Source: Rhodopirellula bahusiensis (GTDB lineage: Bacteria; Planctomycetota; Planctomycetia; Pirellulales; Pirellulaceae). From it: a DNA stretch of 64,000 nucleotides. The notes beneath the pieces are model-generated. The model was not told the origin of the DNA. It saw nothing but the letters and a program-made list of their open reading frames with translations, and ran no database searches. Below, piece by piece: positions 1-64,000 of the stretch; the stretch's first letter is position 1, and each line of letters opens with the position of its first letter. The position numbers and the translations under genes are program-made. The stretch covers positions 1-64,000 of the forward strand of contig NZ_NIZW01000029.1 in assembly GCF_002727185.1 (NCBI RefSeq), given 5' to 3'.

Positions 1-90
1 ACCCACTGACTGGCGAGCCGTATGCGGGAGAACCGCACGTACGGTTCTGAGGGAGGGGAGTCCGGCTCAACCGGACTTCCCTACCCCTAT
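1..90 (+). mobile_element. 3' end of a group II intron (domains V and VI)
   Basis: Positions 15-47 match group II intron domain V: GAGCCGTA at 15-22 pairs with TACGGTTC at 40-47, an inner GCGG/CCGC helix caps it with a GAGA-type loop, and the strand is fixed by the GAGC start. A second hairpin at about 53-85 (GGGGAGTCCGG with CCGGACTTCCC) fits domain VI, and the sequence just after it (to about 90) ends in a pyrimidine-rich stretch like an intron 3' end. The rest of the intron and any reverse transcriptase ORF lie outside the window. It is on the opposite strand to the thioredoxin-like gene that reads into it. The exact 3' splice point is inferred to within a few bases. Confidence 0.85.
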
Positions 91-613
91 CAGGTTGAGT
101 GGCTTCGAAACCACCGTTCAGCGAATGCGACGAATCAAGCAATTCGAGGAAGACCGGTTTGCTGATTCGTCCTGCTCGCCAATCCAACACATTTCCTTGT
201 GAGTCGCAAACGATGGTGACCGGCGGACCTTGAACGGCGTAAGTCGCCATGACCTCCGCGTTTTCCGGATCGCCCACGTCGATTGCTACCGGAACAAACT
301 CCGCATTGACCAATTCCTTCACCTGCAAATCGGCCCAAACTTGACGCTTCATGACCCGGCAGGGAACACACCAGTTGGCAGTGAAATAGAGAAGAATCGG
401 TTTGTCAGCCTTGGCTGCTTGCTGCTTCGCCGAGGCGTAGTCATTTGCCCAAGCAATCTCGTTCGCGGGAACGTAGAAGCAATGCCAAGCATAGCCCAGC
501 GACACCACAAGAAATGTCAGCCAGAAGCAACGCCAAAAATGAAACAGGGGCTTTGGCTGCGGGCTTGGATCCATCGATTCAACGGGCGGAAGGTCCGATT
601 TGGTGTCGTTCAT
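1..613 (-). CDS. Membrane-anchored thioredoxin-fold protein, 3' end disrupted by the intron
   Basis: The ATG at 613 opens a reading frame that runs off the window. Residues 1-25 are hydrophilic and Pro-rich, residues about 27-48 form one transmembrane segment, and the rest is a thioredoxin-like domain with the redox motif WCVPCRVMK, followed by a cis-Pro-like GPPVTI segment typical of the fold. It resembles the C-terminal domain of DsbD or thioredoxin-7-type proteins, so a periplasmic or membrane-facing dithiol/disulfide exchange role is likely. About 175 codons are native. Upstream of position 90 the frame is only the antisense of the intron and stays open, so the true C-terminus is either lost or lies beyond the intron. 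The preceding small gene (646-912) ends 32 bases upstream and may be cotranscribed. Confidence 0.8.
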   Translation of the reverse strand, partial: MNDTKSDLPPVESMDPSPQPKPLFHFWRCFWLTFLVVSLGYAWHCFYVPANEIAWANDYASAKQQAAKADKPILLYFTANWCVPCRVMKRQVWADLQVKELVNAEFVPVAIDVGDPENAEVMATYAVQGPPVTIVCDSQGNVLDWRAGRISKPVFLELLDSSHSLNGGFEATQPDRGREVRLSRTPLPQNRTCGSPAYGSPVSG

Positions 614-645
614 GATTGTTCTCGATTGACGGTCGGGTAAGTCCT

Positions 646-912
646 CTACCTGACCCCCGCCATTTTCCCTCGCTGCCCGACACCGATTTTCAAAAAAAGA
701 TCTTTCACGCATTGCCGATTCAGATCCGCCCGCAGTTCAGCGAACAAATCGTCGCCGCACTCCGCCCGATTTCGAAGGAGAATCGTGGGCGAATCGGAAG
801 CAGGCGACGAGACATGGAGCATCGTTCCGCTCTGGCGGTCCAAAACTCGGTGCACCGGCGCGTGCAAAAGATAGCTCCGAAACTCGCTTCGGTCCCCGCC
901 ACCACGTGCCAT
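646..912 (-). CDS. Small hypothetical protein upstream of the thioredoxin-like gene
   Basis: An 88-residue frame that reads like real protein: segments such as FRSYLLHAPVHRVLD and DDLFAELRADLNRQC have alternating hydrophobic/charged spacing. There is no signal peptide, membrane segment or family I recognise. It sits 32 bases upstream of the thioredoxin-like start on the same strand. Overlapping frames on this strand (for example 720-1007) are also open, so the choice of frame rests only on composition and context. The start could be elsewhere. Confidence 0.4.
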   Translation of the reverse strand: MARGGGDRSEFRSYLLHAPVHRVLDRQSGTMLHVSSPASDSPTILLRNRAECGDDLFAELRADLNRQCVKDLFLKIGVGQRGKMAGVR

Positions 913-1165
913 TCGTAGACTGCATTAGACACTGAAGTTTGTCCAACCTCCGTCGGTTTGATGTTGCCTGAACTCACTTCGGTCAATGAGCTGGGGGGCA
1001 AGACCACTCTAGCGGCGTGTCATTTTCTGTACCTATATCGAACTCCAATTGGATGGGCATTCGGATGATCGAAGTCAACACTTTTAGGCGTCAATGGCAA
1101 GCGAAACTACCGAGCAGAACCCCGATTGATGTTGACCGATGAAGATGCGTTGACAAGGCTGTTTA

Positions 1166-2812
1166 CTAGATGTCGTTCAGGAAAATTTCTGCGGCGTTGC
1201 TTGTGCGGGTTTCAATAACGTTTCGGTCCCATCTCTCGTATGCGAGGACTTCAACGCTTCGTGGATAGTCCGTCACCCTTGCCTCCAAATACTTGGCTTT
1301 TTTTCGAGCCAAATCGAAATTCCCTGCCGACGAGTTCTTGCTTTTGCTCAAGAGGACCAGATTGCCAATTGAATTGACATACTCGTGCATGGAGTCTGCA
1401 TCATTCCACTCAAGCCAATCACTCCCCGACGCAGGATTTTGCGGAAGCACATGCTCAATTGACTTGGCATCAAAAAGCTTTAGCACATCGAACTCGCACG
1501 ATAGTAGTTCCAGCTTTAGCAACGCGTATTTGGCAAACCCGGCGCCGTAGATTTTGCCAGCGGATAAAGCCTCAATAATGGCGTCACGATTGTACGGCAT
1601 TTCACTCAATACGCCCTCGGCATTCGTTGCCGTGTCAATGGCCCCTAATAGCCTGGCATAGACGGCAAATCGCTCATCCTTTCGAACGCCGAGTACCCAT
1701 TGTTCCAAGTAGATCTTTTCTATCCTCTGGAGAAAGGATAGAATCGCGTCCTCGTCGTCAAAACGCTTGGCAAATTCCATTAAACACGCTCGCCACTCAG
1801 ACGCAGGAAACTCCTTGTCCATTACGTAGAGTAGTGAAATGAACTTGCGACCTTGGACAGATTGATCGGACACAAAGTCTCGATCGACAAATAGTGCAGC
1901 GTAAATCTTCGAATAACAGAACACCAAGTCAAAAAACGATTCTCCCTGCTGCAGTTTTCTCGCTTTGAAGATTCGTTTTTCGAACTCCTTGAGAAGATCT
2001 TGTTGGGGCTTGTCCTTTAGTAGGATGAGCCGAATATGGTGAAAGACACTCTCAAAACGTTTTTCCCCAAGTTCCTTCTCCAGTTCCTCCCATCTTTGTG
2101 CAAGACGACTCCTGACAGTGTCCTTCGATATAACATCTGGTGCAATGTTGAGTGATTTCAATACATCAATTCTGCGCAGTTGTTTGCCACGATCATTTAC
2201 AATAGTAAAGAGACGAAATGCGTCATCGAAGGTGGTTGCGGCGAGACAGATCACGACGCACTTTTGATTGATGAATTCAATGAGTAATTGCCTGTCTCGC
2301 TCCGAAAGATCTTCAATCTTCTCTCGGAAGACTTTAACAGCGCGAGCATACCGCCACTCCGGTTCCGGAAGATCTTTCTCACGCAGTTCCTGCGTAGTAC
2401 CGTTAAGAGCCACCACGAATTTATTGAATATTTCTCGATCCTTTACTTCAAGGCGGATCTTCCTTGGGATGTCGTCGACAACGTCAGGCTCTTGCACAAT
2501 CTTTTTTTGAATTCCGTTTTTGTGTTGTTCCGACTCAACTAAATCTCGAAGACAAGCAAGCAAAATTAGCAGCGAAGTCAGTCGCTGCTGACCGTCAACG
2601 ATGTCGTGGTTGCCTTGATCATCTTTTCTTTGGAGAACGATGGTTCCTAAGAAATACTCTTGTTCTCGAGAGGCTTCGATTAAGTCCGAGATCAGGTCGT
2701 GAAAATGATCGTCTTCCCAAGAGAATGGTCGTTGGTAGTCCGGAACTCGAAAAAAGAAATCGCGGCTTAACAGCTTCCCGATCTGTAGTGTCTCTCCCTT
2801 TAAATCTTGCAT
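1166..2812 (-). CDS. GmrSD-type DUF262/DUF1524 protein (restriction-like nuclease)
   Basis: A 548-residue protein. The N-terminal DUF262 domain carries the ParB-like motif IVDGQQRLTSL (about residues 70-80), preceded by FRVPDYQRPFSW, the usual start of this family. The C-terminal part has SIEHVLPQNP followed by GNLVLLSKSKNSSAGN, the His-Asn pattern of DUF1524 (HNH-like). Proteins with both domains include the type IV restriction enzyme GmrSD, which cuts modified phage DNA, and BrxU; a single-chain fusion is common. A defence role against modified DNA is therefore likely but inferred. It stands alone, is visibly AT-richer than neighbouring genes and lies between an intron insertion and a repeat cluster, which fits horizontal acquisition. 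The ATG at 2812 is preceded by an A-rich leader rather than a strong ribosome site. Confidence 0.85.
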   Translation of the reverse strand: MQDLKGETLQIGKLLSRDFFFRVPDYQRPFSWEDDHFHDLISDLIEASREQEYFLGTIVLQRKDDQGNHDIVDGQQRLTSLLILLACLRDLVESEQHKNGIQKKIVQEPDVVDDIPRKIRLEVKDREIFNKFVVALNGTTQELREKDLPEPEWRYARAVKVFREKIEDLSERDRQLLIEFINQKCVVICLAATTFDDAFRLFTIVNDRGKQLRRIDVLKSLNIAPDVISKDTVRSRLAQRWEELEKELGEKRFESVFHHIRLILLKDKPQQDLLKEFEKRIFKARKLQQGESFFDLVFCYSKIYAALFVDRDFVSDQSVQGRKFISLLYVMDKEFPASEWRACLMEFAKRFDDEDAILSFLQRIEKIYLEQWVLGVRKDERFAVYARLLGAIDTATNAEGVLSEMPYNRDAIIEALSAGKIYGAGFAKYALLKLELLSCEFDVLKLFDAKSIEHVLPQNPASGSDWLEWNDADSMHEYVNSIGNLVLLSKSKNSSAGNFDLARKKAKYLEARVTDYPRSVEVLAYERWDRNVIETRTSNAAEIFLNDI

Positions 2813-3536
2813 TTTTGTTTCATCACTCGTTGTTACGCGGCAGACCTAGCTTTGGAGTACTACCAGTTTACCGGATGGCTCAGTAACGAATAGCTCCAAT
2901 TAACCTTGGGTGTGCAATCGACCTAACAATGCCAAATTTTGCTTGTCCTTCGTTGATTTATTCTGGTTGAGCATCTGGTGGGCTGCGAAGTCCCGGAGGT
3001 GGGCGCAAACGCCTACTTGGTTAGACGAAGATCTTTAACCTGCCCGAGTGGCCGCACTGGAACTCAAGATGCATTTGGTTGGCCGAAACCGCTGCTGGTT
3101 CTTCGCTGCTCAAACGCACCGCGGTTGCATCGTCCGCTACCTCGAAGCGTTCGGCCGAAGTTGCTTCGATGTCTCGAAAGCGGAGACACCGACGCGCTGA
3201 AACAATTGCCAGGAACCTGCTCCGGTGGCCAATACCGGTGCGTGCGAGATCACGTGGGTTTGGGTGCGGAGGTGTGTTTGACCGACGCGGAGTTGGGTGG
3301 ATGGGAATCCGCCTGGGCTGGTGCAACTCCGCAAGATGAAAATGCTCTCACGACATCCAAACCGAAACGATGATGAACAGGAGAGCAGCGAGGGCGAATG
3401 TGAACATCAGCCCTCCACAGCCAATGGAACTGTCGGATCCGCTCACATCGCCGAAAAGATCGAAGTCGTCTAGCAAGGTGCGGACTCATTGGTGGGTGGA
3501 GCGAAAGGCCGAAGTCCGTGAAGGCTGTTTTATTTT
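2813..3536. other. Gene-poor stretch, possibly a decayed gene
   Basis: No convincing gene. Several short frames overlap one another on both strands. One minus-strand frame (3021-3326) has a plausible C-terminal half (RFRDIEATSAERFEVADDA, then FQCGHSGRLKIFV) but a composition-poor N-terminal half, so it may be the remnant of a gene broken by a frameshift. This is a weak reading. Confidence 0.3.
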
Positions 3537-3662
3537 AAGCAGGTACGCAGGTGTCATCGGGTATGTGAGCCGTTTGGCGTTAGCCACGGTTCCCACGCAA
3601 AACCGGGGCTAACGCCCAAACGGCTCACAAGGTGAAACCCAATCATTCCTGCTTACCTGCTT
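3537..3662. repeat. 126-bp palindromic intergenic element (type 1 core)
   Basis: A long imperfect palindrome. Outer arms: AAGCAGGTACGCAGG at 3537-3551 against CCTGCTTACCTGCTT at 3648-3662 (one mismatch). The inner arms start with GAGCCGTTTGGCGTTAGCC near 3566 and are matched by GGCTAACGCCCAAACGGCTC near 3606-3626, with a short loop. The inner core GGCGTTAGCC...CGGTT recurs at 20074-20134, so this is a dispersed family. No coding content. Confidence 0.8.
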
Positions 3663-3672
3663 CACCCGCAAC

Positions 3673-4126
3673 AGGTCGGCAAATGTCTTTCGGCATTTGA
3701 AATGTCTTGGCAAGCGTGGTTGCTTCCACGTCCAACCGGGGCGAACGCTGGACTGCCAAATGTTTGGTGTTGACGCGGAAGATGCGTTGTTGGTTTCTGT
3801 TCTTTCCTCCGCCCCAACGGGGCAGATCTAAGATAGCCCCAGGCATCGCCTGGGGTTTCGTTACGGAGATTCCGACACAAGCCCCAACGGGGCGGCCCTA
3901 AGAAAGACTCCCCAAAACCCGCTAGGACCGCCCCGTTGGGGCTTTGTAATCTTGGTCCCGCCAAACCCAGGGCGTTGCCCTGGGCTGGCGTAGGGCTGCC
4001 CCGTTGGGGCGAAGTCGAGGAGCAAAACCTCCGCAGCTTAAAACGCTGTCAACGCCAAACATTTCGCAGTCCAGGCTATCGCCCAAGCGGCATCACATGC
4101 TGATGCCCGAACATTCCTGCCGATCT
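3673..4126. repeat. Composite inverted-repeat element with CCCCAACGGGG hairpins
   Basis: About 450 bp bounded by diverged inverted repeats: AGGTCGGCAAATGTCTTTCG (from 3673) pairs with the complement of 4103-4126, and the stretch 3741-3778 (GGACTGCCAAATGTTTGG inside) pairs with 4044-4082. The interior contains four copies of the palindrome GCCCCAACGGGGC or its inverse (3811-3823, 3881-3893, 3930-3942, 3998-4010) and two CCCAGG...CCTGGG hairpins (3839-3855, 3966-3984). No ORF with coding character. It abuts the palindrome at 3537-3662. Confidence 0.7.
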
Positions 4127-4263
4127 GCTCAAACAGTTGACGGGGTCGCTGCCGACGAGAAGAGGCCCGCAGAAGGACTGTCTTGTCAGACTGATTCGAC
4201 TGATCTTCCCACCTGGAAGTTGGGCAAACCAACCTGAAGAACCATTCGTCAAACTCTTCCCGA

Positions 4264-4388
4264 TAAGGAACCATTCGGAAACAACTTCGGGATTCAAAAG
4301 GTAGTGGAAGGGCGCGAGCCCTCCGGTGACACACCGGGCGGTTCGCGCCGCTCCGCTACAGCCGAACTTGATTCCGAACGGTTCCTTA
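4264..4388. repeat. Palindromic intergenic element (type 2 core)
   Basis: Outer arms TAAGGAACCATTCGGAA (4264-4280) and TTCCGAACGGTTCCTTA (4372-4388) pair with one mismatch. Between them, 4302-4360 holds a core that begins GTAGTGGAAGGGCGCGAGCC and ends GCGCCGCTCCGCTACA. The same core, inverted, lies at about 6997-7057 with unrelated outer arms. From 4390 to 4669 I see no gene. Confidence 0.75.
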
Positions 4389-4669
4389 CGGCACCGCTAT
4401 CGCGCGCGGGAACCCGCGGCTGGTTTTCACTCCCCGAAGTCAAAGCGTTTCGTATCTTCCGACTGGCCTTCGACCGGTTTGTCCTCGGCTGCTTTGGATC
4501 CATGTTGGCTGTGGAGGATCATCCGTCGACATTCTGGACAAAGCGAGTCCAAATCACTCGGCCAATTTCCTACGGAGTCAACGCGATGCGTTGGTTCCAG
4601 GAAATGAAAGAGACGACGACACTGCTGGCAATTGTTGAACGGCATCCTTTCATTGTAGCGGGCCGCTCA

Positions 4670-5296
4670 CTACTTCAACCGGATCAGGACTTCGTTGCGA
4701 CGCAGAGCCGCGGGAGTGAAGGGCGGATCGTAGGAAGCGGCTTCGACTCCGCTAGTGTTGTTCGACTCATCGTCTTCGTTGACGGCTGCGGTCAGACCCT
4801 TGGTCTCCATCCAGGCTCGTAGTTTGGCTTCGGATTCCTTGGCGAGCTTTTTGTCCAACTTGCCGGGGAATCGGAGCACGGCAAAGCGTCCGCCGGCTCG
4901 TTTGCGGACATCGACGTTGGGACCGGTTGGTGAGGGAACGCCTTCGACCGCGACTTCCTTGGGCATCACAAATCCCATCTGGACTTCGGAATCGGCTTGG
5001 TCGTTTTCCATGAAGACGGGAGTCGTCATGGAGATCTTTTGCTCGGCTTCGTTGGCTCCCGAGATGTAGCGAAAGAGCTTCATGAAGCTGCCGTCTCGGC
5101 CTTGAGCATCGATCTTGGTTTTCGTTGCGACCAGCATCAGATCGGGATACTCGCGGATTTCGAACTCGCCGTCGGACTCGATGACTTTGTATTCCGCCGA
5201 TTCGTAACCCGCTCGCGTGGTTCGGCTCAGCAGGAACACTCCGCCGGTGACCAAAACGGCGATCGTTGCGACAGTCATGATTTTTCGACGGGACAT
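4670..5296 (-). CDS. SOUL-family heme-binding-like protein
   Basis: A 208-residue protein with an N-terminal membrane anchor or signal segment (VATIAVLVTGGVFLLS, residues 8-23). The SOUL signature follows: EYKVIESDGEFEIREYPDLM, then KLFRYISGANEAEQKISMTTPV (split here for brevity), then FVMPKE and RFAVLRFPGKLDKK. SOUL/HBP domains bind heme or hydrophobic ligands; in bacteria their role is poorly defined. It is probably exported or membrane-tethered. It is about 115 bases downstream of the SDR-type gene on the same strand, so joint transcription is possible but not required. Confidence 0.85.
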   Translation of the reverse strand: MSRRKIMTVATIAVLVTGGVFLLSRTTRAGYESAEYKVIESDGEFEIREYPDLMLVATKTKIDAQGRDGSFMKLFRYISGANEAEQKISMTTPVFMENDQADSEVQMGFVMPKEVAVEGVPSPTGPNVDVRKRAGGRFAVLRFPGKLDKKLAKESEAKLRAWMETKGLTAAVNEDDESNNTSGVEAASYDPPFTPAALRRNEVLIRLK

Positions 5297-5412
5297 CGGA
5301 TTGCCTTTTGTCTGCGCTGGTTGATGGCGACAGATCGGAAAGCGAATCGTCGGCCAATGAACGATAGATGGCTGGCTAGTTCGATCGAATCGAGCTCGTT
5401 CAACACGGGAGG

Positions 5413-6870
5413 CTACCCCCTAACGTTTTTCGCGATTCCGCGAAGCATGACGGGGAAGACGAGGCCGTGCAGCGGCAACACCGCGTACCAATAGGCGAGT
5501 CCCAGCAAGCCCTTGGGACGGAACCTTGCGGTCATGACGACTTGTGTTGTTTCTGCCCCGGACGGTTCCAACTGGAAGTCGAGTTCCGCTTCGCCGGGCA
5601 GCTTCATTTCGGCTCGCAAGGTCAGGCGTTCGTTGGGAACCAGTTTCGTGACTCGCCAAAAGTCGACCGCTTCGCCGTAATGCAAATCACGCGGATGGCG
5701 GCGGCCTCGTCGTAGACCGGGACCGCCGATCGCTTGATCCATCCAACCGCGAACTTGCCAGAGGAAACCGGCGCCCCAGTATCCATTGGCTCCGCCGATC
5801 GATCGAATCTCCGCGAAGGTTTGCTCCACAGAACCTTCGACCGTGATTTCGCGACGGTCGGTCAACGTCGTTCCCCCGGACCAGTCTGGATCGCCCGGGA
5901 TTTTGCCCGCGGTGGACCAGCGTGTTTCGATATCGCCTTGTTGCGTTTTACCCAACGCGGCTTCGATCGCGGCTTCGATGCCCAGGCATTCACCAGGCAT
6001 CAATCGCACCGCGTCATCATTCCGGCACACGGTGCGGTTCTTCAATCCTTCGGCGAGTGGTCGGGCGATGCTGCTGCTGACCGGCGTCACCAAACCGATC
6101 CAGAGGCTGCTGAGGTAAGGAGTCAAATCGGGAACCGGCAAAATGATTCGGCGACGCAGTTTCAGCTTCTCCGCCATCACCTGCATGACATTGCGATACG
6201 ACATGACGTCGGGGCCGCCGATGTCCAAGGTCTTGCCGGCCGTTTCGTCCACATCCAAACAAGCGACGAGGTAGCGAAGGACGTCACGAATCGCGACGGG
6301 CTGGGTTTCGGTTTTGACCCACTTGGGAGTGACCATGATCGGCAAACGTTCCACCAAGTATCGCAGCGTTTCAAAGGATGCGGACCCGGAACCGATGATC
6401 ATCGCGGCGCGGAACACGGTGGTGGGCACCCGGCCGGATTGCAGGATTTCTCCGACTTCGTGTCGACTGTCGAGGTGTTCGGAAAGGTCCGCACCCAACT
6501 CGCCCAGCCCACCGAGGTAGATGATTCGTCGACACGAAGATTCCTGGGCGATGTCTCGGAAACCGGTCGCTAGCTCACGGTCTCGCTGAGCGTATTCACC
6601 CTTGGCGGACTGCATGGAATGAACGAGGTAGTATGCCACATCGATGTTCTCGAGAGCACGTCGAGTGGCCTCGGTGTCTTCCAGTTCGCCTTGGACGACG
6701 GTGAGTCGCTCGTGTTGTCCCCAAGAAAACTTGGTCAGCTTTTCGGGACTTCGTACGAGGCAAGTCACCTGGTAGCCCTCTTCCAGCAACCGTCTGGCCA
6801 GGCGTCCTCCGACATAGCCGGTGGCACCGCAAACCAGGATGCGTTCGTTGCGAGAAGCAGATTCCGACAT
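5413..6870 (-). CDS. NAD(P)-binding SDR-type protein with DUF2867 domain
   Basis: A 485-residue protein. The N-terminus has the Rossmann motif VCGATGYVGGRLARRL (residues about 13-28) and the NmrA/atypical-SDR pattern VTCLVRSPEKL; AYYLVHSM and IIYLGGLGELGADLS follow. The C-terminal half (from about residue 330) has SVEQTFAEIRSIGGANGYWG and VDFWRVTKLVPNERLTLRAE, typical of DUF2867. This two-domain arrangement is common and usually annotated as an SDR oxidoreductase or nucleoside-diphosphate-sugar epimerase-like protein; the substrate is unknown. The start ATG at 6870 precedes a 100-base spacer to the palindromic element at 6970. Confidence 0.85.
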   Translation of the reverse strand: MSESASRNERILVCGATGYVGGRLARRLLEEGYQVTCLVRSPEKLTKFSWGQHERLTVVQGELEDTEATRRALENIDVAYYLVHSMQSAKGEYAQRDRELATGFRDIAQESSCRRIIYLGGLGELGADLSEHLDSRHEVGEILQSGRVPTTVFRAAMIIGSGSASFETLRYLVERLPIMVTPKWVKTETQPVAIRDVLRYLVACLDVDETAGKTLDIGGPDVMSYRNVMQVMAEKLKLRRRIILPVPDLTPYLSSLWIGLVTPVSSSIARPLAEGLKNRTVCRNDDAVRLMPGECLGIEAAIEAALGKTQQGDIETRWSTAGKIPGDPDWSGGTTLTDRREITVEGSVEQTFAEIRSIGGANGYWGAGFLWQVRGWMDQAIGGPGLRRGRRHPRDLHYGEAVDFWRVTKLVPNERLTLRAEMKLPGEAELDFQLEPSGAETTQVVMTARFRPKGLLGLAYWYAVLPLHGLVFPVMLRGIAKNVRG

Positions 6871-6969
6871 GAACTGAACCGGGTTCAGGAGACTGGAGTT
6901 TGTGCGTTGTGACGTGCGATTCTTTTCGCCGCAGTTTGTTCGCGGCCGTCAACGCTCTGCAGAAAGGTT

Positions 6970-7080
6970 AGCAACGCGTGAACAATCAGTGACGATGTTA
7001 GCGGTGTGGCGCAAGCCGCCCGGTGAGGAACCGGAGGGCTCGCGCCCTTCCGCTACATCACTTATTGTTCACGCGTTGCT
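6970..7080. repeat. Palindromic intergenic element (type 2 core), inverted copy
   Basis: Perfect 17-bp outer arms, AGCAACGCGTGAACAAT at 6970-6986 and its complement at 7064-7080. The inner core (about 6997-7057) is the reverse complement of the core at 4302-4360, with segments GGCGCAAGCCGCCCGGTG and ACCGGAGGGCTCGCGCCC. It lies between the divergent SDR-type gene and recQ and would form a very long hairpin. Confidence 0.8.
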
Positions 7081-7224
7081 TCGCGGGAGGAACAGGTGGC
7101 GACATGGTTCATCCACAGAAAGGATCCGCCGGTTGCCGGGGAGTTGGCACGGGCTTTGCGAAGTTGGCTGACCATGTGCCGCTCGTCGGCGTCTGAATCG
7201 CCGCCAGCCTCCTACTGTTCTACG

Positions 7225-8679
7225 ATGGATCTTCTCGCTCACCTCGATCGTTGCTTCGGGTTCCAATCCTTTCGTCACGGTCAACGCGAGGCTTGCGAGT
7301 CGATTGTGGCTGGCAAGGACACGATTGTGTTGATGCCAACCGGGGCTGGCAAAAGTCTGTGTTACCAACTGCCTGGCATTTTTCGCGATGGAGTGACGTT
7401 GGTGGTCAGCCCGTTGATATCGCTCGCGAAAGATCAGGCGGAACATCTGAAGGAGGCTGGTCAGCCAACGGTCGTGCTCAACAGCACCCGGACGGCGAAA
7501 CAGATCGAGTCCGCTCGTTCAAAGATCTCGGCGGGAGAGGTCAAGTTCGTTCTCACGACGCCGGAACGACTTCAGAAAACCGACATCTGCGAATTGCTCG
7601 CGGGCGTGGGAGTTGGTTTGATGGTGGTCGATGAGGCTCATTGCGTCAGTCAATGGGGGCACGACTTTCGTCCGGACTATTTGTGCTTGCCATCCATTCG
7701 CGAGCGGTTGGGCAATCCGCCGCTGGCCGCGCTCACCGCAACCGCTTCGGAACGGACACTCGATGAAGTGCGATGCTCGCTGCGTTTGAACGATCCAACC
7801 ATTGTTCGAACCGGAATCGACCGACCCAACCTTCGAATCGAAGTCGTTCGCTGCTACTCGGCGGAGGACAAGTTGAAGGAATTGCATCGTGCTCTCGAGA
7901 TCGAGGGCATGCTGGAACGCACCGAGCCAGCGATTGTCTATTGCGGAACGACCAAGACGGCTGACCAGTTGGCGAAATCATTCGGTGGATTGTGCTACCA
8001 CGGCAAAATGCGAAAGGCCGAGCGTGCGGAAGCCCAAGAGCAGTTCATGAATGGTCGCCCGAGCGTGATGTTTGCGACCAACGCATTTGGATTGGGAATC
8101 GACAAGCAGGACCTCCGACAAGTCATCCATGTTGAGTTGCCGGGTTCGTTGGAGTCGTACTATCAAGAGATGGGACGAGCCGGGCGAGATGGCAAGCGAT
8201 CGCGTTGCACGCTGTTGTATGACCCGTCCGATGTGGATCTGCGGAAGATGTTTGCGGGCGGGATGATGGAGGCGAGCAAGATCATGACGGCGCATCACAC
8301 GCTGGTTCGCGGAGTCAACGAGATTGGCAAAGACGGCGAGGTGGCTTTGTCGAAGCTGGCCCCGATCAGTCCGCTCGGCCGCGTCACGTTGAAGAACTGT
8401 TTTCAGTTGTTGTCGTCTCGCGGCATCGTTGCTCCCGCCGGACGAGGTCGATGGCGTTTGATTGTCGAAGAACTCGAGCACCGTATGGCTGATCGGCTGG
8501 AGGAAGCGACTCGGGTGAGATCCGAGGATCGCCAGGTGGCGCTACGTGAGATGGTGGAGTTTGCCGAGTCGTCCAGGTGCCGGTGGCAATCGCTTCGTGA
8601 ACACTTTGGCGTCAGCGAAACGACGGGCTCGGATTGTCTGTGCGATCAGTGTGGAACTGTCGCGTCCGCGAGTGCTTGA
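7225..8679 (+). CDS. recQ: RecQ-family ATP-dependent DNA helicase (short form)
   Basis: A 484-residue 3'-5' helicase from the ATG at 7225, which starts MDLLAHLDRCFGFQSFRHGQ, the family's aromatic/Q-motif start; an in-frame GTG further upstream (7096) only adds composition-poor residues. Motifs in order: PTGAGKSLCYQLPG (Walker A), VVDEAHCVSQWGHDFRPDY (DEAH box), ALTATA, YCGTTKTAD, NAFGLGIDKQDLRQV and YYQEMGRAGRDGKRS. The C-terminus has a partial RQC zinc motif (SDCLCDQCG), and there is no HRDC domain. This makes it shorter than E. coli RecQ and like many secondary bacterial RecQs acting in recombination and fork repair. Confidence 0.92.
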   Translation: MDLLAHLDRCFGFQSFRHGQREACESIVAGKDTIVLMPTGAGKSLCYQLPGIFRDGVTLVVSPLISLAKDQAEHLKEAGQPTVVLNSTRTAKQIESARSKISAGEVKFVLTTPERLQKTDICELLAGVGVGLMVVDEAHCVSQWGHDFRPDYLCLPSIRERLGNPPLAALTATASERTLDEVRCSLRLNDPTIVRTGIDRPNLRIEVVRCYSAEDKLKELHRALEIEGMLERTEPAIVYCGTTKTADQLAKSFGGLCYHGKMRKAERAEAQEQFMNGRPSVMFATNAFGLGIDKQDLRQVIHVELPGSLESYYQEMGRAGRDGKRSRCTLLYDPSDVDLRKMFAGGMMEASKIMTAHHTLVRGVNEIGKDGEVALSKLAPISPLGRVTLKNCFQLLSSRGIVAPAGRGRWRLIVEELEHRMADRLEEATRVRSEDRQVALREMVEFAESSRCRWQSLREHFGVSETTGSDCLCDQCGTVASASA

Positions 8680-8841
8680 GGGGCTGGTGGGAGACGCGTT
8701 GAAACCGGCGGCCGGTTTTCTTTTGCAGCTGCCATTGTGCGGTTGGCTGGAACGGCATATAGGCATTGTCCAAACACTTCTCAACCCAGGTGTTGTGGTC
8801 TTCCAACACGAAGGCCGCAGCCGCTTCCGCCAGTCCAGTTC

Positions 8842-9906
8842 ATGAAACGTTCCCACGACTCGCTTCAAGGTTTTTTGCATCTGCTTCGGGCACTCATTCG
8901 TGAGCCGTCTGTTGTGGGCGTGGAGGACGCGTTCTTTCGGGTGCTGCGCCGCGAGTTGGAAGAGTTTCCGGTGACGATCACTCGCTACCACGGGCTGCTG
9001 GTGGCGCAAGGAGACGAACCGGAAAGCAACTATCTCTCCGCTCACGTCGATCGTCATGGATTGCTGTGCACCGGGCCGCGTGAGTTCCAATACGCGGCGT
9101 TCATTGCCGGGAACCGCGGGGAGCTGAATGGGGATTCGATTTCGGAGCAGTTCATGGAGTTGATCGCCGGCCGTTTTCGCGGCCAACGTGTGCAGGCTCA
9201 CACGCCCTACGCGGGATCTTATCTCGGTCAAGGCACGATCACGGAATCCTTCATTTGCCCGCGCCGAAAGAACTTGATCTTCGACATCGATGGGTTGGAC
9301 TTCCTTCAACCAGGAACACCCGTTTCTTTTGTCGATCGACTGAGAGAAGACGACGGGCAGATCTCAGCCCAGCTCGACAACGTCGTATCGGTCGCGATCT
9401 TGATCGAGATGATTCGTCGCGGTTTTCGTGGGACGGCGTTCTTCACGGCTGGCGAAGAATGCGGGCGGAGCTATCGATACGTTGCGGAGTGGTTCCAGCG
9501 ATTTGATTTGAAGACTCAGCGGTTGGTCGTGTTGGACACCAGTCCCTTTCCAACCCAAGAAGACTTGAACGCACAAGAAGTGGTGCTTCGCAATCGCGAC
9601 TCGGTGGCCGAGTTTGAGCCCACCGTGACAACCGAACTAAGAGAGATCTGCGATCAATTGAAGGTGACGCATCGATTCAAAGACGAATACGTGACTGAGA
9701 TGAACAAGACTCGCGAAAAGCAAAGCTCGATCGGACGGACGGAGCTTGGACGATTGATCGACGCGACGAATGGCGAGGTCACCGGAACAACGTTGCAGTT
9801 GCCAACTTCGTCCTATCACACCCAAACCGAAACAGCCAACCTGTCCAGTGTCGAGGCGGTCTTGAAAGTCTTGACTCGGCTGACGGGTGCGGATCTGAAA
9901 TCGTGA
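8842..9906 (+). CDS. M42-family (glutamyl/deblocking) aminopeptidase-like metallopeptidase
   Basis: A 354-residue protein from the ATG at 8842. All M42 zinc-site elements can be seen: His68 and Asp70 in YLSAHVDRHG, the bridging Asp in QLDNVVS, the Glu-Glu pair in FTAGEECG, an Asp in LVVLDTSP, and the late His in SSYHTQTE. It has no signal peptide, so it probably acts in the cytoplasm on peptides. The gene begins about 160 bases after recQ on the same strand and ends 25 bases before the convergent membrane-protein gene. Some members act as cellulases or are called FrvX; the exact substrate cannot be read. Confidence 0.85.
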   Translation: MKRSHDSLQGFLHLLRALIREPSVVGVEDAFFRVLRRELEEFPVTITRYHGLLVAQGDEPESNYLSAHVDRHGLLCTGPREFQYAAFIAGNRGELNGDSISEQFMELIAGRFRGQRVQAHTPYAGSYLGQGTITESFICPRRKNLIFDIDGLDFLQPGTPVSFVDRLREDDGQISAQLDNVVSVAILIEMIRRGFRGTAFFTAGEECGRSYRYVAEWFQRFDLKTQRLVVLDTSPFPTQEDLNAQEVVLRNRDSVAEFEPTVTTELREICDQLKVTHRFKDEYVTEMNKTREKQSSIGRTELGRLIDATNGEVTGTTLQLPTSSYHTQTETANLSSVEAVLKVLTRLTGADLKS

Positions 9907-9931
9907 GATTTGTTTGGGAGCACCAGCCATC

Positions 9932-10522
9932 TCACTGATCGTTTGTCATTTGAGTTCGCAGTTGCTCGAAACGTTGTTTCTCAGGCAAGAGCCTTGAGCG
10001 AATTTCTCGGTTGATTTGCCAAATGGCCAGTCCCATGCAAATCGCAAAGGCGGGACCAAAGACGAGGTACAGCAAGTATCGTCGGGCGGGATCGATGATG
10101 AACAGGGCGATGATCAGTCCCAACACGTTTGGGACGGCGAACCACCAAACAAAGTTGCGCATTTGAGAGATGCGGTCATCGAGGCCATCGATCGATTTGT
10201 CGATCAACCCCCGCAAGGATTGTTCAAAGCCAAGGTGGCGATGTTGGCGATCCCTTCGCCATTTGAATAGCCAGCCGGCGGCAGCGAGACATACGATGCC
10301 AGGAAGGATCAAAACCAGATCGTGTCCCTGCAAAACGGGATCACGAAAGAACATCACGGCGACAAACAACAGCGTTGCGATCATGACTCCATCCGTGATG
10401 GCGGTGAGGCGTCGCAGCGATTGTTCTTTTTCGACCACCGCAAGCAGAATGCTTTCACGCTCGAGCGATTCTTTGGTCGCGGCTTGGGAGTTCCAAATCA
10501 GTTGAATTTCGTCAAAGTTCAT
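9932..10522 (-). CDS. Integral membrane protein paired with an ECF sigma factor
   Basis: A 196-residue protein from the ATG at 10522 (MNFDEIQLIW). It has about four hydrophobic segments in two pairs (around residues 45-60, 70-88, 123-142, 147-168), with a charged stretch between the pairs and at the C-terminus. It overlaps the end of the sigma-factor gene by 11 bases, so the two are translationally coupled. The position suggests an anti-sigma or sensor role, but there is no zinc-binding anti-sigma motif. The function is inferred only from context. Confidence 0.7.
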   Translation of the reverse strand: MNFDEIQLIWNSQAATKESLERESILLAVVEKEQSLRRLTAITDGVMIATLLFVAVMFFRDPVLQGHDLVLILPGIVCLAAAGWLFKWRRDRQHRHLGFEQSLRGLIDKSIDGLDDRISQMRNFVWWFAVPNVLGLIIALFIIDPARRYLLYLVFGPAFAICMGLAIWQINREIRSRLLPEKQRFEQLRTQMTNDQ

Positions 10523-11015
10523 TGGTGGTTTCCTGGTCGAGGAGCGAGGACAAATGTTTCTTGATGCGGTGCAGGCGGACGCCAACGTTGGTCACTGAAA
10601 GACCGAGTGTTTCGGCGATGTCACGGTGCTGGATTCCGTCGAGCATCATCAAGGCGAGCGAACGATCGATGGGATTCAGTTCGGCAATCTTTTCGTACAA
10701 CCAATCCACGCGAGGATCCGGGTTGGGCTCGTTCGCGATCGGTTCTTCGGCAAGTGTTTGTCGCTTTTCGCGATGCTTGGAATCTTTGCGAGTCCAGCTG
10801 ATGGCGGTGTACAACGCGACTCGGTAGATCCAGGTGGACTCGGCGACATCGGGGTTCAGGTTTGGAATCGAACGCCAAAGCTGCAATCCAATTTCCTGCA
10901 ACAGGTCGTCTTGGTCATGTCGGTTGCGAGCGAAAGAACGAGCGACTTTGAGCAACAAGCCTTGATGTTTCTCCAGCCAAACCTGGAGCTGTCGTTCCTG
11001 CTGGCGTGGATTCAT
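10512..11015 (-). CDS. ECF-type RNA polymerase sigma factor
   Basis: A 167-residue sigma-70 family protein. Region 2 has RNRHDQDDLLQEIGLQLWRS and TWIYRVALYTAISWTRK; region 4 has LNPIDRSLALMMLDGIQHRD followed by the helix-turn-helix IAETLGLSVTNVGVRLHRIK. The short linker and absence of regions 1 and 3 are typical of ECF factors. Overlap with the downstream membrane-protein gene suggests that protein controls it. Confidence 0.9.
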   Translation of the reverse strand: MNPRQQERQLQVWLEKHQGLLLKVARSFARNRHDQDDLLQEIGLQLWRSIPNLNPDVAESTWIYRVALYTAISWTRKDSKHREKRQTLAEEPIANEPNPDPRVDWLYEKIAELNPIDRSLALMMLDGIQHRDIAETLGLSVTNVGVRLHRIKKHLSSLLDQETTNEL

Positions 11016-11181
11016 AAGAGATCATGGAAAGCGAGTGAGAGACTTGGTGACTCTGATGAACTAGTCGCGAGTGAGTGGCGGGATCTTACAAAGAAGAGCA
11101 GACTCCCCTCAATTTTTGAACGTTTTCCGGGGGACGAGAGCCGTGGTAGGGAAAGCTTCCGTATCGTCGACGCGAATCTTG

Positions 11182-11217
11182 AAACGCGGAGATGCGGAGG
11201 AGCGGAGTTTCGCGGAG
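11182..11217 (+). repeat. GGAG-rich boundary repeat, copy A (5' box)
   Basis: The sequence AAACGCGGAGATGCGGAGGA continuing to CGCGGAG, with GGAG recurring every 8-12 bases. The same box precedes units B (11635-11671), C (12315-12351) and D (12779-12815), and occurs again at 15520-15556. Its reverse complement follows each unit. Confidence 0.85.
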
Positions 11218-11264
11218 ATTGAGGGGAGAGTGTATTGAATCGGTGGTGTTTGAGAGGGAATCAA

Positions 11265-11436
11265 ATGAAGTTGGCCGATGTGGTCATTGGTGGAGCGATC
11301 GAAGTGCTTCGTTGGCTTGGTCTTCTTTGCGTTTGATGAATCTAAATGCTTGCTGCTCAACAATTTTCACGAAGCAAAGTTCTTCGACGGTCTACATCGC
11401 ATCGTCAAGCGATACGGAGGTGGCAAACCGAGTTGA
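11265..11436 (+). pseudogene. GxxExxY gene remnant, copy A (internally deleted)
   Basis: The ATG at 11265 starts MKLADVVIGGAIEVLRWLGL, clearly homologous to the start of the intact gene at 11709, but a stop follows after 23 codons at 11334. The next bases match the last 30 or so codons of the intact gene (NFHEAKFFDGLHRIVKRYGG in a shifted frame). The central 220 bp or so, which encode GLLEHVY and the nuclease-like residues, are absent. It is boxed by 11182-11217 and 11446-11484. Confidence 0.8.
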
Positions 11437-11445
11437 TCGCTGACC

Positions 11446-11484
11446 TCTCTCCGCGAAGCTCCGCCCCTCCGCATCTCCGCGTTT
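11446..11484 (-). repeat. GGAG-rich boundary repeat, copy A (3' box)
   Basis: CTCTCTCCGCGAAGCTCCGC continuing to TCTCCGCGTTT, the inverted form of the box at 11182-11217. Homologous 3' boxes follow copies B (12112-12151), C (12576-12615), D (13032-13073) and E (15317-15356). Between each 3' box and the next 5' box lies a conserved spacer of about 150-165 bp containing ATGACGATTCGGGCCAGCCG. Confidence 0.85.
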
Positions 11485-11634
11485 TAAATTACCCGCTGGT
11501 TTGGAATGTCGTCATTGGATGACGATTCGGGCCAGCCGCCCGGAGGAAAAAGCTTGCCGTCTTTCCGATGGGTGGGTTGGAATCTTTGACCTCCGACCAA
11601 TTGCAACGGGGCGAGCTTGATCGATGCGAATCTT

Positions 11635-12151
11635 GAAACGCGGAGTGGCGGTGGAGCGGAGCTTCGCGGAGATTGGAGTGAGAGCGTTTCGAGCCATTGG
11701 AGATTGAGATGGAACCGAATGATGTGACTGACGTAATCATTGGAGCCGCGATCGAAGTGCATCGCCGACTCGGCCCGGGGCTCTTGGAGCATGTCTATCG
11801 GCGTTGCCTGGCCTACGAGCTTCGAAAGCGAGGCTTGGCGGTTGTGGAAGAGAAACCGGTCGCAATTGATTACGACGATCTGCACGAACCGTGTGCTTTT
11901 CGAGCTGATCTATTGGTGGAGGAACTGGTCGTCGTTGAACTCAAAGCGAAAACTCAAATCCACCCCATCGATAAAACGCAGACTCTGTCTTACCTGCGTT
12001 TAATGAATCTCAATGTTGGGCTGCTCATCAATTTTCACGAAGCAAAGTTGATCGACGGTCTGCATCGCATCGTCAACCGATACGGCGGCCCCAAACCAAG
12101 TTGACGCTCACCTCTCTCGGCGACCCTCCGCTCCTCCGTTTCTCCGCGTTT
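11635..12151. mobile_element. Complete GxxExxY unit B with inverted boundary boxes
   Basis: The only full-length unit in the array: 5' box 11635-11671, gene 11709-12104, 3' box 12112-12151. The boxes are inverted copies of each other (AAACGCGGAGTGGCGG... against ...TCTCCGCGTTT). From 5' box to 5' box the spacing is 453 bp for A-B, 680 bp for B-C and 464 bp for C-D, so unit B is about 220 bp longer, matching the region missing from A and C. Mobility is inferred from this arrangement; no target-site duplication was identified. Confidence 0.55.
11709..12104 (+). CDS. GxxExxY family protein (PD-(D/E)XK nuclease-like), intact copy
   Basis: A 131-residue protein, full length for the family. It has IIGAAIEVHRRLGPGLLEHVY, the signature that gives the GxxExxY name (shown here with one extra flanking residue less than the limit), then FRADLLVEELVVVELKAKT, which supplies the Asp and Glu-x-Lys of a PD-(D/E)XK-like active site, and a C-terminal NFHEAKLIDGLHRIVNRYGG. 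The start ATG at 11709 is preceded by GGAG at 11699; an upstream TTG (11697) is possible. The biochemical role of the family is not established. Four degraded copies lie in the same array. Confidence 0.9.
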   Translation: MEPNDVTDVIIGAAIEVHRRLGPGLLEHVYRRCLAYELRKRGLAVVEEKPVAIDYDDLHEPCAFRADLLVEELVVVELKAKTQIHPIDKTQTLSYLRLMNLNVGLLINFHEAKLIDGLHRIVNRYGGPKPS

Positions 12152-12387
12152 AAAGTTGCCTGCTGGTTTGGAATATCGTCATTGCATGGCCATTCGTGGA
12201 TGACGATTCGGGCCAGCCGCCTGGAGGCAAGCATTGCCGTCTTTCCGAAGGGCGTGTTGGAATCTTTTACGGCCGATCAATTGGAACGTGGTGTTTTTGA
12301 TCGACGCGAATCTTGAAACGCGGAGTGACGGAGGAGCGAAGCTTCGCGGAGTTGGGGTAGGAGCGTTTCGAGCTGGTGGGAATTGAG

Positions 12388-12570
12388 ATGGAATCGAATG
12401 ACGTGACTAACGTAATCATTGGAGCCGCGATCGAAGTGTATCGTTGGCTTGTTCTATTTGCGTTTGATGAATCTGGACGCTTGCTGCTCATCAATTTTCA
12501 TGAAGCAAAGTTGATCGACGGTCTGCATCGCATCGTCAACCGATACGGCGGCGCAAAACCGAGTGGATGA
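12388..12570 (+). pseudogene. GxxExxY copy C, in-frame internal deletion
   Basis: An open frame of 60 codons joins the N-terminus (MESNDVTNVIIGAAIEVYRW) directly to the C-terminus (LLINFHEAKLIDGLHRIV). The missing centre has nearly the same breakpoints as in copies A and D. Because the deletion keeps the frame, a short protein lacking GLLEHVY and the ELK motif could still be made. Boxes at 12315-12351 and 12576-12615 flank it. Confidence 0.8.
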
Positions 12571-12851
12571 CGCACCTCTCTCCGCGAAACTCCGCTCCTC
12601 CGTTTCTCCGCGTTTAAAGTTGCCCGCTGGTTTGGAATGCCGTCATTGCGTGACCATGCGTGGATGACGATTCGGGCCAGCCGCCCGGAGGCAAACATTG
12701 CCGTCTTTCCGAAGGGCGTGTTGGGATTTTTTACGGCCGATCAATTGGAACGTTGTGTTGTTGATCGACGCGTCTATTGAAACGCGGAGAAACGGAGGAG
12801 CGGAGCTTCGCGGAGTTGGGGTAGGAACGTTTCGAGCTGGTGGAAATTGAG

Positions 12852-13026
12852 ATGGAACCGAATCAAGTGACTGATGCAATCGTTGGTGCAGCGATCGAAG
12901 TTCATTTCCGACTTGGTCTCATCTGCTTTTGATGAATTTTGATGTTGCCTGCTCATTAATGTTTGCAAAGCGAAATTGAGCGATAGCCAATGTTGTCAAC
13001 CGATACGCGGGCCCAAGCCAAGTTGA
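12852..13026 (+). pseudogene. GxxExxY copy D, internally deleted and frameshifted
   Basis: It starts MEPNQVTDAIVGAAIEVHFR and stops after 26 codons (TGA at 12930). Degenerate C-terminal sequence follows, ending at the TGA at 13024. It has the same central deletion as A and C but more point decay. Boxes are at 12779-12815 and 13032-13073. Confidence 0.75.
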
Positions 13027-13245
13027 CGCTCACCTCTCTCCGCGAAGCTCCGCTCCTCCGTCACTCCGCGTTTCAATGCTTCTGTGTCCGCTTGCGTAGT
13101 TGACGTTGAGTTTGCGGGTTGTTTGGGAGGGACTGCCACCACTCCGCAGCCACGCTCATGTTGAGCGGGTCTTGTTGTCGGCGAAATCAAAATGATGCCG
13201 ATGAAGCGTGTGACCCCTACGATAGGAATCACTGGAATGCTCAAA

Positions 13246-15180
13246 ATGAACCGTTCGACCCATGTCAGTCTTTCATCCCGTTCGCGTCGCTTACGACGAA
13301 ACATCATTCGGGGGTTGGTCGCAGGTTGTTTGACATTCGCCACGCCTTTGGCCGTCCAATCCGCAGACATTGAGGTCGTGAACACAGACGACAACGGAGA
13401 CGGGTCGCTCCGTCAGGCGATCGCCAATGCCGAAGCGGGTGACCGGATTGTTTTCAACATTGCCGGAGGTGGCACAATCAACTTGGCGTCTGATCTACCG
13501 GAAATCACCGACAACCTCTCATTCGCAAATCAGAACGTGGCGGCCGTCATTATTGATCGCCAAGGAAGGGCACCTCTCTCTGTGACAGGAGGCATCATCG
13601 ATTTGGGTGAGTTGCAGGTCATGAATTCCGGTGGTGGACTTGTCGTTGACATTGAACTTTCCACGGCAGCCACATTGATTGGCAACGATGAACAAATCAC
13701 TGCCAACGTGCAGGCAGCAGGGACCATCGCTCCAGGTGACAGCAGTGCCGCGGGCAGCATCGGTGAGCTGATCATCGATGGAGATCTGGATGCGAGTGAT
13801 GCGACCATTCAGGTTGATGTGAACGGTGCCGGATCTCCAAACGATCTGGTTCAAGTCAGCGGGAACGGGACGGTGACCGACGCGACGCTGAGGCCCAACT
13901 TCATGGGCTCCAACTATTCGATCGGAGATACCTTCACCGTGTTCACTGCGGGGACTGGTTTAACGGGAACGCTGGCCAATTCTGCCGATGTGTTTCAGCT
14001 GTCTTCGAATCCATTCTTGGAAGCCATCATCAACTCCAATCCAAACGACCTGCAGTTGTTGATTCAAGACAACGGCGAATCCTTCACGACGGTCCTTCAG
14101 GGTTGCGGGCAAATGGGGGCGGTCACCGAGATCGATCGATTGAGGACCGCGGGGACCGTGCCTCAAATGAACGCGATCAGCAGTTTGCGGAACAGTTCAA
14201 CGTTAGAAATCAACCAAGCGGTGGGACAGTTGGCAGGTGCGATCTATCCATCTCTGGTGGACGCGGAGATCAACGAAGTTCACAACAGTATGAACGGGAT
14301 TCGCGATCGAGTGCTGTTGCAGCAAACGGATCTCGGCACGAGCGGTCATTGGTCACCCTGGGTTCGTGGCTATGGCATGACGTTGGACACCGGCGGCGAC
14401 GCTTGTATGGCGGAAGGCTATCGCCGAACGGTCGGCGGGATCGAACTGGGGACAGGATATCTGGCCGCTTCCGGTCTTGGGGTGCATGGCTTTGCACAGT
14501 TGGGCGCTTGCGACACGGAGATGAATTCGCTTGGTCAAGGTGCGGACACGGATTCGTATCGCTTCGGCGGAACCGTGCAATATGTCGGCGACTATTTATA
14601 CGGGTTTGGCTCGGGAGGGTTTGGCATACAAGAGCATTCGATTGATCGTTCCATGTCAGTTTTGCAACCTGGAACCACCGCAACCAGTGAGTCGGATGGT
14701 ACCGCCCAATTCGCCTCGGTGGAGTTGGGCACCGTTCACCGAAGTGAGGATTGGTTGTGGTTGTCGTTTGTTTCGTTGCAGGGTGTGCAAGCGGACTTGG
14801 ATGGCGAAACGGAATCGGGAGATTCTGATTTCAGGTTGACTGCCAGCGACGTGGACGGCGAGTCATTGCGAAGCATGGTGGGGGTCTCTTTGGCGGGAAC
14901 GAATCAAACCGGGCTCGGGCCCGCGACCACGCAGCTGCGATTTGGTTGGCTGCATGAGTTCCTGGATGACCAGCAGTCGGGAATCAATGCAGTTCAGGCT
15001 GTCGCTCCTGTCGACTTTTTGGCGCAAAGTGCGGACACGGGCCGCGATTGGTTGTCGCTGGGGGCTCAGCTTGATTGGGGGTTTGTGCTGGGCGGTCAGT
15101 TCACGCTGGCTTACCAAGGCAACCTGAATAGCGACTCGACGTTCCAAAGTGGCATGGTCGGAACTCGCTGGATTTGGTGA
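13246..15180 (+). CDS. Autotransporter-type outer-membrane protein
   Basis: A 644-residue protein from the ATG at 13246 (MNRSTHVSLSSRSRRLRRNI); ATGs at 13192, 13195 and 13201 are alternatives. The signal peptide has an Arg-rich n-region, the core GLVAGCLTFATPLA and a likely cut after AVQSA. The passenger begins with VNTDDNGDGSLRQAIANAEA, a start shared by beta-helical surface proteins, and has low Cys. From about residue 380 the C-terminal 260-270 residues alternate polar/aromatic (WSPWVRGYGM, YRFGGTVQYVGDYLYGFGSG) and end in the aromatic pattern TRWIW, as in autotransporter beta-barrels. It should be secreted to the cell surface by type V export. It sits between GxxExxY copies D and E and has no operon partner. 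Confidence 0.8.
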   Translation: MNRSTHVSLSSRSRRLRRNIIRGLVAGCLTFATPLAVQSADIEVVNTDDNGDGSLRQAIANAEAGDRIVFNIAGGGTINLASDLPEITDNLSFANQNVAAVIIDRQGRAPLSVTGGIIDLGELQVMNSGGGLVVDIELSTAATLIGNDEQITANVQAAGTIAPGDSSAAGSIGELIIDGDLDASDATIQVDVNGAGSPNDLVQVSGNGTVTDATLRPNFMGSNYSIGDTFTVFTAGTGLTGTLANSADVFQLSSNPFLEAIINSNPNDLQLLIQDNGESFTTVLQGCGQMGAVTEIDRLRTAGTVPQMNAISSLRNSSTLEINQAVGQLAGAIYPSLVDAEINEVHNSMNGIRDRVLLQQTDLGTSGHWSPWVRGYGMTLDTGGDACMAEGYRRTVGGIELGTGYLAASGLGVHGFAQLGACDTEMNSLGQGADTDSYRFGGTVQYVGDYLYGFGSGGFGIQEHSIDRSMSVLQPGTTATSESDGTAQFASVELGTVHRSEDWLWLSFVSLQGVQADLDGETESGDSDFRLTASDVDGESLRSMVGVSLAGTNQTGLGPATTQLRFGWLHEFLDDQQSGINAVQAVAPVDFLAQSADTGRDWLSLGAQLDWGFVLGGQFTLAYQGNLNSDSTFQSGMVGTRWIW

Positions 15181-15221
15181 GCGGTGACTTGGGCAGGTGG
15201 CTGGCACCTTCCGATGGCACT

Positions 15222-15308
15222 GGACTGCTGATCAATTTTCACGAAGCAAAGTTGATGGACGGTCTACATCGCATCGTCAACCGATACGGAGGAGGCAAAC
15301 CGAGTTGA
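15222..15308 (+). pseudogene. GxxExxY copy E, C-terminal fragment
   Basis: Only the last 28 or so codons of the family remain (LLINFHEAKLMDGLHRIVNR, then YGGGKPS and TGA). It is followed by a 3' box (15317-15356), the conserved spacer and another 5' box (15520-15556) that has no gene copy behind it. The missing 5' part coincides with the end of the autotransporter gene 42 bases upstream. Confidence 0.8.
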
Positions 15309-15624
15309 TCGCTGACCTCTCTCCGCGAAGCTCCGCTCCTCCGTATCTCCGCGTTTAAAGTTGCCCGCTAGTTTGGAATGTAGTCATTACGTGACCATTC
15401 GTGGATGACGATTCGGGCCAGCCGCCTGGAGGCAAACATTGCCGTCTTTCCGAAGAGTTGGTTGGGATTTTTGATGGCCGATCAATTGCGACGGGGCGTG
15501 GTTGATTGACGCGAATCTTGAAACGCGGAGTGGCGGAGGAGCGGAGGTTCGCGGAGATTGGGGTAAGATCGTTTAAGCTGATCGCTTACTTCAACCAACG
15601 CCGAATTCTTGGTCTCCCCGTTCC

Positions 15625-16239
15625 ATGTCTGTTGAAAACGAATCACCGCGACGGATCGGGCGGCCTCGGAACTTTGATCGCGACGAGACTTTGCTCGCGA
15701 TCGTCGATGTGTTCTGGCGGCTCGGGTACAACCAAACCAGCTTTCGCGAATTGGAAGCCGCGACCGGTGAAGGCCGCCAAAGTTTGGTGAACGCGTTCGG
15801 TGACAAGGCGGCTATCTTTGAAAAAGCCATTCAGTGCTACATCGATCACCGCGTTAATGAAGTGATCGAGTTGCTTCGCGGCGAAGGCGAACCATTGGAC
15901 CGAATCGCGAAAGTGTTGGCTCGATGGGAAGCCGATGCAAAGGCACCCGACCATCGCGGATGCTTGTTGGTCAACACGGGCGGTGAGATTGGCCCGAAAA
16001 ATGCGGCCATCGCGGATCGGATGGCAAACTCGACCCAACGTTTGGTGAACGAGTTTGCCAAGACTTATCAACAAGCGATGAAAACAGGTGCGATCGCGAC
16101 CAAACCATCCGCGAAATCGTTGGCTCGGCTCACCGTCGCGTTGGGCGATGGGGCGTTGTTGCAGGCTCGCGTCAGTGGCGATGCAGCAGCCGCGAAGCAA
16201 ACGCTGGTGACGCTGGCGGAATTGATTCGCAGTCGCTGA
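15625..16239 (+). CDS. TetR-family transcriptional regulator
   Basis: A 204-residue protein. The N-terminus RIGRPRNFDRDETLLAIVDV leads into the TetR helix-turn-helix TSFRELEAATGEGRQSLVNA and FGDKAAIFEKAI; the C-terminal ligand domain includes DHRGCLLVNTGGEI, typical of the TetR_C subgroup found with short-chain or hydrolase genes. It is 110 bases upstream of a codirectional alpha/beta hydrolase gene, and a palindrome in between (16297-16316) is a candidate operator. The 5' box of the repeat array ends 69 bases before its start. Confidence 0.9.
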   Translation: MSVENESPRRIGRPRNFDRDETLLAIVDVFWRLGYNQTSFRELEAATGEGRQSLVNAFGDKAAIFEKAIQCYIDHRVNEVIELLRGEGEPLDRIAKVLARWEADAKAPDHRGCLLVNTGGEIGPKNAAIADRMANSTQRLVNEFAKTYQQAMKTGAIATKPSAKSLARLTVALGDGALLQARVSGDAAAAKQTLVTLAELIRSR

Positions 16240-16296
16240 TGCGACAGTGAATGGATCGAACGCATGGCGGACTTGAATCATCGCTGTGCATTTTGG

Positions 16297-16316
16297 TTTT
16301 GAACACGCGTTCAAAA
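16297..16316. promoter_or_regulatory. Palindromic operator candidate upstream of the hydrolase gene
   Basis: TTTTGAACACGCGTTCAAAA has 8-bp perfect arms (TTTTGAAC/GTTCAAAA) around a 4-bp centre. It lies 34 bases before the hydrolase ATG and just downstream of the TetR gene. Size and symmetry suit a TetR dimer. Binding by this TetR is inferred from proximity. Confidence 0.5.
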
Positions 16317-16349
16317 ACGATGTGCATTTCCCTTTTGATGGAGACTCCG

Positions 16350-17210
16350 ATGAATATTCAAGAATTTCGAAAACGTCAACAAACCATCTCGCTCGATGGC
16401 GTGATCCATGAACCGCTGGACGTCGCTTACACCGACGTGGGCGAGGGCGAGCCCATCCTGTTGTTGCATGGCATCCCAACCTGGTCGTTTTTGTTCCACG
16501 ATGTGATTGACACGCTGGCTCAGCATTACCGAGTCATCGCGCCGGACATGATTGGTTATGGGTACTCCGATCGCCGCGACCAGTTTGATCGTTCGATTGA
16601 ATTTCAGGCTGACTTCCTCGAGCGTTTCCTGGAACACTTGGACGTCGAAAGTGCCCACTTCGTTGCTCACGACATCGGTGGTGGCGTCGCATTGATCTTG
16701 GCCGACCGAAAGCCCGAACTGGTGCGATCGATGGTGTTGTCCAACAGCGTCGCCTACGACAGTTGGCCTGTGGATGAGATGCTCGCGATGGGGCACCCTC
16801 GCAACGCGAAGATGAAACCGGAAGAGATGACCGAGAAGTTGGTCGAGAGCTTCCAGTTCGGTTTGACTCGTTCGGAACGACTCACCGAAGAGTTCAAGGA
16901 AGGCATCGTGACGCCCTACCAAGAACGTGATGGAATCGTGAGTCTGGTTCGCAACGCGGCGAGTTTGAACACGAACCACACCACTCCACTGACCAGTCGT
17001 CTGGGCCAGATGCAGCAACCGACGCTGCTGCTGTGGGGCGAAGACGACAAATGGCAGCCGATCAGCACGGCGGAGCAGTTGGTGAAGGACATGCCTCACG
17101 CGGAACTGCATCCGATGAAGGACTGCTCGCACTGGGTTCCGCAAGACAACCCGGAAGAGTTCGCCAGTGCGACGCTCGAGTTCCTGCAACGGGTTCCTGT
17201 GGCCGTGTAG
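16350..17210 (+). CDS. Alpha/beta hydrolase, haloalkane dehalogenase-like
   Basis: A 286-residue protein from the ATG at 16350 (MNIQEFRKRQQTISLDG). Motifs: oxyanion HGIPTWSFLF, nucleophile elbow VAHDIGGGVALI with Asp rather than Ser, the acid in LLWGEDDKWQP and the base in DCSHWVPQDNPEEF. An Asp nucleophile in HD(I/W)GG is characteristic of dehalogenases and epoxide hydrolases rather than esterases. No signal peptide. The TetR gene upstream and the operator-like palindrome suggest inducible expression. The substrate cannot be read from sequence. Confidence 0.85.
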   Translation: MNIQEFRKRQQTISLDGVIHEPLDVAYTDVGEGEPILLLHGIPTWSFLFHDVIDTLAQHYRVIAPDMIGYGYSDRRDQFDRSIEFQADFLERFLEHLDVESAHFVAHDIGGGVALILADRKPELVRSMVLSNSVAYDSWPVDEMLAMGHPRNAKMKPEEMTEKLVESFQFGLTRSERLTEEFKEGIVTPYQERDGIVSLVRNAASLNTNHTTPLTSRLGQMQQPTLLLWGEDDKWQPISTAEQLVKDMPHAELHPMKDCSHWVPQDNPEEFASATLEFLQRVPVAV

Positions 17211-17216
17211 GGTGAT

Positions 17217-18842
17217 TCAATCGCTGGCAACGGGATGGTTCAGGATCAAGATTCGGAAACCATCTCCGCCAGGGACTTTCACCGCCGGCCATTGTTCGAT
17301 CTTCTGCTGGGTCGTTTCGCTGGACGTGCCGTCGAAGGGATTGAACCAGGTCAAGTTCATCGTTTGCCCGCGGACTTCGCTGGGCAGTCGCAGTCCCAAG
17401 AAGTCATTTTCTTTGGGGACGTAATAGAGAATTTGCCCGTTGTCGTTGTGGAGGCAGAAGCCAGCGTTGCTGCGTTTGTCACCGGCGATCAAATTGCCAA
17501 GGTCGTACTTTTCGACCAGAGTTTGCAGGTGGCGGTAGTAGTCCAATCGCGGGCGATCTTCGGGTTCGAGTTGGGTGATGTCGGGAACGATGACGTTCCA
17601 CGCGGCGCCTTGCCAGTAATGAGTAGGGAACGTGCCTGCGAAGACGCACTGGTAGGCTCGTTCGAGGCAGACTTCCGGTGATGTGTAGTTGCCGTTGAAG
17701 ACGACGTAGGGGCCTTTTTCGTAGCCGCCGTGTTCGATGTTGAGGATCGGTTTGCCAGGGATGTTTTTGCAGACTTCTCGCATCACGTGGTAGAGCTCGG
17801 ATTGCCAAAGCTGAACGGAGACAAAATCAATTTTGTCGGCGAAGCGTCGGCAGTAGCCGTAGTCATGCACGGTGATCAAACGTTGGTAGGCATCCAACTC
17901 ACGCAGGCGTTCGATCCGTCCGTGGATGTAGTTGACGTCGTTGTGCCCGTATCCGAGAGCTTCTTTGGAGATGTCCCAAATCAGGTTGGGATAGGCTTGG
18001 TAGCGGCGGACGACGTAATCGAAATAGCGGTTGTCGGCCTCGGAGTTGGCTTCTGGCCAGTTCACACGTTTGTTCCAGACGTAGACCATCAGGTGAGCGG
18101 CGATGCCCTTTTGATCGAGGTATTCGATCACTCGGTCGAGTCGTTGGAAGTACTCGATGTTGAGCTTCGAATGATCAGGTGATTCGTTGTCGCCCGCAAA
18201 CGGATAGACGTTGGGGCTGCCGTATTCGTACTTGGAATCCAGACGATCGTCCTTGGCCCATTTGACGTCGTAAGCAAACACGTTCAGGACGACTTGGTTG
18301 AATCCGTTTTCGGCCAGCGTGTCGACGAACTGCCGCGTCTTGGGGATGTCGCCCGCGTTTTCAGCGTCGAGTGCAAACAGCCAATCGCATTCAAACGCGA
18401 TCGGGTAATAGCGGTTTCTGTTTTGAAATTGGAACTGGCGGTCGTTGTCCGGATCGAGCTCGATTCCGCCACGACGTTCGTCGGCTGAGGCGGCTACATT
18501 CAGCGTGCCGGTTTGAGCGTTGAGCTCGGTGTTGGGTGAAGCCGTTTGGTAGGTCCACTTGCCTGCTGCGGACGGCGTGAAGCGGATGCAATAGGTTTGG
18601 TCGCCGTCGTAGAAGCCGGGGACTTTCAGTGTTTGGCCGACTTCGTTTGAGAAGGTTGCTGAGAACGGTGTGTCGACGGGATTGTCTGCCAGCGTGTCGA
18701 CTTGGAAACGAAGCTCGGTGACCTCCCACTGCCTCGGTGTTTGGGGAGACGCTTCGTCGGCATGAACGAAGGAATGGCCGATCACGACGCAACTGGCGAG
18801 AAGCAGGTGGAGTGCGAAAGCTGGCAAACGCATGGGATTCAT
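17217..18842 (-). CDS. Secreted glycoside hydrolase-like protein with DUF5060 domain
   Basis: About 541 residues from the ATG at 18842 (MNPMRLPAFALHLLLASCVV), giving a clean signal peptide cut near FVHADEA; an ATG at 18878 is also open. The N-terminal domain (about 35-140) matches DUF5060 (VDTPFSATFSNEVGQTLKVPGFYDGD). A TIM-barrel follows, with LAENGFNQVVLNVFAYD; IWDISKEALGYG carries a candidate acid/base Glu and ILNIEHGGYEKG a candidate nucleophile Glu, as in clan GH-A. A small beta domain closes the protein. It probably attacks algal or plant polysaccharide outside the cytoplasm; the linkage is unknown. It is convergent with the hydrolase gene (6 bases apart). Confidence 0.8.
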   Translation of the reverse strand: MNPMRLPAFALHLLLASCVVIGHSFVHADEASPQTPRQWEVTELRFQVDTLADNPVDTPFSATFSNEVGQTLKVPGFYDGDQTYCIRFTPSAAGKWTYQTASPNTELNAQTGTLNVAASADERRGGIELDPDNDRQFQFQNRNRYYPIAFECDWLFALDAENAGDIPKTRQFVDTLAENGFNQVVLNVFAYDVKWAKDDRLDSKYEYGSPNVYPFAGDNESPDHSKLNIEYFQRLDRVIEYLDQKGIAAHLMVYVWNKRVNWPEANSEADNRYFDYVVRRYQAYPNLIWDISKEALGYGHNDVNYIHGRIERLRELDAYQRLITVHDYGYCRRFADKIDFVSVQLWQSELYHVMREVCKNIPGKPILNIEHGGYEKGPYVVFNGNYTSPEVCLERAYQCVFAGTFPTHYWQGAAWNVIVPDITQLEPEDRPRLDYYRHLQTLVEKYDLGNLIAGDKRSNAGFCLHNDNGQILYYVPKENDFLGLRLPSEVRGQTMNLTWFNPFDGTSSETTQQKIEQWPAVKVPGGDGFRILILNHPVASD

Positions 18843-19075
18843 CTGGGGAAGATGGGGTGGGGAAGCGAGACGAGGCATCGTATTCCAGCCGGTGGGCGGC
18901 TTCTATTCGAGCGGACAGAAGAAAACCAGAAACGCCGTGATTTCCAGGGTGAGACGCGATCGGATTGCGCAAGGACTCTATGGATCGTGCCGGGTGGGGG
19001 ATCGGCGGATGTCGAGGGAGAATCTGCATTGGTAGAGTTTGTGATCATCTCCCCCACAACCACAGGAACACACCC

Positions 19076-20056
19076 ATGCGAGGCGTCTTGGTCACGAAGA
19101 ACGACAAGGATATCAGCGCGACGTTGCAAGACATTGAGGAGCAACAATTGCCCGAGGGCAATGTGACCGTGCGAGTGCACTGGTCCAGCTTCAACTACAA
19201 AGACGTGTTGGCGATCACAGGAAAGATGCCGGTGATTCGTTCGTACCCCATGGTGCCCGGAATCGATTTGGCTGGCGTCGTCGAATCCAGCGACGTCGAT
19301 CGCTATCAAGTCGGCCAAGAGGTTTTGGTGACGGGCTACGGAATTGGCGAAGCCCACTGGGGCGGGTACGCCGAACTGGCTCGTGTGCCGGGCGATTGGT
19401 TGGTGCCGCTTCCAGAAGGATTGACGATGCGTCAATCGATGGCGATCGGGACGGCTGGCTTCACCGCGATGCTGTGCGTGATGGCATTGGAACGTGGCGG
19501 TGTCACGCCCGACCAAGGGCCGATCTTGGTGACCGGTGCTGGCGGGGGTGTTGGCAGCGTCGCGATTGGGTTGCTGTCGAAACTGGGGTATGAAGTCGCG
19601 GCGGTTTCAGGGCGTCCAGAAGCGGCGGACTACTTGAAAGAACTTGGTGCGAGCGAAGTGCTGCCACGGTCCGAGTTTTCGCAGCCCGGCAAACCGCTGG
19701 GCAAAGAACGTTGGGCGGGCGCGGTGGATGTCGTCGGCAGTCACACGCTGGCGAACATCTGTGCATCGACGAAGTACGACGGCATCGTGACGGCGTGTGG
19801 GTTGGCCGGTGGCATGGAATTTCCCGCGACGGTGGCTCCATTCATTCTGCGAGGCGTGACGTTGGTCGGCATCGACAGTGTCCAGTGCAAGCAACCTCGA
19901 CGCTCGGAAGCTTGGCAGCGTTTGGTGGAAGATTTGGACCTGGCGAAATTGGAAACCATGACCAACGAGATCCAACTCGACGACGTGATTGAGACCGCGA
20001 AAAATTGGGGCCAGAGCGATCACCGCGGACGTGTGGTGGTGGCGGTTCAAAGTTAG
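19076..20056 (+). CDS. acuI: MDR-family oxidoreductase, AcuI/YhdH type (acrylyl-CoA reductase-like)
   Basis: A 326-residue protein from the ATG at 19076; frames opening earlier (18965) lack family similarity. The order MRGVLVTKNDKDISATLQDI, SSFNYKDVLAITGKMPVIRS (Phe-Asn-Tyr-Lys-Asp is diagnostic), PMVPGIDLAGVV, VTGYGIGEAHWGGYAE, VTGAGGGVGSVAIGLLSKLG (NADPH site), IDSVQCKQPRR fits the YhdH/AcuI group. These zinc-independent enzymes reduce acrylyl-CoA with NADPH, for example in DMSP or 3-hydroxypropionate metabolism. The gene is transcribed alone, divergent from the DUF5060 gene. The specific assignment to acrylyl-CoA is by family. Confidence 0.85.
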   Translation: MRGVLVTKNDKDISATLQDIEEQQLPEGNVTVRVHWSSFNYKDVLAITGKMPVIRSYPMVPGIDLAGVVESSDVDRYQVGQEVLVTGYGIGEAHWGGYAELARVPGDWLVPLPEGLTMRQSMAIGTAGFTAMLCVMALERGGVTPDQGPILVTGAGGGVGSVAIGLLSKLGYEVAAVSGRPEAADYLKELGASEVLPRSEFSQPGKPLGKERWAGAVDVVGSHTLANICASTKYDGIVTACGLAGGMEFPATVAPFILRGVTLVGIDSVQCKQPRRSEAWQRLVEDLDLAKLETMTNEIQLDDVIETAKNWGQSDHRGRVVVAVQS

Positions 20057-20073
20057 TTGGCCGCGAAAATATT

Positions 20074-20134
20074 AGCCGCACGGCGTTAGCCGCGGTTACG
20101 TGCAAGAGAGAACCGCGGCTAACGCCGTGCGGCT
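20074..20134. repeat. Perfect 24-bp inverted repeat (type 1 core) between convergent genes
   Basis: AGCCGCACGGCGTTAGCCGC continuing to GGTT (20074-20097) pairs perfectly with 20111-20134 around a 13-base loop. It shares GGCGTTAGCC...CGGTT with the element at 3537-3662. It lies between the ends of acuI and gluQ and may serve both as a terminator, although there is no clear T-run. Confidence 0.8.
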
Positions 20135-20193
20135 GATTGTTGTGCCGTTGGTCATGACAGAATCAGCCGCAAGCTGGTCGGCTTGTTGGAGGT

Positions 20194-21180
20194 TCAGGCC
20201 TCGGAGGACCCGAAGTCATCGACGATGGTTGGTTGGCGATGGATGCGAACCCAGTCGAATTGACCGATCAGTTTTTGGTGGATTTGATCGAGCGTCATGT
20301 CTTTCAGCGAGTCATCCGAATCGGGGCAAAGTCCCGATGTTTTCGCGGCCCAGCGGACGATCGTTTCAGGCGTCATGCCTTGTTCGCGAAAATGTGACAG
20401 GCGTGTGTCGCCGTGACGTTTGGCGAGCCGGCGACCGTCGGTGCCGGTGACCAGCGGCACGTGTGCGTGGCTGGGTGGGGAATGCCCCAATGCTTCGTAG
20501 AGTTGAAGTTGCCGAAAAGTGCTGAGGATCAAGTCGTCGCCGCGGACGACTTCCGTGACTCCCGCGTCGATGTCATCGATGACGACCGCGAGTTGATACG
20601 CCGCCAAGCAGTCTGCGGCTGTTTCGGCTTTTCTCGTGATGGGAAAATCGCCGATGTCTCGAATGGGATCGCAAGTGACTTCGCCGTGGACTCGATCAAA
20701 AAAACCATCGGGCGTCGCTTGCATTCGAAAGCGAAAACAGAACGGTTTGTCTTCCGGCAACGGGTCGCCGTTTTTCCAGCCCGCACAGGTGCCGGGATAG
20801 ACCGGTGCATCGGGCGTCCATCCCGAGGCGGTGCTTTCATGCGGGGCTGATGCGGCGGCTTCGATGTCGCGACGCGTGCAACTGCATGGGTAGACGCGAC
20901 CGGCGCGGAGCAATTGTTCGCGGGCTTGGTCGTACAGCGGCGAGCGTTCGGTTTGGATGATCGGGTCGCCGTCCCAATCCATGCCGAGCCATCTCAGGTC
21001 CGTGATGGCTTGTTCGGTGGCCCACGGTTTGATGCGTGGCGAATCGATGTCTTCGATCCGCAGAATCAAACGCGCGTTTTGGGAGCGAGCACTCCAGTAC
21101 GCGATCAGGAATGTTCTCGCGTTGCCGAGGTGCTGGGCTCCCGTTGGCGAAGGTGCCAATCGGCAAACGGCACTGGACAT
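20194..21180 (-). CDS. gluQ: Glutamyl-Q tRNA(Asp) synthetase
   Basis: A 328-residue truncated glutamyl-tRNA synthetase lacking the anticodon-binding domain. It has CRLAPSPTGAQHLGNARTFL (HIGH-type motif), LRIEDIDSPR, the zinc-type cluster CSCTRRDI with a downstream Cys, VVRGDDLILSTFRQ and LAKRHGD (KMSKS equivalent). GluQ-RS glutamylates the queuosine base of tRNA(Asp). The ATG at 21180 shares one base with the asnS stop, so the gene is translationally coupled to asnS; the longer open frame to 21327 lies inside asnS. Confidence 0.9.
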   Translation of the reverse strand: MSSAVCRLAPSPTGAQHLGNARTFLIAYWSARSQNARLILRIEDIDSPRIKPWATEQAITDLRWLGMDWDGDPIIQTERSPLYDQAREQLLRAGRVYPCSCTRRDIEAAASAPHESTASGWTPDAPVYPGTCAGWKNGDPLPEDKPFCFRFRMQATPDGFFDRVHGEVTCDPIRDIGDFPITRKAETAADCLAAYQLAVVIDDIDAGVTEVVRGDDLILSTFRQLQLYEALGHSPPSHAHVPLVTGTDGRRLAKRHGDTRLSHFREQGMTPETIVRWAAKTSGLCPDSDDSLKDMTLDQIHQKLIGQFDWVRIHRQPTIVDDFGSSEA

Positions 21181-22580
21181 CAAAATTCGGCGTTGCCCGG
21201 CGTGCGTGGGAACGGGATCACGTCGCGAATATTGGCCATGCCGGTGACGTACTGGACGGCTCGTTCCAATCCCAAGCCGAATCCCGCGTGGGGCACGGTG
21301 CCGTAGCGACGCAGGTCGACGTACCACCAGTATTCCGATTCGTCCAAGCCGCCTTCGGCCATGCGGCGTTGCAGCACATCAAGACGTTCTTCACGTTGCG
21401 AACCACCGATGATTTCGCCGACACCGGGAACCAAAACGTCCATCGCGGCGACGGTTTTGCCATCGTCGCTGACTCGCATGTAGAACGGTTTGATCGAGGA
21501 CGGGTAGTCCGTCAGGATGACTGGGCCCCCGACGACGCTGGTCAAATACCGTTCGTGTTCGGCTTGGAGGTCCGTGCCCCACTCGACCGGGTACTCGAAC
21601 TTTTCATCGCAAGCAAGCAAACGCTCGACCGCATCGGTGTAGGTCATGTGTTCGAATGGTTTTTCGATCACCGATTTGAGTTGGTCGATTTTTCCTTTTT
21701 CGATGCGCTCGTTGAAGAACTCCATGTCTTCGCCGCAATGCGAGAGGCAATCCGAGAAGACTCGTTTGAGGAATCTTTCCGCCAATTGCATGTTGTCGTG
21801 GAGGTCGTAGAAGGCGGCTTCGGGTTCGACCATCCAGAATTCGGCCAGGTGCCGCGACGTGTTGCTGTTTTCGGCGCGGAAGGTGGGGCCAAAGGTGTAC
21901 ACGCGAGACAACGCCGTCGCGTAGGTTTCCGCTTCCAATTGCCCGCTGACCGTCAGATGGGTTGGCTTTTGAAAGAAATCCTGTTTGGTGTCGAAGGGGC
22001 GATTCGAACCAGCCAGTTTTTCCAGGTTCAGTGTCGTGACGCGGAACATTTCGCCGGCGCCTTCGCAGTCGCTGGCTGTGATGATCGGCGTGTGCAGGTA
22101 GTTGAAGCCTTCGTCGTCGAAGAAGCGGTGGATCGATTGGCTGATCCGGTTGCGAACTCGCATCACCGCGCCGAGGGTGTTGGTTCGGGCTCGCAGGTGC
22201 GACCATTCGCGAAGTTTTTCGAACGAGTGCCGTTTCTTTTGCAGCGGGTAGGTTTCTCCATCGCACCTGCCGATGACGCGAACGGAGTTGGCGTGCAGTT
22301 CAGTGGCCTGGCCTTTGGCGGGGGACTCGACTAGTTCGCCTTGGACGACGACGCTGCATCCGGCCGTCAATTTTTGAATTTCTTCGGCATAGTTTTCCAG
22401 CTCGGCCGGGGCGACGACTTGCAGGTTGCCCAGCGAAGTGCCGTCGTTGACTTCCAAGAAGCTGAAGCCGCCTTTGCTGTCACGTCGTGTTCGAATCCAC
22501 CCGCGAATTTCGACTGGGCGAGGCAACTCAGTGCTGGTGCGGCAGGCGTCAATCGTGGTCCAGTCCATGGGAGCAATCAT
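21180..22580 (-). CDS. asnS: Asparaginyl-tRNA synthetase
   Basis: A 466-residue class IIb synthetase, the normal length, from the ATG at 22580 ([14 protein letters not shown]); ATG 22568 is a close alternative. The OB-fold anticodon domain has [20 protein letters not shown]; the catalytic core has [40 protein letters not shown] (motif 2) and [15 protein letters not shown] (motif 3). It charges tRNA(Asn) directly. It forms an operon with gluQ and is divergent from acs. Confidence 0.95.
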
Positions 22581-22725
22581 CGAGCGTTGAAGGGAGGCAA
22601 AAGGATGAACTGTGTATCGTAGCGAATTGGTTCTGGATCGCCTCCACCACAACGGAAGCGATTCCCATTAAGCTAAGGGCTGACGTGTTTCCCTCCCCGC
22701 TCCTCGATTGCCCCCATCCTGACCC

Positions 22726-24741
22726 ATGCCCACCGCGTCCGCGTCTGAATCCAGTTCCAACCAACCCGAATCCTCAAATGCGTCGGGATCGATCGATCAC
22801 GTTTTGGTGGAAGACCGTTTGTTTCACCCGTCGGCCGAGTTCACTGCAAAAGCGGTGATCTCGACGGAGGAACAGTACGAAAAGCTGGCCACCGCCGCTC
22901 GCGAAAATCCGGATGAATTTTGGCGAGCCGAAGCACTGGAACATTTGCATTGGTTCGAACCGTTTGACACGGTTTGCGATTGGCAGCCACCACACGCGAA
23001 ATGGTTCGTCGGTGGCAAGACCAACGCCAGCTACAACTGCGTCGACGCCCACGTGGCAGCGGGACGCGGCGATCGGACGGCGATCATTTGGGAAGGGGAA
23101 CCCGTTGAGGACGGAAAGCCTCGCGATCAACGCACGCTCACCTTTGCTGAATTGCAAACCGAAGTTGCCAAGTGCGCCGAGGGGCTGACTCAGTTGGGCA
23201 TTGGTGTTGGCGACGTGGTCAGCATCTACATGCCGATGACTCCGGAGCTGGCCATCGCGATGTTGGCGTGTGCTCGCATCGGTGCCGTTCACTCGGTCAT
23301 CTTTGCTGGGTTCAGTGCCGCTTCCATCGCGGAACGAAACAATGACGCTTCCGCCAAACTGATGATCACATCGGATGGGCTGTACCGTCGCGGCAAGATT
23401 TTGCCACTCAAAGAAACGGTCAACGAAGCACTCGAAAATTCGTCGACCGTTGAGCACTGCTTGGTGCTTCGACGCACCGGTGAAGAAGTGCCGATGCAAG
23501 AAGGTCGAGACGTTTGGTGGCACGACGTCGTGGACAGCCAGCCGGGTGAGATGGCAGCGAAGCCGCTCGATAGCGAAACGCCTCTGTTCATCCTTTACAC
23601 GTCAGGCAGCACCGGAAAACCCAAGGGCATCCTGCACACCACGGCGGGTTACAACTTGTGGGCCAAGCGAACTTTTCAGTGGGTGTTCGACCACCGCGAA
23701 GACGACGTGTATTGGTGCACGGCAGATTGCGGATGGATCACCGGTCACAGTTACATTGTGTACGGGCCGTTGTCCGCCGGGGCGACTTGTTTGATGTACG
23801 AAGGCGCGCCGAACTTTCCCGCGGAAGATCGGTTCTGGGACATCGTTGAGCGTCACAAGGTCAACATTCTTTACACCGCACCAACCGCTGTTCGAGCCTT
23901 CATCAAATGGGGCGACGAACATGTCGACAAGCACGATTTGTCGAGCTTGCGATTGCTGGGCAGCGTCGGCGAAGGCATCAACCCAGAAGCTTGGATGTGG
24001 TACCACAAAAAGATCGGTGCTGAGAAATGCCCGATCGTTGACACGTGGTGGCAAACCGAAACGGGCGGCATCATGATGAGCCCGCTGCCGGGGATCACGC
24101 CAACCAAACCAGGATCTTGCACGCGGCCGTTGCCAGGAGTTGTGCCGAGCATCGTCGATGAACTCGGCAATTCGGTGGACAGCGAGCACGGCGGAAAGCT
24201 TTGCATCTCGCAACCATGGCCCGGAATGTTGCGTGGGATCTACGGCGACGAAGAGCGATTCGTTGAGCAGTATTGGTCGGACGTTCCGAACAAGTACCTG
24301 ACCGGCGACAACGCTCGCTGCGACACCGACGGGTACTACTGGATCATGGGACGCATCGATGATGTGATCAATGTGTCCGGGCACCGGTTGAGCACGATCG
24401 AGGTGGAATCCGCCTTGGTTTCTCACCCCGATGTTTGCGAAGCCGCCGTGGTGGGACGTCCGGATGATTGCAAAGGGCAAGCCATCGCGGCATTTGTCAC
24501 TTCCAACGACCGCGGTCACGACGATGAATTCCGCAAGGAGCTGAAACTACACGTGCGAAAGGAAATCGGTGCGTTGGCTCAGCCCGACGACATCCGCTTC
24601 ACCGCCGCACTGCCCAAGACGCGCAGCGGCAAAATCATGCGGCGTTTGCTGCGAGATGTTGCCGCGGGACGCGAATTGGTGGGTGACACATCGACGCTGG
24701 AAGACCTTTCCTCGCTCGCGAAATTGCAAGAGGAAGACTAG
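22726..24741 (+). CDS. acs: Acetyl-CoA synthetase (AMP-forming)
   Basis: A 671-residue ANL-superfamily enzyme. Motifs: LFILYTSGSTGKPKGILHTT (ATP-binding A3), DCGWITGHSYIVYGPL, TWWQTETGG, YLTGDNARCDTDGYYWIMGR, and the catalytic Lys in KTRSGKIMRRLLRD, the site normally acetylated by Pat-type enzymes. The N-terminal ACAS domain has EALEHLHWFEPFDTV. It activates acetate to acetyl-CoA. It is divergent from asnS with 145 bases between starts, and a sensor kinase gene follows 68 bases later. Confidence 0.95.
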   Translation: MPTASASESSSNQPESSNASGSIDHVLVEDRLFHPSAEFTAKAVISTEEQYEKLATAARENPDEFWRAEALEHLHWFEPFDTVCDWQPPHAKWFVGGKTNASYNCVDAHVAAGRGDRTAIIWEGEPVEDGKPRDQRTLTFAELQTEVAKCAEGLTQLGIGVGDVVSIYMPMTPELAIAMLACARIGAVHSVIFAGFSAASIAERNNDASAKLMITSDGLYRRGKILPLKETVNEALENSSTVEHCLVLRRTGEEVPMQEGRDVWWHDVVDSQPGEMAAKPLDSETPLFILYTSGSTGKPKGILHTTAGYNLWAKRTFQWVFDHREDDVYWCTADCGWITGHSYIVYGPLSAGATCLMYEGAPNFPAEDRFWDIVERHKVNILYTAPTAVRAFIKWGDEHVDKHDLSSLRLLGSVGEGINPEAWMWYHKKIGAEKCPIVDTWWQTETGGIMMSPLPGITPTKPGSCTRPLPGVVPSIVDELGNSVDSEHGGKLCISQPWPGMLRGIYGDEERFVEQYWSDVPNKYLTGDNARCDTDGYYWIMGRIDDVINVSGHRLSTIEVESALVSHPDVCEAAVVGRPDDCKGQAIAAFVTSNDRGHDDEFRKELKLHVRKEIGALAQPDDIRFTAALPKTRSGKIMRRLLRDVAAGRELVGDTSTLEDLSSLAKLQEED

Positions 24742-24809
24742 AGTGGTGGGGCCCTGACCTACTCCTTTGAACTTCAAAATCGGTTCCCGCGTGAACCGAT
24801 GCATGCTCC

Positions 24810-27137
24810 ATGCCCGGTGACCCGAAACGTCCTGACAGGCTGAATTCGATCGGCGGGTCGTCGATCAGTCGGTCCGTGGACGGTCGTTTGGCCGACGGAA
24901 CGAACTCTTCGGAAACTCTCGGGAACGGCGGGCCGTTTTCATCTGCGATCTCCGCGGTTGGTGCTCAGGCGAATGCCGGCGAAATCTCAGATACCAGTTT
25001 GCGGACTTCGATGCAGCCGGCCCCCTGGTTCACTCGACGGCGGGTCGCGACTGGGATTTCCGCCCTGGTGATTTTGGTGATCGCCTGTCTGGCTGGGTCC
25101 ATTTTGGCTTCCGCGATTCAGCGTGCGACCGAGAACCTGGTCGCTCACTCGTTGCAGTCCGTTTTGGCGGCCAACGTGCATTCCCTGGAGATGATGTTCT
25201 CCGATTTGCAGGGGGAATCGGAACGTTACGCTCAGGACGAAAACGTTCGCCAACTCAGTTTGCAATTGCTACGCAACGACGACCAGCCAACCCCGTACGA
25301 ACGCGAGTCGATTCGGCAGAATTTGTTGTCGACCATTCCGCAACTGATCGGAACCGTTCCGTGGCTGATCATGGATCGCGATGGCGTCGTCTTGGCGAGC
25401 AGTCTCGAGTCGATGATCGGATTGAGGGTCGAGTATTCGAAGGTCAATCACGAACGATTGATTGGCGGGAACTCGACGCTGGCGATGCCACAACGTTTGC
25501 CGGGTTGGGAGAATCAAACTGCGATCATGGTCTCGATGTCGCCGCTGATGGACCGAAACCAATGCTTTGGTGCGTTTGGATGGGTGATGGAAGCGGACGA
25601 TCGTTTCAGTGATCTGTTGGAAATCACACGGTCGGGTGCAACGGACGAGTCCTACGCGATCGACGGTCGCGGACGGATGTTGTCGACCAGCCGTTTCCAA
25701 GTCCAGTTGGCCGAGAAAGGATTCCCGGACAACAGTGTGCTGAACTACGAGGTGCGAGATCCGGGATCGGATATTTTGGCTCACGAGGCGATTGCGACTC
25801 CATCCCAAGCGTTGCCTTTGACTCGGATGGCCGATCAAGCGACCCGGCGTGCCGATGGAATGGAATTGGAAGGCTACCGGAACTACCGGGGTGCGATGGT
25901 CGTGGGGGCTTGGAAGTGGTTGCCTGAATTTGACATGGCGGTCGCGACTGAGATCGACGTGGCGGAGGCTTATGAGCCAGCAACCATCCTACGACGAGTT
26001 TTGATTCTGACACTCGCCGGCGTTGTCACGTTATCAAGCATCGCCTTGGCGCTGATCGCATATTCGAGACACCGTGCCCTTCGCAAACAGCGTCTGGCGG
26101 AAGAAGACGGTGATGGTCGACGGATCGGTCAGTATCGGATTCTCGAATTGCTGGGCGTGGGAGGCATGGGATCGGTTTACCGCGGAAGGCACGAGTATCT
26201 GCGACGCGACGTCGCGATCAAGGTGCTCGAGGGCGAGCGTTTGTCGACGCGATCGGTGGCTCGGTTCCATCGCGAAGTTCAGTTGACGTCGACGCTGCGT
26301 CACCCGAACACGATCGCGATTTACGACTTTGGTCAGTGCAGTGCGGCAACGGGCGAATCCCAAATTGGCAATTCGCGAATCGGTGACGAAGTCGATCCCG
26401 AAGAAACGTTTTACTACGTGATGGAATACATTGATGGGGTCTCGCTTCAACAGTTGATCGATTACTACGGGCCTCAAACTCCCGAGCGGACTGTTCACTT
26501 TTTATTGCAGATTTGCGGTTCGATCTCAGAGGCTCACAGTACCGGTTTGATTCATCGCGACATCAAGCCGGCGAACATTTTAGTGAGCGCCCACGGTGGG
26601 CTTTGGGACCACATCAAAGTGCTGGACTTTGGATTGGTCAAAGACATCGGTGGCGATTCGAATTTGACGCTGCAGGAAGGCGTGACCCATGCGGATTCGA
26701 TGACCGGCACGCCGCTCTACATGGCCCCCGAAACAATTCGCGATCCGTCCGCCGCGTCGCCTCGCGCGGACATTTATTCGATCGGATCGGTCGGCTACGC
26801 GTTGCTGACCGGACGTCCGATCTTTGAAGGTGATTCGGTGATCGATCTGTGTTTGAAACAGCTCGAGCAAAACCCACCGCGTCCTGAGGATCGGTTGCAA
26901 CGTCGATTGCCCGGAGACCTGCAGGACATTTTGATGCGGTGCCTGGATCGTTCCGCGTCGAAGCGATTCAAATCCGTGGCGGAATGCACCGCGGCGCTCG
27001 AGTCTCTGCCAGAAGCCGGCCGATGGACTCAGGCGAGGTCGGTCGAATGGTGGGCCAACGAATTCGATCAGGCGGCGAGAACGCAGCCGGGGCAAACCAA
27101 GAATCCAACCGTTGACGACGCTGCGTTGACGCGATGA
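24810..27137 (+). CDS. Transmembrane Ser/Thr protein kinase with extracytoplasmic Cache-like sensor
   Basis: A 775-residue protein. Residues about 82-105 (ISALVILVIACLAGSILASA) and 392-413 are membrane segments bracketing a region of about 290 residues that looks like a Cache/PAS-like sensor (LIMDRDGVVLASSLESMIGL). The kinase domain follows: LLGVGGMGSVYRGRHEYLRRD with the VAIKVLE Lys, HRDIKPANILV, DFGLVKD and TPLYMAPETI. A typical PASTA region is absent; the sensor is placed N-terminal instead, as in chemoreceptors. The kinase presumably reads an external ligand and phosphorylates cytoplasmic targets. It follows acs closely. Confidence 0.9.
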   Translation: MPGDPKRPDRLNSIGGSSISRSVDGRLADGTNSSETLGNGGPFSSAISAVGAQANAGEISDTSLRTSMQPAPWFTRRRVATGISALVILVIACLAGSILASAIQRATENLVAHSLQSVLAANVHSLEMMFSDLQGESERYAQDENVRQLSLQLLRNDDQPTPYERESIRQNLLSTIPQLIGTVPWLIMDRDGVVLASSLESMIGLRVEYSKVNHERLIGGNSTLAMPQRLPGWENQTAIMVSMSPLMDRNQCFGAFGWVMEADDRFSDLLEITRSGATDESYAIDGRGRMLSTSRFQVQLAEKGFPDNSVLNYEVRDPGSDILAHEAIATPSQALPLTRMADQATRRADGMELEGYRNYRGAMVVGAWKWLPEFDMAVATEIDVAEAYEPATILRRVLILTLAGVVTLSSIALALIAYSRHRALRKQRLAEEDGDGRRIGQYRILELLGVGGMGSVYRGRHEYLRRDVAIKVLEGERLSTRSVARFHREVQLTSTLRHPNTIAIYDFGQCSAATGESQIGNSRIGDEVDPEETFYYVMEYIDGVSLQQLIDYYGPQTPERTVHFLLQICGSISEAHSTGLIHRDIKPANILVSAHGGLWDHIKVLDFGLVKDIGGDSNLTLQEGVTHADSMTGTPLYMAPETIRDPSAASPRADIYSIGSVGYALLTGRPIFEGDSVIDLCLKQLEQNPPRPEDRLQRRLPGDLQDILMRCLDRSASKRFKSVAECTAALESLPEAGRWTQARSVEWWANEFDQAARTQPGQTKNPTVDDAALTR

Positions 27138-27268
27138 TCGGTTGGTGGCGAAGACGATGCGTCAGCGTTCGCTGCCAAAGCGTTTGTTGCCGCTTTGGAA
27201 TCACGTCGACGGACTTGGAAGTCCATCGTACGGGGAACAAGTGCTTGTAGCGACTGGGCCGGAGCCGA

Positions 27269-27994
27269 TCAGGCGGCTCGGCGAGTGGCGCGAAGCGTTG
27301 TCGAGTTCGACGCAGTGGATTGCCATTTGCCGTTGGTTTGACGCAGGATCATCGTGTCGGCATACGAGACCTTGCTCAGCACGGTGTCGAGCTCCGCCAA
27401 CGTTTCGGCATCGAGCGATGGATCGAGGATGATTGCATCCATCATACCCAGGCGATGCAGAACCGTGACCACACCGCGAGCGGCGGTTTCCGGGATGATC
27501 GAGGGGCGAATCGCCAGCCCCGCCAATTGCCCGTGGAAGTCGCGAAGTTTGACGGTTCCGCCGACCATCTCAAACTGATCGATCACGGCGTACTTGAGCG
27601 CCGGGTTGGCTGCGGCCAAAGCATGCACCACGGCCGGAGTTCGTGAACCGTCGCCAACGCCGATTTCCAAAACGCTTGATGGTTGCAATTTGGTCAGCTG
27701 TTTCACCAAGCCATCGTGCTCGCCACGCGACAGCATCGACAGCACGCCTCGCGACGGACTGGCTGGTTTCGCCTTTGCAACCGGAGCGGGCGCGGCGGGC
27801 TGCGCGACTGGAGCGGCAACCGGTTTGGCGGCAGCGGTTTTTGCTTTGGCAGCGGGCTTGCTCGCTGACCTTTTGCGTTCCGCCGGTTTCGGGGCAGCAG
27901 CTTCCGGCGCGGTGACCGCAGGAGTCGGCTCGGAAGTCACCTTCGGTTGGGAAGTGACTCCACGCAGAGAATTCCAGAGCTTCTTCAGAGGCAT
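27269..27994 (-). CDS. Methyltransferase-like protein with Ala/Pro/Lys-rich linker
   Basis: A 241-residue protein. Residues about 20-85 are a low-complexity linker of Ala, Pro and Lys. A Rossmann-like domain follows, with SSVLEIGVGDGSRTPAVVHA (SAM motif I) and YAVIDQFEM (motif II acidic residue), then AIILDPSLDAETLAEL. The domain is short for a complete methyltransferase and has no clear substrate region, so catalysis is uncertain. It is convergent with the kinase gene and lies about 150 bases upstream, on the same strand, of the ATP-grasp gene end. Confidence 0.65.
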   Translation of the reverse strand: MPLKKLWNSLRGVTSQPKVTSEPTPAVTAPEAAAPKPAERKRSASKPAAKAKTAAAKPVAAPVAQPAAPAPVAKAKPASPSRGVLSMLSRGEHDGLVKQLTKLQPSSVLEIGVGDGSRTPAVVHALAAANPALKYAVIDQFEMVGGTVKLRDFHGQLAGLAIRPSIIPETAARGVVTVLHRLGMMDAIILDPSLDAETLAELDTVLSKVSYADTMILRQTNGKWQSTASNSTTLRATRRAA

Positions 27995-28146
27995 TGCCTG
28001 AGATCCTTCCTAGCTGGCTCGTCTGGCGACGTGCATTGGCGGTGACCGATCCATCCAATGGTTCCCATCGGAATAAATCACACCGGAATTCATCGTCACA
28101 AACCAGAGTCTGGTTAGGCAAGATTGGAAAGAACCGCCGGGGCAGC

Positions 28147-29172
28147 TCACCCCATCCAGGCGGCTCGGTAGCTGAGACCAAGATTGAGGATTCGTTGGAT
28201 CAGCGATTCATACGGGATGCCCGCGGCCTCGGCGGACTCAGCGAAGTCTTCCCCGTATTCGATGTTGGGGTTCGCGTTGGCTTCGATCACGTAGACCTCA
28301 CCCGAGGGTGTCATCCGCAAGTCCATGCGAGCGTAGCCGCTCATGTGGAGAGCCCGGTAAACGCGTTTGCAAAGCTTGCCGATGTGTTTTTGCTGCAGTT
28401 CCGTCAAACCTTCGGCCGCGTGGCAGGTGATGTCGTGTTTCTCTTGGTATTTGCGGTCCCACTTCACGCGACTGGTGGCGATTCGAGCAGACTCGTCGGG
28501 CATTTTGCCAAAGTCCATTTCCCAGGCTGGGAACGTGACCAGCCGTGTGTTTCCCATCACGCCGACATACAATTCGCGGCCCTCGATGTATTGCTCGACG
28601 ATCACGTCGCCGCCAGTTTTCTCATGCAGGAACGTGACTCGTTCGGCGAGAGTTTCATCGGTGTGCACGATCGAGGCTTGAGCGATCCCGAAGGAAGCGT
28701 CCTCGATCGTCGATTTCACGAACAGCGGGAATTCCAGCTTCTTCGGTCGACGCACCGCGCGACCGTTTGGGAACACGGCGAAACGTGGCGTCGGGATGCG
28801 GTGATACATCAGCAGCTTTTTCGACAAGGCTTTGTCTTTGCTGAGCATCAATCCACGTGGGTTGCAACCGCTGTAAGGTTGCTGCATCAGCTCGAGGTAG
28901 CTGATCACGGCGAAGTCGTAGGTGACCACGCCGTAGAACTCTTCCAGCAACATGTAGGTGATGTCGGGCTGGAAGTTTTGCAGAGCGGCACGAATGGGTG
29001 CCAAGTCGTCAAAAATTCCCAGCGGCAGCACCTCGTGACCGAGTCCACGGAGGGTCTCGCACACGTCGTATTCGGCCTTCCAGGGATCGGATTCTTTGTC
29101 GGTGAAACCATCCAGCGAATCAGGAGGAACGTTGCCTTCGCGGACCAACACCAGCACGCGCAGCTTGCTCAT
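28147..29172 (-). CDS. ATP-grasp ligase (D-Ala-D-Ala ligase-like fold)
   Basis: A 341-residue protein. The N-terminal domain has PDITYMLLEEFYG and QPYSGCNPRGLMLSKDKALS, then the ATP-grasp core with FPLFVKSTIEDASFGIAQAS and VIVEQYIEGRELYVGVMGN, and the metal site ARMDLRMTPSGEVYVIEANA with NPNIEYGEDFAESA. It resembles D-Ala-D-Ala ligase but the substrate loops differ, so another amino-acid or peptide ligation is likely. The metallopeptidase gene upstream on the same strand is separated only by a repeat element, which suggests an old operon. Confidence 0.85.
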   Translation of the reverse strand: MSKLRVLVLVREGNVPPDSLDGFTDKESDPWKAEYDVCETLRGLGHEVLPLGIFDDLAPIRAALQNFQPDITYMLLEEFYGVVTYDFAVISYLELMQQPYSGCNPRGLMLSKDKALSKKLLMYHRIPTPRFAVFPNGRAVRRPKKLEFPLFVKSTIEDASFGIAQASIVHTDETLAERVTFLHEKTGGDVIVEQYIEGRELYVGVMGNTRLVTFPAWEMDFGKMPDESARIATSRVKWDRKYQEKHDITCHAAEGLTELQQKHIGKLCKRVYRALHMSGYARMDLRMTPSGEVYVIEANANPNIEYGEDFAESAEAAGIPYESLIQRILNLGLSYRAAWMG

Positions 29173-29229
29173 GACTGAGCTCCTGCGGCGAAGAGGTCGT
29201 GCCGTTTTACTTCACCCTCCCCTTGGAAG

Positions 29230-29480
29230 GAGGTCGTGCAGTTTTGAAGTGCCGTGCTCGCAAGGTTGAAGTCACCCTCCTGAACGGAGTTGGGGAGGGT
29301 CGGAATGCGAGCGTTCAGCGAGAATTCCGGGGAGGGGAGTGAGCGTCGTTTCCCATGCTCGGCCCTCACCCTCGCGTACGCCTGAACGGCGTCGCTCGAC
29401 CTCTCCCCAAACTTCGTTTCGGGAGAGGTACGCCGTGTGTAAATCTGCCGAAAAGCGGCACTTAAAAACTGCACGACCTC
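29230..29480. mobile_element. MITE-like element with 25-bp terminal inverted repeats
   Basis: 251 bp bounded by GAGGTCGTGCAGTTTTGAAG plus TGCCG (29230-29254) and its inverted copy (29456-29480), 24 of 25 positions matching. Just outside, CTCCCCT...GGAGG on the left and its inverse on the right continue the symmetry with gaps. The interior has more CCCTCCCC/GGGGAGGG hairpins (about 29270-29340, 29365-29430) and no convincing gene. It separates the ATP-grasp gene from the metallopeptidase gene. Confidence 0.75.
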
Positions 29481-29511
29481 GAAGGGTCGAGGGGAGCTGG
29501 ATTCGCTCGCT

Positions 29512-30534
29512 TTAAACCGCTGCACGGTGGCCTCCTTCGTGCAGGAAGTTCGTCGTGCGGACGGCGACCAAGATCATGGCATCGCGTTTGGTTTCTTCCG
29601 GGGATGCACCAAGGCGAAGTTGCAATTCCCGGCAACGTTCGATCATTTCCTGAATAACTTGATCGATCGTGTAAGCGTATTCACCGGTCCACTTCGCGAC
29701 TGATCCGCGAAGTTCCGTGCGAATGCGGCTCAGAAACGCGGCCGCGGTGACGTTGCGGCGGTGAGCGTCTTCGGAAGAAAACAAACGACGCAAATCGTTG
29801 TCGTAGACGCTGGGCAGATCCAATCCGTAGTGCTGGCGTTTACGCTCGTAGTGCGTTCGCAGTGTCCTGCGAATGCGACTGAGTGGATCCAAGGTCGCTC
29901 GGCATTGCACGCTTGGCTTTTTGCCCTGAAGCGACGTCATGAGTTCGTTCACCATCTTCAACTTTTCGATCGCTGGCCAATCTTTGTAGCGAGTTCGCCA
30001 GCGTGAACCGGGTCGCAACCAAACCGCGAACGTTTCCGCGAAATCCTCAAGCGGGTGGACTTGAGCGTACCACATGTCCAGGTGCAAAACGTAATCGCGA
30101 CTGGATGGTTTGGGTTGATAGTATTCTGGGTAAGGCAGCGAGGTTTTGCCGAATGTGTTGCGGTAGATTGCCTTGCGTCGCAACCGGAACGCGGTGTCGA
30201 TCGCATGCCCGGCTTCGTGCCGCAAGATCTTCATGCACCACTCGTGTGTGCCACCTTCGACCTCGAGCAACTGCTTTCGTTCCAGTCGCATCAGTCGGGG
30301 ATGCGCCAAATAAAACGGAATGGCGATCCCAGGGATTTCATCGGGTGAAAACCAATCCTCACTTAACCAACAGTGGGGAGTGAATCGAAGATCGCGGTCG
30401 GCAAGCTCGGCGGTGAGTTGCTCGATGCGTCTCTTCAGCGGTGAATTAGCGATCGTGACCCCCAAGTCACAGATTCGCAGATCGAGCAATTGCTCGTCCG
30501 AGAGAGAATCGAGATCCGGTTTGCGTTTGGCCAT
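29512..30534 (-). CDS. Putative zinc metallopeptidase (HEAGH)
   Basis: A 340-residue protein from the ATG at 30534. The active site ILRHEAGHAIDTAF (HExxH) is followed about 60 residues later by HPLEDFAETFAVWL, whose Glu can be the third ligand. The N-terminal part has DEQLLDLRICDLGVTI and FTPHCWLSEDWFSPDEIPGI; the C-terminus is helical and basic. It fits the putative zinc-binding metallopeptidase group seen next to ATP-grasp ligases. No signal peptide. Its position one repeat upstream of the ATP-grasp gene suggests a joint make-and-cleave or maturation role, which is inferred. Confidence 0.75.
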   Translation of the reverse strand: MAKRKPDLDSLSDEQLLDLRICDLGVTIANSPLKRRIEQLTAELADRDLRFTPHCWLSEDWFSPDEIPGIAIPFYLAHPRLMRLERKQLLEVEGGTHEWCMKILRHEAGHAIDTAFRLRRKAIYRNTFGKTSLPYPEYYQPKPSSRDYVLHLDMWYAQVHPLEDFAETFAVWLRPGSRWRTRYKDWPAIEKLKMVNELMTSLQGKKPSVQCRATLDPLSRIRRTLRTHYERKRQHYGLDLPSVYDNDLRRLFSSEDAHRRNVTAAAFLSRIRTELRGSVAKWTGEYAYTIDQVIQEMIERCRELQLRLGASPEETKRDAMILVAVRTTNFLHEGGHRAAV

Positions 30535-30705
30535 CAATCCGTGGTGCTAAGAATCCGTTGAGGGAGTGGCCACTCAGGAACGTTCCGCCGAGACGTTTTC
30601 CTGATGACGTTCAGTCAATCCCCGCTCAGTGTATTCACGGTCCTTGCAGATGCGAGTTCAAAGACGATTGAAAGCGAACTCGTGAAACACGGGCGTGCAA
30701 CTTTG

Positions 30706-31422
30706 TCAGTTGCCTTTGCTCTTGCCCTTCCAGCCGCGACTGCGTTCTTCGGGATAGAGTCGCTCTCCATTGCGTCGCGCGTGACTTCGCGGGCTGGGGT
30801 CCCAGTTTTTCGCGTCCCCTTCGGCGGTGATCAACGCAATGTCATCGAGCGAAATATCGTGCAAGGCGGCCAACTGACGCATCGAATTGTCGTGAATCGC
30901 TTGTTGGCTTTTCTCCATGGTGGAACGCACCGCGTTTCCATCCGGGACCAACAAGGGAGCCTCAATCGTTGTCCGGGCCGAGTCGCGAATTTGATCGTAG
31001 ATGCTTTTGCGTTTGTCTTCGGGGACGTTCGCGATCGGCAGTGCTGCGAGTTCCTCTTCGCTGAGCACGACCAAAACGGGTTGGTCACTTTCCGCCGGTG
31101 CCTCGCCCGATGACGCTGAATCGCCGTTTGACGTTGCCGACGGGTTCGATTCAGGCATGAACGTCATCGCCAAAATGCCAATCAAGGCGATGAAGACGAC
31201 CCCGCCCATCACTCCGGCAATGAGCGGTACGTTGATGTCACCACTCGACGAGGACGACGTTTTCTTCGTCGGCTTCGCAGCCGCGGATTGTGGTGCCGCG
31301 GCGATTTGAGCTGATTCGACGCTGAACACCTGGCCGCACGATGGGCATCGAGCGGTCACCACCGACGCGGGAAGGTTGGCGGTCGTTTTGCACTGCGGGC
31401 AGCGGACGGAACGGTGGCTCAT
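30706..31422 (-). CDS. Zinc-ribbon, single-pass membrane protein
   Basis: A 238-residue protein. Residues 8-29 form a zinc ribbon (CPQCK...CPSCG), a Ser/Lys-rich linker follows, then one membrane segment (VPLIAGVMGGVVFIALIGIL, about 65-88). The C-terminal domain is soluble and mostly helical (EEELAALPIANVPEDKRKSI), ending in a very basic tail. This MJ0042-like zinc ribbon plus TM layout is common in planctomycetes; the function is unknown. It follows the secreted protein gene (31482-33047) by 59 bases on the same strand. Confidence 0.75.
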   Translation of the reverse strand: MSHRSVRCPQCKTTANLPASVVTARCPSCGQVFSVESAQIAAAPQSAAAKPTKKTSSSSSGDINVPLIAGVMGGVVFIALIGILAMTFMPESNPSATSNGDSASSGEAPAESDQPVLVVLSEEELAALPIANVPEDKRKSIYDQIRDSARTTIEAPLLVPDGNAVRSTMEKSQQAIHDNSMRQLAALHDISLDDIALITAEGDAKNWDPSPRSHARRNGERLYPEERSRGWKGKSKGN

Positions 31423-31481
31423 GGGCGAGTCAGTCTGGGGTTGGGCGGAAATCAGAACGGAGCGAATGAATCGGACGTTGC

Positions 31482-33047
31482 TCAGCGGGTTGGCAACAAC
31501 GCCGCGGAAAGTGAGCCGACCATCGGCAGCATCTGCTCAAAGCGTTGCTGGATCGAGTCAGCTCGATGCCCGGTCAGCCCATGCGAATCAATGTGACCGA
31601 TTTCGTCCGCGAGGTCTTCCCAGATCTCGGCCAACTCCGCCGCCGTGCGTTGCAATCGATCCAGAGGCTGACGTCGGTCCAAGTCTTCGTGCAGTTTCTT
31701 TGCAACCTCGTACAAACGATCGGTCCCGCGAAGAACGTCTCGCTCGTAAGAATCCGGCGTCAGGTAGCGGGCGTAGCGTTTGAGGTCGGCTCGGAAGTAC
31801 TCGGCCGATCCTTCCAGCGAAGCGGCTTCCGACATCAAAGCTTGACGTGTCCGAGGCGACAATTCGCCTTGGTTGGAGCCACCGCCTGGGAAACCGGGGC
31901 CGGGATAGCCCGCGCCGGGATAACCCGGGTATCCGGGCGACGGATAGCCTGGACCGGGAAGCGGCGTCGGGCGAGGCGGCGGAGGCATCCACAACAACGC
32001 ATAAGTTTGGTCGCCACACTGAGCGATTCGGGCGATTCGGCGATCCAGAACCGGGTCACGCAAGGAAACCAATTCGTTTGCGTAGTCTTGCCAGCGAGCA
32101 ACAAAATCGGTGAAGCGGCTGACGATCTCGTCGTACTGAATCGACTCGACTCGGTTGGCTTCTTCCAAGATCGCTTCTCGTAGCAAGCGACCTCGGTGCA
32201 CCAGGTCATGGGCTTGGTCGGACGAAATACGAGCGGTTTCGACGTCGTCCAATAACGCTTGCATGTACGTCGCCGCGATGATCATTTGATCGTGCAATTC
32301 ATGGCGATCAAATTGAGGTTCGATCTTCATCAGTCGCGAAATTTTGCGACCAGATTGGTCACAGCTGGCCACGATCGCTCGCAGTTGATCAGATCGATCG
32401 GGCAGCGAACGAACCTGGAAGGAAAGCTCTCGCCAACGTTGGTCCAAACTGCGATAGGGATCGCGCAGCCGCGAAAGCGAATTGGCACCGTCGCATTGAT
32501 GCAGCACCGTTCGAGTGAGTGCCTGAACTTGGTAGGTCTCGGGAAGCAACGCACGCACGCCTGCATCGCGTCGTGACAAGGTTTGCAGGGCGTCTTTCAG
32601 GGCCGCCAATTCGCGATCCATTTGAATCAGCAGCTCAGCGAACTGACGAACCTCTCGCGAATTGGTGCGGATCGTTTGGGGGCCGTTGTTGCGAGGGTCC
32701 TCGCGAGGTCGGTCAGGCCGTGTTGGCGGGCGACTGCTCGGCGGGCGATTGGCTGGTACAGCGGGGCCAAGTGGTCCAGCGGGAAAATCACCGGGACGTG
32801 CCGGGGACGCGGGAGGCCGACCGCCACGATCGGTTTCGCGTTTGGACCGTTCTTCCTCCAGCTTTTTTTCAGCAATGGACCGAAACAAGCTTTCGAGGAA
32901 CGATCCGTTCTGCGCACTGGCGGAAGGTGCGGTCATCAAACTGAGCGTCATCGCCGCCAGCAATATTCCGATAACGTCAATGGGCGACCGGTCAGAGGCA
33001 TCCGAAGCACAGCGAGTCGAAGGGCCGCTGAGAAGAGAAGAGAGCAT
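31482..33047 (-). CDS. Secreted helical protein with Pro-rich and Gly/Pro/Tyr-rich linkers
   Basis: A 521-residue protein. Signal segment IGILLAAMTLSLMTAPSASA (cut about residue 45), then a charged helix, a Pro/Arg-rich linker (about 75-120), a long helical domain (about 130-345), a Gly/Pro/Tyr linker with repeats of PGYP type (about 350-385) and a second helical domain to the end. No enzyme motif was found. The linker may mediate cell-envelope interactions. I do not recognise a family. It is divergent from the secretion operon, with about 230 bases between starts. Confidence 0.75.
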   Translation of the reverse strand: MLSSLLSGPSTRCASDASDRSPIDVIGILLAAMTLSLMTAPSASAQNGSFLESLFRSIAEKKLEEERSKRETDRGGRPPASPARPGDFPAGPLGPAVPANRPPSSRPPTRPDRPREDPRNNGPQTIRTNSREVRQFAELLIQMDRELAALKDALQTLSRRDAGVRALLPETYQVQALTRTVLHQCDGANSLSRLRDPYRSLDQRWRELSFQVRSLPDRSDQLRAIVASCDQSGRKISRLMKIEPQFDRHELHDQMIIAATYMQALLDDVETARISSDQAHDLVHRGRLLREAILEEANRVESIQYDEIVSRFTDFVARWQDYANELVSLRDPVLDRRIARIAQCGDQTYALLWMPPPPRPTPLPGPGYPSPGYPGYPGAGYPGPGFPGGGSNQGELSPRTRQALMSEAASLEGSAEYFRADLKRYARYLTPDSYERDVLRGTDRLYEVAKKLHEDLDRRQPLDRLQRTAAELAEIWEDLADEIGHIDSHGLTGHRADSIQQRFEQMLPMVGSLSAALLPTR

Positions 33048-33277
33048 TTGGGGCCCGCCTGATTACAGGTCGTGGAAGGCTCAGCCGTGGATGGGGTGAC
33101 CGACGCAGAGCAATTGAAATGATTGTTGTTATCGTAACACTTTGCCAACGCCGCGCCGTCGTTCCGTCTGGTATTGCCGCCAAGACCTAGGCGGCCAACC
33201 GAAGGTGGGTGGAATCTTTCCACTTGGCGGGGTTTTGAGCTCAGTTGAGACAGCAAGAATGTCGTTGGCACGAGCAT

Positions 33278-34894
33278 ATGAATCGCTCTGCAACCAAAAT
33301 GAACGAACGTTCCCCTCGGTGGGCAATCGGTCGCTCGGCTTACGCGCCGATGGTCGACCGCAGTGTTGCGTTGCGAATTGAAGACGATCGTTTGATGCTG
33401 GTGATCGCCAGCAAGTCAGCCGACGCGGTTCAATTGAACGAACCCGCTGATGAGATGATCGTCGATCAGGTTCGCTGTTCCGATCCAGGTGGTTGGATCA
33501 ATAGCGGCCGATGGACCGAGATGGTGGAAGCTCTGGCCAAGTTGAAGCAGCGCCATCAAATTGGTGATTCGCCCGTCGCCGTTTCGCTCAGTGGTGACTT
33601 TTGCGTCACGCGAATTTCGGTGGGGACGGTGGAAGACGTCGACCGCGATCTCGCTGCCTTGGCGGGACGCATTCCTCGTTACTTGCAGTTGGGACCGGGC
33701 GGCAAAGTCACTGGCCACACGAGGGAAACGATCGGGCCGGGCATGGAGCATGCGTTGACGGCGGTTGGCAACCGCGTGCGTTTGCAAAACTTGTACGAAG
33801 TCTTTCGGATGTGCGATGTCGAGATCGCATGGGTGGAGCCTTCGCTCGTCAGTTTGTCGCGATTGGTCGGATGGTTGGGGTTGGACAACCACGCTCCCGT
33901 TTTGATTGCCGATTCATTTGGTCGATCGTGGGAAGTTGGAATCTCGTTCCAAGGTCGTTTGCTGTTGGACTACCGACCGGCCGCGGCTCGTGATGGCAGT
34001 GAGTTCGCAGACGCGATTGATCATCACCTCGAACGATTGCAGCGTTTCTGCCAGCGTCACCGCGGGATGTCGGATCACCGTCTGGATCAGTTATTCGTCG
34101 GTGGCGGTGTCGACAAAGTCACGCCCGTCGTTCGGCGGTTCGCCAATGATTCGAAGTTGTCGGTTTCAGCGATCGATCTGACAACGGCTGCTTGGAAGAT
34201 CGAGCGGAACAAAGTTGACTCTGGCGCAGATGAAGATGCCACCGTCTGTGAAGTTCCTGTTGCGGAGACCGACACCGTCGCGGTGATGGCAGCGGTGCTG
34301 CCTCTGATCACCAACCCTGAGTTACCGAAAACGGATTTGCTTCAAGAGATTCGGCGTGATCGAGGCAAGTCACTGGTTCGTCGCATAGCGAGTACGTATT
34401 GGCCCGTCGCTGCAGCCATGGTTTTGCTGATGTCGGGATTCGCGTTGGTCGCCAATGAACGCTCGCGATCAGACCGGCAGAGTCAGCAACGCGATTTTGT
34501 TGAAACGCAAATGCGGCAAACCCAAGTGCGAATGTCGGGTGTGCAAGAAATGCGAGAGTTTGTCACTCACTTACAAACCATCGAATCGAAGACGTTTTCG
34601 CCGCACGTGAATCAGATCGTCACTCAGATGGCGCAGTGCTTGCCCGCACAAACGCGTTTGCGTTCGATGGTGTTGGATTCTGAACGGCATATTCACTTGG
34701 AAGGCTGGACGGCTCAGGAGAACGACATCTACGACGTGATCAGCTATGTCCGTCGTGTGCCAGAGATCAATCAAGTCGCGTTGCTGGGGACCAATGCCAG
34801 CGCCGACGACGATGGATTGGTGTTCCAGATTCGGTTGGGAATGCGTACTGACCGCTCGGCGGATCAACCGGGAGAGGCTCGATCCCATGAATAA
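33278..34894 (+). CDS. GspL-like (PilM-PilN fusion-like) secretion/pilus assembly protein
   Basis: About 538 residues (ATG at 33278; ATG at 33299 also possible). The N-terminal part resembles the actin-like PilM/GspL cytoplasmic domain (PVLIADSFGRSWEVGISFQG, then RLDQLFVGGGVDKV). A membrane segment (WPVAAAMVLLMSGFALVA, about 375-395) and a coiled coil lead into a small periplasmic domain (FSPHVNQIVTQMAQCLPAQT, IHLEGWTAQENDIYDVISYV) of PilN/GspL ferredoxin-like type. It links the cytoplasmic ATPase to the periplasm. It overlaps the next gene by 8 bases. Confidence 0.75.
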   Translation: MNRSATKMNERSPRWAIGRSAYAPMVDRSVALRIEDDRLMLVIASKSADAVQLNEPADEMIVDQVRCSDPGGWINSGRWTEMVEALAKLKQRHQIGDSPVAVSLSGDFCVTRISVGTVEDVDRDLAALAGRIPRYLQLGPGGKVTGHTRETIGPGMEHALTAVGNRVRLQNLYEVFRMCDVEIAWVEPSLVSLSRLVGWLGLDNHAPVLIADSFGRSWEVGISFQGRLLLDYRPAAARDGSEFADAIDHHLERLQRFCQRHRGMSDHRLDQLFVGGGVDKVTPVVRRFANDSKLSVSAIDLTTAAWKIERNKVDSGADEDATVCEVPVAETDTVAVMAAVLPLITNPELPKTDLLQEIRRDRGKSLVRRIASTYWPVAAAMVLLMSGFALVANERSRSDRQSQQRDFVETQMRQTQVRMSGVQEMREFVTHLQTIESKTFSPHVNQIVTQMAQCLPAQTRLRSMVLDSERHIHLEGWTAQENDIYDVISYVRRVPEINQVALLGTNASADDDGLVFQIRLGMRTDRSADQPGEARSHE

Positions 34895-35534
34895 ACCGAA
34901 CGACCGGCTAATCCGGGTGATCGTCGCCGCTGGAAGTTTCCTTGTGTTGATAGTGATCGGAAAACCACTGGTCGATGAATACAACGAGCTTCGTGCTGGA
35001 CACAGAGAACTGTCAAAGCTCGAAGAAGAGTTTGACACGCTGCAATCACGCGATGTGCGTTTGCGACGAATCGAAACGACGTTGAAAGAAGAACGCGAAA
35101 AACTGTTGGAACGGTCGACCACACCGGACAAAATTCAACAGGTTCGTGACACTGTGATCGGCATCGTTCGGCAAAGCAGTGCCACACTGCGAAGTTTAGA
35201 AATTGAAGACGGGCAACGTCGACGTTGGGCAATCGACAATGATGATCCACACAGTCGGCGGTTGCCCGAGATGGACATGGAATCAGACTTCGAGTTGCAT
35301 TCGCACTCGTTGACGCTGGTCGCTGACGGGACGTTGGATGCGATCATGGAAGTGACGGAGAAAATCAACGGGCAGAAGTGGCTGATGACCGTTGAGACGC
35401 TGGGATTGGAACCAGCCGGAACGAATGGAAAGTGGATTGGTTTGGAGTTGCGGATCACGCTGTACGGGCTGCAGCGTTCGGTTCGCGAGAAGGACGATCT
35501 GGTCGCTGCGAAAGCATCAACGCGGCTGAAGTGA
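34887..35534 (+). CDS. GspM/PilO-like inner-membrane protein
   Basis: A 215-residue protein from the ATG at 34887. One N-terminal membrane segment (VIVAAGSFLVLIVIG) is followed by a coiled coil (ELSKLEEEFDTLQSRDVRLR) and a periplasmic domain with ALEVTEKINGQKW-type helix (MEVTEKINGQKWLMTVETLG). This topology matches PilO/GspM, which pairs with PilN/GspL. The 8-base overlap with the upstream gene supports a coupled pair. Sequence similarity to either family is weak, so the call leans on layout and neighbours. Confidence 0.7.
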   Translation: MNKPNDRLIRVIVAAGSFLVLIVIGKPLVDEYNELRAGHRELSKLEEEFDTLQSRDVRLRRIETTLKEEREKLLERSTTPDKIQQVRDTVIGIVRQSSATLRSLEIEDGQRRRWAIDNDDPHSRRLPEMDMESDFELHSHSLTLVADGTLDAIMEVTEKINGQKWLMTVETLGLEPAGTNGKWIGLELRITLYGLQRSVREKDDLVAAKASTRLK

Positions 35535-35582
35535 TCCAACGCAATGTTGGGTCGCACAATTTTTACCTTTAGGAATCAACGC

Positions 35583-38021
35583 ATGGCCAAGGAAGGCTCC
35601 GCGTCACAAGCAGCACGCGTCATTTCAACTCCGAGCAATTTGCTCGCGAGTCCGGTGACCCTATGTCGTTCGAAAGTTCGACGTGCGATTGCTTCATTGA
35701 TTCATTCTGCGTCGATCGGTGCGGGATTGTCGTTGGCGATGTGCGCGACGACTTGGAGCGGATCTGAAGCCATTGCCGCTGAGTCAAACGTTTCGCCAAG
35801 CGTGGCCGCCGGTGCCCCATCCGCTGAAGTCAACGCTGATGCGGTTTCAAATTCGCTACCGGCAACCGAAGTTGCGTCACCAGCGGCCGCTGTCGAAACC
35901 CAAGTCCAGTTGACTGGGCCACCACTTGCCATTGATGAAGTTCTTTCGCAACGCGGCAGCATCACGTTTCGCAAGACATCGCTGCAAGAGGTGGTGTTTC
36001 TGCTGTCGGATCTTTGGAACATCAACATCGTCGCCGGTGAGAAGGTGACGGGAAACGTCTCGGGAGTCTTCAAAGAGGCACCGCTTCGAGATGTGTTGTC
36101 AGCGATCCTGACATCATCCGGGTACGGCTACATCGCGGCAGGAAATAGTCTGGTCGTGTTGCCGCTGGATGAAGTGGGCATCGGGCATCCCGACTTCGAA
36201 TCGCGTACGCTGCGTTTTCAAGCAGCCGACGAAACGGAAATGACCGCAACCATCGCGGCGGCGCAATTGTTGTTGTCCGATCGCGGGCGGATTCAACCGG
36301 TCGGTCGCGGAGCGATGTTGGTGGTCGACAAAAAGACCAATATCGATCGTGTGCAGCAAATGCTGATCGCGATGTCGCCGCAGGCTTCGGGGCAACGCTT
36401 GAATGATTCGGGCGATTCATCGTCAGCTGGGATGCAGCGTTCGGCATCCCCAAACGTCTACGATGCGATGGCGACCGAGCTCATCTACCTGACGCCTCAA
36501 TACACAGAAGCATCGGAGATGCGCGAGTCGTTGGAAGCGGCACTCGGTGAAGACGCGATCGTCGCGGTCTATGAGGCTGAAAACCGCATCATGGTCAAAG
36601 GCAATCGTGCTCAGTTGCAATTGGCGTCGCAAGCATTCAAGCAACTCGATGTGCCTCGCGCGCAGGTTCGAATCACCGCGTTGATCTACGACGTGACGTT
36701 GGCAGAACTCGAAGAGCTCGGGGTGAATTGGGGCCGTGATTTTCGCTTGAACACCACGGACGAATCGGCACTCGCTGACTTCGCAGGCAACATCGAACAA
36801 GCGGTCACGTTTGGAACCCTCGGTTCGGGCGGAGCCACGTCGATGGGCATCCGAACTTTGACGGACAACTTCGACACAAGCTTTTTGCTCAGCGCTTTGG
36901 ATAGCAGCGACGAAGCCAAGCTGCTGGCTGACCCATCGATCACCGCGATTGATCGACGTGAAGCCTCGATCAAGATTGTTCAGCAAATCCCGATTATCGC
37001 CGCGAACGCCGCGGAAGGGAGCAATGTCGTCTACGCTCAGGTTGAGTTCAAAGACGCCGGGATCATCCTGAAGGTGACACCTCGGATCAGCAACGACAAC
37101 ACAATCGAGTTGAAAGTTCAGCCCGAATACAGCGTCCAGGTTGGCGAGATCGAAAACAATCCGGTGATCGACAGCCGGACCGCAGAGACCACCGTCCGGG
37201 TTGCAAACGGTCACATGTTCACGTTGGGTGGTTTGCGACAAAAGCGAATCATTGAAGACGTCAGCGGCGTGCCTTACCTGCGAGATCTGAAATACATTGG
37301 CAAACTGTTTCGCAACCACAGCACCCAGGTGCGTGAGAGCGAACTGATCGTGTTTCTGAAGCCAGAGATCATTTCGCCTTACGACCATGGGAACCAACGA
37401 TCTCGACAAGCCCAGTGTGTCGCGACGCGCCAGTTGGACTCGATCCCGTACGCGTCGGTATGCCCGCAGACACCCTACTGTCATGATCTGAATTGTCCCA
37501 ACCACCATCCGCGACCTCGTCTCAACGGTGGGACCTACGATCTTCAAATGTTGGGTGGTGAAGGCATGGCACCCATGGAGCTGTCCTATCCCGGATTGAT
37601 CGATCCCGGACCAGTCGTCACAGGACAACTGACGCCAACGTATGAACCAGAAGAGGTGATCTCGGATTCCTTTCTGTTCGATTCCGATGCGGTGATGTTG
37701 GAGTCCCCGACTCCGAGTGGTTCGACGGATTCGTTGCCAGTTCCGATGCTGAATCATGGATCGCAGATGATGCAGGGGCGACTATCCAGCCCGAGACCTT
37801 CCGGTTCGACGGTTGCTCCGACGAGTCTTCGGAACCAAGCGAGGTTTCAACGAGACTCGATGATCGTGGCACCGGCTTCATCCAGGATGACACCCGTGAA
37901 AGTGGAGTCGTTTCGATCGCTGATCAACGAGCCACTGCGTGCAGATGTGCCCAACGAAAGTGCGAAAGATGAATTCGCAGGCTATCCAACGGTCCATGTT
38001 CGTCCGATGGAGCAACCGTGA
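35583..38021 (+). CDS. Secretin (GspD/PilQ-type outer-membrane pore)
   Basis: About 812 residues from the ATG at 35583, which has AGGAA six bases upstream; the frame also opens at 35544. The signal region is [13 protein letters not shown]. The secretin N0/N1 domains ([40 protein letters not shown]) precede the beta-barrel core, with [60 protein letters not shown] and [15 protein letters not shown]. The last 200 residues are a Pro/Ser-rich tail unusual for secretins and carry several Cys/His residues ([16 protein letters not shown]). It forms the outer-membrane exit of the secretion/pilus apparatus. Confidence 0.88.
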
Positions 38022-38578
38022 TGGCCGAGCAACGTTTTGCAAGTGAGACGGAGTCTTCGCATCAGGTGGTCAACAAGAAAACCATGTCGCGACTTGCTGG
38101 CAAGTCCAGATCGCCTCGTTTGAAGTGGGCGGCGTTGTTGGTGCTGTTGTTCGCGAAGGTCGTCGTGTTGCCAGGTTGTGGCGTGGACCCCGAGTCGATC
38201 AACACCATTCGGCGAGTCGCGTTGCAGGACAGGAACACTCAGTCGGACCTTGGAATCGGTGGTGGCGAATCAACTTTAGGCTCAGTCGCATCCCCGAGAG
38301 CCTTTGAGCCACCTTTTCCGGATCGCAAAGACCCGTTTCACATCAACCAGTCTGCTCCGTCCATCGTCGCGCGTCCGACCAAGGCTTCCGAATACTTGGT
38401 GCTCGGATTCGCGGACGTGGGAAAGACACGGGCGATCATCCGGTTCGGCGAGGAGACCCAGTTCGTCTCCAAAGGGGACACGATTGGCGACGCCGAGGTC
38501 TTGGAGGTCATCCCACCACGTGTTCGTTTGAAAAACGGAAGCTTCATCTGGGAAGCCAGCATGTTCCAATCGCCATAA
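38021..38578 (+). CDS. GspC/PilP-like periplasmic lipoprotein
   Basis: A 185-residue protein starting at 38021, where its ATG shares a base with the secretin stop (a GTG at 38018 is possible). A hydrophobic segment with the lipobox VVVLPGCG (Cys about residue 55) is followed by a linker and a beta domain: [40 protein letters not shown]. This resembles the homology region of GspC and PilP, which binds the secretin N0 domain. It is the last gene of the operon, before a terminator. Confidence 0.75.
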
Positions 38579-38614
38579 GCTTTCGCATCAAGGCATCGTC
38601 GACAGTTCCATCGC

Positions 38615-38649
38615 GGCCCGTATGAACCAAATCATGCGGGCCGTTTTTT
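38615..38649 (+). terminator. Rho-independent terminator of the secretion operon
   Basis: GGCCCGTATGA (38615-38625) pairs with TCATGCGGGCC (38632-38642), one wobble position, with a 6-base loop and a T6 run at 38644-38649. It follows the GspC/PilP-like gene by 36 bases. Confidence 0.85.
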
Positions 38650-38813
38650 CGTATCTATTTGGCGTTGCATCATGAATTCCTCGGGAGGAATTGGGCTGTG
38701 GAGGCCAGAGCGGTTTCTTCAGTTCTGGCCATCTGATAGGCTTGCGTTTTGCAAACCTTTTCAGCGCGAACCGGCCAAGCAATCTTGGGGCTGCTCGCAT
38801 CACCCCGACGGAA

Positions 38814-39489
38814 ATGAAATATCTGGTGCCCTGGAGGCAGTTCGTTTCTCCGCCCGCTATTCTCCGCTTTTTTCGCGGTCATCGGGTGGATCTTCCTGAT
38901 TCAGGCCTCGCCTGTCGCCGGTCAAGAACCGTCGGATGGTTTTGAAGCGATCGCGACGGTTGCCTTTCCGCCAGAGATTCTCGAAGAGCCGATCGTTTCT
39001 CGCGAAGGCTATTTTCAGCTGACTTGGGCGTTGGAGGGAGTCCCGGATTTCGAAGGGACATTTCGCGTCTCAGAATTGAGCGATCGCGAAACGGAATCCG
39101 TTGGCGACGGCTTATCGGATGGTCAGCAGGCGTTGCAGTCAACGTCGCAAGACTTCGAGTCCACTTCTCCGCAGCGCGTCGTTTATGAAGGCGCACTTCC
39201 GATTGCATTTGTATCGGGACTTCCGGACGGAACCTATCGCTACCGCGTTGAAGCGTTGGATGCAAATGGAGTCTTGATCGCAAGTTCAGACGTTCCCGCG
39301 ACGGTACAAGTTTCGCATTGGCCGGTGTGGCAAGCGATGGTGCTGTTGGTGATTGGTGCGATTGTGTTTTTGGCCGTCATCTTTGTGATCGTTCGAGGCA
39401 CGTGGATGCACCGTCCCGCAAGCTCGCTCACCTCTTCATCTCCCAGGGATCCGGCACTCGAGGAACCATCGGAAGGAAGCCGATCATGA
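38814..39489 (+). CDS. FN3-like single-pass membrane protein, apparent frameshift near the N-terminus
   Basis: The coding frame (from 38818) has the signal peptide LFSAFFAVIGWIFLIQASPVAG, one beta-sandwich domain (GYFQLTWALEGVPDFEGTFR to DGTYRYRVEALDANGVLIAS), a membrane segment (AMVLLVIGAIVFLAVIFVIV) and a short tail. No ATG, GTG or TTG opens this frame ahead of the signal peptide; the best start, ATG 38814 (MKYLVPWRQFVSPPAILRFF), is in another frame and would join it by dropping one base in the T6 run at 38868-38873. A sequencing or real frameshift is therefore likely. Its stop overlaps the symporter ATG, so it heads the seven-gene operon. Confidence 0.65.
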
Positions 39490-40934
39490 ACCATGTGTTG
39501 TTGGCAGAATCCGGGTCCATCCTCAGTGCTCAATCCGGATACATCCTGCTGGCCATCTTTGGCGTCCTATGGATTGCCCTGGGATGGTGGTGGGGCCGTC
39601 AAGCGAAGTCGTACGACGGATTCGCGGTGGCGGGACGAAACGTCGGGCTCGCCATGGGCACCGCGACGGCTGTGGCGACTTGGATCACATCCAACACAAC
39701 CATGTTGGCGCCCCAGTACGCACTGCAACTTGGGATTTGGGGAGCACTGGCATACTCCACGGCCAGCTTCGGGCTGTTTGCGTTCGCTCCCATGAGCGGC
39801 CGCATTCGGCAGTTGATGCCGAAGGGGTACACCGCGGTCGAATTCATGCGTCGTCGCTATGGTTGGTTGGGAACGATTCCGTTTTTGATTATCTCGTTGT
39901 TCTATGCGGTGACGTGGCTGGTCTCGATGTCGATGGCGGGCGGCAAGCTGCTGAATGTGTTGTCGGGTATCCCCTACGAGCACGGGATGACGGTGGTTGT
40001 TCTGGTCTGTGTGGCCTACACGTTGTTCGGCGGAATGTATGCGGTCATCGGGACGGATTTCATTCAAAGCCTGATCATTTTGGTGGGGCTTGTCGTCGTC
40101 GCGATTGCAGTTCTGACTCAGGTTGAAATTCGCGAGGTTCACGAGAGGCTCAACGAAGAGCGACCGATGTTGCTTTCTGCGTTTTTCCCCGCCGCTTTGA
40201 TGGCGCTCTTCAACAACATGCTGTTTGGTTTTGGTGAGATCTTCCACAGCAATGTGTGGTGGAGCCGCGCGTTTGCGTTGCGGGAGGGTGTCGGGCCGAA
40301 GGCTTACGCACTGGGCGGTGTGCTGTGGTTGCCCGTCCCGATCGTGGCGGGCTTCTTGGGGCTTGCCGCTCCGGCGCTGGGCATCGGAATCAGTGAACCC
40401 GACACGGCGGGCCCGTTGGTGGCCGCCACGCTGCTGGGAACCGGCGGCGCGTTGTTGGTTTTTGTGGTCGTTTTCTGTTCGCTTGCTTCCAGCATTGATA
40501 GTTTGCTGGCGGCGACATCGGACTTGATCGTCAACGACATCGCCGAACCGATTCAGGTTCGAGTGACCAAGCGGCACGTAAGTGACCCGTCCAAGCGAAA
40601 ATTATCTGCGATTGCAATCGTCGGTTTGGGAGCACTGGCTTGGATCGCGGCGCTTCCGAATGTGGGCTCGTTGGCGACGGTCCTTTTCTTTGCTGGTCCC
40701 ATGGTTGGCAGCTGCATTTGGCCGATTTTGTGCGGTTTGTACTTTCGCCGGGCCAGCCCCATCGCGGCGTGTGCGTCGATGGTTCTGGGCAGCGCGATCG
40801 GATTGGTGGCCTATTTCCAAATTGGTTGGTTCACGGCATCTTTGATCGGTGCGGCAGTTTCGGGCGTGACGTTTGCCGTCTGCTGTCAGATTTGGCCGGA
40901 CGACTTTGAATTCGCAACTTTGGCGGACGACTGA
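39486..40934 (+). CDS. Sodium:solute symporter (SSS family), DUR3-like features
   Basis: A 482-residue protein with about 13 membrane segments, starting in an ATGA overlap with the preceding gene. It has GLAMGTATAVATWITSNTTM, GIWGALAYSTASFGLFAFAP and MPKGYTAVEFMRRRYGWLG, in the order seen in SSS proteins and reminiscent of the urea transporter DUR3, then the TM8 SSIDSLLAATSDLI with the Ser residues that help bind Na+. It should import an organic solute with sodium. The neighbouring carbamoyl enzymes suggest a ureido compound; this is inferred. Confidence 0.85.
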   Translation: MNHVLLAESGSILSAQSGYILLAIFGVLWIALGWWWGRQAKSYDGFAVAGRNVGLAMGTATAVATWITSNTTMLAPQYALQLGIWGALAYSTASFGLFAFAPMSGRIRQLMPKGYTAVEFMRRRYGWLGTIPFLIISLFYAVTWLVSMSMAGGKLLNVLSGIPYEHGMTVVVLVCVAYTLFGGMYAVIGTDFIQSLIILVGLVVVAIAVLTQVEIREVHERLNEERPMLLSAFFPAALMALFNNMLFGFGEIFHSNVWWSRAFALREGVGPKAYALGGVLWLPVPIVAGFLGLAAPALGIGISEPDTAGPLVAATLLGTGGALLVFVVVFCSLASSIDSLLAATSDLIVNDIAEPIQVRVTKRHVSDPSKRKLSAIAIVGLGALAWIAALPNVGSLATVLFFAGPMVGSCIWPILCGLYFRRASPIAACASMVLGSAIGLVAYFQIGWFTASLIGAAVSGVTFAVCCQIWPDDFEFATLADD

Positions 40935-40938
40935 ACCC

Positions 40939-41058
40939 ATGTTTTCGGTTTTCTTCTTACAATTTCTTGTGATTGGCAGTCTGGTGCTTTGTGTCATCGG
41001 CGTAGCGGTGCTGATCGGATTTTTATGGATCGACTTGCGCGACAAGCAAATCTGGTAG
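40939..41058 (+). CDS. 39-residue membrane peptide, likely symporter partner
   Basis: A 39-residue frame from ATG 40939, four bases after the symporter stop and four before the carbamoyltransferase start. It is almost one transmembrane helix (LVIGSLVLCVIGVAVLIGFL) with the charged tail WIDLRDKQIW. Tight spacing on both sides and a full-length helix make chance unlikely. Small single-helix proteins accompany several SSS and related transporters, so an accessory role is plausible but untested. Confidence 0.7.
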   Translation: MFSVFFLQFLVIGSLVLCVIGVAVLIGFLWIDLRDKQIW

Positions 41059-41062
41059 TCCA

Positions 41063-42145
41063 ATGAATTCACTTTCCAATCAACAAGTTTCCGAAGCTTT
41101 GAGCTCGTCGGCGGCCAACTCCAAAGGTAAGAAGTTGTCGTCGTTGTCGTTGCTGGATGCATTCGATGGCAACATCGACCGTGAAACGCTGAAGGCTCTC
41201 GCCGGGCAGTCAATTCTCAATCCACGTCAGTTTGATCGACGTACCATTTTGGCGATTGCGCAGTTGGCGGCGCTGCTTGAGTCTCGCAACGTCGAAATGG
41301 ACAAGCCGCTGGATGGGAAGATCGCCATCACGGCTTTCTTCGAACCCAGCACCCGAACTCGGTTGTCGTTTGAAAGTGCCGTGCAGCGACTGGATGGAAA
41401 AGTCCTCTCGGTGCCTGATGGGCAGGTCACCGGCATCGCCAAAGGTGAATCGCTGGCCGACATCGGCGAGATGTTCAATACCTACGGCGACGTCGTCATC
41501 ATGCGGCACCCCGACACAGACAGCATGGACGAGATTCAGAAAAATCTGCAACGTCCACTGATTAACGCCGGCAATGGATCGGGACATCACCCAACCCAAG
41601 CCTTGATTGACTGGTACGCACTGCTGAAGTGGCGTCCCGAGTTGCACTCGGATCAGTGCCCGCCCGAAAAACGTGTTCACCTCGGCATCATCGGAACCCC
41701 TGGATCGATGCGGGCGGTGAAGAGCTTCCTGCGTTTGTCGCTGATGTTCACGGGCGCTGTCAGCAAGATCACTTTGGTTAGTGAGATGGCGGACCCGGTT
41801 GGTTTGGATTTGACCGAACCGATCGAACAGTCGCCGATTCCGATCGAGATCACGAACGATGTTCAGGAAGTCCTTCCGCAACTGGATGTGGTTTATGTGA
41901 ACTCGATCGCGTTTTTGGGCGACAGTTATCGCAACCTGGACTCTCGTTACAGTCTCGATGTGAGCAGCCCGTTCAAAGATGGTGCCGTTGTCCTGCACCC
42001 GCTCGCTCGCAATGCTGAATTGAGCGAAGACTTGGACGAAACCGAACACAATCTCTACTTCGCCCAGGCGGCTGGCGCGGTATTTGTTCGGCAAGCTCTC
42101 TTGGCGGCCGTTTTGGATCGAACCGACCGAATCAGCGGCATTTAG
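41063..42145 (+). CDS. Aspartate/ornithine carbamoyltransferase-family protein, divergent
   Basis: A 360-residue protein. Carbamoyl-phosphate residues are intact: FFEPSTRTRLSFESAVQRLD, GIAKGESLADIG (Lys), IMRHPD, GSGHHPTQALIDWY. The second-substrate side differs from PyrB: where E. coli has TRVQKER there is VNSIAFLGDSYR, and HPLPR is HPLARN. A substrate other than aspartate is therefore possible. It has about 40 extra N-terminal residues compared with PyrB. It is followed 56 bases later by an asparagine synthetase gene and sits in a cluster of carbamoyl-type hydrolases. It could still be the housekeeping PyrB of this lineage. Confidence 0.75.
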   Translation: MNSLSNQQVSEALSSSAANSKGKKLSSLSLLDAFDGNIDRETLKALAGQSILNPRQFDRRTILAIAQLAALLESRNVEMDKPLDGKIAITAFFEPSTRTRLSFESAVQRLDGKVLSVPDGQVTGIAKGESLADIGEMFNTYGDVVIMRHPDTDSMDEIQKNLQRPLINAGNGSGHHPTQALIDWYALLKWRPELHSDQCPPEKRVHLGIIGTPGSMRAVKSFLRLSLMFTGAVSKITLVSEMADPVGLDLTEPIEQSPIPIEITNDVQEVLPQLDVVYVNSIAFLGDSYRNLDSRYSLDVSSPFKDGAVVLHPLARNAELSEDLDETEHNLYFAQAAGAVFVRQALLAAVLDRTDRISGI

Positions 42146-42201
42146 ATCGCGGCGTTCGATCCTTTCTTTCAATCCATCTCTACGAAACACCAACACCATT
42201 T

Positions 42202-44121
42202 ATGTGTGGCATCACCGGATTTTGGAATCCATCTCGCACCAACGAACGCGAATTGCGTTTCTCGCTCGACCGCATGCTCGACGTTTTGGACCACCGAGGT
42301 CCTGACGAGCGTGGCAGTCGTTTCTTTCAGGAACGCGGGTTGGCGATGGGACACACTCGGTTGTCGATCATTGGATTGGCGTGCGGGCACCAACCGATCG
42401 AAACCGACGATGGTGACTACGCGGTCACGGTCAACGGCGAGTTGTATGACTACAAACGCATTCGCACGGCGCTTGCCTGCGAAGACTACAAATGCGATGG
42501 AAAGAGTGACAGTGCGATCACGCTGCCGTTGTACCTGAAGCATGATCTCGCGATGGTCGACCACCTTCGTGGTGAGTTTGCCGTTGTACTTTACGACGAC
42601 CGCAAAGAACGCCTGATCCTGATTCGCGACCGCTTTGGAGTGAAGCCGCTTTATTATGCGGTCAAAGACAACGGAATCGTTTGGGGATCCGAAGTCAAAT
42701 CCATTCTGCAGCACCCTGACATCGAACCGCGGTTGTGCCCGAAGGCTGCTGTTCACCAAATGATGCAAGTGATGGTGCCGGGATCGACCGCGTTCGAAGG
42801 CGTCGACGCTTTGTTGCCCGGCCACATGTTGGTGGTTCAGCGCAACGGTGATTCGTTGGAAGTTCAAACCAAACGCTGGTGGGATTTCGAATTTCCCGAA
42901 TCGCACGATGAGAACGCAGATCCGGAACCGTTCGTCCAAGGTGTCCAAGATCGCTTGATCGATGCCGTTGCAGCACGTTTGGAGGCTGACGTTTCGGTCG
43001 GATGTTATCTGTCCGGCGGGATCGACAGTTGCTCGATCATCGGGCTGGCCACGACGCTGCAACAGTCGCCTGTCAAAGCGTTCACGATCGCTTTCGATAG
43101 CGACGAATATGATGAATCAAACATCGCGAAACGGATGGCGGAACGAACGGGGGCCGAGCAAGAGCTGCTGCGGCTCACTGAGAAAGAGCTTTACGGGCCC
43201 GCGTTCGAACGAGCGACTTGGCACGCCGAGCGGACTTTTTACAACACGTTGGCGGTTGCCAAATGGCACATGAGTCGCCGTGTTCGGGCTTGTAATTATA
43301 AAGCCGTGATCACCGGCGAAGGCAGCGACGAGCTGTTCGGCGGCTACCCGTTCTTCAAGCGGGATTGGCTGGGCCGTGACGACGAAGGCGGCATCTTTGC
43401 GGGCGCGATTCTGGCCGAAGAAGACTTGCAGCACAGTGCCTGGCAAGACTTGTGTGGGTTCACCCCGTCGTGGATTCAGCCCTGGATGTTAGTGCTGAAG
43501 CGATTCGAGCCGATCTTGTCTTCATCGCTGACGGATTTGTTGCGGGAATATGATCCGGTCGGCGAAGTCGCCAACGCGATCGACCCGGCTCAAGTTCGCG
43601 GTCGTCATCGTTTGGACGTGTCGCAGTACACGTGGAGCAAAACGATGCTGGAGGGTCAGATCCTGACTTGGGGCGGTGACCGAATGGACATGGCGAACAG
43701 CATGGAAGCCCGCCCGGCATTCCTGGATCATCATGTTGCTGAGTACGCGACGACGATTCCGCCGAACATCCGAATTCGCAATGGCGTCGAAAAATGGGTG
43801 CTTCGCGAAGCAATGGTCAACGTCTTGCCACGCGAATTGTACGAACGCAAAAAGTTCGCTTTCATGGCACCGCCCGCCCACACCGACCCCGTCAAACGTG
43901 CCGCGGTTCAGGAAATGATCGACCATTGGCTGACGCCGTCGCGTGTCGATTCGGTTGGGTTCTTCCAGCACGACAAGTTGATGCAGTTCATCGATGACGC
44001 TTGGAAAGAAACAGATGGGACGATCGCTCGTCGAAACGACATCGTCATGAACCACGTGTTGCAACTGCACATGCTGCACGGTCAGTACGTCGAAGGTCTG
44101 CCGTTGCCGGCAGTGGATTGA
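42202..44121 (+). CDS. asnB: Asparagine synthetase (glutamine-hydrolysing)
   Basis: A 639-residue protein. Cys2 after the initiator Met is the glutaminase nucleophile (MCGITGFWNP), followed by DHRGPDERGS and TVNGELYDYKRIR. The synthetase domain has VGCYLSGGIDSCSIIGLA (PP-loop), AFTIAFDSDEYDES, ITGEGSDELFGGYPFFKRDW and MEARPAFLDHHV. It makes asparagine from aspartate, ATP and glutamine, or an analogous amide. It is 5 bases from the next gene, in the operon. Amidation of a non-standard acid is possible given the neighbours. Confidence 0.88.
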   Translation: MCGITGFWNPSRTNERELRFSLDRMLDVLDHRGPDERGSRFFQERGLAMGHTRLSIIGLACGHQPIETDDGDYAVTVNGELYDYKRIRTALACEDYKCDGKSDSAITLPLYLKHDLAMVDHLRGEFAVVLYDDRKERLILIRDRFGVKPLYYAVKDNGIVWGSEVKSILQHPDIEPRLCPKAAVHQMMQVMVPGSTAFEGVDALLPGHMLVVQRNGDSLEVQTKRWWDFEFPESHDENADPEPFVQGVQDRLIDAVAARLEADVSVGCYLSGGIDSCSIIGLATTLQQSPVKAFTIAFDSDEYDESNIAKRMAERTGAEQELLRLTEKELYGPAFERATWHAERTFYNTLAVAKWHMSRRVRACNYKAVITGEGSDELFGGYPFFKRDWLGRDDEGGIFAGAILAEEDLQHSAWQDLCGFTPSWIQPWMLVLKRFEPILSSSLTDLLREYDPVGEVANAIDPAQVRGRHRLDVSQYTWSKTMLEGQILTWGGDRMDMANSMEARPAFLDHHVAEYATTIPPNIRIRNGVEKWVLREAMVNVLPRELYERKKFAFMAPPAHTDPVKRAAVQEMIDHWLTPSRVDSVGFFQHDKLMQFIDDAWKETDGTIARRNDIVMNHVLQLHMLHGQYVEGLPLPAVD

Positions 44122-44126
44122 TTGCC

Positions 44127-45365
44127 ATGCAAGTGAATTTGGAACGGATCAAAGCCGATATTCTGGAACTATCGCAGATCGGTCGGAACTCCGATGACCA
44201 TGGCATTTACCGGATGGCGTTCACGGACGCTGACATCGAAGGGAAACGCTGGCTGATCGACCGAATTGAAGCGACTGGCTTGCCAACTTCGATCGATGGT
44301 GCGGCGAATATCTCAGCGACTCTTTCCGGCAAGACCGATCTGCCGCGCGTGTTGGTCGGATCGCACATCGACACCGTGCCCTGTGCCGGCGCACTGGATG
44401 GAACGCTGGGCGTGGTGGCTGGACTGGAATGCCTCCGCTGCTTGAAGGAATCCGGGGCCCAGCTTGATCGGACAATCGAGTTGGTTGCCTTCAGCGATGA
44501 AGAAGGCCGGTTTGGCGGGATGTTTGGATCACAATCCGTTTGTGGCCAAATCAACCCGGAAATGATCGCAACGATGACGGACATGAACGGCGTTCCTTTG
44601 CAGGACGAAATGTCACGGCATGGTTACGACCCAGTCGCAGCTTTGGACGCCGCGAGAGACCCCGAGAGTCTGCATTGCTACTTGGAAATGCACATCGAGC
44701 AGGGGCCGGTGCTGGATCGATTGCACAAATCTGTCGGGGTCGTCGACCAAATCACAGGTTTGTTCACTTGGTCGGTGCGACTCAAAGGTGAGGCCAATCA
44801 CGCGGGCACGACGCCGATGGACATGCGACACGACGCCTTCATGGGACTAGCGGACTTTGCTCATGAAGTCCCGCGGATTTTGGAGGAGAACGGCAGTGAC
44901 CGAAGTCGTGCAACGATCGGCAAGGCTCAGATCCTTCCCGGGGCGACCAACACGGTGCCGGGCTTGGTGGAGTTTGCCTTGGATGTTCGCGACACGTCGA
45001 TGGACGTGTTGGAAGATCTGGCGGACGCCTTTCGAAAAGCTCTATCGGCGATCGCACGCCGCCGCAGTTTGATGTTCGAGTTCGAGCAGAAAAGTTTGAT
45101 CAGCCCGGTGCAGTGCGGCGGTCAGATCGTGAAAACGATTCAGCAGCAAACCGAAAAATTGCAGCTCGAATACGAAATCATGCCCAGTGGGGCTGCCCAC
45201 GACGCCCAAATCATGGGAAGAATGATCCCGGTAGGTATGATCTTTGTCCCCAGCAAGTCCGGACAAAGTCACTCGCCCGCGGAATGGACCGCGTGGCAGG
45301 ACATCGAGGCGGGAGCCAACGTCTTGCTCCATTCACTCGCCGAATTGTCCGGCAAACCAGATTGA
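44127..45365 (+). CDS. M20/HyuC-type hydrolase (N-carbamoyl-amino-acid or allantoate amidohydrolase family)
   Basis: A 412-residue protein from the ATG at 44127. Zinc-site residues: VLVGSHIDTVPCAGALDGTL (His, Asp), FSDEEGRFGGMFGSQS (Glu-Glu), CYLEMHIEQGPVL (His) and SGAAHDAQIMGRMIPVG (late His), with IFVPSKSGQSHSPAEWT near the C-terminus, all typical of the hydantoinase/carbamoylase family that includes beta-ureidopropionase and AllC. It hydrolyses the ureido C-N bond, releasing CO2 and ammonia. Cytoplasmic. Which ureido acid is used is not readable. Confidence 0.88.
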   Translation: MQVNLERIKADILELSQIGRNSDDHGIYRMAFTDADIEGKRWLIDRIEATGLPTSIDGAANISATLSGKTDLPRVLVGSHIDTVPCAGALDGTLGVVAGLECLRCLKESGAQLDRTIELVAFSDEEGRFGGMFGSQSVCGQINPEMIATMTDMNGVPLQDEMSRHGYDPVAALDAARDPESLHCYLEMHIEQGPVLDRLHKSVGVVDQITGLFTWSVRLKGEANHAGTTPMDMRHDAFMGLADFAHEVPRILEENGSDRSRATIGKAQILPGATNTVPGLVEFALDVRDTSMDVLEDLADAFRKALSAIARRRSLMFEFEQKSLISPVQCGGQIVKTIQQQTEKLQLEYEIMPSGAAHDAQIMGRMIPVGMIFVPSKSGQSHSPAEWTAWQDIEAGANVLLHSLAELSGKPD

Positions 45366-45383
45366 CCGCTTTGAAAGCCCTCC

Positions 45384-46127
45384 ATGAATGAATTCGCACC
45401 GCACGACGAGCACCCAGATCCCCTTCGCGAAATTTATCACGAGTCGTTCGTCGACAATCCCGCTCACGGCGAATTCCTGGTCGGCCGGCACACGGCGCTA
45501 CTGTGCATTGATTTGCAGTATCTCGATGCGGCACCGGGCTGCGGTGTTTTTGCCGAAGGGAACAACCACGGCGTGTCTCCCGAAGGCCAGAAGTACTACT
45601 TCGATCGGTTGAGTGACACGGTGCTGCCCAACGTGCGGCGTTTGCAGGAAGCGTTTCGCCGCCGCAATTTGGAAGTCATCCACACTCGCATTCAGTCGCT
45701 CACGCAGGACGGACGCGATCGCGGGAAAGGGCACAAGCGGCTGGACCTGCTTGCGGCACCCGGTTCACGCGAGGCGGAGTTCTTGGTGGAGGTGGCTCCT
45801 CAACCAGATCGAGATGAAATCATTATCAATAAGACCGCCAGCGGCGTGTTCAGTTCGACGAACCTGCACTACGTGCTCAAGAACATGGGCATCGAATCTT
45901 TGTTCGTGGTCGGCGTTTACACCAACGAATGCGTCGAGACCACGGTTCGCGACGCTTGTGATTTGGGGTACCTGGTGACCGTCGTGGAGGACTGCTGTGC
46001 GACCGTGACGCCGGAATTGCACAACGCCACACTGGCAACGCTCCGCGACCGCTACGCCCGAGTCATGACGATCGGCGAAGTCATCCAAACCGTCGTGAAC
46101 CTGATCCCAGCCAAAACCGACGCCTGA
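45384..46127 (+). CDS. Isochorismatase-superfamily cysteine amidohydrolase
   Basis: A 247-residue protein. The catalytic triad can be placed: Asp in ALLCIDLQYLDA, Lys in EIIINKTASGVFSSTNL and Cys in VVGVYTNECVETTVRDACDL. Members include N-carbamoylsarcosine amidase, biuret hydrolase and RutB, all acting on carbamoyl/ureido amides, and nicotinamidases. It begins 18 bases after the HyuC-type gene and ends the operon. The pairing supports ureido hydrolysis. Confidence 0.88.
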   Translation: MNEFAPHDEHPDPLREIYHESFVDNPAHGEFLVGRHTALLCIDLQYLDAAPGCGVFAEGNNHGVSPEGQKYYFDRLSDTVLPNVRRLQEAFRRRNLEVIHTRIQSLTQDGRDRGKGHKRLDLLAAPGSREAEFLVEVAPQPDRDEIIINKTASGVFSSTNLHYVLKNMGIESLFVVGVYTNECVETTVRDACDLGYLVTVVEDCCATVTPELHNATLATLRDRYARVMTIGEVIQTVVNLIPAKTDA

Positions 46128-46162
46128 TTATCGCGATGCACTCCGTCGTCACGTGACACGCG

Positions 46163-46208
46163 ACTAAGCTAAGCTGGTAGCAAGCCGATCTGGATCCGGT
46201 AGCTTAGT
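46163..46208. other. Hairpin between the operon end and the cytochrome gene
   Basis: ACTAAGCTA (46163-46171) pairs with TAGCTTAGT (46200-46208). There is no T-run, so it may be a leader structure of the cytochrome mRNA or a weak terminator. Confidence 0.35.
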
Positions 46209-46271
46209 GTTTGCGAGTTCGTTGGATCCAATCGGTGCTGGGGATAGAACTACGCGGTAGGAACTGAGATT

Positions 46272-47687
46272 TTGAATTACAAACGCGGCATAGTGTTCGT
46301 GGTGATCGTCGCGGTCGTCGGCTGGTTTGGGTACAGCATGATGCAAACGAAACGCGACGATGATCGGTTTCGTGATTTGGTGAAGAGCCAGCAACAGCGA
46401 AAGAGCAGCGAGGCGGAGTCGTCGGCTTTGCTGGAGGCAACCAAAGTCACCGCCCCGCCTAGCGACATGTTGGTGAACTTGATTCCCGGGAACGTCTGGT
46501 TCGTTGGGAAATACGAAGATGGCGGCGGTGTCGAGATTCCATTCCGCCCCGGCGAGTCTCCGCAGAAAACGGACGACATAACTCCCCACCACGAAAACCC
46601 CGGATTCGTCGGCCCCGAGCAGTGTCAGGAATGCCATCGCGAGAAGTATCAGTCGTTTCTCGCAACGGGGCACTACAAGACATGTCGCCCAGTCAACGAG
46701 CTAACAATCGACGGAATCTTTGATTCCGGCGGCAATCGCTTTCAAACTTCCGATCCCAATGTGTCTTTCGAGATGATTCAGCAAGGGGATGAGTTTCTAC
46801 AGCGAGCCCACTTCTTCGACTGGAGCTTTGACGTCCCGATGGAGATCATCATGGGGTCGTCCAAAATGGCTCAGACCTATCTGTATTGGCACAGGGACGG
46901 GCTCTACCAACACAACGTGACGCACATCACCGATGGCGATCAATGGATCAATAGCCCTGGTTACATTGACGGGGATGCCGCCTATGCCCGGCCGATCCCG
47001 CAGCGTTGCCTCGATTGCCACATGACGTACTTTGATTTTCGTGGCGAGAAGAATCACTACACGCCAGGTTCTTTGATCATGGGTGTGACCTGCGAACGGT
47101 GTCATGGGCCGGCAAAGGATCATGTGGATTTCCACCGGGATAATCGGGACGCTCTTGAAGCCGTCGGGATCACCAATCCGGCTGAATTAGAGCGTCAGCT
47201 TCAAATGGACATTTGTGGGCAGTGTCATGGTGGCTCGCGGGAACTGAAGGGCGACGCGCTTAGTTTCCGTCCGGGCGATCCGTTGGAGGAGCATTACTAT
47301 CCTCCTGATGAAGAAGCCGATGCGAAGAACAGCGTGCACACCAGCAATCAGTTGAATCGATTGTCTCAAAGTGAGTGCTTCCGGCAATCTCAGATGACCT
47401 GCATCGATTGCCATGACCCTCACCACAATGAACGAGGGAACGAAGTCCTGTTCTCGAGCCGGTGCATGAACTGTCATGAGAGCGAGAGTGATTGCGGTTA
47501 CTACCCGCACGAAGGTGTGAACTTTGCCGAGAACTGTGTCGACTGCCACATGCCACGTCGGTCAACGGAAAAGTTGCGGTTGGAGAGCGTGCAGGGCGAT
47601 GTCTTCCCCCCGCTTCGCGATCACTACATTCGCGTCGACCAAGCTGCGACCGAGCGATTCCTGAATGGATCGGAAGATGATGACTAG
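46272..47687 (+). CDS. Membrane-anchored seven-heme cytochrome c
   Basis: A 471-residue protein with a TTG start at 46272; the only upstream in-frame codons lead to a TAG at 46245, and GGTAGGAA lies upstream as a ribosome site. An N-terminal anchor (IVFVVIVAVVGWFGYSM) precedes seven CxxCH sites: CQECH, CLDCH, CERCH, CGQCH, CIDCH, CMNCH and CVDCH. It should be periplasmic, carrying electrons. The layout resembles DUF1924/NapC-unlike multiheme proteins of planctomycetes. No partner oxidoreductase is adjacent. Confidence 0.88.
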   Translation: MNYKRGIVFVVIVAVVGWFGYSMMQTKRDDDRFRDLVKSQQQRKSSEAESSALLEATKVTAPPSDMLVNLIPGNVWFVGKYEDGGGVEIPFRPGESPQKTDDITPHHENPGFVGPEQCQECHREKYQSFLATGHYKTCRPVNELTIDGIFDSGGNRFQTSDPNVSFEMIQQGDEFLQRAHFFDWSFDVPMEIIMGSSKMAQTYLYWHRDGLYQHNVTHITDGDQWINSPGYIDGDAAYARPIPQRCLDCHMTYFDFRGEKNHYTPGSLIMGVTCERCHGPAKDHVDFHRDNRDALEAVGITNPAELERQLQMDICGQCHGGSRELKGDALSFRPGDPLEEHYYPPDEEADAKNSVHTSNQLNRLSQSECFRQSQMTCIDCHDPHHNERGNEVLFSSRCMNCHESESDCGYYPHEGVNFAENCVDCHMPRRSTEKLRLESVQGDVFPPLRDHYIRVDQAATERFLNGSEDDD

Positions 47688-47763
47688 TCGTGTCGTTTGA
47701 CTCGATAGTTTGAAGCCTGAGCAACGACTCTCTGTATGAGCGATCTCATTTCAGCAGCGCATC

Positions 47764-47796
47764 AAAAAACCTCGCCCGCGGGATGCGAGCGAGGTT
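47764..47796 (-). terminator. Terminator after the first DUF1559 gene
   Basis: CCTCGCCCGC (47770-47779) and GCGAGCGAGG (47785-47794) form a 10-bp stem with one mismatch; on the minus strand a T6 run follows (A6 at 47764-47769). The same hairpin occurs at 50843-50875 after the second DUF1559 gene. Confidence 0.85.
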
Positions 47797-47829
47797 TCGA
47801 TTGTTACTGAACTTTGTGACTTCTAAGTC

Positions 47830-49071
47830 TTAAAGTTCGATGTCAACGACTTCTTTGACGTCACGTGTTCCGAGGGCACCCCAGACTCCGTATGGACTCT
47901 GCGATCCAGGTGGAAGTCCAGGTCCATTTCGGCAGACGGTGCTTGCCTCCAGGTTGCCCGTGTCGATGCTGTCCGTGATGAACTTCACCGCACCGTCACC
48001 CATCAGCACGTGAGCACCACCAGCGTGACGACTGCCGGCAGTCGAGATCACCCCAGAGTGGTTGCCATCGTTGTTGGAGTGAACGCAGTTGGCACCGTTT
48101 GGCGCTAGGATGGTATGGAACGCCGTGTAGTACGGTCGCGAATCAGCCCAGCGAGCGTGCTTGGCTTGCGACAAGCTTCCGCTGACGGTTGCACTTGGGT
48201 CGTAGAACTGTGGACGTGTCGGATCGATGTGAGCACCAGACGCACAACGAGCTGGGATCAGGATCGTGTTGTTCGGATTCGCCATCGCGGTGATGTTTCG
48301 AACAAAGTCTGCATTGATTTCTCTCTTGCCACCCGAAGTGACAACTTCACCAGCGGCGATTGTATTGGACAGACCATCCAAGACGTCGCGGAATTGGGTC
48401 TTGTTACGATTCCAAAAGAAACCACGTTGTGCAGCACGTGCACGAGTCACGGCCCAGTTTTCATCACGGTTGTTTTGATTGCCGAAGTATCCGTAATCGT
48501 TGACGCCACCATTATGACCGCGGTCCACTGCATCACCAACCGAACATGCGTAGTTCGAACGTGCGAGTTGACCAGGACCTTGGGCTGCTCCCGTGTCACT
48601 GGGGCAACGATAGGCAGGCACCTGAGTGACCCAAGGGACGTACCGAGTTTGCCATGGGCATGCACCCATCGCTGGCCAAGCACCATTCACGCTACCAGGC
48701 AAAGTTTGCCCTGGTGTGACATTCGTGCTGGGGTTTGAGATCTGCTCCCACAATCCTTGCTGTTCGATGTAGGGCAGAACAGGAACAAGCCAACTCAGGA
48801 AAAGGCGATTGCTCTGGTTCGTGGCATCGGACATGCCGATTTCACGCTTCGTGCCAGTTCCGTTTGTTGGAACTTGGTTGAAGGCACTGTGGTAGTTGTG
48901 AATCGCAAGCCCGATTTGCTTGAAATTATTACTGCACGACATACGCCGTGCTGCCTCTCGAGCGGCCTGAACAGCAGGCAGCAAGAGACCGACGAGGACG
49001 CCAATGATGGCGATGACGACCAAAAGTTCCACCAGTGTGAAACCTGATCGTGTGCGATGAGTTCTTTGCAT
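47830..49071 (-). CDS. DUF1559 protein with prepilin-type N-terminus (copy 1)
   Basis: A 413-residue protein starting at ATG 49071, with AGGAGAG 8 bases upstream. The N-terminus [20 protein letters not shown] is a type IV prepilin methylation/cleavage site, followed by [20 protein letters not shown] and the DUF1559 H-X9-DG region near the C-terminus ([17 protein letters not shown]). DUF1559 proteins are abundant in planctomycetes and are pseudopilin-like, probably processed and exported; their role is unknown. The second copy lies at 50909-52150. The 400-base upstream region 49096-49495 shows no gene; a hydrophobic 20-codon frame (minus strand, about 49430-49490) is too short to trust. Confidence 0.88.
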   Translation of the reverse strand: MQRTHRTRSGFTLVELLVVIAIIGVLVGLLLPAVQAAREAARRMSCSNNFKQIGLAIHNYHSAFNQVPTNGTGTKREIGMSDATNQSNRLFLSWLVPVLPYIEQQGLWEQISNPSTNVTPGQTLPGSVNGAWPAMGACPWQTRYVPWVTQVPAYRCPSDTGAAQGPGQLARSNYACSVGDAVDRGHNGGVNDYGYFGNQNNRDENWAVTRARAAQRGFFWNRNKTQFRDVLDGLSNTIAAGEVVTSGGKREINADFVRNITAMANPNNTILIPARCASGAHIDPTRPQFYDPSATVSGSLSQAKHARWADSRPYYTAFHTILAPNGANCVHSNNDGNHSGVISTAGSRHAGGAHVLMGDGAVKFITDSIDTGNLEASTVCRNGPGLPPGSQSPYGVWGALGTRDVKEVVDIEL

Positions 49072-49495
49072 GGAAGACTCTCCTAAGGAAGACAAGCACT
49101 TAAACGGGGAAAGAAAACCCCCAAATGGAGAGCCGAGGTTAGCATTTCAATGTGGCTTAGTGGAGCCTGAGGTTCAATTTACGCCCTCTTAAGGTTGCGT
49201 TGGTTCACGTTAAATGTGAAGCGCCGGATTTCGGTGTGAGCAGCAAAGGTGGCTGCTTGAGCGTTTTCGTGAACGGGGGGTAGGGGTTTTGACACTCGTG
49301 TTTGATTGGCGTTCTGCCACGCAGTGAGTTTTCAATGTTCGATTAGCCGTCGAGGACATCCATCGCTCGGTCATTTCGCGAGACTTCATCGGCTGTTGTC
49401 AACGACGGATCGTAATCAGCCAATCGCTATCGATGCAGAGGCAAGACGATAGCGAGCAACACGGCCACAACCAGAATCGCAGCCACCAATGCGAT

Positions 49496-50659
49496 TTAGG
49501 GTGTGCTCAATGTTGATTGGATTGCATCCTGGATCTCCGGTGCATAACCCGATATCCAAATGGCTCGGCCCGCATCATTGAGATGGCAGTGATCATCAAA
49601 GAGTGTTTCGCCAGGAATGCCATGTGGTTCCGCGTTGGCGATCATTGATTCAACATCGACGATAGGCAGCGAATACTCGTCGGCCAGATTTTTTAGGATG
49701 TTGTTTTCTAACTCGCTGCATTGATGCCGGCCTGTCGTTTCGGCCAAGATCTGCTTTGCAAGCTGAAGACCTTCGTCCTTCTTTCCGTCTTTCCAGAGTT
49801 CGTACACCCGTTGATATCTCGCCGCCGCTTCGCGAGGTAAGTAGGGCTGAAGCAAGTTGGATGAAACGGTGCCCATGATGACTGGGATCTGCTGGTTCTT
49901 CGTTGTCGTCAGAATCAATTTCAGGTTGTGTTCGAAGCTCTGCATGCGTTCTTGCACATCTTGCTCACCAAAATCATGTGACCAGGCTCGGGCAAAGTTG
50001 GAATCGCTGACTGGTTCCTCGCGGGCCAGCAGTCGTTGGTTGTGTTCTTTCTCGAGACGGTCGACTTCGTAGTCGGCTCGACGATCGCGAAGGAACCTGA
50101 TGATCGCTGAGTGGCTGATCGTTCGTTCGAATGACAGTTTGTCCACGCCGGAAAGCGAGAGCTGTTCAACCTCCTCGAATTCGTTGTGACCCGTGTAAAG
50201 AAGCATCAGGTCGGGTTGGTACTCCAGCATCTCACGCATGACCAACACCAACCGATGACTTCCGTAGGCCAAGCCGCCGCAGTTGATGATCTCGATCTGT
50301 TTGGATTCGCTGCTGAGTTGACGTTCCAATTGCTCGAATTCAGGCTCGAGGTAATTCACCGACGAACCACCCAGAGCCACGACCCGAAAAACGTCCGCTG
50401 GCTTTTCACGAAGGAACCGTTGTTTCACAAAGCTGACACGCTTGGCCGGATCGGTTTCCATGTAACCCGGGTGGATCTTCGAATCGATGAAAATGCGGCT
50501 GTCGTCGTTGAACCCGAGTCCGAAATCGACATGGCGCGGCGGCCAAAAGATCTCCATCGCACGGAAACTGATTTCGGCGACGCAAAAGAATGACAGGGTG
50601 ACAAAGGCGCTGAAAGCGATCCGCTTCTTCAGGCTGAGCCGGACTCGATTTTGATTCAT
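49496..50659 (-). CDS. SGNH/GDSL hydrolase-family protein, membrane-anchored
   Basis: A 387-residue protein from the ATG at 50659 (MNQNRVRLSLKK). An N-terminal membrane anchor (IAFSAFVTLSFFCVAEISF) precedes block I (VVALGGSSVNYLEPEF), block III-like (LLYTGHNEFEEVEQ) and block V (DDHCHLNDAGRAIW), giving the Ser-Gly-Asn-His set. Such proteins deacylate or deacetylate lipids or glycans in the envelope. It lies between the two DUF1559 genes on the same strand, with independent terminators around those genes. Confidence 0.8.
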   Translation of the reverse strand: MNQNRVRLSLKKRIAFSAFVTLSFFCVAEISFRAMEIFWPPRHVDFGLGFNDDSRIFIDSKIHPGYMETDPAKRVSFVKQRFLREKPADVFRVVALGGSSVNYLEPEFEQLERQLSSESKQIEIINCGGLAYGSHRLVLVMREMLEYQPDLMLLYTGHNEFEEVEQLSLSGVDKLSFERTISHSAIIRFLRDRRADYEVDRLEKEHNQRLLAREEPVSDSNFARAWSHDFGEQDVQERMQSFEHNLKLILTTTKNQQIPVIMGTVSSNLLQPYLPREAAARYQRVYELWKDGKKDEGLQLAKQILAETTGRHQCSELENNILKNLADEYSLPIVDVESMIANAEPHGIPGETLFDDHCHLNDAGRAIWISGYAPEIQDAIQSTLSTP

Positions 50660-50842
50660 GGTTCGGTCATCGTCGGGCGTGGCATTCAACGGCAGGTAGA
50701 GGTGACGTAGGTGGCAGTGAAGCACATGGGATTGAAACGGACAGATTGTAGCGGAACAACCGGATTGGTCCTGCCATTGGCGATCGCCGCATGAGCTGGG
50801 AAGGGCGAGTCACGCCTTAACAATCGATTTGCGATTGATACG

Positions 50843-50875
50843 AAAAAACCTCGCCCGCAGATTGCGAGCGAGGTT
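50843..50875 (-). terminator. Terminator after the second DUF1559 gene
   Basis: The same stem as at 47764-47796 (CCTCGCCCGC/GCGAGCGAGG) with a slightly different loop and a T6 run on the minus strand (A6 at 50843-50848). Confidence 0.85.
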
Positions 50876-50908
50876 TCGATTGTTGATGAACTTTATGACT
50901 TCGAAGTC

Positions 50909-52150
50909 TTAGAGTTCGTAGTCAACGACTTCTTTGACGTCACGTGTTCCGAGTGCACCCCAGACTCCGTATGGACTCTGTGATCCTGGCGGCAAGGCTG
51001 GTCCATCTCGACCGACTGTGCTTGACTCGAGGTTGCCTGTGTCGATGCTTTCCGTGATGAACTTCACGGCACCGTCACCCATCAACACGTGAGCACCGCC
51101 TGCGTGACGACTGCCCGCAGTTGAGATCACGCCTGAGTGGTTACCATCGCCACCGTCGTGCACGCAGTTGGCGTCGTTTGGCGCCAGGATTGTGTGGAAG
51201 GCGGTGTAATAGGGTCGCGCGTCCGCCCAGCGTGCGTGCTTGGCTTGAGACAAACTTCCGCTGACATTTGCACTTGGGGCGTAGAACTGGGGACGCGTCG
51301 GATCGATGTGCGCCCCTTCTTTGCAGCGTGCGGGAATCAAAACGGTCTCGTTTGGATTCAACATCGTGGTGATGTTCCGAACAAAGTCAGCATTGATTTC
51401 TCGCTTGCCGCCCGAAGTGACAACTTCGCCCGCAGCGATCGTGTTTGACAGACCGTCGAGAACGTCGCGGAACTGGATCTTGTTACGGTTCCAGAAGAAA
51501 CCACGTTGTCCGGCACGTGCACGAGTCACGGCCCAATCTTCGTCTCGGTTGTTTTGGTTTCCGAAGTAACCGAAGTCATTCACACCGCCATTGTGACCTC
51601 GGTCAACCGCATCGCCGACCGAACATGCGTAGTTCGAACGTGCGAGTTGACCAGGGCCTTGAGCCGATCCAGCATCGCTGGGGCAGCGATAGGCGGGGAT
51701 TTGAGTGACCCAAGGAACATAGGTCGTTTGCCAAGGGCAAGGTCCCATTGCAGGCCAAGCGCCATTCACACTGCCAGGCAAGGCTTGCCCGCGTGTGACT
51801 TCTGTGCTTGGGTTTGAGATTTGCTCCCAAAGTCCTTGCTGCTCGATGTATGGCAGGACCGGAACCAACCAGCTCAAGAACAGACGGTTACTTTGGTTGG
51901 TACCGTCGGTCATGCTAATTTCTTGCTTTGTACCGGTTCCGTTCGTTGGAATTTGGTTGAAAGCACTGTGGTAGTTGTGAATCGCAAGCCCAAGCTGCTT
52001 GAAATTGTTGCTGCACGACATGCGTCGTGCTGCCTCTCGAGCTGCTTGAACAGCTGGCAAAAGGAGGCCGACGAGGACGCCAATGATGGCGATGACGACC
52101 AACAGTTCCACCAAGGTGAAACCTGATCGCGAGCGATGAGTTCTTTGCAT
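50909..52150 (-). CDS. DUF1559 protein with prepilin-type N-terminus (copy 2)
   Basis: A 413-residue paralogue of copy 1, start ATG 52150 with CAGGAGC upstream. It is the same length and almost the same sequence throughout; differences include MTDGTNQS for [16 protein letters not shown] for ASGAHIDP and VVDYEL for VVDIEL at the C-terminus. The shared terminator hairpin shows that the duplicated block includes the downstream region. It is separated from the GT-C/TPR gene by a spacer of about 190 bases with no evident gene. Confidence 0.88.
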
Positions 52151-52343
52151 TGAAGATGCTCCTGAAGAAAGCAAAGGGACGAAAGGGGAAGATAAAACCC
52201 CGAAGATTGAGCATGAATTTTAGCTCGGGATCACCTCTTTGTAGAGGGGAATTTCACAATTGTGCCTTGGTAGGGCGTCTAAATTGCCGTTACTGTAAAC
52301 AGAGCGAGTTCAGGGCGAACGCCAGATTGCTCAATGTGAAGAT

Positions 52344-54110
52344 TCAGCGGGGCCGGTTGAGGGCTTCCGAGGCTCGGAAGTCCGTCGGATCGAGGGCCAA
52401 TGCCCGCTGATATTGCTCGATCGCTTGCTGTCGCATTCCGGACATTTCGAACGCTTCACCCAATTGCAGGTGCACTCCCACCAGCCTTGGATCAAGAATC
52501 AGAGCGTTCTGGAAGCATTGAGCGGCTCGCCCAGGCTGCTGGCTCATCATGTAGGCTCTGCCAAGATTGACGTATCCCTCCGCCATTTCCGGGAATTCGG
52601 CAATCGCCTTCTTCAGCAAACGGATCCCCGCCGGAAGGTCGCCCGCCTTGCTGGCTGCGATACCCATGTTCATGTAGCAGCTGGCTTGGAGCGATCGCTC
52701 GTCATAGACGGTGATGTTGCAGAGCGCGGCTGAGAGAGCCAAAACCAAGCCCGCGGCACCGAGCGATCGCCAATGTTGTTCGCGAAAACGCTGGTACAGG
52801 TCGACGGCACCCGCCGCCGCGAATGGAACGAACAGAATCGCGACGGGGTTGCGGTATCGCCCAAGAATGAAGAACAGCACCACCGCGGCGACCATCGATA
52901 GCAGCAACAGGTAATGCAGCCAAAGTCGTCGCCAGTCACCCCGAGTGACCAACAATCCCCAAATTCCCAACGGGCACAGGATGCCAAAGTGCCAAATTCG
53001 GCTGAGTTGCAACGCAAAGGAGAATTCCCGGTAAACGTACATGCTTTCGACATCGGGAACTTCATATCGATTGAAAACCATGAACGTTTTCGCGACCATC
53101 AGCTGCAGCCAGCGACCTGGGGCCTGCCGAGTCTCTTTCCACGCCCGTGACATCCAGAATTGCGAAACTTCGCGAGAAGAAAGCTCGTGACCGACCGCTT
53201 GTTCCGCCAATCGCTGTGCATCCGCACGCTCGTGCATCGGCGTTTCGTGACCCGCCACCAACGGAATATAGATTCCGCTGGCTTCCAGATTATTGCCGAT
53301 GTAGAAATTCGGCCCCGCTTGGAATGTCGTCGGCGACCACTCGCCTCCCAAGGACGCGTTTCTCGCCGCGACGGGCACCACGATCAAGGCGAGTCCACCT
53401 GCGAAAGCACCGACGAGCGTCCATCGACGCACTCTGGTTTCATCCATGCCGAATAGAATCCAAAGCGGAATCAGCGGCGTCCAGAGCAACGAATTTTCTC
53501 GCGTCAGTACCAGCAGGCCCAAGGAAATGCCCGCGAAAACAGCGTATCGGCGACTCTTGTTGCTCTGAAGGTAAACGCATGCGGTCACCAAGACGCACAG
53601 CAGGAAAGTTGCCAAGGAGGCCTTCTGGATGATGCCGTCGTAGTAGATGGCGGGAGGGTAAACGGCCAGCATGAATGCCGAAACCAATCCGACTTTCTTT
53701 GAGAACAGCTTGCGGCCTGACGAGCCAATCAGGGCCACGCCAGCAACGCCGAGCAACATCTGAACGACGCGGATCAGCGTGATGCTCGGGCCGAAAACTG
53801 CGATCAGAACCGCAAGAAAGTATGGGTACAGTGGTGCCTGATAAAAGGTTTCCGACCCATACCAGTCGCCGTCGCTGATGCGAATCGCCCAGTCAAAATA
53901 GCCTTTGGCATCGCCAAGCAATTCAATCAGCGTCGGGACTTCAGATGTCTGCAGCACGTTCACGAGGCGCAGAAAAAAAGCGAGCCCGCAAATGCTCGCT
54001 AAAAGGATCGCGTACGAAACGCGATCCGTCAGTTCCAAGTTCGTGGAAGAGCTCTCAGGATTTGCAGGCGTCTGGCCAACTGCGTTTGCTCGTTTTCTTC
54101 GGCTAACCAC
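52344..54110 (-). CDS. GT-C-type membrane glycosyltransferase-like protein with C-terminal TPR repeats
   Basis: A 588-residue protein (GTG start at 54110; a later start is possible). About 10-12 membrane segments begin at SYAILLASICGLAFFLRLVN; the first loop has LLGDAKGYFDWAIRISDGD, with the Asp typical of GT-C (GT39/PMT-like) enzymes, and TFYQAPLYPYFLAVLI. From about residue 470 two to three tetratricopeptide repeats follow (AEGYVNLGRAYMMSQQPGRA, AIEQYQRALALDPTDFRASE). It probably transfers sugars from a lipid carrier outside the membrane, with the TPR part binding partners. Family membership rests on topology and the first loop. Confidence 0.75.
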   Translation of the reverse strand: MVSRRKRANAVGQTPANPESSSTNLELTDRVSYAILLASICGLAFFLRLVNVLQTSEVPTLIELLGDAKGYFDWAIRISDGDWYGSETFYQAPLYPYFLAVLIAVFGPSITLIRVVQMLLGVAGVALIGSSGRKLFSKKVGLVSAFMLAVYPPAIYYDGIIQKASLATFLLCVLVTACVYLQSNKSRRYAVFAGISLGLLVLTRENSLLWTPLIPLWILFGMDETRVRRWTLVGAFAGGLALIVVPVAARNASLGGEWSPTTFQAGPNFYIGNNLEASGIYIPLVAGHETPMHERADAQRLAEQAVGHELSSREVSQFWMSRAWKETRQAPGRWLQLMVAKTFMVFNRYEVPDVESMYVYREFSFALQLSRIWHFGILCPLGIWGLLVTRGDWRRLWLHYLLLLSMVAAVVLFFILGRYRNPVAILFVPFAAAGAVDLYQRFREQHWRSLGAAGLVLALSAALCNITVYDERSLQASCYMNMGIAASKAGDLPAGIRLLKKAIAEFPEMAEGYVNLGRAYMMSQQPGRAAQCFQNALILDPRLVGVHLQLGEAFEMSGMRQQAIEQYQRALALDPTDFRASEALNRPR

Positions 54111-54152
54111 GATCTACGCCATGCCTTTCATCCTGCCTTCCAAGCCAGCGAA

Positions 54153-54332
54153 CTAGCTGTTTGTAGCGGAACTAGCAGTGTCTTCCATTTGCTTTTCGTA
54201 ATCATCTTGTTCTTGTTGCACTTCGGCTGGTGAGCGAGTGTCTTCGAGCACTTCGTTGCCGCCGCCTCCGCAACCAACAGTGAAGACAGAAACGCTGAAC
54301 GCAAACAGGGCGGAGAAAAACAATCGCGACAT
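54153..54332 (-). CDS. 59-residue lipoprotein
   Basis: A short gene from the ATG at 54332 to TAG at 54153. Signal peptide MSRLFFSALFAFSVSVF, lipobox-like TVGC, a GGGG linker and an acidic tail (EDTRSPAEVQQEQDDYEKQM). The lipobox Cys at about residue 21 indicates a lipid anchor. It is 42 bases upstream of the GT-C/TPR gene and on the same strand. Similar small acidic lipoproteins are frequent in planctomycetes; the function is unknown. Confidence 0.75.
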   Translation of the reverse strand: MSRLFFSALFAFSVSVFTVGCGGGGNEVLEDTRSPAEVQQEQDDYEKQMEDTASSATNS

Positions 54333-54479
54333 TACTATTGCTCGATGGATACAAGGGATGGATCTAAAAAATTGTCCGAGAATTAATTCTTCTACGGATC
54401 AGTCTGCGATGCAAGTAGCCAAAGGTAATTTGGTCGCGGACGTCGACTGCCATCGAAAGCGATCTCATTCGATTGGATC

Positions 54480-54514
54480 AAAAAAAATGCGTTCGGCGAG
54501 TTGCCGAACGCATT
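54480..54514 (-). terminator. Terminator after the Asp/Tyr-rich secreted protein gene
   Basis: AATGCGTTCGGC (54486-54497) pairs perfectly with GCCGAACGCATT (54503-54514) around a 5-base loop; on the minus strand an extended T-run follows (A7 at 54481-54487). Confidence 0.85.
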
Positions 54515-54546
54515 GTGTTCTAGGTTGGTTAACGGGATCAATCGAA

Positions 54547-55662
54547 TCACTTCTTTGCCATTCGCGGAATCTCGATCGTGTCACCATTCAAGGTCACCTT
54601 CGTCGCCAGCAACACCACGCGATCTCTCACCTGAACGGCAGGACCGTTGATTGTCACTTGGCTTCCTTCGCTGATGTTGGCATCCAAGTCTTGCTTGCGT
54701 CCCAAGTCGACGAGCATCTTTTTACCTTCGTCAGTTTTGATTCTTGCAAGTTGTCGTTGCTGCCCTCGGACGTCAACTGTCTTCGTGCTTTCGATCGTGC
54801 CGGTGTATTCACGACCACTGCGTTCAACCTGCATCTGTTGACCGTCGTGCTCAATTGATCGCGACAGCAGCACGCTGGTGTCTCCGGTCTTGAACGGTGA
54901 ACCCTTGACCGTCAGCGTGTCGTTCAGTTGCGGCATTCGGTCGAGTTGATCAGCGGGACCCAAGTCGGCAATCATTGACTTGCCTTCACTTTGGTTCTGA
55001 AGTTCCACAACGATGTTGGTCGTTGCTGGTGTCTTCACCTTCTTGGCTCGAGTGATCTTACCGGTGAACGACTGACTCTTGGCCGATGAGTTTTGTCGAT
55101 CGGCTTTTTGCTGAGCAGTCTTTTGCGAGTCGCTTTGTTCGTCGCTGTCGGAGAACGAGACATAAGTGGCGTCGTCATAGACGCCATCGCCATCGGTGTC
55201 GGTGTAGGAAGCGAAGGCGTCGTACACACCATCGTTGTCGTAGTCGTAGTAGTTCGATGTGTACTCGTAGTTGCCATCGTTGTTGGAGTCGCCGTAGTCC
55301 GAATACCCGTGGTCGTAGTAGTCGTAGAACCACGTGTCACTGGACTTCGTGTCGGCGTAGTAGCCGTGGTCATTGTTCGTCCAGTCGATGTCGTTGTCAG
55401 AGTCGCCGGACGTCAAGGCTTCGTCGCGGTCGTACGTTTCGTTGTCCCAACGGCCGATCGCTTCATCGGTTGGGTTGTAGTCGTTGCCATCGAACCATTC
55501 GCTGACGTCGTACCAGGCGTCGTCCTCATAGTAAGGCGATCCGGTTTCCCATTCCCATCCAAACCCCGCCTGGGCAGTGGTCACAGCGGCCATTGGCGTG
55601 ATCAATCCAGCTGCGACTGCAAGGGCAAGACGTCGTTGGCGTGTAGGTAGTCGCTTAGTCAT
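54547..55662 (-). CDS. Secreted Asp/Tyr-rich Ca-binding protein with two C-terminal repeat domains
   Basis: A 371-residue protein. Signal peptide to about residue 32 (RLALAVAAGLITPMAAVTTA). Residues 40-175 are extremely rich in Asp, Tyr and Asn and contain DxDxDG calcium motifs (DYDNDGVYD, TDTDGDGVYD), as in thrombospondin type 3 or dockerin-like sites. A Gln/Ser-rich linker follows, then two homologous units, 199-281 and 286-367, each with (F/Y)TGxI, EGKxM(I/L)xDLG, a central G and a closing -VER/-IPR. An extracellular, Ca-dependent binding role is likely; the family is not recognised. It has its own terminator. Confidence 0.8.
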   Translation of the reverse strand: MTKRLPTRQRRLALAVAAGLITPMAAVTTAQAGFGWEWETGSPYYEDDAWYDVSEWFDGNDYNPTDEAIGRWDNETYDRDEALTSGDSDNDIDWTNNDHGYYADTKSSDTWFYDYYDHGYSDYGDSNNDGNYEYTSNYYDYDNDGVYDAFASYTDTDGDGVYDDATYVSFSDSDEQSDSQKTAQQKADRQNSSAKSQSFTGKITRAKKVKTPATTNIVVELQNQSEGKSMIADLGPADQLDRMPQLNDTLTVKGSPFKTGDTSVLLSRSIEHDGQQMQVERSGREYTGTIESTKTVDVRGQQRQLARIKTDEGKKMLVDLGRKQDLDANISEGSQVTINGPAVQVRDRVVLLATKVTLNGDTIEIPRMAKK

Positions 55663-55880
55663 TTCGGTCTCCTGTGTAGGGGCACAAATTGACGCGTGCG
55701 TTTACATTCACAGAGCGTCGTTCAGGAGAGAAATGGCCGCAAAGTCGATGCCAAAGAGGGCGACGACACGGCGAGAGTTTGATATCCAAATCGCTTTGGC
55801 GGGAAACTCTCACGCAGGGCAGTTCGCCGCGGTGAACCACGCAAACAACTGTGTTTGCCGCGGTGAAGTGCTGCTGCAGA

Positions 55881-58800
55881 TCAACCCATTTCGGCTTTGA
55901 TCAGGTCGATCAGGTCTTGGGTTTGCAGCTTTGCGGCGGCGTCGGTTCCGTCGAGGATGCCGGCGACGAGTTCGCGTTTGTCGGCGTGCAGCTGAAGGAT
56001 CTGCTCCTCGATCGTTCGCTCAGCGACCAGTCGATAAACCGTGACGGCGCGTTCTTGACCGATGCGGTGTGCACGGTCGGTCGCCTGGTCTTCCACGGCT
56101 GGGTTCCACCATGGATCCAAGTGCAGCACGTAATCCGCAGCCGTTAGGTTCAATCCCGTTCCACCTGCTTTCAGTGAGATCAGGAACAAGTCGCCTTCGC
56201 CGTTTTGGAACGCGTCGACGCGGCGTTGCCGTTCATGAGACGGTGTCGCACCATCGAGATACTGGTAGGAAACACCGAGTTCGTCGAGCGCCGTGCGCAC
56301 CACACTGAGGTGTTTGACGAACTGGCTGAACACGAGCGCCCGGTGATCGCCTTCGCGAAGTTCTTCGACCAGCGACAAGAACAGTTGCAGTTTGGACGAA
56401 GTGCCCTTCCAGCTGGGTTCGACGAGCGACGGGTGACACGATAGCTGACGCAGTCGGGTCAGCCACGACAGCGTTTGGATGCGACGTCGGCCTTCGTGCG
56501 ATGGAGCACCACCGCCGGCGGTGAGTTCCGCCAAGGCAGCCAATCGGGCGTCTTCGTACAGCTTGCGTTCGGGAGCCGACAATTCCGCGCGAAGCGTGAT
56601 TTCGGTGCGAGGCGGCAATTCCTTCAACACCTTGTCTTTGGTTCGACGCAGCACAAACGGACGGACCAAGCGAGCGAGTGACTCACGACGATCTGCGTCG
56701 CTGTGTCGTTCGATCGGCTCCGCGAACCGGCTGCGGAATCGTTGCCATGAACCCAGCAAGCCCGGGCTCAGCGTGCGGAACAGACTCCACAATTCACCTA
56801 AGTGGTTTTCCAGTGGCGTACCGGAAAGCCCGAGCCGCCAATCGGCCTGAATCGTTCGAATTGCTTGCGAAGTTTTCGTTTGCGAGTTCTTGATGAATTG
56901 AGCTTCATCGAGGACCAGCGTGTGCCAAGCTCGCGAAGCGAATCGTTTCGCGTCGCGTTGCAACAATTGGTAGCTGACGATCAACAAGTCATTGGGACCC
57001 GCGGTTTTGATGACTTCGTCTCGATCGCAATCGCGGTACAGTTTGCCGGTCAGAGCGGGCGTGAATTTCTCCGCTTCCCGGACCCAGTTTTCACCGACAC
57101 TGGTTGGTGCCACGACCAACGCGGGACCCGTTGGGCCACGTTCGACCAGAATGCCAAGCGTTTGCACTGTTTTACCGAGACCCATGTCATCGGCCAGGAC
57201 GCCGCCGACTCCCCAGCGACTCAGACGAGCCAGCCAACGGTAACCGTCCAGCTGATAGTCACGCAGATTCGCGTCCAGGCCTTCGGGACGATCCGGTGAC
57301 CAATCTTGCAGCGAATCCAGACGCTCGATTGCTTGATGCCAAGCCGCGGTGGTTTCGAGTGTCACGTCATCGCCCAGCACGTCGCGTGCGAGCGGAACGG
57401 CGGCGCCAGCCAAACGCAGTTGACCTTTTTCGCTGACCAGCGTGTCGCCCAACTGAGTCAGACGTTTGCGGAACGCTTCGCTGATCTTGGCGAACCGGCG
57501 ATCACCAACGCGAACGAGTTGTCGATCTTCGCGGACCGCCATCAAGAGATCTTGCAAAGGCACATCGACACCATCGACGGTTACCGTTCCCGTCATGCCG
57601 AACCAATCGGGTGAATCATCGATTTTGATTCGCAATGACTTCGGTGTGATCTCGCCACGAACGCGGAACGTTTCGCCTTCCGGCCAAACAATTCGAGGCG
57701 CGTCATCGCCCGCGTCGTGCAAACGGCCGAGCAGATCAAGAGCAGCATGGTCGGTCAGTGCGACCCACTCCATCGTGCTTTCGTGAGACAGTCGGTTCAG
57801 CCCAAACTGCTGCACAATCTTTTCGGAGGATTCCAATTCAGCTTTCAGATCACGTTGCAAGCGGATCGGACCGGTTTCGGCCAAGCAAGGCACCAACTCG
57901 GGAGCATCCCCGGGAACCAACGAATCACGCAAGCGGGATTCATAGACCCGCAGTGATACTTTCAATCCCGCACCGGGACGCGGACGCATTTGCAACACCA
58001 ACTCACACGGAGCCGGGACAATGGGTCCCGCCAATTGAGGCGGCAGTTCCACGCGAATCAATGAATCGATCGTTCCGGCGGCCAATGCCAATCGTGACGC
58101 TGTCGCGTGATCGAGCAACGTGTCGCGGTAGTCGCCTCGAAGCAAGAACTGGATGATTCCTATCGCGGCGGGATCCGCTAGCGTGCACAGAACGATGCGA
58201 TCTTCATCCGCGTCGGCCAAGATGATTGCTGGTTCGACGGGACTCAATCCACCGACCACTGTCTCGCACTTTTGCACGTCGATGTCGATGCCGTCGACCG
58301 ACAGTCTTGGTTGAAACTGGACCTCGACCTTTTCGTCGTCCGGAATCAGTTCGTCTGGGATCAAATCATCCGTGGATGAAACGCTGATCGAATCCAATTC
58401 CGATTCCGGCATGGTCATCGTTGCGGTGACGTTGCCCAACAACTCGTCGGCAGATTTGCCGGAGCGTTTGCCCGATGATTTGCGAGCGGTTTTGGTGGAG
58501 GCTTTCTTCTCTGATGTCTTGCCGTCGGTTTGGCTCTTTGACTTCTTCGGCTTGTTCGATTGTTCAACTTCGACCGGCTGCAGCGTCAACAACAATTGAC
58601 TGCAGAAGACTTCGACGGGCAGTGCGTTCTGATCGTCCCAAGCCACGTTCTCGTGACCGGCGAGCATTCGCAGCGCTTCGAAGATGGCGTAGTTGTCATC
58701 GTGAACGCCGTGCGTTGGAACCGAAGTCAGCGAAGCGATCTTGCTGTCCAGCGGATCGGTCAACAAGTTTTGGTCCAACAAGTCAAAGCTGCGAACCTCA

Positions 58801-59411
58801 CGTCCCTTGGTCCAGCCCTTGCCGCCTTTGCGTTGCTTTTGTTCAAAGGGAGTGATTGTCAGCGGAGCCGTTTGCGACGCCATGTTCACGCGAACTCGCC
58901 ACTGCAATCGTGTGGGCTCGGCATCTTCGGCCGGAGCCGGTCGCGAATTCTTGGCTCGTCGCAACAGTTCATCGACAAACTGTTTGCCGGCTGCGACCGC
59001 GTCCGCTTTCAATCCGCCCAGGAATTCGATCAGTTGTCCGTTGCCGTTTCGCCGAGCGATCTGTTCTTGCAACCACCACGCGGCGGCCAAGGTGTGCGGG
59101 CAAGATTGGTCACGCAGGAACGCGACGCATCCGCACTGGCACTCGCTGGTCAGTTCGCCAACGCCGCCCGGATCGTCCTCGTCGACTTGAGGAACAATTT
59201 CCAGAGCGACGGTTTGCTGTTTCTCTCGGTTGCCCACAACCTGGAAATCAAAACGAACGCCGTTGTCGCCTTGAGTCAGGGTTGGCGTCTTCACCGTCAG
59301 CATCGCTGCGCGGGAATCGAAACCCTGGTCGTGCGAATCAACGAGACGCTCCACCGCCTCGCCCATCAGCAATCCAAGCGATCCGAGTTGGTCTTCCGCG
59401 ATCCAGTCCAT
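55881..59411 (-). CDS. SNF2-family ATPase/helicase with SWIM zinc finger
   Basis: A 1176-residue protein. SWIM motif SECQCGCVAFLRDQSCPHTL (CxCx..CxH) at about residues 85-105. A Lys/Ser-rich, then acidic linker (about 295-370) and a beta-rich middle region precede the Snf2 core: LADDMGLGKTVQTLGILVER (motif I), VLDEAQFIKN (II), LSGTPLENHLGELWSLFRTL (III), ATPSHERQRRVDAF region, ISLKAGGTGLNLTAADYVLH (V) and DRAHRIGQERAVTVYRL (VI). Such HepA/SNF2 proteins remodel protein-DNA complexes, often with RNA polymerase or repair. It is transcribed alone. Confidence 0.9.
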   Translation of the reverse strand: MDWIAEDQLGSLGLLMGEAVERLVDSHDQGFDSRAAMLTVKTPTLTQGDNGVRFDFQVVGNREKQQTVALEIVPQVDEDDPGGVGELTSECQCGCVAFLRDQSCPHTLAAAWWLQEQIARRNGNGQLIEFLGGLKADAVAAGKQFVDELLRRAKNSRPAPAEDAEPTRLQWRVRVNMASQTAPLTITPFEQKQRKGGKGWTKGREVRSFDLLDQNLLTDPLDSKIASLTSVPTHGVHDDNYAIFEALRMLAGHENVAWDDQNALPVEVFCSQLLLTLQPVEVEQSNKPKKSKSQTDGKTSEKKASTKTARKSSGKRSGKSADELLGNVTATMTMPESELDSISVSSTDDLIPDELIPDDEKVEVQFQPRLSVDGIDIDVQKCETVVGGLSPVEPAIILADADEDRIVLCTLADPAAIGIIQFLLRGDYRDTLLDHATASRLALAAGTIDSLIRVELPPQLAGPIVPAPCELVLQMRPRPGAGLKVSLRVYESRLRDSLVPGDAPELVPCLAETGPIRLQRDLKAELESSEKIVQQFGLNRLSHESTMEWVALTDHAALDLLGRLHDAGDDAPRIVWPEGETFRVRGEITPKSLRIKIDDSPDWFGMTGTVTVDGVDVPLQDLLMAVREDRQLVRVGDRRFAKISEAFRKRLTQLGDTLVSEKGQLRLAGAAVPLARDVLGDDVTLETTAAWHQAIERLDSLQDWSPDRPEGLDANLRDYQLDGYRWLARLSRWGVGGVLADDMGLGKTVQTLGILVERGPTGPALVVAPTSVGENWVREAEKFTPALTGKLYRDCDRDEVIKTAGPNDLLIVSYQLLQRDAKRFASRAWHTLVLDEAQFIKNSQTKTSQAIRTIQADWRLGLSGTPLENHLGELWSLFRTLSPGLLGSWQRFRSRFAEPIERHSDADRRESLARLVRPFVLRRTKDKVLKELPPRTEITLRAELSAPERKLYEDARLAALAELTAGGGAPSHEGRRRIQTLSWLTRLRQLSCHPSLVEPSWKGTSSKLQLFLSLVEELREGDHRALVFSQFVKHLSVVRTALDELGVSYQYLDGATPSHERQRRVDAFQNGEGDLFLISLKAGGTGLNLTAADYVLHLDPWWNPAVEDQATDRAHRIGQERAVTVYRLVAERTIEEQILQLHADKRELVAGILDGTDAAAKLQTQDLIDLIKAEMG

Positions 59412-59982
59412 GCGTGTTGCTTCTCAGAAGGTGCAATTCAAAAAACGAGCGAAACAGGTTACACGCGATGGCGTCTTAAAGCGATGGCGCCAGTGGGCAA
59501 CCTTTTACGCCGAGACACAACGGGTGATTCGTCGCCCAACGGGTGCTCTTGTGCCCTGAACCAGCCATCTCGCGGCGACTGACGGAACCGACTAGGATAT
59601 TGGCGCTAAGGCGAAAGCCGGCGGAGTGGCGCCAGTCGCGTGCCAATCCATCCCACCCGGCCCCTTTTCAGATCGACTCGGTTGTTCCAGCCGGGTTGGA
59701 CAAAGGTGGTTGTTCACACGTTGTGTGCGGGAGTTCCTTGGGAATGACACTCGGACAAGACACTTTGTTGCCAGGGATCGTTCAGGAGGGAGTTTCGGAC
59801 GATCCTTCGAAGATTGATTGACGCTCGATTCGGGCATTTCAGTCAACTCGAACGAACGTCGGGATCGACGGATGGCAGGGCGACACCGGAAAGCCACACC
59901 GTCTCAGTTGCCAGGATGGTCCTGAGTGACGTTTCGGACGTTTCCCGATAATTTTTGTTCGGTCTTTGAATCGCTGGTTGCC
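59412..59982. other. Long intergenic region between divergent genes
   Basis: 570 bases without a convincing gene; the open frames here lack coding character. It separates the divergent SNF2 and GH10-like genes and presumably holds both promoters. Short repeats such as CGCCCAACGGGTGCTC near 59535 are unremarkable. A GTG at 59926 could extend the GH10-like frame. Confidence 0.5.
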
Positions 59983-61533
59983 ATGGGGCAGATGCATTTT
60001 GATGTCCCTGACGCAGCGAACGAGTTCTTTGAATCGACTCGTTGGGAGGACGCGTATCTGTGCGGCATCGAAGGCGTGCCGTGGCAGTCTCGCAATGTCT
60101 ATTCGAACGGACGTTTCACGCTGACTCGCGGCGTCGACACCTCGGCCAAATTGTTCCTGACCTGTCCGATTCCCTCGATCGGGTTTCGCCAACTCAGCAC
60201 ATGCAGCTTGCGATGCCTGGACAGTGCCCATCGGCTGTTCGTCGAATTGGCTCGGGGAAGTTGCTACCGCGTTCGTGTCCAAGCCGACGTGTGGCAACGT
60301 GGCGGGTTGGTTCTCAGCGATCGCTTTGACGACTTTCTGACACGCGGCACGAAACGTTTTCTGGACGCCGCCCAGTGTGCCCCCGACGATCCATCGTGCG
60401 TGGATGCCGCCTTCGAAGCCATTGAATCGCTCGAGCTGGCATCGAATGAACTTGGCGAGTTGTTCTCGACTCAATCCGTCGCCTATCGCCGCAGTCGTGA
60501 AAATCGGTTGAGCACGATGTTGGCGGTCGGAGTCTTGCCGCCGCTGCCCGCCACCGAAGTCACTGCTGACATGCAGTCCGGTCGGGCCAGCGGTTCCATC
60601 GACGAGCAAACGACAATCACGCGAGCCTTCAATGCCGCCGCCGTTCGCATCAGTTGGGGCGAGATTGAAACCGACAGCGGACGCCCCAATTACGAACCAG
60701 TGGACGAAGCGTTGACCGCATGCGCTCAAATGGGATTGCGTGTGATCGGCGGTCCGGTGATCGATTATCGCAAAGGCTTGTTGCCAGATTGGTTGACGTT
60801 GCTAGAGGACGACTTCGACAAGTTGATGTCGACGATGACCAGCTTCGTTGAAAAAACGGTCGAGCAATTTCGCGGACGCGTGAATCTTTGGAACGCAGCG
60901 TCAGGTTTGAACGTTGCCGGTCCACTGGGTTTTGATGACGAACAAGTCATGCGGTTCTCGATTGGAATCCTGCAGACGATTCGCCGTTGCGATCCCAACA
61001 CACCCGTTTTGATGTCGCTTGACCAGCCCTGCGGCGAATACCTGGCTCGCGACGAACAAGGCATCAGCCCGTTGCACTTTGCCGACGCCCTGCTGCGAAG
61101 CGGTTTGGGGCTGGCCGGAATCGGATTGAACTTCCGATTTGGTTTTGAAGATGGGGACACTCACCCGCGATCGGCCGTCGAGTTTGGTCAGATCATTGAC
61201 CGGTGGGCAACACTCAACGCACCGTTGATGATTCAACTGTCGGTGGCAGGTGCTCCCGGCAAAGACGCATTCGCTCGGTTGCCGGTTCAAACTCGGCCGC
61301 TTTCACCCGAGATCAATGGTGAGACCGATGCGTGGGCCAAGGCACAATTCGAATTTGTTCAACCGCTCATCCAAACGTTGCTATCCAAGCAAATCGTTCA
61401 CGCGGTGGTGTGGGATGGATGGTCGGACCAGCATCCTCACCTGACACCGCACGCCGGCGTGATCGATGCCAAAGGCCGCCCGCGACCGATGCTGGCCTAC
61501 CTCACCAAAATTCGCGAAGAGATGTTGATGTGA
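59983..61533 (+). CDS. GH10 xylanase-like protein, catalytic glutamates apparently missing
   Basis: A 516-residue protein from the ATG at 59983. The N-terminal half (to about 190) is a jelly-roll-like domain. The C-terminal barrel follows GH10 layout: TRAFNAAAVRISWGEIETDS, DEALTACAQMGLRVIGGPVI, FRGRVNLWNAASGLN (where GH10 has WDVVNE), and LMIQLSVAG (where GH10 has a TELD-type nucleophile). Both expected Glu positions look replaced by Gly and Gln/Leu, so hydrolysis is doubtful and a binding or structural role is possible. No signal peptide. The alignment was made by eye. Confidence 0.65.
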   Translation: MGQMHFDVPDAANEFFESTRWEDAYLCGIEGVPWQSRNVYSNGRFTLTRGVDTSAKLFLTCPIPSIGFRQLSTCSLRCLDSAHRLFVELARGSCYRVRVQADVWQRGGLVLSDRFDDFLTRGTKRFLDAAQCAPDDPSCVDAAFEAIESLELASNELGELFSTQSVAYRRSRENRLSTMLAVGVLPPLPATEVTADMQSGRASGSIDEQTTITRAFNAAAVRISWGEIETDSGRPNYEPVDEALTACAQMGLRVIGGPVIDYRKGLLPDWLTLLEDDFDKLMSTMTSFVEKTVEQFRGRVNLWNAASGLNVAGPLGFDDEQVMRFSIGILQTIRRCDPNTPVLMSLDQPCGEYLARDEQGISPLHFADALLRSGLGLAGIGLNFRFGFEDGDTHPRSAVEFGQIIDRWATLNAPLMIQLSVAGAPGKDAFARLPVQTRPLSPEINGETDAWAKAQFEFVQPLIQTLLSKQIVHAVVWDGWSDQHPHLTPHAGVIDAKGRPRPMLAYLTKIREEMLM

Positions 61534-61550
61534 GCCGGCAGTCGCGATGA

Positions 61551-63908
61551 CTACGCAGCGCGGCGTTGGTTCTCGTTGGAATCCAACGCGGGGACGTGAG
61601 CTCGCTTGCGACGAAGGTCTCGCATCACCGCGGCACTCTCGTGCAGCTTGCCTTCCAACACTCGCATGCGTTCTTGCATTTCCGCATTTGTATCCAAGCT
61701 TTGGTCGAGTTCACCGGAGACTCGTTTGAGTTCTTCGGTCAGGTCGCCGACCTGGGATTGCATCGCGTTCGCACGTGGTTCGTGCTGACGAGCGGATTGC
61801 AGCGAGTCCTTCGTTGACTTCAGCTCTTGGGTCAATCGCTGAACCAAGGAAGTTTGCTCGTTGATTCGGGATTCGAATTGTTCTTGCGAACGACGCAGCG
61901 AGTGAACCTGTTGGTTGCGTTCGTCGATCTCTTGTTGCAGTTCCAATTCGCGTTGCTGCTGGTTCTTGACCTGCTGAGCCAGACGCGTGGTTTCGTTGGT
62001 GCGATCCGAAACCGTTTGCTTCAGCTTTTCGAATTCGGGACGTACCGATTGAAGGCGTTCGATTTCGGCGCGGTGCCTCGACACTGCATCCTGTTGTTCT
62101 TGCAAACTGCTTCGAAGTTGTTCGATCGCATCGTCTTTGGAAGCGATCGTGGCTTCGAGCTGCGTCGACTCGTTGCGAAGCTGTTCCGTCGACACGTGAA
62201 TTTCTTGCAGGGTCGATTCGTGACGGTCGCGTTGGATGATCGCGGCAGCCAAGGATGACTCCGTGGTTTCCAGTCGCGACGCAGTGGATGCCAGCTCGGA
62301 TTGTGCTTGTTCGAGTTGCGTCTCGGTGGTTGCTAGCTTTTGCTCGGTCGAGGCAAGCTTGGACTCAGTTTCTTGCAATTTGGATCGGCTGTCAGTCCAA
62401 TTGGATTGAGCGGTCTGCAATTCCGTCTTGGTTTGATCCAGCTCTGATTCGGTGCTGGCGAGTTTCGATTCAGCGGTCGTCAGCTGAGACTCGATCGTCG
62501 ACAACTGAGAACGTGTTTCCGTCAGATTGGATTCGGCGACGGTCAACGCCGTTTGCGTTTGATCGAGTTGCGTTTCGGTGGTCGATAGTTTTTCCACCGT
62601 TGTTGTCAGCTGGGACTGTGTCTCGGCCAAACTGGATTCAGTTGTCGCCAATTGCGATGCCCTGTCTTCCAGTTTTGAATTCAGGTCAGCACAAGTCAGG
62701 TCCAAACGATTTTCAATTTCCGAGAGCGCCGTTTCGGCAATCACCCGGCTGTCGATCGCCTCTTGAATCCGAAGCGTTCGCTCGTCGAGTTCTTCTGCCA
62801 ACTCCTCGCGTTCGCCTTGCAACGTTTGCAGCTTCAACTCGTTCTCTTGGAACGCAGATTCGAGCTGGATGCGAGCCGTCTTGAGTTCGCTGACTTCTTC
62901 GGTGCGAGTCTGCAATTCTTCGCGAACTGATTGAACCGTTTCTTCGTGTTGCGTCGCGGTTTGAATGGCGACTTCGTGTTGCGATCGCAGGTTCTCGTAT
63001 TCTTTTTGTAGTTCGGCGTAGCGTTGACCCGTTTCGTCGTATTCGTTGGAAACGTTTTCACGTTCGGCGGCGAATTGATCGCGTTGCAAGATCGCCGCGT
63101 CACGCTGGGTGACGGCTTCCTCAATTCGGTGAATCAATGATTCGTTGGCTTGAGAGAGCGACTCGACTTCTTCGTTGGCGGCGCTCAAATCGGCTTGGAT
63201 CTGTTGAATCTGGCCGAGCGATTGTTGTTGTTCGGTTTGCAGTGTGGCTTGTTGCTGTTTGAACGCGCTCAGTGCTTCCTCGGCCGCGAAGACTTCACCG
63301 CGAGTGATTTCGACTTGTGATTCGAGCTCAGCATTTTGTGTTTTCAGTTGCTCGTTGGCCTGCATCAGGAATTCCTGTTGCTTCTCTCGGTTGGCCAATT
63401 CGTCGCCGGTTGCCTTGGCGGTCTCGGCGAGCTCTCGCATCTTGGCAGCGGACTCTTCGAATCGAGTCTCGTTGTCCGCCAAAGCGGAACGCAACGATTC
63501 AATTTCTTTTTCGGCCCGTTGCAGCGATTCGGCCTTCGCGTCGCGTGCTTCTTCCGCGTCCTTGGCCGCCAATTCAAAGCGGCTGTGTTCGGTCCGCAGG
63601 TGGCCGAGTTCGGTTTCCGCTTCGGCCGTCAGCTGCTTTTGATCCTTCAGCCACTGACGCAGTTGTTCGTTTTCCGCCTTCACTTCGTCTCGGTTGGATT
63701 GCAGCGAATCGATGTCGCTTTGCATGCCGAGGAAATGGTGTTTTCGACTTCGAGCTGCCGCTTTCGCTTTCGCGTACTTTTTCTCAGCGTCTTTGATCGC
63801 CTGAACGTCTCGCGAGCGGTCGCGATACCACAGCAAATGGCCGGCCAGGATGCCCGCCATCATGCAGACGAGGGCGGTAAAAGACGGGATTCCGATCCAA
63901 GTATTCAT
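61551..63908 (-). CDS. Membrane-anchored long coiled-coil protein
   Basis: About 785 residues from the ATG at 63908 (MNTWIGIPSFTALVCMMAGI); the frame opens at 63980. Two N-terminal hydrophobic stretches (or one anchor, SFTALVCMMAGILAGHLLWY) are followed by almost continuous Glu/Gln/Leu-rich coiled coil to the C-terminus. Positions 62236-62655 encode near-perfect heptads of TE(S/T)xLxxT type (LATTESSLAETQSQL, KLASTEQKLATTETQLEQ). Cytoplasmic filament or scaffold functions fit. Its end is 17 bases from the convergent GH10-like gene. Confidence 0.75.
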   Translation of the reverse strand: MNTWIGIPSFTALVCMMAGILAGHLLWYRDRSRDVQAIKDAEKKYAKAKAAARSRKHHFLGMQSDIDSLQSNRDEVKAENEQLRQWLKDQKQLTAEAETELGHLRTEHSRFELAAKDAEEARDAKAESLQRAEKEIESLRSALADNETRFEESAAKMRELAETAKATGDELANREKQQEFLMQANEQLKTQNAELESQVEITRGEVFAAEEALSAFKQQQATLQTEQQQSLGQIQQIQADLSAANEEVESLSQANESLIHRIEEAVTQRDAAILQRDQFAAERENVSNEYDETGQRYAELQKEYENLRSQHEVAIQTATQHEETVQSVREELQTRTEEVSELKTARIQLESAFQENELKLQTLQGEREELAEELDERTLRIQEAIDSRVIAETALSEIENRLDLTCADLNSKLEDRASQLATTESSLAETQSQLTTTVEKLSTTETQLDQTQTALTVAESNLTETRSQLSTIESQLTTAESKLASTESELDQTKTELQTAQSNWTDSRSKLQETESKLASTEQKLATTETQLEQAQSELASTASRLETTESSLAAAIIQRDRHESTLQEIHVSTEQLRNESTQLEATIASKDDAIEQLRSSLQEQQDAVSRHRAEIERLQSVRPEFEKLKQTVSDRTNETTRLAQQVKNQQQRELELQQEIDERNQQVHSLRRSQEQFESRINEQTSLVQRLTQELKSTKDSLQSARQHEPRANAMQSQVGDLTEELKRVSGELDQSLDTNAEMQERMRVLEGKLHESAAVMRDLRRKRAHVPALDSNENQRRAA

Positions 63909-64000
63909 GGCAGCCACCAACACAAAACAAACGAGAACGCGTGGCAGAAACCACGCTTCAAGTGGCCTGTAGCAAGCCACCGGCTGACGTGTCGAGCCCA

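Follow-up and report, generated by a model that had tools for sequence, protein, structure and literature searches.

Among the closest described systems are the REP/REPIN-RAYT pairs, in which one gene lies between its own short inverted repeats in extragenic DNA, geneless hairpins have conserved arms and a variable loop, and the gene is old and of low copy number, with repeats private to its enzyme lineage. GxxExxY genes and the boxes around them are alike on all these points, and some of the RAYT features used in this comparison appear in a part of PMC3733652. RAYTs are HUH/Y1 proteins, however, whereas GxxExxY is a predicted PD-(D/E)XK nuclease. REP palindromes carry GTAG or CGTC tags, whereas GxxExxY arms are iterated words: by eye, neither tag was seen at the palindrome foot in the window's boxes or in the others compared.

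The intervening sequences (IVS) of 23S rRNA sit in rRNA genes and are excised from the RNA by RNase III. In a part of PMC4990558 they are described as elements of about 430 nt with one small ORF within terminal inverted repeats, and suggested to be mobile. The GxxExxY unit has a similar length (about 430 nt) and a small ORF between inverted repeats, as in an IVS with an S23 ORF. Unlike the IVS, its protein is unrelated to S23, S23 words being 7 nt long, and the window gene is a PDDEXK_3 gene, not an S23 gene in an rRNA gene. Insertion sequences and MITEs also share terminal inverted repeats around one gene and geneless derivatives, whereas GxxExxY units contain no DDE or other known transposase, have internally iterated arms and showed no clean target duplication at the sites compared. 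Cas4/RecB-type nucleases share the motifs D, ExK and QxxxY and a weak profile similarity; GxxExxY differs as a minimal domain with its own boxes. Within an open-access full-text library, we found no account of boxes around GxxExxY genes.

The array and its gene

The window, the whole 64,000-nucleotide stretch of DNA analysed here, contains a real GxxExxY array with one intact gene, four decayed slots and ten boxes (11179-15557; Table 1). The original prediction was right about its layout: a 3' box follows each of the five slots, and its inverted copy, the 5' box, stands ahead of four. The 5' part of slot 5 is gone, and the tenth box is an orphan that terminates the array. The conserved spacer, predicted to separate the units, is present four times; past slot 4 an autotransporter-domain ORF of 662 aa takes its position. 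The segment with this ORF (13084-15225) had no match in the 16-kb region of the congener G410, and the ORF is therefore absent there at this place.

Table 1. Features of the GxxExxY array, in window coordinates
Feature	Positions	Strand	Evidence
5' box of slot 1	11179..11218	+	inverted repeats I1, I2, I11; pattern match
Slot 1, decayed GxxExxY copy with internal deletion	11219..11447	+	slot alignment; repeat families D4, D7
3' box of slot 1	11448..11487	-	inverted repeats; pattern match
Spacer 1	11488..11632	.	repeat families D3, D8
5' box of slot 2	11633..11672	+	inverted repeats; pattern match
Slot 2, intact GxxExxY gene, 131 aa	11709..12104	+	TIGR04256, PF13366, conserved columns, dN/dS
3' box of slot 2	12115..12154	-	inverted repeats; pattern match
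Spacer 2	12155..12312	.	repeat analysis
5' box of slot 3	12313..12351	+	inverted repeats; pattern match
Slot 3, internally deleted copy	12352..12579	+	ORF list; slot alignment
3' box of slot 3	12580..12618	-	inverted repeats; pattern match
Spacer 3	12619..12776	.	repeat analysis
5' box of slot 4	12777..12815	+	inverted repeats; pattern match
Slot 4, decayed copy, internal deletion as in slots 1 and 3	12816..13036	+	slot alignment
3' box of slot 4	13037..13076	-	inverted repeats; pattern match
Autotransporter-domain ORF within array	13192..15180	+	PF03797, 97.5 bits
Slot 5, 3' remnant of GxxExxY copy	15181..15319	+	repeat family D4; slot alignment
3' box of slot 5	15320..15359	-	inverted repeats; pattern match
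Spacer 4	15360..15517	.	repeat analysis
Orphan 5' box, array end	15518..15557	+	inverted repeats; pattern match

With up to three mismatches, AAACGCGGAGNNNCGGAGGAGCGGAG matched 11 times in the whole 7.78-Mb genome, ten of them within the array, and the reversed-pattern control gave 0 matches; the box array is therefore not due to chance. Outside the array, the window's box word occurs at one place in the genome, a solitary hairpin. Slot alignment revealed one internal deletion common to slots 1, 3 and 4 and to both decayed slots of G410, so that slots 1, 3 and 4 seem to descend from a single deleted copy and not to have decayed independently. In slot 3 the reading frame left by the deletion (12376-12570) encodes 64 aa and lacks both D and ExK. 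G410 has three slots compared with five in the window, a difference for which unequal recombination between tandem repeats suffices. Judging by these sequence comparisons, the array predates the divergence of three species of the genus. An Rfam scan of 11000-15700 found no rRNA. The sole Rfam match, to the plant microRNA precursor RF04209 (at most 39.4 bits; cut-off 230), was set aside as a known RNA family because its alignment shows an extended fold-back containing GGAG-like repeats, with no persuasive kinship in sequence.

The intact gene starts at ATG 11709, with TTG 11697 as a possible alternative. Its product belongs to TIGR04256 (GxxExxY; 135.2 bits, cut-off 35) and PF13366 (PDDEXK_3; 129.5 bits, cut-off 22), and at E 0.001 the profile search returned these two families only, with no HUH/Y1 or known transposase family. 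Columns conserved among relatives include the E of GxxE, D, ExK and QxxxY, the last three of which are motifs of Cas4/RecB-type nucleases. PF13366 was matched by 68/68 relatives. Similarity to Cas4 was weak, both for the window protein (E 0.026) and for its relatives (44/68 with E of 1 or less, the best being 7e-4), and a sequence search among solved structures gave no match with E of 1 or less. These profiles and motifs suggest that the protein is a Cas4-like nuclease of the PD-(D/E)XK type, about 120 residues long. Among three congeners the gene showed dN/dS of 0.018-0.029, indicating strong purifying selection.

Arms and words at other GxxExxY loci

GxxExxY was patchily distributed, present in 139/294 sampled Planctomycetota genomes and also in other phyla and archaea. 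Matching arms (score of at least 13) flanked 50/62 Planctomycetota loci and 53/77 loci of a many-phyla collection. When arms of different loci were paired, 4/62 and 4/77 reached 13; in the reversed control 4/62 and 1/77 did so, and rplT (L20) loci had matching arms in 0/25 cases. These counts leave out 3/80 many-phyla loci with short flanks, and 2/30 S23 and 5/30 rplT loci with incomplete flanks. At the threshold, 12/62 and 24/77 GxxExxY loci had no arms, and a few passing arms were AT-rich and non-iterated.

The arms iterate a short word with a period of 8-10 nt and lie in inverted orientation on either side of the gene; the best lag was 8, 9 or 10 in 75/80 arms of at least 20 nt. The general feature is this architecture, and other loci use other words. 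The expectation that GxxExxY genes elsewhere have boxes was upheld for inverted boxes, which are usual and whose word covaries with the protein, and not for the literal AAACGCGGAG, which in this genome is confined to this locus and one solitary hairpin. Tandem arrays were present at L001 and L002. A further gene of the window genome (L004) had hairpins on one side only, and at L057, L061 and L150 the arm match at times extended past the box into the flank.

Word similarity and protein similarity in multi-locus genomes were correlated (r 0.552 over 452 between-genome pairs of 32 loci); within-genome permutation gave a mean of 0.165 and a maximum of 0.437, and 0/5000 permutations reached the observed value. 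Usable loci numbered 32/38, six having been dropped for an arm score below 13; for L222, which was kept, the arm was defined manually on the basis of its one-sided hairpins. On the protein tree, box type changed 11 times compared with at least 22 times in 500 shuffles (104 loci with arms, of 140 rows), and the split between non-RAG and RAG boxes changed twice compared with at least seven times in shuffles (100 loci); the label of L116 was assigned manually, and one of these tests excluded four AT-rich arms. At a cusB-cusA-like intergenic site, G374, G239 and G333 carry one GxxExxY type with RAG-type boxes, and G285 (intact), G270 and G407 (decayed) carry another with CACAGAT-type boxes. In an orthologous element of G213 and G152, with proteins 79.6% identical, all six units shifted jointly (CGCAGAG-like vs CGCGAAG-like). 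The word follows the protein independently of the genome, and one site shows this for position as well.

Module limits and possible mobility

In 3/22 compared pairs (L018/L020, L018/L028 and L048/L050), homology spanned 430-445 bp from box to box and then ended, in unrelated flanks and across genera; 7/22 pairs shared flanks and were inherited in place. Geneless forms were also seen. A 99-nt hairpin in G411 stands at the place where G000 has an array and gene, and five species retain, at a single site, a hairpin of 94 nt that carries the window's word; its arms are conserved and its loop varies. Co-resident GxxExxY copies in three genomes were mostly 40-60% identical, so no recent intragenomic transposition of the gene is seen in these three genomes. 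No binding, cutting or movement of boxes was seen in this sequence analysis. Phage or plasmid cargo was considered and rejected: by tblastn, one query protein (from L050) matched 0/50,697 phage records and 7/72,556 plasmid records, and PHROGs gave none.

The original prediction of an autonomous element with decayed relatives is partly supported, by the box-to-box module in unrelated surroundings and by the geneless derivatives. As to the empty sites and target duplications for which it suggested looking, gene-free sites exist, and comparison of different species at occupied and several gene-free sites gave no clean duplication. One site was exactly empty (G364 vs G270) and is ambiguous. Unequal recombination, raised there as the rival explanation of copy-number changes, suffices for the local array.

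Proposed mechanism and alternatives

We consider it fairly probable (roughly 0.6) that GxxExxY genes and their boxes are REPIN/RAYT-like single-gene elements run by a Cas4-like nuclease recognising its own boxes. Recognition of its own boxes by the protein is a well-supported reading. The nuclease would read the word iterated along both of its own inverted arms, probably through successive contacts spaced by about one turn of DNA. The boxed structure is presumably a fold-back, and by acting on folded-back or cruciform arms the protein would bind and cut the boxes; cutting may move or amplify units, and gene-bearing units and geneless hairpins would thereby be copied or kept. The window array would be a vertically inherited element that unequal recombination turned into tandem units, among them one with an intact gene and the descendants of one internally deleted copy. 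The boxed nuclease gene seems to be a very small genetic element of a type not described before.

Several observations also fit a genome-maintenance or regulatory system kept by the host, in which the nuclease processes hairpins or recombination intermediates at the boxes and units hardly move. Such a system agrees with the very low dN/dS of a gene at its fixed locus, with an array and solitary hairpin that stay at one place across species and with old, divergent co-resident copies. It does not agree with modules found as discrete units between unrelated flanks in different genera, with a patchy distribution or with decay of elements even on a shared site, and we regard it as unlikely. The boxes might instead be passive repeats unrelated to the nuclease, with template switching and slippage keeping the arms similar and unequal recombination making the arrays. 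Template switching could indeed keep arms matched, and arm matches beyond the box, tandem arrays and the deletion common to slots are consistent with this. However, passive repeats predict neither a word that follows the protein across genomes, nor two proteins at one site having two words, nor most boxes being in gene-bearing genomes; we judge this explanation quite improbable.

Free-standing S23/four-helix-bundle genes (TIGR02436) also have inverted iterated arms (25/28 loci, 7-nt words), and S23-like and REP-like hairpins occupy a site where relatives have a GxxExxY element. Both would suit a scheme in which the boxes are mobilised by an S23-type protein, a RAYT or an enzyme of the host, with GxxExxY carried along as cargo, such as a nuclease used in defence. 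Against it, the boxes of S23 and GxxExxY genes have different periods and sequences, the word tracks the nuclease within GxxExxY, and the typical 430-500 bp leaves no room for another gene; we consider this scheme very improbable.

A wider form of the single-gene-element reading is put forward tentatively. GxxExxY units (about 430-500 bp) may be among the smallest autonomous mobile elements, their sole enzyme being a Cas4-like nuclease some 120 residues long that reads an iterated word by repeated contacts. Word and protein would co-evolve, so that several mutually exclusive families coexist per chromosome. A second, unrelated protein lineage that came to the same plan would be the S23/four-helix-bundle elements, which are related to the 23S rRNA intervening sequences. 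The single-gene-element reading offers a testable function for a family so far named only after its motif, and word-protein covariation would provide a natural protein-to-DNA-word table that could teach how a minimal nuclease reads DNA.

The single-gene-element reading would also account for many short tandem words scattered through Planctomycetota genomes: the box pattern matched 1945 times in 294 genomes, compared with 39 matches of the reversed pattern, and 1795 of the 1945 sit in the 139 GxxExxY-bearing genomes. Speaking against the reading, boxes were also present in 37/155 genomes without GxxExxY, nine of which had five or more, and by the criterion used, 30 sampled box loci (one per genome) comprised 5 beside the GxxExxY gene, 5 in a hairpin and 20 with neither.

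G374 contains high-copy, near-identical boxes. The dispersed repeat there holds one such box and, by eye, no matching hairpin; the criterion scored one of these boxes (L289) as a hairpin. At 11/12 places examined, the boxes belong to this longer dispersed repeat.

The boxed array and its counterparts in the genus

The original prediction of boxed, repeated GxxExxY units was borne out: the array comprises five slots (gene copies, intact or decayed), ten boxes and four spacers, and is closed by an orphan 5' box. The intact gene, slot 2, scored 135.2 bits against TIGR04256 and 129.5 bits against PF13366 in profile searches. With up to three mismatches allowed, the window's box pattern matched 11 times in the 7,784,569-base genome, ten times within the array and once as a solitary hairpin on another contig; the reversed pattern had 0 matches. 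An autotransporter ORF sits inside the array after slot 4. A deletion in slot 3 leaves a 64-aa open frame with both protein ends and without the catalytic core. Alignments with RF04209, a family of plant microRNA precursors, were full-length but weak, far below cut-off, and were rejected as a fold-back resemblance.

Coordinates of the array and of other features
Feature	Sequence	Position
Boxed GxxExxY array	window	11179-15557
Slot 3 open frame	window	12376-12570
Autotransporter ORF	window	13192-15180
RF04209 weak match	window	11439-11683
RF04209 weak match	window	12106-12362
RF04209 weak match	window	12570-12826
RF04209 weak match	window	15311-15568
Solitary hairpin	contig C1	348714
S23 element	L226	4380-4955
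REP-like families	composite	607-664, 2704-2798

The left flank of the array was matched in 3 of the 13 genomes of the genus, the window's own counted. The G410 array has three slots (decayed, intact, decayed) and no autotransporter ORF at the corresponding place; G411 has one decayed slot and an intact gene, followed by the contig end. A single internal deletion is common to slots 1, 3 and 4 of the window and slots 1 and 3 of G410, and the window gene is strongly conserved (dN/dS 0.019 against G410 and, over 122 codons, 0.018 against G411). The array, shared with congeners together with a slot deletion and a conserved gene, is therefore ancient and has been passed down at this position. Three slots in G410 versus five in the window can be explained by unequal recombination alone, the rival to movement named in advance.

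Four GxxExxY genes are intact in the window's genome, counting the one in the array, and another is partial. Words lie on both sides of the gene at L001 (CACGAAG), L002 (CACAGAG) and L005 (CRCGRAG-like); at L004, ACACTAATC hairpins stand on just one side. Tandem arrays also occur at L001 and L002.

Inverted arms and their coupling to the protein

Arms were scored as ungapped inverted matches (+1/-2) within 400 nt on each side of the gene, at marks of 13 and 15. Among 62 Planctomycetota loci, 50 reached at least 13 and 42 at least 15; pairing arms of different loci gave 4 and 4, and reversal 4 and 2. A many-phyla collection, the best 80 of 575 with some Planctomycetota among them, had 77 usable loci, with arms in 53 and 40 (4 and 0 when cross-paired, 1 and 0 when reversed). 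Arms were found at none of 25 control loci of the ribosomal gene rplT, with 2 and 1 on cross-pairing. Inverted arms are common at GxxExxY genes elsewhere, as had been expected of the boxes, but their words differ among loci.

In arms of at least 20 nt, the best lag was 8 or 9 in 66 of 80 and 10 in nine. Frequent words were CACAGAG, CACGAAG, CGCAGAG and CGCGGAG, in many cases accompanied by an outer ACC. Another set combined an 8-nt period with an outer TCACGC, and further types were ACAGGAT, CGAAA, CTAATC, CGATGAACG and CACAGAT.

The box word follows the GxxExxY protein. On a 140-protein tree with about half of its forks open (68/137), three box types required 11 changes (104 rows) versus at least 22 in 500 shuffles. 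Types outside the RAG word class required 2 versus at least 7 (100 rows), and the 8-nt TCACGC type 6 versus at least 10. Multi-copy genomes gave stronger evidence: across 452 between-genome pairs (32 of 38 loci, 11 genomes), protein identity and box similarity correlated at 0.552; 5000 shuffles of boxes only within genomes had a mean of 0.165 and never exceeded 0.437. Where protein identity was below 0.35, box similarity was 0.255; above 0.65 (six pairs) it was 0.748. Co-resident genes, followed copy by copy in three genomes, were mostly 40-60% identical with mostly different words; box similarity reached at least 0.6 in only 4.5% of 44 within-genome pairs.

Distribution and possible movement of the units

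A strict 9-nt box pattern matched 1945 times in 294 Planctomycetota genomes versus 39 times when reversed. It occurred in 96 of 139 genomes with GxxExxY (1795 matches) and in 37 of 155 without (150 matches), a difference of p 1.9e-18 (Mann-Whitney, phylogeny uncorrected). Of 30 box loci, one per genome, five adjoined a GxxExxY gene, five were hairpins and 20 were neither, so many boxes are solitary or their partners were missed by the criterion; an equal partner stood at 19 of 600 random positions. A few boxes in GC-rich coding sequence may be chance. In G374, a longer dispersed repeat carries one GxxExxY-type box and is near-identical at 11 of 12 places fetched (L306-L317). The regions flanking L220 and L227 contain two more families of short dispersed repeats that look REP-like on visual inspection; congeners, G413 and G417 among them, have many copies of these.

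Among 22 related-locus pairs, seven had common flanks and were inherited in place, and in 12 the match spanned the gene or a portion of the element. In three pairs from different genera (L018/L020, L018/L028 and L048/L050) a match of 430-445 nt, at 73-81% identity, ran from box to box and then ended. Where the window's genome has the L002 array, G411 has a geneless hairpin of 99 nt. The solitary hairpin with the window's word occupies one place in five genomes (G000, the window's own, and G410, G411, G413 and G417), its loop variable and its arms conserved. Gene-free sites, which the proposal of a mobile cassette had said to look for, were found opposite occupied ones, but no clean target duplication was.

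One intergenic site, bordered by two genes that we take to be cusB and cusA, holds different elements. In G374, G239 and G333 the GxxExxY gene is of one type and its boxes are ACCGCAGAG-like; another type, with AACCACAGATTNCACAGAT-like boxes, is intact in G285 and decayed in G270 and G407. G374 and G285, with different types, belong to the same genus. G206 has a broken second-type gene near the site, its flanks 2.3 kb apart; G224 a decayed copy and 3' box; G188 second-kind boxes and no recognisable gene; and G312 23 nt with a box-like remnant. In another family, all six units changed alike between the orthologous elements of G213 and G152. At the site of L331 (L372, L373, L374), some genomes have a GxxExxY element and others S23-type-heptamer-like or REP-like hairpins; palindromic elements of several kinds may share it as a landing site.

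Proposed mechanism and S23 elements

The protein has conserved D, ExK and QxxxY columns, the motifs of RecB/Cas4-type nucleases, and weak similarity to a Cas4 profile. The unit measures about 430-500 bp and has a single gene, which makes the nuclease its only candidate enzyme. That it recognises its own iterated arms is the best-supported reading. By analogy with REPIN/RAYT, it would cut folded-back arms, and units would thereby be copied or maintained. Among open-access papers, two mention the family by name, once each, and searches of that literature by family accessions, box strings and S23 with repeats found no description of the boxes.

Genes for S23/four-helix-bundle proteins (TIGR02436; L155-L184) share the plan of inverted iterated arms, which 25 of 28 loci have (0 when cross-paired, 1 when reversed); their period is 7 nt (15 of 21 arms), and the heptamer varies by locus. 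A Coxiella IVS paper (PMC4990558) notes that mobility has been suggested for IVS elements, the ORF being one component. One S23 element is present in G000 and G415, and the corresponding place in the congeners G412, G409, G416 and G417 lacks it.
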